Positions 1-40,691 of a DNA stretch of 40,691 nt are shown one piece after another; position 1 is the first letter of the stretch; every line of letters starts with the position of its first letter. Source of the DNA: an uncultured Bacilli bacterium (GTDB taxonomy: Bacteria > Bacillota_I > Bacilli_A > RFN20 > CAG-631). The notes under the pieces were generated by a model that was not told the origin of the DNA, searched no databases, and was given only the letters and a program-made list of their open reading frames with translations. Location: NCBI GenBank assembly GCA_947626825.1, contig CANQTM010000003.1, forward strand, positions 1 to 40,691. Direction: 5' to 3'. The translations under genes and the position numbers were made by a program.

Positions 1-100
1 TCATGCCATTTTTACCCATTTTTTAACATAAAAGCCACTATTTTTTATTTATTTTTGCTTTCATGCGTAATTACTATGAAAAAAATATTATTTATTTTTA

Positions 101-129
101 TAAAGAAGAAAAAAGCCCTTTAAAAAGAG
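101..129 (-). terminator. possible intrinsic terminator after ppa
   Basis: On the minus strand CTCTT pairs with AAGGG (one G-U pair, 4-nt loop), followed by a T-rich run at 114-101. The stem is short, so this is tentative. The rest of 1-155 shows no gene that I can support on either strand. Confidence 0.35.
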
Positions 130-155
130 TTTACTATATTATTTTATTAAAATTT

Positions 156-692
156 TTATTTTTTAGAAAATTTTTCTTTGTAACGTTCAATAGATGTTTG
201 AATAACATCTTGAGCAGCTAAAGCATCTTCAAGTTCATTTTCAACTTTTGTTTTCTTTCCTTCAAGATTTTTATAAACAGTAAAAAAATGTTTTATTTCT
301 TCACTAACATGATTTGGTAAATCTTTAATAGAATTAAAATCTCTATAAAATGGATCATTTAAACATACTGCAATTATTTTATCATCGGCTTGATTATTAT
401 CAATCATATGCATAACTCCAATTGGTTTACATTCAACTATTGTTAAAGGTATTATTGGTTCATTGCATAAAATCAAAACATCAAGTGGATCATTATCTTC
501 TGCATATGTTTTAGGAATAAAGCCATAATTTGCAGGATAATGAGTTGCAGTATGTAAAATTCTATCTAACTTTAATAAGCCAGTTTCTTTATCAAGTTCA
601 TATTTATTATGACTTCCTAATGATATTTCAACACAAGCAAAAAAATGATCTTTTTTTATTCTTTTTTCATCAAAATTATGCCAAATATTCAT
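156..692 (-). CDS. ppa: inorganic pyrophosphatase (family I)
   Basis: Soluble family I pyrophosphatase, which hydrolyses PPi to two phosphates in the cytoplasm and so pulls nucleotide and protein synthesis forward. The 178-residue length is normal for the bacterial family. The signature D-N-D-P-L-D-V lies at residues 66-72 and supplies metal-binding aspartates. The substrate-binding segments around NKYE (29-32) and HYPANYGFIP (51-60) are also present. The ATG has an AAGGAG-type SD that overlaps the end of the upstream zinc-ribbon membrane gene. The 15-base gap implies co-transcription with that gene. Nothing is missing from the active site as far as I can see. Confidence 0.96.
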   Translation of the reverse strand: MNIWHNFDEKRIKKDHFFACVEISLGSHNKYELDKETGLLKLDRILHTATHYPANYGFIPKTYAEDNDPLDVLILCNEPIIPLTIVECKPIGVMHMIDNNQADDKIIAVCLNDPFYRDFNSIKDLPNHVSEEIKHFFTVYKNLEGKKTKVENELEDALAAQDVIQTSIERYKEKFSKK

Positions 693-707
693 AATAGTTA
701 GACTCCT

Positions 708-2081
708 TTAATATATAGCTTTTTTTAAACAAATTCGTTTTGCAATAATAGCATAGATGCTAAAAGGCAAATAAAATAACATGGCAATAATAAAACTTGG
801 GCTTAAAGTAAAAACATCATATGCCAAACGAAGTTCGTTTTTCTTAGAATTTGAAAATTGTTCAAAAACATCATGTCCTATTTCAGCAATATAGTTATTT
901 AATGAAACTTCATTAACTAATTTATTAAAAATAATCAAAGACACACTAAATGCATAAAAAGATAAAGTTGAAATAAATATTCTTTTTACTGGAAATTTTA
1001 TACTTTGCATTGATAAACTTTTTAACAAACTAACAAAAGCAAAAATAGCTAAAAAATTAGAAACAACATGAAAAACCAAACATAAAACGTTCATCAAAAA
1101 TGAAACTTTTGAAAAAGTTACATCACCACTAGAGCATTGAACAAATTGCATAAATTCTACGAATATTCCACGACATCTCATATATGATGAAGTGACCATA
1201 TTAGATGATGTATCTGCTGTATAATTATATAAATTAGCACCAGTAATAATATTTAAATTAACAATTCCTATAGAAGAAACCAATAATATAAAAATAATGA
1301 TGCCACAGCAAATTGATTTATGGACTAATTGTCGAACAATTAAAGGCTTTTCCTTAGATATTATACCCCCAATATATAAAAATATTAAATAAGATGAACA
1401 AATTAATGTCAAAAAGAATGGTCCAAAGCCATAACAATTCAAGACAATTATCATAATCAATGAAATTGCTAAAACAACACCTACTATTTTTTTAGAATAA
1501 ATATTAGCCTTATAAAAGAATAATGAACGAATTGATAATATAATACTTAAAACGCCAATTGATGCTAAAGATATAATAGCAATTAAAATAACGAAATCAT
1601 AAATAAAAAACATCATTGATGGATTTAATATGTTATTATTGATTTTACTATATTCAATAATTGATTTTATAATCGTGATAAAATTTGAACTTTGTGACAA
1701 TTTAAATAATTCTGGAATTTTAAAACTATAATTATTTGAAATAATTTGAGTATAACTATATAAATTATCATTTGAGAAAATTGGTAATAAAATCATAAAG
1801 AAGCATACAATTCCCATAAAAAGAAAAATAATATTTAGAATTTGACGAATTATAATTATTTTTTTTGTCAATTCTTGATGATACCCTTCACCATTAACTT
1901 CTTCTTTTAATTTTGCATCAAATAATTTTTTTTGACCAAAATGTAATTGTTGATGGTTTACATGTTTTTTTGTAGAAACAACATAGCCACACGATTTGCA
2001 ATATTTGTCCTTTGCATTCATCATTTGGTTACAATGAGGGCACAAAATTATGTTACTATTTCTATGATTGGATCTATCCAT
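708..2081 (-). CDS. zinc-ribbon multi-pass membrane protein, function unknown
   Basis: I do not recognise a named family. Residues about 14-33 form a zinc ribbon with two CxxC knuckles (CPHC and CKSC). A basic linker follows, then roughly eight hydrophobic segments (about 81-102, 156-190, 199-240, 255-278, 330-355, 368-390 and 428-448). An N-terminal zinc ribbon on a polytopic protein is common among poorly characterised Firmicute membrane proteins and places the ribbon in the cytosol. The start has a strong GGAGGCGAC SD at 2095-2087. ppa follows after 15 bases, probably on the same message. The upstream gap gene is separated by a terminator. There is no sign of truncation. Confidence 0.75.
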   Translation of the reverse strand: MDRSNHRNSNIILCPHCNQMMNAKDKYCKSCGYVVSTKKHVNHQQLHFGQKKLFDAKLKEEVNGEGYHQELTKKIIIIRQILNIIFLFMGIVCFFMILLPIFSNDNLYSYTQIISNNYSFKIPELFKLSQSSNFITIIKSIIEYSKINNNILNPSMMFFIYDFVILIAIISLASIGVLSIILSIRSLFFYKANIYSKKIVGVVLAISLIMIIVLNCYGFGPFFLTLICSSYLIFLYIGGIISKEKPLIVRQLVHKSICCGIIIFILLVSSIGIVNLNIITGANLYNYTADTSSNMVTSSYMRCRGIFVEFMQFVQCSSGDVTFSKVSFLMNVLCLVFHVVSNFLAIFAFVSLLKSLSMQSIKFPVKRIFISTLSFYAFSVSLIIFNKLVNEVSLNNYIAEIGHDVFEQFSNSKKNELRLAYDVFTLSPSFIIAMLFYLPFSIYAIIAKRICLKKAIY

Positions 2082-2108
2082 CTTTTGTCGCCTCCATTTT
2101 CAATTATT

Positions 2109-2137
2109 AAAATACAATATATTTTAATATTTGTAAA
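2109..2137 (-). promoter_or_regulatory. possible promoter for the zinc-ribbon gene and ppa
   Basis: TTTACA (2137-2132), a 17-base spacer, then TATTTT (2114-2109). It lies between the gap terminator and the SD. The -10 is weak, so this is tentative. Confidence 0.4.
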
Positions 2138-2143
2138 GCCTAA

Positions 2144-2195
2144 AGAAAAAAATGCTACCTTATTTAATTTATAAAGTAGCATTTTATATTTTAAA
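2144..2195 (-). terminator. intrinsic terminator after gap
   Basis: Minus-strand stem AAAATGCTAC / GTAGCATTTT (2195-2186 and 2158-2149) with an AT-rich loop, followed by a T run. It sits just past the gap stop codon. Confidence 0.8.
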
Positions 2196-2204
2196 AATGT
2201 TTAA

Positions 2205-3251
2205 TTAATCAATATTTGAAAAATATTTTATTGTACGAACCATTTGAGAAGTATATGAATTTTCATTATCATACCAAGCTACAACTTGAACTTGATATAA
2301 ACCATTTCCCATATCACTTACCATAGTTTGTGTTGCATCAAAGATTGAACCATGAGTATTACCAATAACATCTGAAGATACGATTTCTTCATCATTATAT
2401 GCATATGTTTCATTAGCAACAGATTTCATATAATCATTGATAACTTTCTTAGTTAATTCACCATCATATTTAACAACAGCAACTAAAATAGTTGTTGAAC
2501 CTGTAGGAACTGGAACTCTTTGTGCAGAACCAATTAATTTACCATTTAATTCAGGGATAACTAAACCAATTGCCTTAGCTGCACCTGTTGAATTTGGAAC
2601 GATTGAACATGCTGCAGCTCTTGCTCTTCTTAAATCACCTTTTCTGTGTGGTCCATCTAAAACCATTTGATCACCTGTATATGCGTGAACTGTTGTCATA
2701 ATACCAGATTGAATCTTAGCTAAATCATTTAAAGCTTTAGCCATAGGAGCTAAACAATTAGTTGTACAAGAAGCAGCTGAAATAATTTGATCATCTTTTG
2801 TTAATGTATCATGGTTTACATTATAAACAATTGTCTTTAGATCATTACCTGCAGGAGCAGAAATAACTACTTTTTTAGCACCAGCTTTGATATGTGCCAT
2901 TGATTTTTCTTTTGATGTATAAAAACCTGTACATTCTAATACAACATCAACTTTTAATTTTTTCCAAGGGCAATTAGCTGCATCTTTTTCAGCATAAATA
3001 TTAATTTTCTTACCTGCAACTTCAATCCAACCTTGAGTTTCAGTTTCATCTGAACATTTAACAGTATCAGCTAAAGCATATCTTCCTTGAGCAGAATCAT
3101 ACTTTAATAAGTGTGCTAACATTTTTGGAGAAGTTAAATCATTAATAGCAACAACTTTATAACCTTTAGCATTAAACATTTGTCTAAAAGCTAATCTACC
3201 AATTCTTCCAAAACCATTAATTGCAACACGAACAACTTTTTCACTTGCCAT
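2205..3251 (-). CDS. gap: glyceraldehyde-3-phosphate dehydrogenase, phosphorylating
   Basis: NAD-dependent GAPDH, which converts glyceraldehyde-3-phosphate and phosphate to 1,3-bisphosphoglycerate in glycolysis. The N-terminal Rossmann motif INGFGRIGR is at 11-19. The catalytic Cys162 lies in SCTTNC, and His189 in TVHAYT. The length of 348 residues is slightly long for the family but intact. I start at the ATG at 3251, which has a GGAGG SD at 3266-3262. A longer open frame reaches 3326, but that extension overlaps the promoter and has no family similarity. The gene has its own strong promoter and a terminator on each side, so it appears to be monocistronic. pgi and pyk elsewhere in the window belong to the same pathway. 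Confidence 0.97.
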
Positions 3252-3304
3252 TTTATAAATTCCTCCATTTAAATAAAATTTTTGGCATTTTGTTAACCAT
3301 GTAT

Positions 3305-3333
3305 ATAATAGCACTATTGTGTTCATTTATCAA
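3305..3333 (-). promoter_or_regulatory. gap promoter (sigma-A type)
   Basis: TTGATA (3333-3328), a 17-base spacer, then TATTAT (3310-3305), about 50 bases upstream of the gap start codon. Confidence 0.75.
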
Positions 3334-3355
3334 ATAAAATCCATTATATTTTTTG

Positions 3356-3396
3356 ACAAAAAAAATCAAAACACTTCATTTAAAAGCATTTTGATT
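3356..3396 (-). terminator. intrinsic terminator after the guanine/hypoxanthine permease gene
   Basis: Minus-strand 13-bp stem, beginning AATCAAAA and closing with TTTTGATT, with two G-U pairs. A run of eight T follows at 3363-3356. Confidence 0.88.
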
Positions 3397-3424
3397 TTAA
3401 TAATTATTGATGATTTTGATTTAA

Positions 3425-4969
3425 TTATAATTTTGTTGGAACAAAGAAATAAATTAAGAAAAGTGCAAAAACAACTAAACAAACAATTGAAATATTAAAT
3501 TTAGGTTTTTCTACATTATTTTTGTTAATTGCATATCTAATTAAATCAACAACATAACAAACTAAATTAATAACAACATAAGAAATAATACCAATACCAA
3601 TGCCTTTAGTAATTGAATAAGTTAAAACCATCATAATAATTGTTAAGAAAGCAGGAACAGCATTTTTAATGGAAGAAAAATCAATATTCTTAACATTTTT
3701 CATCATTAATACACCAACATAAATTAATGCTCCAGCTGCTGCAGAACTAGGAATAAAAGCAAATAAAGGTAATAAAAATAACGATAAGAAGAATAAAATT
3801 GCTGTAACTAAAGATGTTAAACCTGTTTTACCACCAGCAGCAATACCTGTTCCTGATTCAACAAATGTTGTAACTGTTGATGTTCCAAATAATGAACCAG
3901 TAACTGTGGCAACAGAATCTGAAATCATAATTTTATTATAATTTAATGGTTTACCATTGGCATCAACTAGATTAGCATTTGTTGCACAACCAACAACAGT
4001 ACCCATAGTATCAAACATATCAATCATACAAAATGTAATAATCAACATTAATGAAGTGAAAAATGAACCTTCAGGCATTTTGAAACCATCTTTAAATATT
4101 GAGAAAAATAAACCATTTTCTTTTGAAAAATATGTTGAGAAACTTTCCCAAAACTTCCATGTAGCTCCAGGAGTATGACCTGCTAAAATATCTATATTAG
4201 TAACTTTTAAAGGAAGAGCAAAAATAGTTGCAATTAAAATACCATAAATTACCGCTCCTTTAACTTTATAATGAGATAAAATGGCAATTGATGCTAAACT
4301 TATTACTGCAACTGATGCATAAACATAATCATATAAATGACCTTCTGGTGCAGTTAAGTGCCCAGTAAATAATTTAGTAAAATCAGCAAATTCAACTAAA
4401 GTATATTGGTTAGTAACAATCATCTTAGCATTTTGCATACCAATAAATGCAATAAACATACCAATTCCTACTGGAATAGCTTTTCTTATACATTCAGGCA
4501 TCCCATCAAATATTTTTTCACGCAATGTAATCCATTTACCTGTTGTCTTATCTTTTTTTATAGGTAGAATAGATAAAACTAAAAACAAAACACCAGAAAT
4601 CAAAACTAATAATAAAGCATTTGATAATGAATAAGAATAATTATATGCAAATGCTCCTACTCCACCACCAATAACGCCACCTAAAGTAGAATTCAAGCCC
4701 ATACCTGGAGCTTGTGCTAAAGGCATTTTTGCATAAAGTGACATCAATAAAGTTCCAATTATTGCACCAAATGCTGTTGCAATAAATACAGATGCCCATC
4801 TTGCATCACCAGTTCCACCATATAAAATTTGGTTTGGATTAACTGTCAAAATGTAAGCCATTGCTAAAAATGTTGCAATTCCAGCAATGATTTCCACTTT
4901 AAAGTTAGAACCTTTGGCGGTAATACCCCAAAACTGATCAATTCTTTGCTTAAAACTTTTTTTGTTCAT
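3425..4969 (-). CDS. pbuG: guanine/hypoxanthine permease, NCS2 AzgA-like family
   Basis: Polytopic membrane transporter that imports guanine and hypoxanthine with protons. The 514 residues and about 12-14 hydrophobic segments match the AzgA/PbuG branch of NCS2. Characteristic segments are AQAPGMGLNSTLGG, near the first helices, and DMFDTMGTVVGCATNANLVD, in the substrate-binding half. The start is the ATG at 4969 with a GGGAGG SD (4980-4975). The longer frame reaching 5065 runs backwards through the riboswitch and terminator and is not coding. A guanine riboswitch in the leader independently supports purine specificity. The uracil permease gene lies directly upstream on the same strand, and a strong terminator follows the gene. 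Confidence 0.93.
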   Translation of the reverse strand: MNKKSFKQRIDQFWGITAKGSNFKVEIIAGIATFLAMAYILTVNPNQILYGGTGDARWASVFIATAFGAIIGTLLMSLYAKMPLAQAPGMGLNSTLGGVIGGGVGAFAYNYSYSLSNALLLVLISGVLFLVLSILPIKKDKTTGKWITLREKIFDGMPECIRKAIPVGIGMFIAFIGMQNAKMIVTNQYTLVEFADFTKLFTGHLTAPEGHLYDYVYASVAVISLASIAILSHYKVKGAVIYGILIATIFALPLKVTNIDILAGHTPGATWKFWESFSTYFSKENGLFFSIFKDGFKMPEGSFFTSLMLIITFCMIDMFDTMGTVVGCATNANLVDANGKPLNYNKIMISDSVATVTGSLFGTSTVTTFVESGTGIAAGGKTGLTSLVTAILFFLSLFLLPLFAFIPSSAAAGALIYVGVLMMKNVKNIDFSSIKNAVPAFLTIIMMVLTYSITKGIGIGIISYVVINLVCYVVDLIRYAINKNNVEKPKFNISIVCLVVFALFLIYFFVPTKL

Positions 4970-4994
4970 ACGAACCTCCCTTTTCTTATTATCT

Positions 4995-5029
4995 AAAAAA
5001 ATGATTCCAATCATGGCGACGGAATCATT
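4995..5029 (-). terminator. riboswitch-controlled terminator (expression platform)
   Basis: Minus-strand stem AATGATTCC / GGAATCATT (5029-5021 and 5008-5000) followed by T's at 5000-4995. The stretch TTCCGTC, which spans the top of this stem, is complementary to GACGGAA just 3' of the aptamer. That gives the competing antiterminator. Confidence 0.87.
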
Positions 5030-5060
5030 TCTAGAAAACAAAAAAAGAAATTGTCGTTCC

Positions 5061-5123
5061 GTCATAGTCCTAAATTTACGGTTTAGGGTAGAGACTGCTT
5101 ACCATATTAAAGCGATATATGAC
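5061..5123 (-). ncRNA. guanine riboswitch (purine aptamer)
   Basis: A 63-nt purine aptamer on the minus strand. P1 is GTCAT / ATGAC. P2 is GCTT / AAGC with the loop core AATATGG. The J2/3 core is TCTCTACC. P3 is CTAAA / TTTAG with loop CCGTAAA. J3/1 reads GGACTATG, with C at the specificity position, so the ligand should be guanine or hypoxanthine rather than adenine. The U at the position that is changed in 2'-deoxyguanosine variants is retained. Ligand binding would lock P1, which contains ATGAC, block the GACGGAA/TTCCGTC antiterminator and let the terminator form. This is an off switch for purine import. Confidence 0.94.
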
Positions 5124-5148
5124 TAAGAATCTTTTTCAAGACACTTTT

Positions 5149-5177
5149 AGTATATAGACAATTCTCTTTTTAAGCAA
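5149..5177 (-). promoter_or_regulatory. promoter of the riboswitch-permease transcript
   Basis: TTGCTT (5177-5172), a 17-base spacer, TATACT (5154-5149). The predicted start is about 15-20 bases upstream of the aptamer. Confidence 0.75.
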
Positions 5178-5188
5178 ATATTATTTTT

Positions 5189-5204
5189 ATGAAAGCGTTT
5201 GCAA
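5189..5204 (-). promoter_or_regulatory. cre site (CcpA operator)
   Basis: TTGCAAACGCTTTCAT on the minus strand matches the Bacillus consensus WTGNAARCGYWWWCAW at every position. It lies between the uracil permease stop codon and the -35 box at 5177, about 12 bases upstream of that box. The location upstream of -35 would fit either activation or roadblock/repression. I cannot tell which. Confidence 0.72.
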
Positions 5205-5209
5205 TTTTT

Positions 5210-6595
5210 TTATTCTTTTGTTACAATGTCAGAATTTTGATTTTCACTATCACTAGATAGCATTTTAACAGGTTTTGATTTTGGCAATAATTTATCAAGT
5301 AAAATACCAACTATTGCTGATAATGCCATACCAGATAAAGCAAAATTACCATAAGAAATAATTGCACCGCCAAGGCCAATTACAAGCATAACTGAAACAA
5401 TAATTAAATTTCTTGTATCTTTCATATCAACTTTGGCATCAATCAAAGTTTTTAAACCATTGGCACCAATAAAACCATATAATATCAAACAAACACCACC
5501 AATTACAGCATTTGGTATTGTAGCAATAAATGTTGTAAAGATATTACAAAATGAAAGTAAAATTGCAATTACAGCAGCACCACCAGTAACCCAAACTGAA
5601 GCCACTTTACTAATTCCTACTACTGAAGTATTTTCACCATAAGATGTATTTGCAGGGCCACCAATAATTGCTGCAAATGCTGTTGCTAAACCATCTCCTA
5701 ATAAAGTTCTATTTAAACCTGGATCTTTAATATAATCTTCTCCTGTAATTTGACCTAAAACTTTATGATCACCAATATGTTCACACATAGTAACAAATGC
5801 AAGAGGAATAACATTTAATGCAGCAGCAAAGTTTAACTTAACCATAGAAATTCCTGCAAATAATTCTTTATCTTTCCAACCTAAAATTTTAAATTCTGGC
5901 AATGTAAACCATTTTGCTGGTGTCTTAATAACATTCCATAAATTTGTAAAATTAATTAAATGACCATTATCTCCAAATGGAATAAAACCAATACCAACTG
6001 CTAATATATACCCTGCTAAAATTCCTACTAAAAATGGAACTACTTTTAGAAATCCTTTTGCTTTAATAGAAATAAAAGCAGTAAAGAACATTGTAAATAT
6101 AGCAACTACAATAGCTCGCCAATCACCATTTGCAACAAAACCTGCATTACTACATGCTGTTGAGGCAAGCCCTAAACCAATAACCATAATCATTGGACCT
6201 ACAACTACAGGTGGTAATAATTTATTTAACCAATTACTACCTGCAAAAGTAATAATTAGCGATATCAACATATAAATTAAACCAACAATTAATAACCCAG
6301 TAAAAGCTGCCCCATAATTTCTTTCGCCTTCTTCTACCCCTATAGCCATTGCCGTATTAATATAGGCAATATAAGCAAAAGAAGATCCAAGATAAATTGG
6401 CACTTTCTTTTTAGTACATAAAATATAAATTAATGTACCTACACCTGAACAAAATAAAGCTACTGAAATAGAAAGACCTGTAAGCATTGGTACAAGTACT
6501 GTTGCAGAAAACATTGCAAAGACATGTTGAAAGCTTAAGGCAATCCATTTACCTGTTTTAGGTCTATCTTTAGGACCCAACAACAATTTTTCCAT
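5210..6595 (-). CDS. pyrP: uracil permease, NCS2 UraA/PyrP-like
   Basis: Proton-coupled uracil (possibly uracil/xanthine) importer of the NCS2 family, 461 residues with about 14 membrane segments. The two glutamates that contact uracil in UraA are in recognisable contexts: Glu272 in CEHIGDH and Glu321 in TSYGEN. The segment GGPANTSYGENTSVVGISK is close to the UraA/PyrP branch. The start codon has an AAAGGAGG SD immediately downstream of an attenuator. Upstream lie a leader peptide and intrinsic terminator, so expression is likely to be controlled by transcription attenuation. The gene sits directly upstream of the purine permease, and no terminator separates them, only the cre site and a promoter. 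A xanthine substrate cannot be excluded. Confidence 0.9.
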   Translation of the reverse strand: MEKLLLGPKDRPKTGKWIALSFQHVFAMFSATVLVPMLTGLSISVALFCSGVGTLIYILCTKKKVPIYLGSSFAYIAYINTAMAIGVEEGERNYGAAFTGLLIVGLIYMLISLIITFAGSNWLNKLLPPVVVGPMIMVIGLGLASTACSNAGFVANGDWRAIVVAIFTMFFTAFISIKAKGFLKVVPFLVGILAGYILAVGIGFIPFGDNGHLINFTNLWNVIKTPAKWFTLPEFKILGWKDKELFAGISMVKLNFAAALNVIPLAFVTMCEHIGDHKVLGQITGEDYIKDPGLNRTLLGDGLATAFAAIIGGPANTSYGENTSVVGISKVASVWVTGGAAVIAILLSFCNIFTTFIATIPNAVIGGVCLILYGFIGANGLKTLIDAKVDMKDTRNLIIVSVMLVIGLGGAIISYGNFALSGMALSAIVGILLDKLLPKSKPVKMLSSDSENQNSDIVTKE

Positions 6596-6613
6596 CTAAT
6601 TTCCTCCTTTTTT

Positions 6614-6653
6614 TATAAAAAAAAGAGAATAAGTCAATAAAGACAAATTCTCT
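6614..6653 (-). terminator. attenuator upstream of the uracil permease
   Basis: Minus-strand stem AGAGAAT / ATTCTCT (6653-6647 and 6630-6624) with an inner GTC/GAC extension, followed by a T run at about 6623-6614. It lies between the leader-peptide stop and the permease SD. The stop codon (6654-6652) overlaps the first two bases of the stem. Confidence 0.83.
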
Positions 6654-6738
6654 AATTTCTAAAATTATTAAAATAAGACAACAACATTATAAAACAAGAA
6701 GGCCATGTATTTTTCTTAATTATAGAAAGTTTTTTCAT
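6652..6738 (-). CDS. 28-residue leader peptide of the uracil permease
   Basis: A short frame, ATG at 6738 to TAG at 6652, preceded by an AAGGAGTGA SD at good spacing. It encodes MKKLSIIKKN, then TWPSCFIMLL, then SYFNNFRN. Its last codons are very U-rich in the RNA, and its stop codon sits on the 5' edge of the terminator stem. A ribosome that reaches the end would therefore mask the terminator. The layout resembles the pyrBI leader of enteric bacteria, where UTP-dependent RNA polymerase pausing couples translation to read-through. No PyrR-binding consensus is visible. The role is inferred from layout. Confidence 0.62.
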   Translation of the reverse strand: MKKLSIIKKNTWPSCFIMLLSYFNNFRN

Positions 6739-6768
6739 AACAATCACTCCTTCTCGTTACCGCGTATA

Positions 6769-6797
6769 ATTGTATAAATTTTCTTTTCAAAATGCAA
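6769..6797 (-). promoter_or_regulatory. promoter of the leader-uracil permease transcript
   Basis: TTGCAT (6797-6792), a 17-base spacer, TACAAT (6774-6769). It gives a leader of about 25 bases before the leader-peptide ATG. Confidence 0.6.
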
Positions 6798-6823
6798 TAT
6801 TTTTTTAAAAAAATTTTGTTGTT

Positions 6824-7627
6824 TTATTTATAAAACAATTTTTTTATTTGCGAATATGTTTTTGTAATAGTAACATTTCCTGACTCTGATGTTACTTTAA
6901 TTTCTAAAACGCTATAATCCATATACATATATTTGTTATTTATATATTGCATATCAAAGTCTGTAGAAAATTTCCCTGAAATAGTATCAAAGTTAACAGT
7001 AAAGCCCTTAATTTCAGGATTTAGTGAAACTATTGTTGAACCACTGACTTGATTAATTTCAATTTTCTTTGGTATGTTGTTTGTAGTCATAGTTAAATTG
7101 CCACTTACACTTGAAAATTCAAAAGTATTAAAACTTGAATTATTAATATTTACATTTCCTGAAACATTATTTAATTCAAGATCCTCAATACTAACATTAT
7201 TAAAATCAATATTACTTGAAACATTATTAAATTGAAATTCCTTAATTTCTTTATTTTCAGGAATATAAACAATTAATTCTTTTAAATAACCAGCAGGAAT
7301 TGAGGCACCACTTGCTGCATATTTAATCTTTAATGTTTCATCTTCAACAAAAATATGACTTAAAAATTCATCTTGATTTATCATATTTGTTGTTTCTTTA
7401 AGAAAAACATTGCTATATTGATTAGTAGATTCAATTGTAACTTTGCCAGATACCCAATCTAATTCTATATTATTAAATTCATCAATTACTTCTTCACCAG
7501 CACTATCTAATACATGATATTTATTACTTTGTGAATAACTTTTATATTTATTTAAAATATTTACTGTACATGAAGAAAACAAAAATAATAAAAATGACAA
7601 TATTAATATTTTAAATTTATTTTTCAT
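6824..7627 (-). CDS. lipoprotein with DUF4097-like beta-repeat domain
   Basis: Predicted membrane-anchored lipoprotein of 267 residues. Residues 1-19 are a lipoprotein signal peptide ending LFSSC, with Cys20 as the lipidation site. The body is built of short beta-rich repeats of the type NNVSGNVNINNSS / SVSGNLTM / QVSGSTIV. This V-S-G-N pattern is typical of the DUF4097 (putative adhesin-like, beta-helix) family, which often occurs in envelope-stress gene sets. I do not see a catalytic motif. The gene is monocistronic, is divergent from pyk, and has an imperfect SD (GAGG). A short palindrome overlaps its -10 box, which suggests a repressor. Function unknown. Confidence 0.75.
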   Translation of the reverse strand: MKNKFKILILSFLLFLFSSCTVNILNKYKSYSQSNKYHVLDSAGEEVIDEFNNIELDWVSGKVTIESTNQYSNVFLKETTNMINQDEFLSHIFVEDETLKIKYAASGASIPAGYLKELIVYIPENKEIKEFQFNNVSSNIDFNNVSIEDLELNNVSGNVNINNSSFNTFEFSSVSGNLTMTTNNIPKKIEINQVSGSTIVSLNPEIKGFTVNFDTISGKFSTDFDMQYINNKYMYMDYSVLEIKVTSESGNVTITKTYSQIKKLFYK

Positions 7628-7650
7628 TTTTTATTCCTCATCTTTCTTAA

Positions 7651-7684
7651 AGGTAATTATACCTCATTTTTACAAACAATTCTA
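7651..7684 (-). promoter_or_regulatory. lipoprotein promoter with overlapping inverted repeat
   Basis: -10 TATAAT at 7661-7656, with a weak -35 (TAGAAT at 7684-7679). The -10 is embedded in AGGTA-ATTA-TACCT (7651-7664), an inverted repeat that could be an operator. Confidence 0.45.
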
Positions 7685-7720
7685 CAACAATTATTTTTTC
7701 AAATATCTTATTAAAAATAG

Positions 7721-7749
7721 ATGAAATAAATTTATCAATGACATATAAT
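7721..7749 (+). promoter_or_regulatory. possible pyk promoter
   Basis: ATGAAA (7721-7726), a 17-base spacer, TATAAT (7744-7749). The -35 matches the consensus at four of six positions. Confidence 0.5.
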
Positions 7750-7790
7750 TAAATTGTTTTAAATAATATTTTTTTTAGAGGTATCTTAAA

Positions 7791-9200
7791 ATGAGAAAAA
7801 CAAAAATAATTTGTACTTTAGGTCCAGCAACTGATGATTATAATATTTTAGTAAATATGGTTAAAGAAGGTATGAATGTTGCAAGATTAAACATGGCACA
7901 TGGTGATTATGATATCACTTTAAAAAGGATTAATCTTATTAAACAAGTTAGAGAAGATCTTAAGGTACCTTTAGGTATTATGATTGATATTAAAGGGCCT
8001 GAAGTTCGTACTGGAAAAGTTGATAATCCAATTAAAATAAATAAAGGTGACACAGTAATTTTTTCAGGAAAAATTTCACAAGTAACTAACAATATAGTAC
8101 CAATCAATTATGCAAATATTGCTAATGATGTTTTTGAAAATGGTCATATTTTATTAAATGATGGAATATTTGATTTAGTAATTAAAAAAATAGAAAATGA
8201 TAATATCTATTGCCAAGCCTTAAATAATGGTATCATAGGTAATCATAAAAATATGCATTTCCCTGAAACACATTTAAATTTACCATTTATTAGAGAAAAA
8301 GATATTAATGACATGAATTTTGCTATTGAAAATGATGTCGATTTTATTGCTTGTAGTTTTGTATCTAGAGGTGATGAAGTAAAACAAGTTTTGGATTATC
8401 TTAATTCACATAATGCCAATAACATTTCTTTAATTGCTAAAATTGAAAACAAAGAAGGAATTGAAAATCTTGATGATATCATGAAATATGTTGATGGCAT
8501 AATGGTAGCAAGAGGCGATTTAGGTGTCGAAATACCTATTGAAAAAATACCTTCAATTCAAAAACAAATGATAAGAAAAGTTCATCTTGCAGGAAAGCGT
8601 ATCATAACTGCGACAGAAATGCTTGAAACAATGACACACAATCCACGACCTACAAGAGCAGAAGTATCTGATGTAGCAAATGCAGTTTATGATGGAACAA
8701 GTTGTGTAATGCTATCAGGAGAAACGGCTGTTGGCGATAATCCAGTTAATGTAGTAAAAACAATGGCCAGAATATGTGAAGATACCGAACAAAACATTGA
8801 TTATGCTGACAATTTCAAGCAAATAAATTTTCCAATTACCAATATTGCTGATGCTGTATCACATTCAAGTGTTAATGCTGCCATTGATTTAGATGCCAAA
8901 GTTATTGCTGTATGTACTAAAAGTGGCAAAACTGCAATGATGGTTAGTCGCTTTCGCCCAACAAATCCAATTGTTGCATTTGTTACTTCTGAAAAAGTTT
9001 ATCAACAATTATCAATGTCATGGAATGTATTGCCATTTTTACTTGAAGAATATTATTCTACTGAAGAATTGGCCATAAGGGCTATTGATAATGTTAAAGC
9101 CTTACCATTTATTAGCAAAGGTGATATTATCATTATAGTTGCTGGTATTGCAAGACAAATAGATGGAACAAATTTAATGCGTATTGAAAAAATAAGATAA
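7791..9200 (+). CDS. pyk: pyruvate kinase
   Basis: Last step of glycolysis: phosphoenolpyruvate plus ADP to pyruvate plus ATP, in the cytoplasm. The 469 residues are the short form, without the extra PEP-utiliser-like C-terminal domain of Bacillus PykA. The N-terminal KIICTLGPA and the ARLNMAHG segment (31-38) are present. So are the catalytic Lys in LIAKIENKEG, the metal-binding VARGDLGVEIP (about 239-249) and the TEMLETM loop (about 274-280). The SD is a modest GAGG. A creatininase-family gene follows after 19 bases on the same strand and ends in a shared terminator, so the two probably form an operon. Confidence 0.97.
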   Translation: MRKTKIICTLGPATDDYNILVNMVKEGMNVARLNMAHGDYDITLKRINLIKQVREDLKVPLGIMIDIKGPEVRTGKVDNPIKINKGDTVIFSGKISQVTNNIVPINYANIANDVFENGHILLNDGIFDLVIKKIENDNIYCQALNNGIIGNHKNMHFPETHLNLPFIREKDINDMNFAIENDVDFIACSFVSRGDEVKQVLDYLNSHNANNISLIAKIENKEGIENLDDIMKYVDGIMVARGDLGVEIPIEKIPSIQKQMIRKVHLAGKRIITATEMLETMTHNPRPTRAEVSDVANAVYDGTSCVMLSGETAVGDNPVNVVKTMARICEDTEQNIDYADNFKQINFPITNIADAVSHSSVNAAIDLDAKVIAVCTKSGKTAMMVSRFRPTNPIVAFVTSEKVYQQLSMSWNVLPFLLEEYYSTEELAIRAIDNVKALPFISKGDIIIIVAGIARQIDGTNLMRIEKIR

Positions 9201-9219
9201 CACTATGGAGGAAATTAAT

Positions 9220-10029
9220 ATGAAATGGGAAGATTTAACTGTAGAAGAATTTAAAGAATCATTAAAAGTTACAAAAGGAGTTGCAATTATTCCAATTGGT
9301 TGTTTAGAAAAACATGGCTATCATATGCCTTTAGGCACTGATATGTTTATTGCAAGAGATATTGCTACAAAAGCAGCAATAAAAGAACCAGCATTAGTTG
9401 TTCCAACAGCACCATATGGCATTATAAGTGAAGCCCAACATCGTTATGGTTGTTTATCAATTACAAGTAAATTACAATATGAACTTTTGGAAGAACTTTG
9501 CGATGAACTAGCACGAAATAATTATAATAAGATAATTATTTTAAATGGCCATGGAGGAGCCATTAATTTTCTAAATTATTTTGCTCAATCAAGACTAGAA
9601 AAATATCATCCATACATTGTATATATTTATCGTGCCCATACAAGAACGCCACAACAACATCAACAATTTTTAGACATGAATGGTCCATTAAATGGTAGTG
9701 GTCATGCTGATATTATGGAAACAAGTGAAATCATGTATACAAATCCTGACACAATTCATCTTGAAAAAATCAAGCCAGAAGAGACTAAGCCTTTACTTCG
9801 AAATGAATTTTTAGCAGAAAATCGCATTTTCACAGCTATAGGTTGGTATGGAAATTATCCATATCATATTGCTGGTGATCCAACTGGCGCAACTGCTGAA
9901 AAAGGAAAATTTTTAAATGATATGTATGTTGATAATTTAGCAAAAGCAATAAAAATTATTAAAGATGATGATGTTTCTTTAAAATTACAAGAAGAATTTT
10001 ATAAAAAAAGAATGAATCCTGAAATTTAA
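9220..10029 (+). CDS. creatininase-family amidohydrolase
   Basis: Metal-dependent hydrolase of the creatininase superfamily, 269 residues. Metal ligands are visible as Glu30 and His32 in LEKHG, Asp41 in PLGTD, His111 in NGHGG and Glu167 in GHADIMETS. Family members hydrolyse cyclic amides (creatinine) or act on formamide intermediates, as the archaeal ArfB does. The true substrate here cannot be read from sequence. I start at the ATG at 9220 because its GGAGG SD (9207-9211) overlaps an upstream in-frame ATG at 9205, which has no SD of its own. The gene lies 19 bases after pyk, so its expression is probably tied to glycolysis. A strong terminator follows. Confidence 0.85.
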   Translation: MKWEDLTVEEFKESLKVTKGVAIIPIGCLEKHGYHMPLGTDMFIARDIATKAAIKEPALVVPTAPYGIISEAQHRYGCLSITSKLQYELLEELCDELARNNYNKIIILNGHGGAINFLNYFAQSRLEKYHPYIVYIYRAHTRTPQQHQQFLDMNGPLNGSGHADIMETSEIMYTNPDTIHLEKIKPEETKPLLRNEFLAENRIFTAIGWYGNYPYHIAGDPTGATAEKGKFLNDMYVDNLAKAIKIIKDDDVSLKLQEEFYKKRMNPEI

Positions 10030-10060
10030 CTTCTTAGGTTATAACTTAAGAAGTTTTTTT
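10028..10060 (+). terminator. intrinsic terminator after the creatininase-family gene
   Basis: Stem AACTTCTTA / TAAGAAGTT (10028-10036 and 10047-10055) followed by T's to 10060. The T run also contains the stop codon of the convergent MATE gene. Confidence 0.88.
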
Positions 10061-11447
10061 ATGCAATAGATTGTATATTTTTCTTTTTTATTCGTTTAAA
10101 TAAAATAATAAACAAAATAATACAAATTGTTAATGTTATAACCCAAGAAACCGGATATGACATTGCAAGACCTGCAATATTATGAAATTTTTCTATTTTA
10201 AAAATAGTATAAATCCAAACTATTCGAATACCACAAACACCTATTAAAGAAACAATCATTGGAGTAAATGAATAGCCGATTCCTCTTAATGAATAAGCAA
10301 AAGTATCCATTAGCCCACAAGTAAAATAAGTACATGCAATAATAATCAATCTACTTTTGGCAATAGAAATGGCATCTTTGATATATGTTTCATCATCACT
10401 ATTAATATAAAGACGTAATAATTGATTTTGTAATAAAAGAACTAAACCACCAAAAATAAGATTCATTAAAATAACAATTATGCTAGCATATACTACAACA
10501 AGTTTAATATTATTATATTTTTTGGCACCATAATTTGCTGCAACGAAAGCAACGCATGAAGAAGCAACACTATTCATTGCAGTATAAATAAAGCCTTCAA
10601 GAGAAGATGATGCACCATTTCCATCCATTGCATTTGTTCCTAAAATGTTAACACTTGATTGTATCAACACATTTGACAAAGAAAAAATTGTTCCTTGAAT
10701 ACCTGCAGGTAAACCAATTTTAATAATTTCTAACGCCTCTTTTTTATAAAATTTTAATTCTTTTATTTTTAAAGTCATAAATCCTTTATTTTTAATCAAA
10801 CAAATAATAATCCAAAATGCACTTATTGCTTGAGAAATAATTGTTGCCAACGCAACACCAGCAACATCCATATGAAAACAAATGACAAATAATAAATTTA
10901 AAACAACATTTACAATCCCTGAAAATCCTAAAATGATAAATGGTCTTTTAGTATCGCCAATAGCTCTTAGTAAAGAAGCACCAAAATTATAAACCATTGA
11001 AAATGGTAAACCAATAAAATAAATTCTTAAATAAATGGTAGATAAATCAATTATTTCATCAGATGATTTCATCCATTCAAGAAAGATTCTAGAAAAACTA
11101 AAACCAAAAACAGCCAAAATTAAACCGCATACAATACCAAAAATAAGTGATGTTGTTAAGACCTTTTGTCCTTTTATTTGATTTTTTTCTCCAAAGCAAC
11201 GTGCCATTAAGACATTAGCACCCGTACTTAATCCTAAAAATAAATTAATTATTAAATTAATTAATGGATTAGTAGAAGAAATTGCTCCTACAGCATGTCC
11301 ACCACTACCAAATAAACCACATACAACTAAATCTGCAGCATTATATAATAATTGTAAAATACCAGAAAAAATTAATGGTAACGAAACAATAAGTAACTTA
11401 GTGAAAAGATTTCCACTAGTCATATCAACTTCATTTTTTGATTTCAT
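10059..11447 (-). CDS. MATE-family efflux transporter
   Basis: Multidrug and toxin extrusion family antiporter, 462 residues with about 12 membrane helices. The N-terminal region, with LPLIFSGILQLLYNAADLVV and LGLSTGANVLMARCFGE, is typical of the NorM/DinF-like superfamily. Such proteins export cationic drugs or lipid-linked compounds using ion gradients. The substrate is unknown. It is divergent from an ABC exporter. The ATG has no SD at normal spacing: the only AGGAGG is 33 bases upstream and is separated from the ATG by a 16-base hairpin. The start is nevertheless supported by family alignment and by an in-frame TAA (at 11429-11427 relative spacing, between SD and ATG) that rules out an upstream extension past the hairpin. 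Confidence 0.9.
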   Translation of the reverse strand: MKSKNEVDMTSGNLFTKLLIVSLPLIFSGILQLLYNAADLVVCGLFGSGGHAVGAISSTNPLINLIINLFLGLSTGANVLMARCFGEKNQIKGQKVLTTSLIFGIVCGLILAVFGFSFSRIFLEWMKSSDEIIDLSTIYLRIYFIGLPFSMVYNFGASLLRAIGDTKRPFIILGFSGIVNVVLNLLFVICFHMDVAGVALATIISQAISAFWIIICLIKNKGFMTLKIKELKFYKKEALEIIKIGLPAGIQGTIFSLSNVLIQSSVNILGTNAMDGNGASSSLEGFIYTAMNSVASSCVAFVAANYGAKKYNNIKLVVVYASIIVILMNLIFGGLVLLLQNQLLRLYINSDDETYIKDAISIAKSRLIIIACTYFTCGLMDTFAYSLRGIGYSFTPMIVSLIGVCGIRIVWIYTIFKIEKFHNIAGLAMSYPVSWVITLTICIILFIILFKRIKKKNIQSIA

Positions 11448-11457
11448 ATTTATAACA

Positions 11458-11486
11458 ATTTAGCAAACTAAATCGTTTATCCTCCT
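11458..11486 (-). promoter_or_regulatory. distant SD and hairpin in the MATE leader
   Basis: AGGAGG at 11486-11481, then the perfect hairpin ATTTAG-TTTG-CTAAAT (11473-11458), then 10 bases to the ATG. Folding the hairpin would bring the SD closer to the start. It could instead be a DNA operator. Confidence 0.5.
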
Positions 11487-11520
11487 ATCATTATATGATT
11501 ATTTTCATATAGCTTAAAAA

Positions 11521-11548
11521 ATTATAGCACTATTTTAATTATCTTCAA
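11521..11548 (-). promoter_or_regulatory. MATE gene promoter
   Basis: TTGAAG (11548-11543), a 16-base spacer, TATAAT (11526-11521). Confidence 0.6.
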
Positions 11549-11558
11549 CATTTTTTTC

Positions 11559-11587
11559 TTAAAAAGAAGAGTTAATTGTGGTACAAT
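11559..11587 (+). promoter_or_regulatory. ABC exporter promoter
   Basis: TTAAAA (11559-11564), a 17-base spacer, TACAAT (11582-11587). It is back to back with the MATE promoter; their -35 boxes are 10 bases apart. Confidence 0.5.
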
Positions 11588-11619
11588 TTTAGTGTTTTTA
11601 AACAAAACTAGGAGAAATT

Positions 11620-13332
11620 ATGTTTAAAAGATTTATTAAATATTATAAACCACACAAAGTTTTATTTTTCTTTGATATGATGGCATCTTTATTTATATCA
11701 ATCATTGGAATGTCTTATCCTATTTTGACACGACTTGCTTTTAATACATATGTACCAAATAATGATATAAAAATGATAATTATTTTAGCTATCATTTTAC
11801 TAATTTTATACATTATAAGAATGTTATTAACATTTTTTGTCCAATATCAAGGCCATGTTATGGGTGTTAAAATGCAAGCCAAAATGCGTAGTGACATGTT
11901 CGAGCATTTACAAGATTTACCATATTCATATTATGATGAAAATGAAACAGGGAAAATAATGTCAAGAATGACAAACGATTTGCAAAATGTCTCTGAATTA
12001 GCACATCATGGACCAGAAAATTTCTTTATATGTGGTTTTATGATTATAGGATCATTTACATATCTTTTTATAGTAAATTGGATTTTAGCTTTAATCATAT
12101 TAATTTGTATTCCAATTCTAGTGGGATTTTCATTGTTTTTTAGAAAAAGAATGAATAAAGCATTTACGATAAATCGTCAAAACATGGCCTCTATTAATGC
12201 ATCATTAGAATCAAGCATTTCAGGAATTAGAGTAACAAAAGCATTTACTAATAAAGAGAAAGAAATGGAAAAATTTGAAGAAAGTAATATTGCATATGTT
12301 AAATCTCGTTCAAGTGCCTATAAGGCTATGGGAATGTTTCATTCCTCTACTAATTTTATTTTAGATTTATTTAATATAATCTGCATTATTTCTGGTGGAA
12401 TTTTAGCAATAAATGGTTTAATTGATTTACCCGATTATTTAGCATTTGCTGTTTCTATAAGTTTATTTACTTCACCATTAACAACATTAATTAATTTTGT
12501 AGAACAATTTCAAGATGGAGTTACAGGATTTAAAAGATTTATAGAAATAATGGATGAAAAAGTGGAAACTGAAAAAGAAAATGCCATTGATGATGCAACA
12601 ATTAATGGAAATATTATTTTTGAAAATGTGTCATTTTCTTATGAAAAATCAAATCAAATATTAAATAATGTATCATTTAAAATTAGCAAAGGTGAAAAAA
12701 TTGCATTAGTTGGTGAATCTGGTGGTGGAAAAACAACAATTTGTCACTTAATACCTGCATTTTATAAAGCAACAAAAGGTAACATTTATATAGATAATTA
12801 TAATATTAATGATTTAAGTTTTAAATGTTTAAGAAAAGCTATAGGCATTGTTCAACAAGATGTTTTCTTATTTACTGGAACAATAAAAGAAAATATTTTG
12901 TATGGGTGTTTAAACGCTTCAGAAGAAGGAGTCATTAATGCAACGAAAAAAGCCAAAATATATGATTTTATTATGAGTTTACCAGAACAATTTAACACTC
13001 AAATTGGTGAAAGAGGTGTTAAATTATCAGGTGGTCAAAAGCAAAGGATTGCCATAGCTAGGGTATTTTTAAAAAATCCACCTATACTAATTTTAGATGA
13101 AGCAACTAGTGCTTTAGACAATACTACAGAAATTTTAATTCAGCAAGCTCTTGATGAATTATGTCTTGGTCGTACAACAATTGTTGTTGCCCATCGTTTA
13201 TCAACAATTGCTAATGCAACTAAAATAATGGTAATAGAAAATGGGCAAATTGTTGAAGAAGGAACTCATCAAGAATTATTATCAAAAAATGGCATTTATA
13301 AATCGTTATATAGTCTACAATTTCGTAATTAG
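11620..13332 (+). CDS. ABC exporter half-transporter (membrane plus ATPase)
   Basis: A single polypeptide with a six-helix type I exporter domain (about 1-320) and an ATPase domain. Walker A GESGGGKTT begins near 365, and the Q-loop region follows. The signature LSGGQ is near 469-473 and Walker B ILILDEATSALD near 490. The His switch is in VAHRLSTI near 524. The family includes homodimeric MsbA/Sav1866-type lipid and drug exporters, so a homodimer is likely. The third glycine of Walker A replaces the commoner serine, which is tolerated. The start has an AGGAGAAATT SD. It is divergent from the MATE exporter, and the paired arrangement suggests a shared detoxification or envelope role. The substrate cannot be determined. 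Confidence 0.93.
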   Translation: MFKRFIKYYKPHKVLFFFDMMASLFISIIGMSYPILTRLAFNTYVPNNDIKMIIILAIILLILYIIRMLLTFFVQYQGHVMGVKMQAKMRSDMFEHLQDLPYSYYDENETGKIMSRMTNDLQNVSELAHHGPENFFICGFMIIGSFTYLFIVNWILALIILICIPILVGFSLFFRKRMNKAFTINRQNMASINASLESSISGIRVTKAFTNKEKEMEKFEESNIAYVKSRSSAYKAMGMFHSSTNFILDLFNIICIISGGILAINGLIDLPDYLAFAVSISLFTSPLTTLINFVEQFQDGVTGFKRFIEIMDEKVETEKENAIDDATINGNIIFENVSFSYEKSNQILNNVSFKISKGEKIALVGESGGGKTTICHLIPAFYKATKGNIYIDNYNINDLSFKCLRKAIGIVQQDVFLFTGTIKENILYGCLNASEEGVINATKKAKIYDFIMSLPEQFNTQIGERGVKLSGGQKQRIAIARVFLKNPPILILDEATSALDNTTEILIQQALDELCLGRTTIVVAHRLSTIANATKIMVIENGQIVEEGTHQELLSKNGIYKSLYSLQFRN

Positions 13333-13360
13333 ATATTATTAAGAATATTGTAATATTTAA

Positions 13361-13401
13361 ATTATTTTATTTTATTATTTATCAAAATAATAGTCATTTT
13401 T
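13361..13401 (+). terminator. possible terminator after the ABC exporter
   Basis: Stem ATTATTTT / AAAATAAT (13361-13368 and 13384-13391) and a short T run a few bases later. It is all A/T, hence weak. The rest of 13333-13469 shows no gene. Confidence 0.3.
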
Positions 13402-13469
13402 CTTTATAAAACACATAAACTTCGGCCTATTTAAAAATAATTGATAATGATTTTAGCTAAGAATTTTAC

Positions 13470-13498
13470 TTGTAGTTTTTTTTAAAAATTTATATAAT
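13470..13498 (+). promoter_or_regulatory. promoter of the pepP-ybeY-cdd-era-recO run
   Basis: TTGTAG (13470-13475), a 17-base spacer, TATAAT (13493-13498). It is the only good promoter upstream of the seven-gene run. Confidence 0.7.
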
Positions 13499-13505
13499 TA
13501 ATTTG

Positions 13506-13527
13506 TAAAACTAATTAATTAGTTTTA
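13506..13527 (+). repeat. 22-bp perfect palindrome at the predicted transcript start
   Basis: Two halves of 11 bases, TAAAACTAATT and its reverse complement, without a spacer. It begins about 8 bases after the -10 box and ends about 17 bases before the ATG. It is either an operator or a 5' hairpin in the mRNA. Confidence 0.6.
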
Positions 13528-13543
13528 AAAGCAGGTTAAAATA

Positions 13544-15277
13544 ATGGAAAATGATAAAATTATATTGTTACAAAATTATTTAAAAAAGACACAAATTGAT
13601 GCCTTCATTTTCTTTTTGTGTGATGATCATGGTAGTGAATATATTAATGATTCATTTAAAATAATTCCTTATTTAACTAATTTTACTGGTAGTAATGCAA
13701 CATTACTTGTTTTACAAAATGAGATTTTGCTTTGGACAGATGGTCGTTATTTTTTACAAGCAAAAAAACAACTAGCAAATAATATAATACTAATGAAAAT
13801 TGGTATTGATCAAAATATTGAAGAATATATCAAAGATAACATTAACTCTTTATTTTTTGATTTTAAAACTGCTAAGACAAATATCATTTTGCATTTCAAA
13901 AAATTAAAACCAAAATTAATTTTAAAAGATGCTTCTTTATTTATTAAAACTTTTTGGTCAAAAAATATTGTTCCAAACAAAAAAATTTTTTTGTTGCCAA
14001 ATAATATTTATCTACAAAATGCTCATGAAAAATGCCATAAAACATTAAATCATATAAAAAACAATGGCAATTATGCCATCTTAGTTTCTGCTTTAGATGA
14101 TATAGCTTATCTTTTAAATGCTAGAGGACATGATATCAAATACAATCCTGTTTTTATGGCTTTTCTATTTTTAACAAAAGTTGACAATATTGAACATTAT
14201 ATTTTATATATTAAAAAAAATAAATTAACTGATGATATTAAAAAATCTTTGCAAGATTTAAATATTATTATTAAACCTTATTTTCAAATTTATAGAGATG
14301 TTGCTAAATTTAAAGATATTATATATTTTGATAGTGATAAAACAAATTTTAAATTATATTCATTAATGACAAAGAAAAAAAGTGTTATTTTATATCCAAC
14401 ATTAACAAAATGTATAAAAAATAATCTTGATATTAAAGAAACAAAGAAAACACATTTATATGATGCAATTGCTATGTGTAAATTTATTTATTATATTAAG
14501 CACAATTTAAATAAAAAACAATTAACCGAATTATCGGTTGCCAAAAAATTAGAACATTTAAGAAAAAAACAAGGGGCATTTGAATTATCATTTGCCACAA
14601 TTGTCGGCTATAAAGAAAATGGTGCCATTGTACATTATAGTGCAACCAAAGAAACTAATTTAAAAATAAATAATGAAAGTTTTTTATTAGTTGATAGTGG
14701 CGGACAATATTTTTATGGCACAACTGATATTACAAGAACTTTGGCCTTAGGTAAAATAACAAAAGAAATGAAATTTTATTTTACTTTAGCATTAAAAGCT
14801 CATATTGATTTAGCCATGGCAACTTTTGATAATAAAACAACAGATGCAAGTTTAGATTTAATTGCAAGAAAACCATTATGGGAACATAATCTAGATTATA
14901 ATCATGGAACAGGACATGGCATTGGACATATGTTAAATGTACATGAAGGTCCACAAAGTATTCGTTATAATAAACAAAAACCAACTATTATGAAAAAAGG
15001 TATGATTACTAGTGATGAACCTGGATTATATTTTGAAAATCTTTATGGTATTCGTCATGAAAATGAACTATTATGTGTTAAAATTAATAAAAATCAATTA
15101 GGTTTTGAACCATTAACATATGTACCTTTTGATATTAGTGCTATTGATAAAACAATTTTAAATGAAAATGAAATAAATTATTTAAATAATTATCATCAAA
15201 TGGTCTATAAAAAAGTTAGTAAATATTTAACAAAAAAAGAAAGAAAATATTTAAAAGATATAACAAAGGAAATATAA
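13544..15277 (+). CDS. pepP: Xaa-Pro aminopeptidase (M24B), long form
   Basis: Cytoplasmic metallopeptidase that removes N-terminal residues preceding proline. The 577-residue length fits the long three-domain form: two creatinase-like N-terminal domains (about 1-300) and a C-terminal pita-bread domain. Metal ligands are visible. Aspartates are in LVDSGG (about 383) and TTDITRT (about 394). Histidine is in HGTGHGIGH (454-462), and glutamates are in TSDEPG (about 491) and RHENE (about 506). The SD is weak (AGG), after the palindromic leader. ybeY starts one base after the stop region, so translation may be coupled. In many Firmicutes phoH sits at this position instead. Confidence 0.9.
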   Translation: MENDKIILLQNYLKKTQIDAFIFFLCDDHGSEYINDSFKIIPYLTNFTGSNATLLVLQNEILLWTDGRYFLQAKKQLANNIILMKIGIDQNIEEYIKDNINSLFFDFKTAKTNIILHFKKLKPKLILKDASLFIKTFWSKNIVPNKKIFLLPNNIYLQNAHEKCHKTLNHIKNNGNYAILVSALDDIAYLLNARGHDIKYNPVFMAFLFLTKVDNIEHYILYIKKNKLTDDIKKSLQDLNIIIKPYFQIYRDVAKFKDIIYFDSDKTNFKLYSLMTKKKSVILYPTLTKCIKNNLDIKETKKTHLYDAIAMCKFIYYIKHNLNKKQLTELSVAKKLEHLRKKQGAFELSFATIVGYKENGAIVHYSATKETNLKINNESFLLVDSGGQYFYGTTDITRTLALGKITKEMKFYFTLALKAHIDLAMATFDNKTTDASLDLIARKPLWEHNLDYNHGTGHGIGHMLNVHEGPQSIRYNKQKPTIMKKGMITSDEPGLYFENLYGIRHENELLCVKINKNQLGFEPLTYVPFDISAIDKTILNENEINYLNNYHQMVYKKVSKYLTKKERKYLKDITKEI

Positions 15278-15278
15278 T

Positions 15279-15728
15279 ATGATATACATTAATTATAGAA
15301 ATAAAACAAAATATGATGTAAATTCTTATATAGATATTTTTAAACAAATTACTCGTTATACTTTAAAACAATTTAATTTAAAAGGTAATTTTGAACTATC
15401 AGTTACTTTAGTATCAAAAAAAATGATTAGAGACATTAATTTACAATATCGTCATATTGATAAAGTAACTGATGTAATTAGTTTTGAAAATGATAATGAT
15501 TTAATAAAAGTTGATAATTTAATAACATTAGGAGATTTATTTATATGTGTTAATAAGGCCAAAATGCAAGCGAAAGAATACGGCCATTCTATGTATCGTG
15601 AACTTTGTTTTCTTTTTACACATGGTTTATTACACTTATTAAAAATGGATCATATGAATCCTCAAGATGAAGAAAAAATGATAGCAATGCAAAACAACAT
15701 TATGAATCATTTCAAAATAATTAGATAG
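15279..15728 (+). CDS. ybeY: endoribonuclease YbeY (rRNA maturation)
   Basis: Zinc-dependent single-strand RNase involved in 16S rRNA 3' processing and 70S quality control. The signature H-x3-H-x5-H appears as His115, His119 and His125 in THGLLHLLKMDH. The length of 149 residues is typical. The SD AAAGGA lies in the end of pepP. cdd follows after 12 bases. The order ybeY-cdd-era-recO is the conserved Firmicute cluster. The diacylglycerol kinase gene often found between ybeY and cdd is absent here. Confidence 0.95.
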   Translation: MIYINYRNKTKYDVNSYIDIFKQITRYTLKQFNLKGNFELSVTLVSKKMIRDINLQYRHIDKVTDVISFENDNDLIKVDNLITLGDLFICVNKAKMQAKEYGHSMYRELCFLFTHGLLHLLKMDHMNPQDEEKMIAMQNNIMNHFKIIR

Positions 15729-15740
15729 GAGTGTTATCAC

Positions 15741-16142
15741 ATGGATTTAAAAAAATTAATTATGGCAGCCAAAAAAGTAAGTAAAAATTCATATTCGCCA
15801 TATTCAAAATTTAAAGTTGGTGCTTCTTTAATTACTAAAGATGGCATCATTTATCAAGGATGTAATATTGAAAATGCTTCTTATGGATTAGCAAATTGTG
15901 CAGAAAGAACTTGTCTTTTTACTGCTTATAGTGCAGGTGTTAAAAAAAATGATATTATGGCTTTTTGCATATATAGTCCCAAGGAACATTTGATCTCTCC
16001 TTGTGGTGCTTGTAGACAAGTAATGAGTGAACTTTTAGATAAAAATTGTAAAGTTTATTTAGTCTATGGCAAAAAAGATAACATTTATGAAACTACTGTT
16101 GCTGATTTATTGCCTTTAACTTTTTCAAGTGAGGATTTATAA
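15741..16142 (+). CDS. cdd: cytidine deaminase
   Basis: Homotetrameric-type, zinc-dependent enzyme that deaminates cytidine and deoxycytidine to uridine and deoxyuridine in pyrimidine salvage. Cys53-Ala-Glu55 supplies a zinc ligand and the catalytic acid, and Cys88 and Cys91 in SPCGACRQ complete the site. The 133 residues are normal for the small form. The SD AGGAGTG is good. Its end carries the SD of era, whose ATG lies one base beyond the stop codon. It links functionally to the uracil permease at 5210-6595. Confidence 0.96.
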   Translation: MDLKKLIMAAKKVSKNSYSPYSKFKVGASLITKDGIIYQGCNIENASYGLANCAERTCLFTAYSAGVKKNDIMAFCIYSPKEHLISPCGACRQVMSELLDKNCKVYLVYGKKDNIYETTVADLLPLTFSSEDL

Positions 16143-16143
16143 A

Positions 16144-17031
16144 ATGTTTAAATCAGGATTTGTTTGTGTTGTAGGAAGACCTAATGTTGGTAAATCAACT
16201 TTAGTAAACAATCTTGTTGGTAGTAAAGTATCCATTGTTTCTTTTAAACCACAAACAACAAGAGATGTTATTAAAGGCATTTACAATGATGAAGATTCAC
16301 AAATTGTTTTTACTGATACTCCTGGAATACACAAACCAGAAGATTCTTTAGGAAATATAATGAATTCAAATGCTACTAATTCAACTAATGATGTTGATGT
16401 CATTTTAATGTTAGTTGATGTTTCTAAAGAATCAAGAGCTTCAGATAAATATGTTATTGCTAAAATTGACAAATTAAAATGCCCAATAATTTTAGTTTTA
16501 AATAAAATAGATACCAAATCTAAATTAGAAATATTGCCTATTATTTCATATTATAATTCATTAAACATTTTTAAAGAAATCATTCCAGTTAGTGCCTTAA
16601 AAAAAGATAATTTGTTAGAATTAATTAAAGTTATTAAAAATTATCTTCCTGAAGGTCCAAGATATTACCCTGTAACAATGCAATCTGATCATTCACTTAG
16701 TTTTAATATTGCTGAAATAGTAAGAGAAAAGATTTTTATAAATTTAGAAGAAGAATTACCTTACTCAATTGGTGTTTATTCAGAAGAAATTATAGAAACA
16801 AATCAAAAAATAAAAGCCAGAGTTATTGTCTTAGTTTCTAGGGAATCTCAAAAAGGCATAATAATTGGTGAAAAAGGCTTGATGTTAAATAAAATTTTAA
16901 AAGAAGCTAAATTAGATTTAAAGAAATCATTAAAGAAAGATATTAGTTTAGAAATATATGTAAAAGTTTATAAAAATTGGCGTAATTCTCCATCAATATT
17001 AAAAATGTTAGGATATGAAATAAATGATTGA
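16144..17031 (+). CDS. era: GTPase Era
   Basis: Ras-like GTPase with a C-terminal KH domain that binds the 3' end of 16S rRNA and helps 30S assembly. G1 GRPNVGKS is at 11-18, G3 DTPG at 58-61, and G4 NKID and G5 SALK follow. The KH segment IIGEKGLMLNKI lies near residue 240-255. I use the ATG at 16144 (295 residues), which has a GAGG SD inside the end of cdd. A GTG at 16129 in frame is less likely because it would overlap that SD. It ends with TGA, overlapping recO by 8 bases. The normal C-terminus at TGA shows that TGA is a stop codon in this organism. Confidence 0.96.
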   Translation: MFKSGFVCVVGRPNVGKSTLVNNLVGSKVSIVSFKPQTTRDVIKGIYNDEDSQIVFTDTPGIHKPEDSLGNIMNSNATNSTNDVDVILMLVDVSKESRASDKYVIAKIDKLKCPIILVLNKIDTKSKLEILPIISYYNSLNIFKEIIPVSALKKDNLLELIKVIKNYLPEGPRYYPVTMQSDHSLSFNIAEIVREKIFINLEEELPYSIGVYSEEIIETNQKIKARVIVLVSRESQKGIIIGEKGLMLNKILKEAKLDLKKSLKKDISLEIYVKVYKNWRNSPSILKMLGYEIND

Positions 17032-17737
17032 ACATAAATATGTAGGTTTTATTTGTAATATTACTAATTATCAAGAAAATGATGCAATTTATAATGTTTT
17101 AACAGCCAATGGCAAACAATCATTTAAAGCAAGAGGCATAAAAAAAATTACAAGTAAAAATGCTACAAGTTGTAATTATTTTATGCTTAGCGAATTTATA
17201 ACAAGTTCCAAAACTGAAAATAGTAAACAAACATTAAAACAAGCTTGTAATATTAAAATTTATAAAAAACCTTTAGAAGATTTATTAGTTTCAAGCAGTT
17301 ATTTGTTTATTTGTAATATTTTAAACAATGTTAGTCAAGAAATAAATGGTTTTGATATGGCTATTGAATGTTTTGATTTGTTAGAAAAAAATTTTTATCC
17401 CATAAATGTTTTGAATTATTTTTTAAAAAATCTTTGTAATAGTTTAGGATATGCCCCAAATATCACTGGTTGTGTCAATTGCGGCAATAAGACAAATCTA
17501 ATTTCTTTTGATTTTGAAAGTGGTGGATTTATTTGTTCAAATTGTTTTGATAGCCAAAGATATCATAAAATAGATGCTAATATATTAAAAGATTTATATT
17601 TATTCTTAAAAGAATCAAAATATTTTGACCTCGATAGAGTTCATTCTAATATTATTTTTAATTATTATCGTGACTTTTTTAAAAACGTTCTTAATTTGTT
17701 CTACCACTATTTTGATTTTGTGCTAAAATGTATGTAA
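17024..17737 (+). CDS. recO: DNA repair protein RecO
   Basis: Recombination mediator that loads RecA and anneals single strands together with RecR. The 237 residues have an N-terminal OB-fold region (about 1-80), a helical middle and a zinc finger made of Cys150, Cys153, Cys171 and Cys174. The start overlaps the end of era by 8 bases, which implies translational coupling. It is the usual last gene of the ybeY-era cluster. A lipoprotein gene follows after 16 bases. Confidence 0.92.
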   Translation: MIEHKYVGFICNITNYQENDAIYNVLTANGKQSFKARGIKKITSKNATSCNYFMLSEFITSSKTENSKQTLKQACNIKIYKKPLEDLLVSSSYLFICNILNNVSQEINGFDMAIECFDLLEKNFYPINVLNYFLKNLCNSLGYAPNITGCVNCGNKTNLISFDFESGGFICSNCFDSQRYHKIDANILKDLYLFLKESKYFDLDRVHSNIIFNYYRDFFKNVLNLFYHYFDFVLKCM

Positions 17738-17753
17738 GGAGGAAAACTTAAAA

Positions 17754-18905
17754 GTGAAAAAAAATATTTTATTAATTACAGCTTTATTATTAGGACTTGC
17801 AGCATGTAATGAAAATTCCAATAGTAATGTTTCTAATTCATCTACTAATGAAAATTCAAGCAATTTTGTGACTCCAAGTGTTACTGATAATTTTGATGAA
17901 TCAAAATATGAAGCTGCTGAAATTGTAAAAATTAAAGAAATTTATTTAGTTCCTGGAGAAACTTATCATCTTGATAAAATGATCAATGATAACCAAGAAT
18001 ATACTAATTTAGTTTATGAAACTAGTTCTTCTGATGTTAGTGTTAGTAATGAAGGTATTATTACCGCTTCACCAAATGTAGAAACTGATGATAAAGTAAC
18101 AAGCACTATTTATGTTCATACTGAAACAAAATTGCAAAAAGTTTCTGTTAATGTTGTGAACTATCAAGAATATGGAAGTTACTTTACTAGCGTTGATATT
18201 GGACGTTTATATGGCAAAAATGTAATATTCTTTGGTGATTCAATCACACATAACTGGGCAAAATATCCAGGTGGTGATAGACCAGCTACACCTGAAGCAC
18301 AAGCACAAGCTGACAAAGTAACTTCACTAGGTTATCCTGGACATTATATTGTAAGATTAAATGACATTTGTCATTTTGCAAGTGTCACTAATGCTGCCTG
18401 GTCTGGTGGTACAATGGCTTACCTTCCAAAAAGTTTAGAAAGATTTACTTATAAATCTTTTCCAGGTGCCGTTAACGATAATACAGAAGCCATCAAAAAA
18501 GCCGATGTTATGTTTGTTTTTTATGGAACAAATGATTTAACTGATCAAGTACCTCTTGGCACTGTTGCTGATAATTGTAATTATGGAAGTGATGAATCAT
18601 CAACATTTTGTGGTGGCATGAATTATGGAATTGAAAAAATTAGAGAATTAAATCCAAATGCTGTTTTGATTTTTATCAATATCTTAACAAGAATATATGG
18701 AATGTCAAATTTGGCAATCTCTCTTAGTGAATATAATGATGCTATACAAGAAGTAGCTTTAGCACAATTAGTAAGAGTTATTGATGTGGAACATTTATTT
18801 ACTCCAGCTGAATTTGTACCACCAATTTCTACTGATGGCTTACATCCTCAATCTGAAGGTTATGCAGTTTTAACTGATTATATTTTAAATGATGGGAAAA
18901 AATAG
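17754..18905 (+). CDS. secreted lipoprotein SGNH/GDSL hydrolase with Ig-like domain
   Basis: Surface-anchored esterase-type protein, 383 residues, GTG start with a strong AAGGAGG SD. Residues 1-17 are a lipoprotein signal ending GLAAC, with Cys18 lipidated. A Ser/Asn-rich linker (about 19-50) and a BIG2-like Ig domain (about 55-135) precede the hydrolase. The catalytic blocks are GDS (nucleophile near 163), GTND (near 259-262) and TDGLH (Asp and His near 361-364). Such enzymes deacylate glycans, lipids or peptidoglycan O-acetyl groups. The substrate is not readable. A cytoplasmic paralogue starts 3 bases after its stop. Confidence 0.86.
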   Translation: MKKNILLITALLLGLAACNENSNSNVSNSSTNENSSNFVTPSVTDNFDESKYEAAEIVKIKEIYLVPGETYHLDKMINDNQEYTNLVYETSSSDVSVSNEGIITASPNVETDDKVTSTIYVHTETKLQKVSVNVVNYQEYGSYFTSVDIGRLYGKNVIFFGDSITHNWAKYPGGDRPATPEAQAQADKVTSLGYPGHYIVRLNDICHFASVTNAAWSGGTMAYLPKSLERFTYKSFPGAVNDNTEAIKKADVMFVFYGTNDLTDQVPLGTVADNCNYGSDESSTFCGGMNYGIEKIRELNPNAVLIFINILTRIYGMSNLAISLSEYNDAIQEVALAQLVRVIDVEHLFTPAEFVPPISTDGLHPQSEGYAVLTDYILNDGKK

Positions 18906-18908
18906 TTT

Positions 18909-19643
18909 ATGGCAAAATTAAAAGATTTATTAAAAAATAAAAAAATCGTTTTTTATGGTGATTCTATAACACATAATTGGGAAAAATATACACATGATTT
19001 GGTATTAACTCATCCTGAAGATCCAGATTACAAATATGGTCTTGGCTATGGTCATGTAAAGATGTTAAATGATGTTTGTCATTTTAAATCTATTGATAAT
19101 TTTGCTGTTTCTGGCGGTTGTTATGCAAATTGCATGGATATAAATCCTAATCGTGCAACTTTTAGACATTTTCCATATCAAGTGACTCATTCAAAAGAAG
19201 CACTTGAAAAAGCTGATGTAATTTTTGTAATGTTTGGAACAAATGATTTTTCTGAACAAGTACCTTTTGGTGATTATAAAGATATTGCAAAAGATGAAAA
19301 TCAAACAGATATGACTTTTTATCAAGGTATGAACTTTGGCTTTAGAAAAATTAAAGAGGCCAATCCTAACGCATTAATTTTAGTTGTAAATTGTCTTAAT
19401 CGTATGGTTGACATTGAGGCTAATCGTACTTTTAATTATTCTTTAAATGAATATAATTTAGCTATTAGACATATTTGCAATATTTATAAATTGCATCTTA
19501 TTGATGTAAGTAATTTATTTGTTATTCCAGATAATTTCGTTGGTGGCAAAGGAGTAACATATACCGATGATGGGCTTCATCCAAATAATGAAGGCTACAA
19601 ATGTTTTACTGAATTTTTATTAAATTATGAAATAGATTATTAA
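18909..19643 (+). CDS. SGNH/GDSL hydrolase, cytoplasmic paralogue
   Basis: A 244-residue hydrolase without signal peptide or Ig domain, closely similar to the catalytic half of the upstream lipoprotein. Gly17-Asp18-Ser19 in FYGDSITHNW is the nucleophile block, Gly110-Thr-Asn-Asp113 the second, and DDGLHP near 219-224 holds the Asp/His pair. Both proteins share GDSITHNW, ND[IV]CHF and GTND, so tandem duplication is likely. The start has only a poor SD and begins 3 bases after the previous stop, so translational coupling is likely. Neighbours suggest that one hydrolase acts outside the cell and the other on imported product, but this is inference. Confidence 0.83.
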   Translation: MAKLKDLLKNKKIVFYGDSITHNWEKYTHDLVLTHPEDPDYKYGLGYGHVKMLNDVCHFKSIDNFAVSGGCYANCMDINPNRATFRHFPYQVTHSKEALEKADVIFVMFGTNDFSEQVPFGDYKDIAKDENQTDMTFYQGMNFGFRKIKEANPNALILVVNCLNRMVDIEANRTFNYSLNEYNLAIRHICNIYKLHLIDVSNLFVIPDNFVGGKGVTYTDDGLHPNNEGYKCFTEFLLNYEIDY

Positions 19644-19666
19644 GCAAGTCTTGATAATCTTTTTTT

Positions 19667-19702
19667 AAAAAAAACCATTCAAGAATCTTACATTTGATTC
19701 TT
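19667..19702 (-). terminator. terminator in the convergent gap at 19644-19712
   Basis: Minus-strand stem AAGAATC / GATTCTT (19702-19696 and 19687-19681), a 6-base gap, then eight T's (19674-19667). On the plus strand CTTGA / TCAAG (19650-19654 and 19679-19683) encloses a T7A8 arm. One or both may stop transcription. Confidence 0.5.
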
Positions 19703-19712
19703 AAATAGTTCT

Positions 19713-20114
19713 TTATTGATAATTTTTATTTATTTTACCATATTCAAGCCTTATTTCATCTTCATCAACATAAGGAAGTAAAGGCATAATATATGATAAG
19801 TTATGACGTCTTAAAAGAAAAATGGCTTGTTTAGTTAAATCTTCTTCATCAGCTATATCAACTAAAGATAATAAAAAAGATATTTTATAATCTTTATCAT
19901 ATTTTAAAATTAAAGAAATATCATCAAAATCTAATTTTGGTAATAAAGTGTATAATCCAATATAATCTACTTCCTTAGTATTAAAAATACATTGATATAT
20001 TTTTTGTGTTTTTTCTTCATCATTTTTTTTATTATATACAAAATCAAATAATGCATTTAAAAAATCATCAATATTCATTTCTTTAATTTTTTGAATTCTT
20101 GATTGATTGTCCAT
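19713..20114 (-). CDS. small acidic protein of unknown function
   Basis: I do not recognise this 133-residue protein. It is soluble, rich in Asp, Glu and Leu, and probably all-helical, with paired helical segments such as FLNALFDFVYNKK and DISLILKYDKDYKISFLLSL that resemble a helical-repeat fold. No catalytic motif is visible. I start at the ATG at 20114, which has an AAAGGAG SD (20130-20124). An in-frame ATG at 20144 lies upstream of that SD. It is divergent from 20220-20930. Confidence 0.6.
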   Translation of the reverse strand: MDNQSRIQKIKEMNIDDFLNALFDFVYNKKNDEEKTQKIYQCIFNTKEVDYIGLYTLLPKLDFDDISLILKYDKDYKISFLLSLVDIADEEDLTKQAIFLLRRHNLSYIMPLLPYVDEDEIRLEYGKINKNYQ

Positions 20115-20189
20115 ATTTAAAAACTCCTTTCTTTTATCTATCAATATTTTGTACTTTAAAATAAATTAATATTCTAAAAATAAAAAAAG

Positions 20190-20198
20190 TGATAAAAT
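20190..20198 (+). promoter_or_regulatory. possible extended -10 promoter
   Basis: TG-A-TAAAAT, 22 bases upstream of the ATG at 20220, with no clear -35. Confidence 0.35.
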
Positions 20199-20219
20199 GT
20201 AATAGAGGTTGATAATAAT

Positions 20220-20930
20220 ATGTCTATTTTAGTTACAATTAATTTTATAAAAAAACAAAATGTTTATGAAGAATTGATTGATTATTTATATTCATTATCT
20301 GAACAAATAGGTTTTGTAACTTTTCATAAATATCATCTTAATGATGAAACAATTGATAATTTATTAGCATCTTATCGAAAAGAACATCTTGATGAGGTTT
20401 CTACTTATCGTAAATTATATTATGAAAACGATAAAGAATTTATTAAACAAGTTAAAAAAATTAAAATAAAAAACGATGAAATGTTTGAAGAATATTTACA
20501 ATTTATATTACAACATAATTTTGAACTTTGTAAAAAATTAGAAAAAAATTGCAATATTTTAAATGAAAATAAAACAACATTAGATTATAAAGATGTTTTT
20601 TTAGAATTAGCACCATATTTATTTTCAGTTACACCAGATTATACAATAGATTGTGAAATATATGATTTGGTTAAATATCAAAAAAATGAATTGTTATTAA
20701 ATGCCATTAAACAAATGGAAAGTTTTTCAGCCTTTCCATTTATAAATGATAAATATAATATTTATTTTGAATCACCAGCATTTTTTAGAAATAATCATGA
20801 ATTTGCTAAAATAAGTACAGAACATGATTATATGGAAATTATCTTTGAAGAAAACGAATATCAAATATTTAAAAAAATGAAAATAAAACATAAAACAGAG
20901 GAATTTATTTGGAAAGATGAAAAGCAATAA
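20220..20930 (+). CDS. conserved-looking hypothetical protein
   Basis: Unrecognised soluble protein of 236 residues. It is Lys/Glu/Tyr-rich with a long charged helical middle (about 55-125, likely coiled coil) and a more hydrophobic C-terminal third. No signal peptide, membrane segment or known active-site motif is visible. The SD is GAGGT. Its end overlaps the pseudouridine synthase start by 14 bases, so the two are probably co-translated, which hints at an RNA- or ribosome-related role without proving it. Confidence 0.6.
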   Translation: MSILVTINFIKKQNVYEELIDYLYSLSEQIGFVTFHKYHLNDETIDNLLASYRKEHLDEVSTYRKLYYENDKEFIKQVKKIKIKNDEMFEEYLQFILQHNFELCKKLEKNCNILNENKTTLDYKDVFLELAPYLFSVTPDYTIDCEIYDLVKYQKNELLLNAIKQMESFSAFPFINDKYNIYFESPAFFRNNHEFAKISTEHDYMEIIFEENEYQIFKKMKIKHKTEEFIWKDEKQ

Positions 20931-21843
20931 TTTTAAAAAAAGCACTAACAAAATAGAATTAGAACCAACAAAAACAATTATTCTTAAATCATTTAGAGTT
21001 AGTAAAGAAACACCTTTACTCGACTTTTTATATGCCCATATAACTAATGATAGTAAAAATAATATTAAACATTATTTAACAAATCATCAAGTTTTAGTTA
21101 ATGGTTCATGCATAACACAATATAACTTTTTAGTGTATAAAGAAGATATGGTGCAACTTAGTAAAAATCCCATAAAAGACGAAAAAAAAGAAAAAATTAA
21201 ATTAGATATTATTTATGAAGATGATGAGTTAATTGTTATAAATAAACCATCAGGATTATTATCAATTGAAAGCGATAACGAAAAAAGTAATACAGCATAT
21301 CGTTTGTTAACCAATTATGTGCAAAGAAAAGATAAAATGGCTAGAATTTTTATTGTTCATCGTATTGATAAAGACACATCAGGAGTTTTACTTGTTGCCA
21401 AAAATGAAAAAATAAAAAATTTATTGCAACACAATTGGCAAAAAATAGTTAATAAAAGAGAATACATTGCCATTTGCGAAGGAATTTTTAAACCAAAAAG
21501 TGGAACAATTAAATCATATTTAAAAAGCAATAGTAATAATTTAATGTATTCAACTAAAGATCCAAAAGGTCAATTAGCTATTACACATTATAAAGTTTTA
21601 AAAGAAAATAAAAAATATTCTTTAGTGGACGTTTTTATTGATAGTGGACGAAAAAATCAAATTAGAGTTCATATGGGAGATTTAGGTCATCATGTTGTAG
21701 GAGATGATAAATATGGTAAAGTGAGTAATCCAATTAATCGTTTAGGATTACATGCCTATGTTTTATCATTTACCCATCCAATTACTAAAAAAGTTATGAC
21801 ATTTAAAGCAAAATTACCAAAAGTATTTGAAAGCATATTTTAA
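20917..21843 (+). CDS. RluA-family pseudouridine synthase with S4 domain
   Basis: Converts uridine to pseudouridine in rRNA or tRNA. The 308 residues hold an N-terminal S4 RNA-binding domain (about 25-85) and a catalytic domain. The hallmark HRIDKDTSG is at 148-156, with Asp151 as the catalytic residue. YEDDELIVINKPSGLLS (about 100-116) and GRKNQIRVHM further on are also typical. It is closest in layout to RluD/RluC-like enzymes, but the target position cannot be assigned. The start overlaps the preceding gene by 14 bases with a weak SD. Confidence 0.9.
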   Translation: MKSNNFKKSTNKIELEPTKTIILKSFRVSKETPLLDFLYAHITNDSKNNIKHYLTNHQVLVNGSCITQYNFLVYKEDMVQLSKNPIKDEKKEKIKLDIIYEDDELIVINKPSGLLSIESDNEKSNTAYRLLTNYVQRKDKMARIFIVHRIDKDTSGVLLVAKNEKIKNLLQHNWQKIVNKREYIAICEGIFKPKSGTIKSYLKSNSNNLMYSTKDPKGQLAITHYKVLKENKKYSLVDVFIDSGRKNQIRVHMGDLGHHVVGDDKYGKVSNPINRLGLHAYVLSFTHPITKKVMTFKAKLPKVFESIF

Positions 21844-21877
21844 ATACTTTTTTCATATACTTTAACAGGTGTTAAAG

Positions 21878-22507
21878 GTGAAAAAACAAGACAAAGTACA
21901 AAATATTTTATTTTTTTTCTTAAATAGTATTGTAATTACTTTATTATTTCTTTTTTTTATCTATAATCAAAAATTTTATTTATTACAAAGCGTATTTTTT
22001 TTGTTAACTCTTAATATTCCTATTTTTTTTCAAATATTTTTACGCTTTAAATTTACTTTGTTAACAATAATAATTTATGAACTATTTTTGATTGCTCATT
22101 TTATTTTTGGTGAAATATTATCTTTTTATACCCTAATTAGATATTATGATGTTTTTTTACATTTTGCCACTTCATTTTGTATTTGCTTATTTAGTTTTAG
22201 TATTATCCATACATATTTGAAAATTTTTCTTTTTAATTTGCAAATTTTTATTGCTTTTTTAATTAGTATAACTAGTGAATTTATTTGGGAAATAATCGAA
22301 TTTTTTATTGATGAAATTTTTTCTACCAATATGCAAAGATATATAAATAATATTGGAATATTATTAAATGGTCACAATGCTTTACAAGATACTATAAAAG
22401 ACATGTTTACAGCATTAATTGCTGGATTATTTTTTGTTTTTGCAATTAAATATAAAAAATTGCAAAGAATTAAAGTATTAGCAAATAAAAATGTTCTTTT
22501 AAAATAA
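21878..22507 (+). CDS. YjdF/DUF2238-like membrane protein
   Basis: Small polytopic protein, 209 residues with about 6 hydrophobic segments. The pattern YDVFLHF near the middle, then SEFIWEIIEFFIDE and NALQDTIKDM towards the end, resembles the YjdF (DUF2238) family of unknown function, with its conserved Asp, Glu and Trp residues in membrane helices. I choose the GTG at 21878 because AGGTG (21867-21871) is at proper spacing. A GTG at 21869 is in frame but has no SD. It lies 34 bases after the pseudouridine synthase and ends at a strong hairpin. Confidence 0.62.
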   Translation: MKKQDKVQNILFFFLNSIVITLLFLFFIYNQKFYLLQSVFFLLTLNIPIFFQIFLRFKFTLLTIIIYELFLIAHFIFGEILSFYTLIRYYDVFLHFATSFCICLFSFSIIHTYLKIFLFNLQIFIAFLISITSEFIWEIIEFFIDEIFSTNMQRYINNIGILLNGHNALQDTIKDMFTALIAGLFFVFAIKYKKLQRIKVLANKNVLLK

Positions 22508-22510
22508 ATT

Positions 22511-22539
22511 AAAGACAGCAAGTATTACAAGCTGTCTTT
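22511..22539. terminator. hairpin terminator between convergent genes
   Basis: Perfect 9-bp stem AAAGACAGC / GCTGTCTTT with an 11-base loop. T-richness follows on both strands, so it may serve both genes. The T runs are interrupted. Confidence 0.65.
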
Positions 22540-22549
22540 AGTTTCAATT

Positions 22550-22735
22550 TTATTGTTGTTGTGAATCTTCTACTTGAAGTTCGCAGCCAAACTCTTCTGC
22601 ATATTTTCTACCTTGTTTAACACATTCTTGTTTTGTTTGATAATGTTTTGAATAAACATGACCATCTGGAGCTTGAATTTCCCAATTGTCTTGTTCTTTA
22701 CAAGGTCTACAAACTACTTTTTGTTTTCTATTCAT
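22550..22735 (-). CDS. DUF2188-like small protein
   Basis: 61 residues from the ATG at 22735, which has an AAAGGAA SD (22748-22742). A longer frame to 22759 starts upstream of the SD. The pattern VVCRPC, NWEIQAPDG, SKHYQTKQE, GRKYAEEFGCELQV matches the compact beta-beta-helix-beta layout of DUF2188, with W near 18, a TK pair and an ELxV end. The family has no established function. Four cysteines or histidines in the first half might bind metal. It has its own promoter with an overlapping palindrome. Confidence 0.7.
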   Translation of the reverse strand: MNRKQKVVCRPCKEQDNWEIQAPDGHVYSKHYQTKQECVKQGRKYAEEFGCELQVEDSQQQ

Positions 22736-22753
22736 ATTATATTCCTTTCTTTT

Positions 22754-22793
22754 ACACATATTTATTATGTGTTTAAAAAATTCTTTTATTCAA
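22754..22793 (-). promoter_or_regulatory. DUF2188 gene promoter with overlapping palindrome
   Basis: TTGAAT (22793-22788), an 18-base spacer, CATAAT (22769-22764). The -10 lies inside ACACATA-TTTAT-TATGTGT (22754-22772), a candidate operator. Confidence 0.45.
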
Positions 22794-22840
22794 AAAAAGA
22801 GTTTCTAATTAAATCATTTAAGATTTTTTAGAAACTCTTT
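22792..22840 (-). terminator. intrinsic terminator after the giant gene
   Basis: Minus-strand 13-bp stem AAAGAGTTTCTAA / TTAGAAACTCTTT (22840-22828 and 22808-22796) with an inner AAATC/GATTT helix and a T run. It overlaps the -35 of the next gene. Confidence 0.9.
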
Positions 22841-22858
22841 ATCAAAACAATTAATTAT

Positions 22859-25800
22859 CTAAATACTACGACTCGCTAGTTCTATATATCTTTCAATATG
22901 TTCTTTAGAATAAACTTTATTAATATCTATTAGTTGACCAGTTGCATTTTCTAATTCATAACCTTGTACACTTGAACCATCACCAATGCCTGGCATTTCA
23001 GATAACATTTCACTAATAGCTATTCTAATTACATTAGACTCAAGCAAATTAGCCAATGTGCCATCATTATAGCATTCTATTAATTTTTGCAAATTAAGAT
23101 CAACATTTGCAATGTTTCCAGATGATATTGTACCTAAACTACTTATTAAAGAATTTAATTCAGTATCATTAAGAATTAAAATAGTTTTTCCATCTAGATC
23201 TGTTGTAGATTCTGCATCAGTTTCAAGTGCATATGCATGGATTTGCATACTTTCAGATACACCACTAGATTCAAATGATAAATTTGCAGTAATAGTAGCA
23301 CGCATGATTTTACTTTTAGAAATATCTTTATTATTAGAATCAACTTTAATTTGATTTGCATCAATAGAACCAACATTACCAATTCCTTCCATAGATGCTA
23401 ATGCTTTAAATAAAGAATCCAATTCCTTACCATCAATGACATTATAATCTGTAATTTTATCATCTTTAACATCACTAGGAACTCGAATTATTTCTATATC
23501 TAAAATAACTTTTGAAATTGTTGTTCTTAAAATTAATGAATCAACTACTGGACTTTGTTTGTCATCTTTTCCAGCAAGTTTATCTATTGATAAATCGTTA
23601 AAATTGATATTTGATATTTCTGTATCTGGGAATATTGTTGATAATCCTAAAATCAAATGATTCATTTCTTCAACATCTAACACTTGATTTGGTGTTAATA
23701 TAGTTTGATCATATGCTTTATTTGGAATAATTACAGCATCATCTTCAATATCTTTTAATTGTTGTGTAACTGTAGCATTTAAAATATATGATTTAGATAT
23801 TTTTTCTTTTGAATTAGATAAATTTGTAGTATTGATTGTTTGAATCTTATCACTTATTTTTGATATTGATGTGTTCTCATCATTACCAAGTAAAATAACA
23901 AGACCAGAAATTAAATGATCCATTTCGCCATTATCTTCACCGGCTGTTAACATTGTTTCTTTTTCTATTTTAGATGAATCATAGGCTTCTTTAGGAATGA
24001 TAATTTCTTTTATTTCCTTTAATTGTTTTGTGATTGTAGCATTTAAAATATATGATCTACCTAAAGAAACTTTCGCAGCTTCAAGTTTAGAAAGAGAAAT
24101 GTTATCAACATTAATATTTGTTATTGTTGCATCATTAGGCAATAATTCATTTAAACCAACAATTAAATATTCTAATTGTTCATTATCTAAAATTTCTTTT
24201 TCATCTCTACTATATTTAAGTGCATCTGATGGAACAACTATAACATCAGATTGATCCTTTAGTTGTTTTGTAACTGTAGCATTTAAAATATATGATTTAG
24301 ATATTCTTTCTTTTGAATTAGATAAATTTTCAATACTGATTGTTTGAATTTTATCGCTAATATTTGATATTGATGTATTTCCATCATCACCAAGTAAAAT
24401 AACAAGACCAGAAATTAAATTGTCCATTTCACCACTATCTTCACCTGTTGTTAACATTAATTCGTGTTTAGATGAATCATAAGCTTCATAAGGAATAACA
24501 ATCTCTTTGATATCTGTTAATTGATGTGTAATTGTAGCATTTAAAATATATGATCTACCTAAAGAAACTTTTGCAGCATCAAGTTTAGAAAGAGTAATGC
24601 TATCAACATTAATGTTTGTTATTGTTGCATCATTAGGTAATATTTCATTTAAACCTTCTATTAAATATTTTAATTGTTCTTTATTTATAAATTCTTTTTC
24701 ATCAGCGCCATATTCAATTACATCTGATGGAACTACAACATCAGGTTGATCTACCAATTTAGAAGTAATAACAGCATTGATAATATATGAATTTGTAATA
24801 TTATCTTCCTTTTCTGATAAAGCAGAAATACTAACATTTTCATTTATTTCAATATTTGTAATTGGAAGATTTGGATTAACAATTATTTCAATAGCATCTA
24901 ATAAATTATCTAATTCAGAAATTGATAAAATTTGTGTAGATTTATAGTTATTATCATAAGCATTATAAGGTATAGTAATAACATCATTTTGTTCTTGTTT
25001 AATCATTTCTTTTGTTATGATAGCTCGAATCACTACTGAATCTAATAATTTATTTTTTGAACTATTTAAATGGGCAAAAGTAATATTATTAATTGAACTA
25101 TCAATATTACTTAAACTAGCATTTTCATCTAATAAAGCACCCAAAGCAACAATTAACTTATGTGCTTCATCTTTCTTCATAAATGTTTCTTTACTTTCTT
25201 TTACTTCTGTAGGAACATCATAACCATTATTTTCAAGTTGTGTTGTTAAAATATGACGAATTATCATAGAATTGCTTAAAGCATTATTATTATTTTCAGC
25301 ATCTTCTAACATAGAAACTTTGAAATTATCAACATTCATTAAATCAGAATAACTTGCTTGATTGCTGGCATCTTTTAAGGCTTTTAAAGCAGTAACTAAG
25401 TTATTTATTTCTACGCTATTAACAACTTCTACATCGTTATATTTTGAATCTAAAGCGGCATCAGGAACATAAATACCTGAATCTTTTTGATCATTAATAT
25501 ATTTTGTTAATGTAGCACGAATAATTATTGAATCTAATGCTTTATTATTTTCAGTTATTTTATCTAATATATCATTGATTAAAGTATCTTGATCAACATT
25601 ACTATTTGTAAAAGCATCTGTTCCAATGATAGTTATTGATCTTAATAAATTAACAACTTCTTTACCATTTATTAATCTATCTTCATCAGTATCATAAATT
25701 CCATTAGGAACAACAATACTTAATCCATCACTGCTTTCATTTGAAAATTCGACAACATATTTTGATAATGTTGCATGCAAAATACTTGAATATGATGAAT

Positions 25801-28753
25801 CAGTATATGGTTCAGCACTTGCTGCTCCACCAAAAATATTAACAGCTACTTCTTTTAAATCATTTGTTTTTGGATCTTTCAAATTATCAACAATAGACAT
25901 TGGATCATCCATAACATTTTTAATATCAATATTTAAATCAAATACAGCCTTTAATAAATTTGAAAATGCATCTGATTTAATTATATCTACTTGTTCTTCA
26001 ACAAGATTATCATTTTCATCAAGTATAAAACAAGTTGATAAATCAGAATCATCTGATAATGCTTTCTTTGGAATAGCAATATATTCACCAGCATAATTTT
26101 TTATCATATAAGACAAAGTAGCCTTTAAAATTCCTGAGTCAAATAATTTTTTTAAATTACTCTCATCTTGTTTTTCAGGATCATAAAGTTTTTTAGAAGT
26201 AAATAAATTAAATATGTTATCTTCTGTAAAATCAAATTTAGCAATGTAATCATCAGATTCTTTTTCTGCATCAGTTAGATTTATAGATGGTTCATCGGCA
26301 ATAGTTCCATCATCATTAACTTTGAAAAATGTTAATAATGAATTATAATCAATAATATTTTCATCAGTTAAAATTTCAAAAACTGTTTTCATTGAATCTC
26401 TTTTAATCATATGTTCAATAGTTTGGCCATTAACAGTATCTTTGCTTGCTTCTGTTTCATTTTTAGGAACGATAATAAAATTTTGATAACTCTTTAAAAT
26501 TTTATTTAATGAATAATATAAAACTTCACAATTCATTAATCTATCTGTTGGAATAGCACGAATTATTGCAGGTATTGATTTTCCAGGATATGAAAGATTT
26601 TCAAGATAACTAGCACAGTTTGTAATAGTTTCTAACATGATATAAAGTTCACCATTTTCAAAATCTTCATTTTCTTCATTTGAATTTGGACCATGGTACC
26701 ATTTTTCATTAAATTTATGAGTTGTTTCATCATATTCCATTAATGAATCAGGGACAGTAACATAATTTGCAAAATCACCACTTATATCACTTAAAACGCC
26801 TTTTGATTGAGTGGTATCAACAAATAATTTAATAATAGCATATGATAATAAATCACTTTTAACAACTGTATTAGGAGAAAATTCTCTTAATAAACTAAAA
26901 TCATATTTTTCAATTGATTCAAATGGATGAATGACATTTTGGTCATCTGTAAGTAAATCATTAATTATTTTTAGTGCAGCATTAATTTCTGTTTTCCATT
27001 GTGCTGTTGTAACTACTTCTGGATTAATTAAAGAAGCATATTCTTGTGGAATTAATGTTTCTTTTACAATAGTTAACACATCAGGTAAAATTTCAATAGC
27101 AAAATTTGTTTCTAAAATAGTATTAATAATTGAAGCATATTTATTAGTATCAACAGATGTTAAAGCAGCAACATAATTAGTTATTTGACCATTTTCATCT
27201 TTATATTGTTCTAAAGCAGTATCTTTAAAGATTTCTTTAAATTTAGCATATAAATCTTTAATTGAAACTATAGAATCTCCAATTGTATTGTCATTATTAG
27301 CATCTTTAACTGTCATGTTAGCTAATTTATTTTCAACTTCAGCAATTAGATCATCATAACCTTCTTGATCTTGAACTAAAGACTTAATTCCATAACTAAC
27401 GCCAACATGTCCTAAGAAATTAATTAATTGCAAATTACCCAATTTTTCAATAATTGTACTTACAATTTCTTCATCTAAATTGAAAAAGTCTAAAGTAGCT
27501 AAATCGCCATTTTGGCCAACCTGATCTTTTAAACTATATACATATCCTACAAGTTCTGATATAGTAACAAGTTCTTTTTTCCAATCAATATCGTATTCTT
27601 CTTTAGTTACATTTGAAGGCATATAATCTTTAACAGCATCCAAACTAATACTAATACCAATTAAAGCAGTACCTAAATTATTAATTAAATCTTCATCTGA
27701 TAATATTTTTAATATGTTTTGCAAATGAGAAATTTTTTCATTATCTAATGCTGTCCAAACAACATTTTCAAAATCAAAACCATCTGTTAAATAATAAGCT
27801 TCTTCTGCAACTTCAATAAGTAATCCAAGTTCTTTTCTTAAAGCAAAAGAATAATCTTCTGATTTACCTGAAAGAATTGAATCGATAAATTTATCATCAA
27901 TTGAAGTATTGCCTATTTTCATGTTTGTCATTGTGATTAAAGTTGAATTTTGATAATCACCAATCATATCAAGAGCCATACTAACAATTTCATTATTGTC
28001 TGTATATTCAAGAATAAAATCATAAATTGAAGAATATTTAGTTCCACCTTCTGTTGATGCAGTAACATTGTCATTTTCAACTTTTGGTAAAACTTTTATC
28101 AAACCATTGACCATACATAAAATTAAGAAACTACATAAAAATCCTCTTAAAAAGCCACTTGCTAAGCCAAGAGGTGTAAATAATTTGTTTTGTTTGATGG
28201 CTTTTTGTTGATATCTTATTTCTTTATCTATCTTAACACTAGCCATGTGATGCTTTTCAAAATATTTTGCTTGTTTCTTTTCAAGTTTTTTAAGATGTCT
28301 TTTAGAAACTCGACAATATTTTTTAAAGAAACAATTGTATACAATGATTTTGGCAAAGAAATATATAATTGCCCAAATTATTAACCAAACTATTTTTAAA
28401 ACGCATTGAGCAATCGCAACAATAGTTGCAGAAACATTTGGATCACTTAAAGCTGAAGCATCAAAACCAGCAGCATTTGCAATAGTTGCTTTAAGATAAT
28501 CCATCAAACATAAAATTGATGCACCATCATTTTCGACTGAAGGTAAAATATCTTTTAAAGCATCATATAATGCATTGTTATACCAAATTAGTCGACCTTG
28601 GATTAATGGAGCTGTTATCCAAAATATAATCCAGAAAATTAATGTTGCAAAAAAATTGAACATATTTTTACGAAAGCCTTCCCATAAACCAATTAACAAA
28701 GAGGCAATCATTATAACGCCAATAACGATTAACATAATTATTTGAATACTCAT
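22859..28753 (-). CDS. giant CvpA-domain protein with extracellular repeats
   Basis: 1964 residues, the largest gene here. Residues 1-222 look like a CvpA-type (colicin V production) membrane domain with helices at about 3-23, 31-51, 109-140 and 194-221. The loop after helix 1 (GLWEGFRKN) is typical of CvpA, and a very basic loop lies at 143-190. The positive-inside rule puts both basic loops in the cytoplasm and the C-terminal 1740 residues outside. That tail carries about 15 degenerate units. Each has a helix of type S-x-I-L-x-A-T-I-T-x-x-L, then a strand ending V-I-P-x-x-A-Y-D, then E-x-x-x-L-I-x-G-L. They lie roughly every 80-130 residues from about 640 to 1930. The last units are the most regular. 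No C-terminal anchor or LPXTG motif is seen. The SD is GAGAGGAG. No function is assigned; it is likely a surface structural or binding protein. Confidence 0.8.
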   Translation of the reverse strand: MSIQIIMLIVIGVIMIASLLIGLWEGFRKNMFNFFATLIFWIIFWITAPLIQGRLIWYNNALYDALKDILPSVENDGASILCLMDYLKATIANAAGFDASALSDPNVSATIVAIAQCVLKIVWLIIWAIIYFFAKIIVYNCFFKKYCRVSKRHLKKLEKKQAKYFEKHHMASVKIDKEIRYQQKAIKQNKLFTPLGLASGFLRGFLCSFLILCMVNGLIKVLPKVENDNVTASTEGGTKYSSIYDFILEYTDNNEIVSMALDMIGDYQNSTLITMTNMKIGNTSIDDKFIDSILSGKSEDYSFALRKELGLLIEVAEEAYYLTDGFDFENVVWTALDNEKISHLQNILKILSDEDLINNLGTALIGISISLDAVKDYMPSNVTKEEYDIDWKKELVTISELVGYVYSLKDQVGQNGDLATLDFFNLDEEIVSTIIEKLGNLQLINFLGHVGVSYGIKSLVQDQEGYDDLIAEVENKLANMTVKDANNDNTIGDSIVSIKDLYAKFKEIFKDTALEQYKDENGQITNYVAALTSVDTNKYASIINTILETNFAIEILPDVLTIVKETLIPQEYASLINPEVVTTAQWKTEINAALKIINDLLTDDQNVIHPFESIEKYDFSLLREFSPNTVVKSDLLSYAIIKLFVDTTQSKGVLSDISGDFANYVTVPDSLMEYDETTHKFNEKWYHGPNSNEENEDFENGELYIMLETITNCASYLENLSYPGKSIPAIIRAIPTDRLMNCEVLYYSLNKILKSYQNFIIVPKNETEASKDTVNGQTIEHMIKRDSMKTVFEILTDENIIDYNSLLTFFKVNDDGTIADEPSINLTDAEKESDDYIAKFDFTEDNIFNLFTSKKLYDPEKQDESNLKKLFDSGILKATLSYMIKNYAGEYIAIPKKALSDDSDLSTCFILDENDNLVEEQVDIIKSDAFSNLLKAVFDLNIDIKNVMDDPMSIVDNLKDPKTNDLKEVAVNIFGGAASAEPYTDSSYSSILHATLSKYVVEFSNESSDGLSIVVPNGIYDTDEDRLINGKEVVNLLRSITIIGTDAFTNSNVDQDTLINDILDKITENNKALDSIIIRATLTKYINDQKDSGIYVPDAALDSKYNDVEVVNSVEINNLVTALKALKDASNQASYSDLMNVDNFKVSMLEDAENNNNALSNSMIIRHILTTQLENNGYDVPTEVKESKETFMKKDEAHKLIVALGALLDENASLSNIDSSINNITFAHLNSSKNKLLDSVVIRAIITKEMIKQEQNDVITIPYNAYDNNYKSTQILSISELDNLLDAIEIIVNPNLPITNIEINENVSISALSEKEDNITNSYIINAVITSKLVDQPDVVVPSDVIEYGADEKEFINKEQLKYLIEGLNEILPNDATITNINVDSITLSKLDAAKVSLGRSYILNATITHQLTDIKEIVIPYEAYDSSKHELMLTTGEDSGEMDNLISGLVILLGDDGNTSISNISDKIQTISIENLSNSKERISKSYILNATVTKQLKDQSDVIVVPSDALKYSRDEKEILDNEQLEYLIVGLNELLPNDATITNINVDNISLSKLEAAKVSLGRSYILNATITKQLKEIKEIIIPKEAYDSSKIEKETMLTAGEDNGEMDHLISGLVILLGNDENTSISKISDKIQTINTTNLSNSKEKISKSYILNATVTQQLKDIEDDAVIIPNKAYDQTILTPNQVLDVEEMNHLILGLSTIFPDTEISNINFNDLSIDKLAGKDDKQSPVVDSLILRTTISKVILDIEIIRVPSDVKDDKITDYNVIDGKELDSLFKALASMEGIGNVGSIDANQIKVDSNNKDISKSKIMRATITANLSFESSGVSESMQIHAYALETDAESTTDLDGKTILILNDTELNSLISSLGTISSGNIANVDLNLQKLIECYNDGTLANLLESNVIRIAISEMLSEMPGIGDGSSVQGYELENATGQLIDINKVYSKEHIERYIELASRSI
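23733..24733 (-). repeat. two tandem copies of a ~498-bp block inside the giant gene
   Basis: Copy one covers 24733-24236 (from residue 1341) and copy two 24235-about 23733 (from residue 1507). Both begin VPSD and contain, in order, LPNDATITNINVD, AAKVSLGRSYILNATIT, EAYDSS and ISGLVILLG. Each holds two repeat units. By eye they are roughly three-quarters identical as protein, and long DNA runs are also shared. Confidence 0.85.
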
Positions 28754-28792
28754 AAACTGTACTCCTCTCTCATAAACCTTTTTTCCTTACTT

Positions 28793-28798
28793 ATTATA
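28793..28798 (-). promoter_or_regulatory. -10 box for the giant gene
   Basis: TATAAT at 28798-28793, about 40 bases upstream of the ATG. The -35 region (T-rich) does not match well. Confidence 0.45.
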
Positions 28799-28818
28799 CA
28801 CATTTTATTATAAAAATA

Positions 28819-28845
28819 AAACTATAAAAAAATATAGTTTTTTTA
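28819..28845. terminator. A/T hairpin between csp and the giant gene
   Basis: AAACTATA / TATAGTTT (28819-28826 and 28833-28840) with T runs on both strands. It may back up the csp terminator and isolate the giant gene's promoter. Confidence 0.4.
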
Positions 28846-28870
28846 TATTTTACTAATTTGTTTAAAGGCC

Positions 28871-28896
28871 AAAAAAAAACGCAAATTTGCGTTTTT
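28871..28896 (-). terminator. intrinsic terminator after the cold-shock gene
   Basis: Perfect palindrome AAAAACGC-AAATTT-GCGTTTTT (28875-28896) followed by further T's on the minus strand. Confidence 0.9.
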
Positions 28897-28908
28897 CTTT
28901 AACAAGCA

Positions 28909-29112
28909 CTATTTATTAATTATTCTAACGTTTGAAGCGCGTTTACCTTTTTCAGTTTCTTCCAAATCAAATTCAACATCAGCGCCAATGTCAACAGTCT
29001 TGAAGCCATCAATGACTAAACTTGAATAATGAAAGAAAACATCGCCTTCAGTATCGCAAGAAATGAAACCATAACCTTTTTGCTTATTAAAGTTCTTTAC
29101 TTTTCCTTCCAT
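28909..29112 (-). CDS. csp: cold-shock protein (CspA family)
   Basis: 67-residue single OB-fold RNA chaperone that melts mRNA structure. RNP1 KGYGFI is at 12-17 and RNP2 VFFHYS at 25-30, with the surface aromatics in place. Length and the start MEGKVKNFN are standard for the family. The SD GGAAGGATG is 8 bases before the ATG. It is monocistronic, with a 5' leader of about 47 bases that contains a small ACAATA/TATTGT hairpin (about 29129-29141). Long structured leaders are usual for cold-regulated csp genes, but this one is short. Confidence 0.96.
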   Translation of the reverse strand: MEGKVKNFNKQKGYGFISCDTEGDVFFHYSSLVIDGFKTVDIGADVEFDLEETEKGKRASNVRIINK

Positions 29113-29165
29113 ACACTACATCCTTCCATACAATATTATTGTGAACAACTTTTTTGAATAAAGAT

Positions 29166-29194
29166 ATATTACCATTATTTTTTTTTGATTACAA
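29166..29194 (-). promoter_or_regulatory. cold-shock gene promoter
   Basis: TTGTAA (29194-29189), a 17-base spacer, TAATAT (29171-29166). Confidence 0.65.
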
Positions 29195-29241
29195 GTTAAA
29201 AAATAATTTTTTTGCATTTTATGTGGCTATTTTGCAATTTT

Positions 29242-29250
29242 TGCTATAAA
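29242..29250 (+). promoter_or_regulatory. extended -10 promoter giving a near-leaderless mRNA
   Basis: TG-C-TATAAA at 29242-29250. Transcription should start near 29257-29259, only 2-4 bases before the ATG at 29261. No SD-like purine run exists upstream. Confidence 0.55.
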
Positions 29251-29260
29251 ATATACTCAT

Positions 29261-30151
29261 ATGAAGTACAAAAATGGAAAAAAATTTGATATTAAGGCAA
29301 TAACTTTAGGTGGTGTCTTTGCTGCCATATATTTTATATTAACCATCTTATCTGTATATTTTTTGCCAATATTGTCCATTATTGGTTTGTTAGTAATGCC
29401 AATTTTTGCAGCATATTATTCTAGTGTTTTCAATTTTAAATATGTAATTGTTTTTAATTTAGCCACTTTATTATTATGTTTTCTTGGAGGAATTGGTGAT
29501 CCTTTTTTTGCTTTGTTATATATATTACCAACTTTAATTGTTGGTGATGCATTAGGTATTTTAAATAAAACTAAAATTAAATTTTTCACCACATTATTTT
29601 TACAAAGTGTGGTTTATAGTATAACTAATTATCTTGCTTTATATTTTGGTGAAATATTTTATGAAACAAAAATAATCGGATTTTTAATTAGTGACCCCAT
29701 TATATATGAAAATTTTGCTTTGTCTATTTTATTTATTTTAAGTGGAGCTGAAGCAATATTTTCTTCTATTTTTACAATGGAAAACTTAAAGGTTTTAAAA
29801 ATAACTAAAGATAAAGAAAAACAAATGCCATTATATGGCTATATTGCATGTATTATATTTTATTTTTTAATGATTTTATTTTATTTTTGTAAATTAAATA
29901 ATTTATTTTTCTTGATGATAATATTTATAATCATTTTAGCAATTCCACCATTTATTGAAATTAATAAAAAAATTAAACATCCAACTATCATTTGGACAAC
30001 TTATATTATAATTTTTACTTTATTAAATTTTTTACTTTGTTATTTAACTTTATATTATTTGATTGCTATTTTAATGGCATTACCACTAATAATCTATTGT
30101 ATTGTAAAAATAATTTTTTATATTTATAATATAAGAAGGAAGGGGGAATAG
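29261..30151 (+). CDS. polytopic membrane protein, ECF S-component/DUF2232-like
   Basis: 296 residues with about nine or ten hydrophobic helices and a basic N-terminus. The first 110 residues (LGGVFAAIYFILTI, LVMPIFAAYY, LGGIGDPFFALLYILPTLIVGDALG) recall vitamin-transporter S components and YybS/DUF2232-type proteins. I cannot fix a family or ligand. The ATG has no SD and appears to begin a leaderless transcript; no later in-frame start would keep helix 1. It heads a four-gene same-strand run with tiny gaps to 31665, all encoding membrane-associated proteins. No ECF ATPase genes are nearby. Confidence 0.68.
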   Translation: MKYKNGKKFDIKAITLGGVFAAIYFILTILSVYFLPILSIIGLLVMPIFAAYYSSVFNFKYVIVFNLATLLLCFLGGIGDPFFALLYILPTLIVGDALGILNKTKIKFFTTLFLQSVVYSITNYLALYFGEIFYETKIIGFLISDPIIYENFALSILFILSGAEAIFSSIFTMENLKVLKITKDKEKQMPLYGYIACIIFYFLMILFYFCKLNNLFFLMIIFIIILAIPPFIEINKKIKHPTIIWTTYIIIFTLLNFLLCYLTLYYLIAILMALPLIIYCIVKIIFYIYNIRRKGE

Positions 30152-30155
30152 AGTT

Positions 30156-30383
30156 ATGGAGAAGGCATTAAAATTTTTCTTAAAAGCATTTAAGGCTATC
30201 ATTTTTAGCCCTTTTTATATTATCTATTTTGCATTATACCTTGTTATTAATATAGTAAATTATTTAATTGGAGAAGTACGAGTTATTATTTCTGGCTTTC
30301 GTTTTGGCAGTGATAATGAAAATAAATATCGCCGCAAAATTAAAAGAATTGTACAATCAGTACAAAATGGTGGTGATAGATAA
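30156..30383 (+). CDS. small membrane protein with basic tail
   Basis: 75 residues: an amphipathic or hydrophobic N-terminal half (about 8-45, one or two helices) and a strongly basic tail (KYRRKIKRIV near 57-66). A purine-rich GGAAGGGGG SD precedes it. It begins 4 bases after the previous gene, and its TAA overlaps the next ATG (TAATG). Family unknown. The tight coupling suggests stoichiometric production with its neighbours. Confidence 0.65.
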   Translation: MEKALKFFLKAFKAIIFSPFYIIYFALYLVINIVNYLIGEVRVIISGFRFGSDNENKYRRKIKRIVQSVQNGGDR

Positions 30384-31153
30384 TGTTATTTTTACTTTTT
30401 AGACTTGATGAAAGAAGTCGTAAAGTTGTTTTAGTTTTATATGCTCTTTTTATACTTGTTTTATTAATCTTTGGTGGCATTTATGTAGTCATTGAAAAAT
30501 TCATGAAAAAACAAGCCTTGAAAATGGATACATATATGTATGATTTGATTAAGTTTAAACTTGTAAGAAACAAAAATCATTTTAAAAGCGCTGTTTTCTA
30601 TCATGAACAAAGAATCTTATTTAATACATCTAAGTGGTTTTTTAGAATTTTAATTCTTTTTACTGGTATTGCTTGTATTTTAACAGCTTTAGTATTTGAT
30701 AAAAACTTTTCAAGATTTTTTAGTGAATTCTTTAAATTAATTCCTAATTTTCATTGGACAACAATTAAAGAAACTAATGAATCATTATCTCATCTAGAAA
30801 ATTATCAACCAATAATTGGACCTGGATGGTTACCTGTTTCAGTTATTCCAAATGTTTCTTTAAATCCAAATTTAAATTTTGATGAACCAATTTTATATTG
30901 TTCAACAGTTTATTATATTGTTGCTATTGCTTGTTTTGTTGGATTAACAAGATCAACCATTGCTTTTATTGCTAGAGTTCATCGAGCTTTTAAAATGTCA
31001 AATGATGTTTTCCAAAAAGATTTAAGTACATTATCACCTGATGATCTTTCTGAATTTTCTAATATGATTAATTCACCATTACCTAATATAAATAATAATG
31101 CAGGAAATAACAATAATAATGATAATAGCAATCAAGATAATAAGGATAATTAA
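30383..31153 (+). CDS. membrane protein with Asn-rich C-terminus
   Basis: 256 residues, family unknown. Three hydrophobic helices lie near 17-38, 87-108 and 176-196. A basic loop lies between the first two. A segment of about 65 residues with Trp, Pro and Asn between helices 2 and 3 is probably extracellular. The last 30 residues are almost only Asn, Asp, Ser and Gln, a low-complexity tail of the disordered type. The start overlaps the previous stop by one base. It is the third gene of the leaderless operon. Confidence 0.65.
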   Translation: MLFLLFRLDERSRKVVLVLYALFILVLLIFGGIYVVIEKFMKKQALKMDTYMYDLIKFKLVRNKNHFKSAVFYHEQRILFNTSKWFFRILILFTGIACILTALVFDKNFSRFFSEFFKLIPNFHWTTIKETNESLSHLENYQPIIGPGWLPVSVIPNVSLNPNLNFDEPILYCSTVYYIVAIACFVGLTRSTIAFIARVHRAFKMSNDVFQKDLSTLSPDDLSEFSNMINSPLPNINNNAGNNNNNDNSNQDNKDN

Positions 31154-31158
31154 ATAAA

Positions 31159-31665
31159 ATGCTTAATCCTTTTTATATTATAATCATTTTAGTAATTTTA
31201 TTTACATTTTTTCATTTACTTTATAAATTTGTTTTATATCCATTTTTTATTAAAAAAAGAATAAAAAGCAATATAATTAAGGAAGCTGTAGCTAATAACA
31301 CTACAGCTATTATTATTAATCAACATATTGATAATTGTGATTTTCAAATAAAAATAAATGACAAAATATTTTTAATAAAAATAATTTATAATAAAAAAAA
31401 TTGTGATTTACAAATTAACAATTTTGAAACTTTTTTTATGTACCAAAAAACTTTTTCTAATGCATTAAAAGCAAAACAAATCTTTGGTTTAAAAACATTT
31501 ATGAAAAGTACAAAGCAAAATAGAATTTTAGTTCTTGCTAAAAAGGCTAAAACAATTAAAAAAGTTATTAATGAATGTGAAATGATCATGGTTGATGAAA
31601 ATACAAATGTTTATAATACACACATATTAAATCAAGATTATTCATATTTTTTCAAATCAAAATAA
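31159..31665 (+). CDS. single-pass membrane protein, possibly a degenerate NERD-like domain
   Basis: 168 residues: one N-terminal helix (about 4-30), basic residues, then a soluble alpha/beta domain. The run AIIINQHI, DFQIKINDKIFLIKI, then a helical stretch and RILVLAKKAKTIKKV recalls nuclease-related (NERD) domains, but the catalytic residues are not clearly present. I therefore list this only as a possibility. It starts 5 bases after the previous stop. It is the last gene of the four-gene run. Confidence 0.58.
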   Translation: MLNPFYIIIILVILFTFFHLLYKFVLYPFFIKKRIKSNIIKEAVANNTTAIIINQHIDNCDFQIKINDKIFLIKIIYNKKNCDLQINNFETFFMYQKTFSNALKAKQIFGLKTFMKSTKQNRILVLAKKAKTIKKVINECEMIMVDENTNVYNTHILNQDYSYFFKSK

Positions 31666-31692
31666 AATTAAATATAAAAATTGTATTAATAA

Positions 31693-31717
31693 ATGATTAT
31701 TAGCAAAAAATAATCAT
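31693..31717 (+). repeat. 9-bp inverted repeat upstream of the VTT gene
   Basis: ATGATTATT / AATAATCAT with a 7-base loop, immediately before the SD at 31720. No T run follows, so it is an operator or leader hairpin rather than a terminator. Confidence 0.45.
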
Positions 31718-31733
31718 GAAAGGAGTTGTGAAA

Positions 31734-32489
31734 ATGAAAAAAAGCAAAAAAAAGATTATTACAAAGATTGTTATTTCTTTATTATGCATAATTATTTTCT
31801 TATTTTTAGCATATTTATTATTTAAAAAATTAGGTTTAATTGGTTTAACTAAAGAACAATTACAAGAAAAAATAGCTAGTTATGGTGCTTGGGGTCCAAT
31901 TGCATTTATCATTTTATCATTTTTGCAAGTTACATTTATTCCTCTTCCAAGTGCTATAACGATTATTGCAGGAAATTATTTATTTGGTTTTTTCTTGTCT
32001 TTTCTATATTCATTTATTGGCATTATGTTAGGCGCAATTTTAGCTTTTTTCCTTGGAAGAAAAATAGGAAGGCCTTTTATAAATTGGATTTTTGGAGACC
32101 AAGAAACTGTAGATTATTATTTAAAAAAATTACATGGTAAAGAAACAATTATTTTGTTTTTTATGTTTTTATTACCTTTGTTCCCAGATGATGCTTTATG
32201 TGCAATTGCTGGTATATTGCCTATTAGATTTTTTATTTTTTTTATGATGCAATTTATTACTAGGATCATTTCAATTTTAGCAACATTAATTTTTATGTCA
32301 GGAGAAATAATACCATATCATGGTTATGGCATAATAATTTTAATTATTATTGGTATTTTAGCAATAATTGCATTTATTGTTGCTTATAAAAATGCTGAAA
32401 GAATCAATGATGCTTTAATTACATTTACAAATAAAATATATATGCGTTCATGTCGTAAAAAAGAAAAAAAAGCTAATTATAAAAATTAA
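31734..32489 (+). CDS. TVP38/TMEM64-type (VTT/DedA-like) membrane protein
   Basis: 251 residues with six or seven helices. The hallmark region is AWGPIAFIILSFLQVTFIPLPSA, then GNYLFG and LGAILAFFLGRKIGRP, then LPLFPDD and AGILPIRF: the VTT domain of DedA/TVP38 proteins, whose members include lipid scramblases and flippases acting on undecaprenyl phosphate or phospholipids. I start at the ATG at 31734 with the AAGGAG SD at 31720-31725. An in-frame ATG at 31716 precedes the SD. Its last 17 bases overlap the convergent Nudix gene, and the two share a terminator hairpin there. Confidence 0.85.
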   Translation: MKKSKKKIITKIVISLLCIIIFLFLAYLLFKKLGLIGLTKEQLQEKIASYGAWGPIAFIILSFLQVTFIPLPSAITIIAGNYLFGFFLSFLYSFIGIMLGAILAFFLGRKIGRPFINWIFGDQETVDYYLKKLHGKETIILFFMFLLPLFPDDALCAIAGILPIRFFIFFMMQFITRIISILATLIFMSGEIIPYHGYGIIILIIIGILAIIAFIVAYKNAERINDALITFTNKIYMRSCRKKEKKANYKN

Positions 32490-32514
32490 TTTTTAAATAA
32501 TTATTAGCTTTTTG
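32471..32514. terminator. bidirectional terminator inside two overlapping gene ends
   Basis: AGCTAAT / ATTAGCT (32471-32477 and 32503-32509) enclose a further A/T palindrome. T's follow on the plus strand (32509-32513), and a long T run follows on the minus strand. Both stop codons lie within the stem-loop. Confidence 0.7.
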
Positions 32515-32889
32515 TAAAATGATTTTATCTTCCTTATATGTTAATATTGAAAAAGCATCTTCATAAGTTAAAAACAAAATTTCACTAACTTCTTTTTCTT
32601 GATTTTTTATTTGTCCATCTTTAACAACTGCCACAAAGAAAACGACCTCTTTTAATACATCTATTGTTGGATTATAATAACTTGTTTCTCTAAAATTGCT
32701 ATCAATGATAACATCTAAATTTGTTTCTTCTTTAATTTCTCTATATGCTGTTTCAATTTCACTTTCTCTTGATTCAACATGTCCTTTTGGTAAAGAATAA
32801 TGACCCAATTGCATTTTTTCAATCAAAAAATAAATTTGATTATTCATTATTTTATAAACAACTGCACCACAACTTTTTTCTTTTTTCAT
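32473..32889 (-). CDS. Nudix hydrolase (Ap4A hydrolase-like)
   Basis: 138 residues. The Nudix box is complete from GHVESRE to REIKEETNL, with one change: Asn replaces the last Gly. The N-terminal KSCGAVVY and SLPKGH are typical of asymmetric diadenosine tetraphosphate hydrolases, which clean up Ap4A or related nucleotides. The ATG has no SD. A TATAAT at 32906-32901 would start transcription about 5 bases before it, so it may be near-leaderless. Otherwise it could be read from pnp read-through. The 3' end overlaps the VTT gene by 17 bases. Confidence 0.87.
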   Translation of the reverse strand: MKKEKSCGAVVYKIMNNQIYFLIEKMQLGHYSLPKGHVESRESEIETAYREIKEETNLDVIIDSNFRETSYYNPTIDVLKEVVFFVAVVKDGQIKNQEKEVSEILFLTYEDAFSILTYKEDKIILQKANNYLKINFYN

Positions 32890-32900
32890 ACATTTTTTCT

Positions 32901-32906
32901 ATTATA
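32901..32906 (-). promoter_or_regulatory. -10 box of the Nudix gene
   Basis: TATAAT 11 bases upstream of the ATG. No clear -35. It sits on the edge of the pnp-Nudix hairpin. Confidence 0.4.
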
Positions 32907-32910
32907 TAGA

Positions 32911-32981
32911 AAATAGCATAAAAGATTTTAAAAGTTCTTATGCCATATAATGTATTAACTTCTTTTCTTTTTATGCTATTT
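32911..32981 (-). other. long hairpin between pnp and the Nudix gene
   Basis: 13-bp perfect outer stem AAATAGCATAAAA / TTTTATGCTATTT with a 45-base interior containing AAGTT/AACTT. On the minus strand no T run follows, so it is more likely a 3' mRNA-stability or processing element than a terminator. T's follow on the plus strand. Confidence 0.55.
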
Positions 32982-32988
32982 TTTATTA

Positions 32989-35169
32989 TTATTTTTTATC
33001 TTTTTTATTTTGTTTATTATTTTTATCAGTTATATCGTCTACTTTTTCAGGTTTTGGTAATAAATCTTTTGCTGAAACATCAACACCTTTACCACTAACA
33101 CCTGTAACAATTACTTTAATAATATCACCAATCTTTAAAACATCTTTTGGATGATTTACTCGATTATGGCTAATTTGAGACACATGAAGTAAAGCATCAC
33201 AGCCTTTAAATAATGTAACAAATGCTCCATATGCTTCAATTCTTGCTACAGTGGCATTATAAATTTCACCAACTTTTGCTTCTTTAGTGATATCTAAAAT
33301 CATTTCTTTAGCTTTATTAATAGCTTCTCTATCTTGATGATAAATTACAACACGACCATCATCTGAAATATCAATTTTAACATTATCAGATTTTTCAATA
33401 ATTTCATTAATAGTTTTACCACCTTGACCAATAACATCTCTGATTTTATCAGGATTAATCATAAATTGTTCAAGTTTTGGAGCATATTTTGAAACATCTG
33501 GTCTTACTTTATCAATTGCTCCCATCATATTTTGAAGAATTTCTAAACGACCTTTATGAGCTTGAGCTAATGCTTCCTTAAAGATATTTTTAGTAATTCC
33601 TTTAATTTTAATATCCATTTGTAAAGCAGTAATACCTTCTGTTGTACCTGAAACTTTAAAGTCCATATCACCATAATGATCTTCTTGTCCTTGAATATCA
33701 GTTAAAATAGTATATGGACATTTAGGATCATTTAAATCACCAGTTGATATTAAACCCATAGCAACACCAGCTACAGGTCTTTTAATAGGTACACCTGCAG
33801 CCATTAAAGACATTGTGGCAGCACAAATTGAAGCTTGTGAAGACGAACCATTTGATTCTAAAACTTCAGAAACAACTCTGACAGTATATGGAAATTCTTC
33901 TTCAGAAGGCATAACTTGTAAAAGAGATCTTTCTCCTAGTGCACCATGGCCAATTTCTCTTCGACCTGGATTTCCCATTCTTCCTACTTCACCAACAGAA
34001 AATGGTGGGAAATTATAATGATGCATAAAGCGTTTTGATTCTTCATCAGGAGTTAGATTATCAAGTATTTGTTGATCTCCTAAAGCACCTAATGTAGTAA
34101 TTGATAGAACTTGTGTTTCTCCACGAGTAAATAAAGCACTACCATGAACTCTTTCTAAAATATCAACTTGAGAATCAAGAGGTCTAATTTCATCAAGTTT
34201 ACGACCATCAGGTCTTATTTTATCTACTGATATTAAACGACGAACTTCATCTTTAACAATATCATGTGTAATAGTTTCAACTTGTTTCATTACATAGTCA
34301 TGTTGTTCATCGTTTTCATATTCTTTTGCTTCATATTCATCAATAACAACTTTTGTTAATTCATCAATTTTATTATATCTTGCTAATTTTCCTTCAATAC
34401 GACATGCAGCTACTAAATCATCTTTACATTTAGCAAAAACTTCTTGTTGAATTTCTTCATCAATTTTAAACATTTCAACAACCATTTTTTCTTTGCCAAT
34501 TTCTTGAATGATTTTTTCTTCAAATTCAACTAGTTTTTTAATTTGTTCATGTCCAAACATTAAAGCATCAAGCATTAACTCTTCGCTTACTTCTTTAGCA
34601 CCTGCTTCAACCATATTAATGGCTTCTTTTGTACCTGCAACAGTCAAATCAATTAATGATTTTTCCATTTCATCACGTGTTGGATTAACAACAAATTTAC
34701 CATCAATATATCCAACTTTAACACCAGCAACTGGAGTATTAAATGGAATATCTGAAATGCATAAAGCCAAAGATGAACCAAATAATGCAGTCATTTCTGG
34801 AGTTACATCTGGATTAACTGATAAAGCATAGTTAACGATTTGTACTTCATTTCTAAAATTTTCATCAAATAATGGTCTAATAGGACGATCAATAATTCTA
34901 GCTGTTAAAATAGCATGTTCACTAGGACGTCCTTCTCTTCTTAAAAATGATCCTGGGATTTTTCCTACTGAATATAATTTTTCTTCAAAAGTAACAGTTA
35001 ATGGGAAAAAGTCAATTCCAGTTTTAGCTTCTTTGGCACAACATGCTGTGGAAAGAATAGCAGTATCATCATAACGAACTAAAACAGCACCGTTAGCTTG
35101 TTTGGCAAGTTCTCCAACTTCCACTTTTAAAGTTCTTCCATAGAACTCTAATTCATAAATTTTTTTCAC
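32989..35169 (-). CDS. pnp: polynucleotide phosphorylase
   Basis: 3'-to-5' exoribonuclease that uses phosphate to degrade RNA, a trimeric core enzyme of mRNA decay. The 726 residues contain two RNase PH domains (about 1-220 and 310-540) joined by a helical linker. A KH domain ([21 protein letters not shown], near 560-580) and an S1 domain ([20 protein letters not shown], near 622-690) follow. The lysine-rich tail is disordered. GTG start with an AAAGGAG SD (35183-35177). It is divergent from the YhhQ-type gene. rpsO, often upstream of pnp, is not present here. Confidence 0.97.
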
Positions 35170-35199
35170 GTTTTTTCTCCTTTATTTTCAACAGTTATA

Positions 35200-35205
35200 A
35201 TTATA
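35200..35205 (-). promoter_or_regulatory. -10 box of pnp
   Basis: TATAAT 31 bases upstream of the GTG start. The -35 is poorly defined in a T-rich stretch. Confidence 0.45.
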
Positions 35206-35241
35206 CTCTTTTTTTTAAGAAAAAAAATCATTTTTGTAAAA

Positions 35242-35270
35242 TTGCAAATAGTTTTTATTTTGTGTATAAT
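35242..35270 (+). promoter_or_regulatory. promoter of the YhhQ-type transporter transcript
   Basis: TTGCAA (35242-35247), a 17-base spacer, TATAAT (35265-35270). Transcription should begin near 35275-35277, at the foot of the leader hairpin. Confidence 0.78.
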
Positions 35271-35274
35271 TATC

Positions 35275-35360
35275 ACGCAACAAGATGTTCCTTGCCAAAC
35301 CATCTGAGTTGCAAATTCTATTATGGAATTGCATTATGCAATAAAAAACAAGGAGGTTTC
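35275..35360 (+). ncRNA. candidate preQ1-type riboswitch (SD-pairing pseudoknot)
   Basis: Leader of about 88 nt before a queuosine-precursor transporter. GCAAC (35277-35281) pairs with GTTGC (35308-35312), and AGATG (35283-35287) with CATCT (35301-35305). The 13-base loop contains TTCCTTG (35288-35294). That loop is complementary to CAAGGA in the SD region (35349-35354), so a pseudoknot would hide the SD. A second hairpin (TTGCA/TGCAA, 35329-35342) and an A-run lie between. The A-run joined to CAAGGAGG recalls preQ1-I tails, but the hairpin-in-pseudoknot layout is closer to preQ1-II. I cannot assign a class. Confidence 0.6.
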
Positions 35361-35363
35361 AAT

Positions 35364-36116
35364 ATGAAACAAAAAATTAAAGATTTTTTTTACGAATTAA
35401 AATTATTACTTAGTTGTCTTTCCCCATTAATGCTGTCCCTTTTTATTCTTTCAATTTTTGCAATGAATTTATTGGCAAATAAAAGTCTAAATATTCCTTT
35501 TAATTGGCTAGCGTTAGATTGTGGAATTATCGTTTCATGGATTGCGTTTTTATGTATGGATATAATGACTAAACATTATGGGCCAAAAGCGGCAACCATG
35601 ATTTCAATATTATCAATAATAATTAATTTATTTGCATGTTTAATTTTATTTATTGCAAGTAAAATATCTGGGACTTGGGGAGCTTTTTATGATTTTGGAG
35701 AAAACGAAATCATAAATAATGCTTTAGATAGTACAATTGGCGGTACTTGGTATGTTTTACTTGGAAGTACTATAGCATTTGTTATTTCTGCTATTATAAA
35801 TAATGTTTCAAATTGGGGCATTGGTAAATTATTTAAGAAAAAGCCAAATGGTCTATTAGCTTACATTAGTCGAAGTTATTTATCAACTGCTTTAGGTCAA
35901 TTTGCTGATAATCTTATTTTTGCTTTAATAGTGAGTCATTTTTTCTTTGGATGGAGTATTTTACAATGTCTAACTTGTGCTTTAACAGGTATGGTTGTTG
36001 AATTATTAGTAGAAGCTATATTTTCACCAATTGGATATAAAATATGCCAAAATTGGCAAAAAAATAATGTAGGCCAACAATATTTAACTTATATATCTAA
36101 CAAAAAAAGGAGTTAG
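35364..36116 (+). CDS. yhhQ: queuosine precursor transporter, YhhQ/VUT family
   Basis: Polytopic importer for queuosine precursors (preQ0/preQ1 or queuine-like bases), 250 residues and about six or seven helices. MDIMTKHYGPKAAT near 64-77 corresponds to the conserved D-x4-YG-x3-A motif of the VUT_1 (DUF165) family. SRSYLSTALGQFADNLIFALI near 170-190 is the second family hallmark. I start at the ATG at 35364 with an AAGGAGG SD (35350-35356). The longer frame from 35262 overlaps the -10 box and the leader RNA. The specificity is supported by the leader. An SDR gene follows after 6 bases. Confidence 0.86.
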   Translation: MKQKIKDFFYELKLLLSCLSPLMLSLFILSIFAMNLLANKSLNIPFNWLALDCGIIVSWIAFLCMDIMTKHYGPKAATMISILSIIINLFACLILFIASKISGTWGAFYDFGENEIINNALDSTIGGTWYVLLGSTIAFVISAIINNVSNWGIGKLFKKKPNGLLAYISRSYLSTALGQFADNLIFALIVSHFFFGWSILQCLTCALTGMVVELLVEAIFSPIGYKICQNWQKNNVGQQYLTYISNKKRS

Positions 36117-36122
36117 TTAAAA

Positions 36123-36770
36123 ATGAAAATTTTAATAACTGGTTCAAGTAATGGCATTGGCAAGGCTATTGCTTTAGAATTTTTAGATAAAAAGCATGAA
36201 GTTATTGGTTTTGATATATTAGATAGTACAATTAAAAATAGTCACTATAATCATTATAAAATTGATGTTTTTAATGACAAATTACCAGATTTTGATGATA
36301 TAAACATTATTATTAATAACGCCGGTGTTCAAAATAGTGGCCATGACATTGATACTAATTTAAAAGGTTCCATGAGAATAACTGAAAAATATGCTTTTAA
36401 TAAAAATATTAAAAGTGTTTTATTTATTGCATCAGCTAGTGCAACAACAGGTTCTGAATTTCCAGAATATGTTGCTAGTAAAGGTGGTCTAGTAGCTTAT
36501 ATGAAAAATGTAGCATTGCGTTTAGCTAATTATAAGGCTACTTGTAATAGTTTATCTCCAGGTGGTGTTATTACTTCCTTAAATGATTGCGTTATGAAAG
36601 ATTCACATAAATGGCAACAAATTATGGATGAAACGCCATTAAAAAAATGGGCGTGCGTTGATGAAATTGCTAAATGGTCTTATTTTTTAACAATAGTTAA
36701 TCAGTCAATGACTGCCCAAGATATTATTATTGATAATGGAGAAAGTGCTAAAGCAAATTTTATTTGGTAG
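36123..36770 (+). CDS. short-chain dehydrogenase/reductase
   Basis: Classical SDR fold, 215 residues, on the short side. The cofactor loop TGSSNGIG is at 6-13, NNAG at 65-68, catalytic Ser near 104-106, and Tyr116-x-x-x-Lys120 in YVASK. An acidic residue after strand 2 (FDILD, about 30-34) suggests NAD(H) preference. The substrate cannot be told. The SD AAAGGAG lies in the end of the transporter gene. pepT follows after 11 bases, so the three genes probably form one transcript. Confidence 0.88.
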   Translation: MKILITGSSNGIGKAIALEFLDKKHEVIGFDILDSTIKNSHYNHYKIDVFNDKLPDFDDINIIINNAGVQNSGHDIDTNLKGSMRITEKYAFNKNIKSVLFIASASATTGSEFPEYVASKGGLVAYMKNVALRLANYKATCNSLSPGGVITSLNDCVMKDSHKWQQIMDETPLKKWACVDEIAKWSYFLTIVNQSMTAQDIIIDNGESAKANFIW

Positions 36771-36781
36771 GAGACAATTAT

Positions 36782-37987
36782 ATGGATTTAGTTAAAAGAT
36801 TTTTAAAATATGTTTCTTTTGATACACAAAGTGATGAAAATTCAAATACTACACCCTCAACAAGTAAACAATTACTTTTAGGTAAATATTTAGTAAATGA
36901 GTTGAAAAGTATTGGCTGTAGTGATGTAGTACTTGATCAATATGGTATTGTATATGCAACAATTAATGCCACTTGTGATAATAAATTACCAACAATTGGT
37001 TTAATTGCTCATATGGATACATCAAGTGATTGTAGTGGTGCTAATATTAAACCAAGAATTATTACATCTTATGATGGTAATGATATTATTTTAAATGAAA
37101 ACGTTATTATGAAGGTTAGTGATTTTCCAACATTAAAAAATAATATTAACGAAGATTTAATAGTAACTGATGGAAACACTTTACTTGGAGCTGATGATAA
37201 AGCAGGTATTGCAATTATTGTTGAAAGTGCATATCGTTTAATAAATAGTAAATTTAAACATGGAACAATTAAAATTGCTTTTACTCCTGATGAAGAAGTT
37301 GGACGTGGTACTGAAAACTTTGATGTAAAATATTTTAATTGTGATTATGCTTATACTTTAGATGGTGGAGATATACATGTTATTGAATATGAAAATTTTA
37401 ATGCTGCTAGTGCTAAAGTTATAATCAAAGGAATTAATATTCATCCTGGTTCTGCTAAAGATAAAATGATTAATTCAATTTTACTTGCTAAAGAATTTGA
37501 TGATTTATTACCAAAAAATGAATTGCCTAATAAAACAGAAAAATATGAAGGATTTCATCATTTAACTGATTTTAATGGTGATGTTGAACAAACCATTTTA
37601 AAATATATTATTCGAAATCATGATGAAAATATTTTAAATCGACAAATAAATGATTTTATTGAGGTGGCTTCCATTATTAATAATAAATATCGCCAAGAAT
37701 TCGTTCATGTAGAAATTGTAAAAGGTTATAAAAATATGAAAGAAATCATTTTAAAACATCCTGAAGTTTTAGATAAAGTAACTAGTGCTTATCAAAATTT
37801 AAAGATTTCTTATAATTATGAACCTATTCGTGGTGGTACAGATGGCGCTAATTTATCTTTTCTAGGACTTCCTTGTCCAAACCTTGGTAATGGTGGCTAT
37901 AATTTTCATGGACGTTATGAATATGTTTCTATTACGCAAATGCGTCAAATGGTCAAAATAATTTTAGAAATATTAAAAGCTAAATAG
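36782..37987 (+). CDS. pepT: peptidase T (tripeptidase)
   Basis: Zinc aminotripeptidase of family M20B, cytoplasmic, 401 residues, the usual length. The first zinc site is His77 and Asp79 in AHMDTS. The bridging Asp is in LLGADDKAG (about 140), and the catalytic Glu pair is in PDEEVGRG (about 173-174). The last ligand His is in NFHGRYE near the end. GGTDGANLSFLGLPCPN is also diagnostic. I start at the ATG at 36782 with TAGGAG (36768-36773); the frame's earlier start at 36764 would lack an SD. A strong terminator follows. It processes imported or degraded peptides. Confidence 0.95.
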   Translation: MDLVKRFLKYVSFDTQSDENSNTTPSTSKQLLLGKYLVNELKSIGCSDVVLDQYGIVYATINATCDNKLPTIGLIAHMDTSSDCSGANIKPRIITSYDGNDIILNENVIMKVSDFPTLKNNINEDLIVTDGNTLLGADDKAGIAIIVESAYRLINSKFKHGTIKIAFTPDEEVGRGTENFDVKYFNCDYAYTLDGGDIHVIEYENFNAASAKVIIKGINIHPGSAKDKMINSILLAKEFDDLLPKNELPNKTEKYEGFHHLTDFNGDVEQTILKYIIRNHDENILNRQINDFIEVASIINNKYRQEFVHVEIVKGYKNMKEIILKHPEVLDKVTSAYQNLKISYNYEPIRGGTDGANLSFLGLPCPNLGNGGYNFHGRYEYVSITQMRQMVKIILEILKAK

Positions 37988-37993
37988 TTTAAA

Positions 37994-38029
37994 AAAGGAA
38001 CTAACTTTTCGCTAGTTCCTTTATTTTTA
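37994..38029. terminator. bidirectional terminator between pepT and rplT
   Basis: 10-bp stem AAAGGAACTA / TAGTTCCTTT (37994-38003 and 38013-38022) with T's on both strands. It serves both convergent operons. Confidence 0.88.
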
Positions 38030-38383
38030 TTTAGCTAATGCTTTTTTAGCAGTATCTACAAGTTGAGTAAATGCTTCAAAATCATTTATTGCTAATTCTG
38101 ATAACATTTTACGATTAATTTCAATATTTGCAACATGTAATCCATGCATTAAAGTTGAATAATTTATGCCACATAAATTAGCTGCAGCATTAATTCTAAC
38201 AATCCATAATTTTCTAAAGTTTCTCTTAGTTGCTTTTCTATCTCTAAATGCATAATATAAAGATTTAACAACTTGTTCTTTAGCAGTTCTAAAAAGACGA
38301 TGTTTAGAACCATAATAACCTTTAGCTAATTTTAAAATCTTTTTTCTTCTATTTCTAGTTGCTGGTCCACCTTTAACTCTCAT
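38027..38383 (-). CDS. rplT: 50S ribosomal protein L20
   Basis: 118-residue early assembly protein of the large subunit that binds 23S r[28 protein letters not shown] at the start and [10 protein letters not shown] near 60 are diagnostic; no part is missing. It also acts as the translational or transcriptional repressor of its own operon in E. coli and B. subtilis. It is the last gene of infC-rpmI-rplT, 12 bases after rpmI, with GGAGGAC as SD. Confidence 0.98.
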
Positions 38384-38395
38384 TGTATTGTCCTC

Positions 38396-38590
38396 CTAGT
38401 CTTGAATGCATTGTGCAAGTCTTTTTGCATCACTTTTTGAAACTAATCTTGGTTTACTTAAATGTCTCTTTTGCTTTTGTGTTTTTATAGTTGCTTGATG
38501 AGACATATTTGCACATTTTCTTTTTAATTTGCCTGTACCAGTTTTACTGATTCTTTTTGTTAAGGCTTTTCTTGATTTCATTTTTGGCAT
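38396..38590 (-). CDS. rpmI: 50S ribosomal protein L35
   Basis: 64-residue basic ribosomal protein. MPKMKSRKALTKRI and the run HLSKPRLVSKSD are diagnostic. It lies between infC and rplT, with an AAGGAGGAAA SD. Gaps of 19 and 12 bases show one transcript. Confidence 0.97.
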   Translation of the reverse strand: MPKMKSRKALTKRISKTGTGKLKRKCANMSHQATIKTQKQKRHLSKPRLVSKSDAKRLAQCIQD

Positions 38591-38609
38591 AATCTATTTT
38601 CCTCCTTAA

Positions 38610-39140
38610 TTACTTCTTTGGTGCCAATGTAGCGATTAAATTTCTACCATCCATTACAGGATTCTTTTCAACAATACAAACATCACTACACATACTAATA
38701 AAGCGATTCATTACCTCTTCACCAACTTCTGGATGTGCCAATTGCCTATTTTTTTTGAAACGAACAACAGCTTTAACTTTATCGCCATCCTTTAAAAAGT
38801 TAATAGCTTGTTTAGCTTTAGTTTCAATATCATGTTTAGCAATTACTGGACTTAATTGAATTTGTTTAGTGTCCTGTGCCATTGCTTTTTGTTTTTTGTC
38901 ATTTTCTTTTTTCTTTTTTTCAAGTTGATATCTATATTTTCCAAAATCTAAAATTTTACATACAGGTGGTGTAGCTTGTGGTGAAATACAAAATAAATCT
39001 AAATTTGCTTCTTTAGCTAAGTTTAAAGCAGTTCTAATATCTTTCACACCTAAAGCATTGCCATCTGAATTAATTACTAAAACTGTAGGAAATTTAATAT
39101 TTTCATTAATTAGATATTCTTCTTTTTTATTTCTAGGCAT
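38610..39140 (-). CDS. infC: translation initiation factor IF-3
   Basis: Binds the 30S subunit, prevents premature 50S joining and checks the start codon. The N-domain contains YLINENIKFPTVLVINSDG and ALNLAKEANLDLFCISP. PPVCKILDFGKYRYQLEKKKKE bridges to the linker, and the C-domain follows from about 90. 176 residues from the ATG at 39140. That ATG has no SD. The only SD, AAAGAGGG (39191-39184), points to in-frame ATT (39179-39177) or ATC (39176-39174), which would add 12-13 residues. A non-AUG start would match known infC autoregulation, so the listed start may be internal. The leader carries an attenuator. Confidence 0.93.
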   Translation of the reverse strand: MPRNKKEEYLINENIKFPTVLVINSDGNALGVKDIRTALNLAKEANLDLFCISPQATPPVCKILDFGKYRYQLEKKKKENDKKQKAMAQDTKQIQLSPVIAKHDIETKAKQAINFLKDGDKVKAVVRFKKNRQLAHPEVGEEVMNRFISMCSDVCIVEKNPVMDGRNLIATLAPKK

Positions 39141-39173
39141 ATTGTTATGTGGATTGGCAAATGATGAATTATT

Positions 39174-39191
39174 GATAATGATACCCTCTTT
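39174..39191 (-). promoter_or_regulatory. SD and non-AUG start candidates of infC
   Basis: AAAGAGGG at 39191-39184 is followed by ATC, ATT and ATC in the infC frame. The second ATC (39176) has 7-base spacing and ATT (39179) has 4. A TAG in frame directly upstream limits the extension. Confidence 0.6.
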
Positions 39192-39192
39192 C

Positions 39193-39222
39193 TATAAAAT
39201 AAAAGAGACGCTTATGCGCCCC
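39193..39222 (-). terminator. attenuator in the infC leader
   Basis: GGGGCGC-ATAA-GCGTCTC (39222-39205) with two G-U pairs, then TTTTATTTT. GCGCCC upstream in the leader (39300-39295) is complementary to GGGCGC of this stem (39221-39216) and can form an antiterminator. Confidence 0.7.
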
Positions 39223-39325
39223 TTAATAATGAAAATTAATGTTTTGCATTAGTGTGACATTGGCCTATTTTTAATTCAAAATCAGGCGAGAAGCGGGCGC
39301 CTCTTCTTTCCACAACTTTTGTTGC
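39223..39325 (-). ncRNA. L20/IF-3-type leader RNA
   Basis: Leader of about 145 nt between the promoter and infC. It contains CAAC-AAAA-GTTG and the alternative stems AGAAG/CTTCT and AGGCG/CGCCT (39308-39284 region), upstream of the attenuator. Position, attenuator and operon match the L20-controlled leader of Bacillus. The exact L20-binding fold cannot be verified by eye. Confidence 0.6.
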
Positions 39326-39331
39326 TCATAT

Positions 39332-39361
39332 ATTATAAAATCTTTTTTGTTAAGATGTCAA
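39332..39361 (-). promoter_or_regulatory. infC-rpmI-rplT promoter
   Basis: Consensus TTGACA (39361-39356) and TATAAT (39337-39332) with an 18-base spacer. The -35 lies 7 bases after the pgi stop codon, and no terminator separates pgi from it. Confidence 0.87.
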
Positions 39362-39367
39362 TTGTTT

Positions 39368-40651
39368 TTATATTTTTTTCAAAGATTCTTTCATCTTAAA
39401 TTTATAAATTTCAACACCAGGTTGATTAAATGGATCTACATCTTGTAAATAAGCAGACATCATACATGCTTTACAGAAGAAATACATTAATTGCCCAAGA
39501 TTATAAGTATTCATTTCATCAAGTTCAATCATAACATTATCAAGGCCTGCATTAACAAAATGAGCATCGATTGTTGAATTCATTGCAACATCATTAATTT
39601 CTGATAATTTATGATTTGCCAAATAATTTAATTTATCAAAATTTAATAGAGTTTTAGGAATTGTGACATCTTCTTGATATTTTCCAACTGCAATTGTTGT
39701 TTCAAAAAATAAAGGATTTCCATCTTGACAATATTGTCCCATTGAATGTAAATCAGTTGTGAAATTTAAAGAAATTGGTAATAGTCCTTTCTTTTGTTTG
39801 CCTTCTGATTCACCAAATAATTGTTTCCACCATTCAGCCAAATATATAAAATGGGGTTCATAAGTAATTAATGCTTCAGCAGATTTTTTAATTTTTGTTC
39901 TCTCTACATGTCTTAAAACTGCATATTTATAAGCATCATTTTCATCAATATCAGCATTGTCATATTTAACAATGGCATCTTTGACACCATCAATAAAACT
40001 ATTAACATCTAATCCTGCAGCCATCATTGGAATTAATCCAACTGGAGTAAATACTGAATATCTGCCCCCTATATTAGTAGGAATAACAAATTCTTCATAT
40101 CCTTCAGCAAAAGCTGCTTGATGTAAAGCGCCATTTTTAGCATCAGTTGTGGCAATAACATATTTAGCATATTTTTTTGGACCCCAACATTTTTTAGCAA
40201 GTTCAACTACACATCTAAAAACAAGTGATGGTTCTAATGTTGTACCAGATTTTGAAATCACATTGATTGCAATTCTTTTATTTTTTAAATATTCAAGTAC
40301 TTGAGCTGTATAAGTTGGTGATAAAGTATTACCAAGATAAACTATTTTAAGTTTAGAATCTTTAACAATACCATTAATAGCATCTATTGCGGCTCTAGGT
40401 CCTAAATAGCTTCCACCAATACCAACAACTACTAATACTTCACATTCTTCTTGAATCTTTTTAACAACCTTCTCCATTTTCTTTAATTCTGCAGAACTTA
40501 TATTAGTAGCATAATCAATCCAGCCCATCATAGCAGATTGATTTTTTTTCTTTGATTTAATGTTTGCATCAATGGCAGCAACTTGTGTTTTATAATTTTT
40601 TAAAGAATTACGACAACTACTACTTATTTTTGTTAAATTTAATCTAATCAT
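39368..40651 (-). CDS. pgi: glucose-6-phosphate isomerase
   Basis: Interconverts glucose-6-phosphate and fructose-6-phosphate. 427 residues, typical of the short Gram-positive form. VVGIGGSYLGPRAAIDA near 75-92 and ISKSGTTLEPS near 133 bind the sugar phosphate. GGRYSVFTPVGLIPMMAAG near 198 and LPISLNFTTDLHSMGQYCQDG near 292-312 are also diagnostic. I start at the ATG at 40651; an AAAGGAG SD is 10 bases upstream. A GTG at 40657 is an alternative, but its spacing of 4 bases is tight. No terminator follows, so some transcription probably enters the infC operon. Confidence 0.96.
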   Translation of the reverse strand: MIRLNLTKISSSCRNSLKNYKTQVAAIDANIKSKKKNQSAMMGWIDYATNISSAELKKMEKVVKKIQEECEVLVVVGIGGSYLGPRAAIDAINGIVKDSKLKIVYLGNTLSPTYTAQVLEYLKNKRIAINVISKSGTTLEPSLVFRCVVELAKKCWGPKKYAKYVIATTDAKNGALHQAAFAEGYEEFVIPTNIGGRYSVFTPVGLIPMMAAGLDVNSFIDGVKDAIVKYDNADIDENDAYKYAVLRHVERTKIKKSAEALITYEPHFIYLAEWWKQLFGESEGKQKKGLLPISLNFTTDLHSMGQYCQDGNPLFFETTIAVGKYQEDVTIPKTLLNFDKLNYLANHKLSEINDVAMNSTIDAHFVNAGLDNVMIELDEMNTYNLGQLMYFFCKACMMSAYLQDVDPFNQPGVEIYKFKMKESLKKI

Positions 40652-40691
40652 GTTCACTTTTCTCCTTTAATTGTTGATTAATCCATATGGG

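Follow-up and report, generated by a model that had tools for sequence, protein, structure and literature searches.

Giant proteins joining a CvpA-like membrane domain to a long repeat-bearing tail occur across many poorly known Bacilli

An uncultured gut bacterium of the Bacilli encodes a giant protein in which a CvpA-like domain of four membrane helices continues into a tail of about 1,740 residues that carries two kinds of repeat, and proteins of this architecture form a large overlooked family across many poorly known Bacilli, often ones without a wall, rather than an oddity of one genome. We favour, by a modest margin, the explanation that they are self-anchored surface stalk or coat proteins; in that explanation topology and anchoring are inferred and the function is a guess. 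The window, by which we mean the whole stretch of DNA analysed here, comprises bases 1 to 40,691 of a 115-kb contig (source genome: 1.84 Mb in 87 contigs), and the gene and its parts are laid out in it as follows.

22859..28753, minus strand: giant ORF, intact, 1964 aa with an ATG start; putative CvpA-like anchor and repeat tail (extracytoplasmic by inference)
28079..28753, minus strand: CvpA-like membrane domain, residues 1-225 (hydropathy, Pfam Colicin_V matches of relatives, hhalign, AF2 helices, loop charges), with transmembrane (TM) segments at about residues 5-23, 32-51, 106-140 and 198-222 by hydropathy
26534..28078, minus strand: membrane-proximal conserved region of the tail, residues 226-740 (alignments across the families of the order)
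27533..27691, minus strand: type-A repeat, copy 1, residues 355-407 (HMM r2, i-E 1e-10, single-sequence search)
26936..27112, minus strand: type-A repeat, copy 2, residues 548-606 (HMM r2, i-E 4e-14)
23093..26533, minus strand: array of 13 type-B repeats, residues 741-1887 (iterated HMM, AF2, repeats in other families)
22862..23092, minus strand: C-terminal cap, residues 1888-1964 (weak partial repeat match at 1903-1938)

By hydropathy, the four TM segments are confined to residues 1-225; the remaining ~1740 residues, the C-terminus included, have no such segment. The tail is strongly acidic and nearly cysteine-free, and neither LPXTG nor any other known anchor was found in the C-terminal cap. 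Full-length homologues in the same genus and family measure 2268, 2224 and at least 1798 aa. The initial annotation, made from sequence alone, had described four hydrophobic helices in the first 222 residues of a giant protein with a tail of ~1740 residues; both the helices and the observation as a whole held.

The N-terminal domain is CvpA-like by homology without being a full member of Pfam family PF02674. The Pfam CvpA model (PF02674) gave no match to the window protein alone at E ≤ 1, and direct scans of this protein against Pfam and NCBIfam returned only sub-threshold noise. Among its relatives, the homologue in genome G003 showed two collinear matches to PF02674 (E 0.005 and 0.03), and hmmscan found the family in 2 of 25 members of the order (best E 3.3e-5); in the genome search the PF02674 matches of relatives fall short of the curated cut-off. 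We tie the N-terminus to CvpA because of a profile-profile match: hhalign of the N-termini of 26 giants against six ordinary CvpA proteins from the same order gave a probability of 97.1% (E 6.5e-11) over 53 columns spanning the TM1-TM2 hairpin, vs less than 1% for three unrelated membrane proteins used as controls. The giants share with CvpA the N-terminal four-TM domain, a TM1-TM2 turn rich in glycine and basic residues, and a positive TM3-TM4 loop running into a G-x-x-x-G start of TM4, and the family trait of four TMs with positive loops 1-2 and 3-4 was met both in hydropathy and in the loop charges of 42 sequences. They differ in that the ordinary members in these genomes are tailless proteins of about 180-280 aa. 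Since the window's genome also encodes a separate ordinary CvpA (G000:C26, 259 aa), the giant looks like a paralogue. A PDB sequence search with the N-terminal profile gave no match. The earlier reading of a CvpA-style membrane domain thus held through Pfam in relatives and hhalign, with the window protein itself missing the Pfam threshold, and the lack of CvpA similarity in residues 1-225 that would have refuted it was not encountered.

The type-B repeat is ~80 residues long. Copies were called with an iterated repeat HMM, which found 13 in residues 741-1887 of the window protein, every one with i-E ≤ 1e-9. Their consensus reads S-x-I-L-x-A-T-I-S, then V-P, then E-x-x-x-L-x-x-A-L, with the S, P and E at least 90% conserved across families. 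An HMM from the window's family detected 161 type-B copies in 17 relatives and none in either reversed or shuffled sequences, indicating that the repeats are not an effect of composition. The type-A repeat is present in most giants of the order and reaches about 25 copies in one of them (L038); a common origin of types A and B was considered and not shown (hhalign, only 6%). Residues 226-740 are kept across the families of the order, and the first ~950 residues of the giants retain conserved positions across it. Pfam scans of the tails of 41 giants and NCBIfam scans of 25 revealed no recurrent family and no peptidase family, and weak aldolase matches in a PDB sequence search (E > 0.2) were taken as chance.

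An AF2 model of six type-B repeats (pLDDT 86, pTM 0.82) is all-alpha, each unit being predicted to consist of two longer helices and short ones with brief bridges only, and a Foldseek search of the PDB with this model returned nothing significant (best E 0.4, probability 0.02). A model of residues 1-620, of moderate to low confidence (pLDDT 67), predicts an alpha-helical tail up to residue 620 and a single long helix for TM3; Foldseek with the N-terminal model gave noise only. Concerning the tail, the initial annotation had counted about 15 repeats, which held in total (13 type B and 2 type A). Its motif, quoted for the whole tail, held only in part, residues 226-740 being mostly without it, and the strand it had seen ending in V-I-P-x-x-A-Y-D was not borne out by the model, in which the unit is helical with short bridges at that place. 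Its remark that the kind of surface repeat was not recognised held, no known family or PDB fold having been matched; a known domain family throughout the tail, which would have counted against it, was not found in Pfam, NCBIfam or the PDB.

Matches of the window protein in a single-sequence search of 58 relatives were confined to its genus and family. With a six-sequence profile they appeared in 130 of the 279 genomes of the order, and with a 26-sequence profile in 174 of 395 genomes sampled from the class, 153 of these at E < 1e-9. The figure of about 150 carriers is approximate, a few of the 153 being ordinary-length CvpA frames (e.g., G057, G268). Giant ORFs span about 700-6,000 aa (largest 6,049 aa, G387), and their tails about 600 to 5,800 residues. 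Type-B repeats, searched with the model from the window's family only, were present in 15 of 17 giants of other families and undetectable in the other families of the window's own order, suggesting an old array that was lost or has diverged there. A class-wide repeat profile run on 34 genomes matched 14; the listed matches lay within CvpA-type giant frames, their short tandem paralogues (G372, G384) or a contig-end fragment, and none fell in a tested genome without a giant. An apparent stand-alone repeat ORF in G376 was dismissed, as it is cut off by the end of its contig and probably represents part of a giant. A phylum-wide search listed same-class matches only, the number of genomes of other classes that it included being unknown, and no phage or plasmid match was found. 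The named relatives are SUG151, an 'Erysipelotrichaceae bacterium', and MAGs of 'uncultured Bacilli' with the label Lapin, which probably come from rabbits. The literature searched held no description of such proteins. The initial interpretation was in all likelihood essentially right, and this breadth across families could not have been seen in a single sequence.

In family f28, a second, shorter CvpA-type protein of 955 to about 1350 aa is often encoded within about 10 kb of a long giant. At one such locus (L121:3650-12472 and 12582-15446) both proteins share nearly the same C-terminal sequence, and further pairs of this type occur in G378, G402, G438, G508, G520 and G597; the long and short proteins may act as a pair.

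Of 42 giants examined for loop charge, 39 have a positive TM1-TM2 turn and none a negative one. The loop between TM2 and TM3 is negative in 40 and that between TM3 and TM4 positive in 40, while in 41 the initial 100 residues of the tail carry negative charge. Net tail charge ranges from -56 to -843 across the giants, and cysteine makes up 0-0.9% of their tails. The loop charges, taken with the single long TM3 helix of the model, imply that both positive loops share one face of the membrane and that the tail leaves from the other, outer face. This placement is inferred from the 42 relatives and the TM3 model and by analogy with MarP, with no localisation data. Some relatives have a very long TM3-TM4 region (about 160 residues in L011), so an additional cytoplasmic role is possible.

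The precedent is the mycobacterial protein MarP (Rv3671c), which is of Colicin_V-trypsin architecture (an architecture described in PMC2605481) and carries its protease in the periplasm, behind four N-terminal TMs (PMC4992679). By inference the giants are alike in that a four-TM Colicin_V-type domain would anchor an extracytoplasmic C-terminal part, and their charge pattern agrees with such a part following the fourth TM, without experimental proof. MarP-type proteins differ from them in being about 400 aa long with a known, trypsin-like protease fold as the outer part. The inferred outer part of the giants instead consists of a helical repeat not described before, which extends over 600 to about 5,800 aa, and neither a C-terminal trypsin-like protease nor any enzyme domain was detected in it by Pfam or NCBIfam. 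LPXTG surface proteins of Gram-positive bacteria carry long repetitive extracellular tails of variable copy number. The giants resemble these sortase substrates in their long repetitive tail and variable copy number, their external location being inferred. They are unlike them in their polytopic N-terminal anchor (also inferred), in lacking LPXTG (the final 80 residues of all 42 giants are free of LP-x-T-G-like motifs), in mostly lacking a sortase, and in occurring also in lineages without peptidoglycan transpeptidases.

The penicillin-binding transpeptidase PF00905 was absent in 107 of 153 strong carriers vs 113 of 242 other genomes (odds ratio 2.7, ignoring relatedness), and a sortase was found in only one of ten tested genomes, namely the window's own. 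Since most carriers have no PF00905 and nine of the ten tested genomes no sortase, attachment to the wall is ruled out as the general anchor; by inference this role falls to the CvpA domain, the sole candidate that we saw. Families with a wall (f12, f14 and that of the window) have giants, as do wall-less ones, and many wall-less genomes have none. This matches the mix of walled and wall-less members described for the order RFN20, in which we place these families by inference, in a 2024 survey, which reported repeated loss of peptidoglycan in these orders and inferred that RFN20 and ML615J-28, lacking sortases, probably express fewer surface proteins (PMC10868615). Of the claims of the initial annotation on this point, the absence of a visible LPXTG held in all 42 giants, the placement of the tail outside by the positive-inside rule is supported by the loop charges and MarP, as an inference without experiment (topology data putting the tail in the cytoplasm, which would have refuted it, did not arise), and the suggestion that the CvpA domain may itself be the anchor is supported by the missing LPXTG and by the carriers without a peptidoglycan transpeptidase.

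A conserved partner gene was considered and rejected. In order families f3, f5 and f6 (L071-L090), genes for a CPBP protease, a TraX-like protein and a thioredoxin lie divergent from the giant, and genes for YigZ (UPF0029), an Mrp-type ATPase and a peptidase lie downstream. Apart from the peptidase, this order is not seen at the window locus, and no neighbour is conserved class-wide; we therefore read the conserved order in L071-L090 as shared chromosomal order. In both genomes of the genus, the gene at 21869-22507 and the pseudouridine-synthase gene beside it run convergently towards the giant. Four neighbouring proteins in the window (20220-20930, 21869-22507, 30383-31153 and 31159-31665) had no Pfam match.

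Elsewhere in the window, a purine riboswitch at 5045-5142 on the minus strand (63 bits, E 8e-9) overlaps the annotated start of a 546-aa ORF (3425-5065, minus strand), suggesting that the true start is further downstream, and two adjacent genes for GDSL-type lipases/acylhydrolases (17754-18905 and 18909-19643, plus strand) may be a tandem duplication. We also observed that a gene for what we take to be a SpoVD-like penicillin-binding protein is interrupted directly behind its KTG motif. In the window's genome (L133:409-1923, G000:C22; L135:598-4246, G000:C14), BREX-like genes come after the 5' half, and the 3' half is found on a different contig, preceded by two serine recombinases. In G003 (L134:1282-14387, G003:C2), the halves are separated by about 11 kb that includes two large serine recombinases. 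The arrangement looks like the insertion of a skin-type element into a sporulation gene; the SpoVD-like, BREX-like and serine recombinase names come from reading the sequences, without a family search.

In the explanation that we favour, the CvpA-type four-helix domain would be embedded in the cytoplasmic membrane, its N- and C-terminal ends both on the outer side, and the acidic, cysteine-poor tail would be exported as its continuation. The small all-helical repeats would stack into a long extracellular stalk or coat, the length of which lineages may tune through repeat gain and loss. With the membrane domain as anchor, neither sortase nor wall would be needed, which fits the occurrence of giants in Bacilli with and without a wall. 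The analysis demonstrates an intact ORF, homology to CvpA, the repeats, a confidently modelled helical unit, the distribution and no dependence on peptidoglycan genes; outside topology and anchoring rest on inference. That the protein serves in adhesion, as a spacer or as a protective coat is a guess. No localisation, expression or function data exist, and the function of CvpA itself is not firmly known. The conservation of the first ~950 residues is more than a plain variable adhesin needs, so a fixed partner is possible.

That conservation across the order also speaks for a different reading, which remains possible. In it the protein would belong to a CvpA complex for transport or stress resistance, with the CvpA domain doing the work, handling solutes or bile, and the tail forming the extracytoplasmic part of the complex, a scaffold that brings in envelope partners. 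In its favour, E. coli CvpA promotes deoxycholate resistance and partly resembles small-solute transporters (PMC6705877). Against it stand the separate ordinary CvpA in the window's genome, tail lengths that are odd for a fixed complex, and the want of a class-wide conserved neighbouring gene. We consider it unlikely that the giant is an envelope scaffold that partly substitutes for the wall, stabilising shape or division in cells with a thin peptidoglycan layer or none left. The more frequent absence of PF00905 in carriers and the repeated loss of peptidoglycan in these orders (PMC10868615) would suit such a role; however, the PF00905 association tracks taxonomy and is uncorrected for relatedness, walled families carry the giant, and many wall-less genomes do without it. 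Least likely of these explanations is a cytoplasmic tail, making the protein a giant intracellular scaffold attached to the membrane: there is no experimental topology, and low cysteine and acidic charge also suit the cytoplasm, but the charges of the loops in 42 relatives, the modelling of TM3 as one long helix and the precedent of MarP argue against it.

A CvpA-type anchor, as in MarP, and long repeat surface proteins as a kind were known already; new, so far as the libraries and papers searched show, are the fold of the repeat and the combination, size and breadth. The giants are very large for the small genomes (1-2 Mb) of these poorly known, mostly uncultured Bacilli, and their tails and repeats are in no family library searched, leaving the type-B repeat as a new fold to solve. 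A bolder reading, against which we lean, is that they are class-wide surface giants with a new repeat fold, in which a polytopic CvpA anchor replaces sortase and wall. If it is true, thin-walled and wall-less Bacilli could build a protein coat, and the inference that sortase-lacking lineages express fewer surface proteins would be partly overturned. As a putative wall- and sortase-independent route to the surface, the family makes that inference (PMC10868615) testable, and CvpA, the function of which is unsettled, would gain a clear structural context as an anchor.
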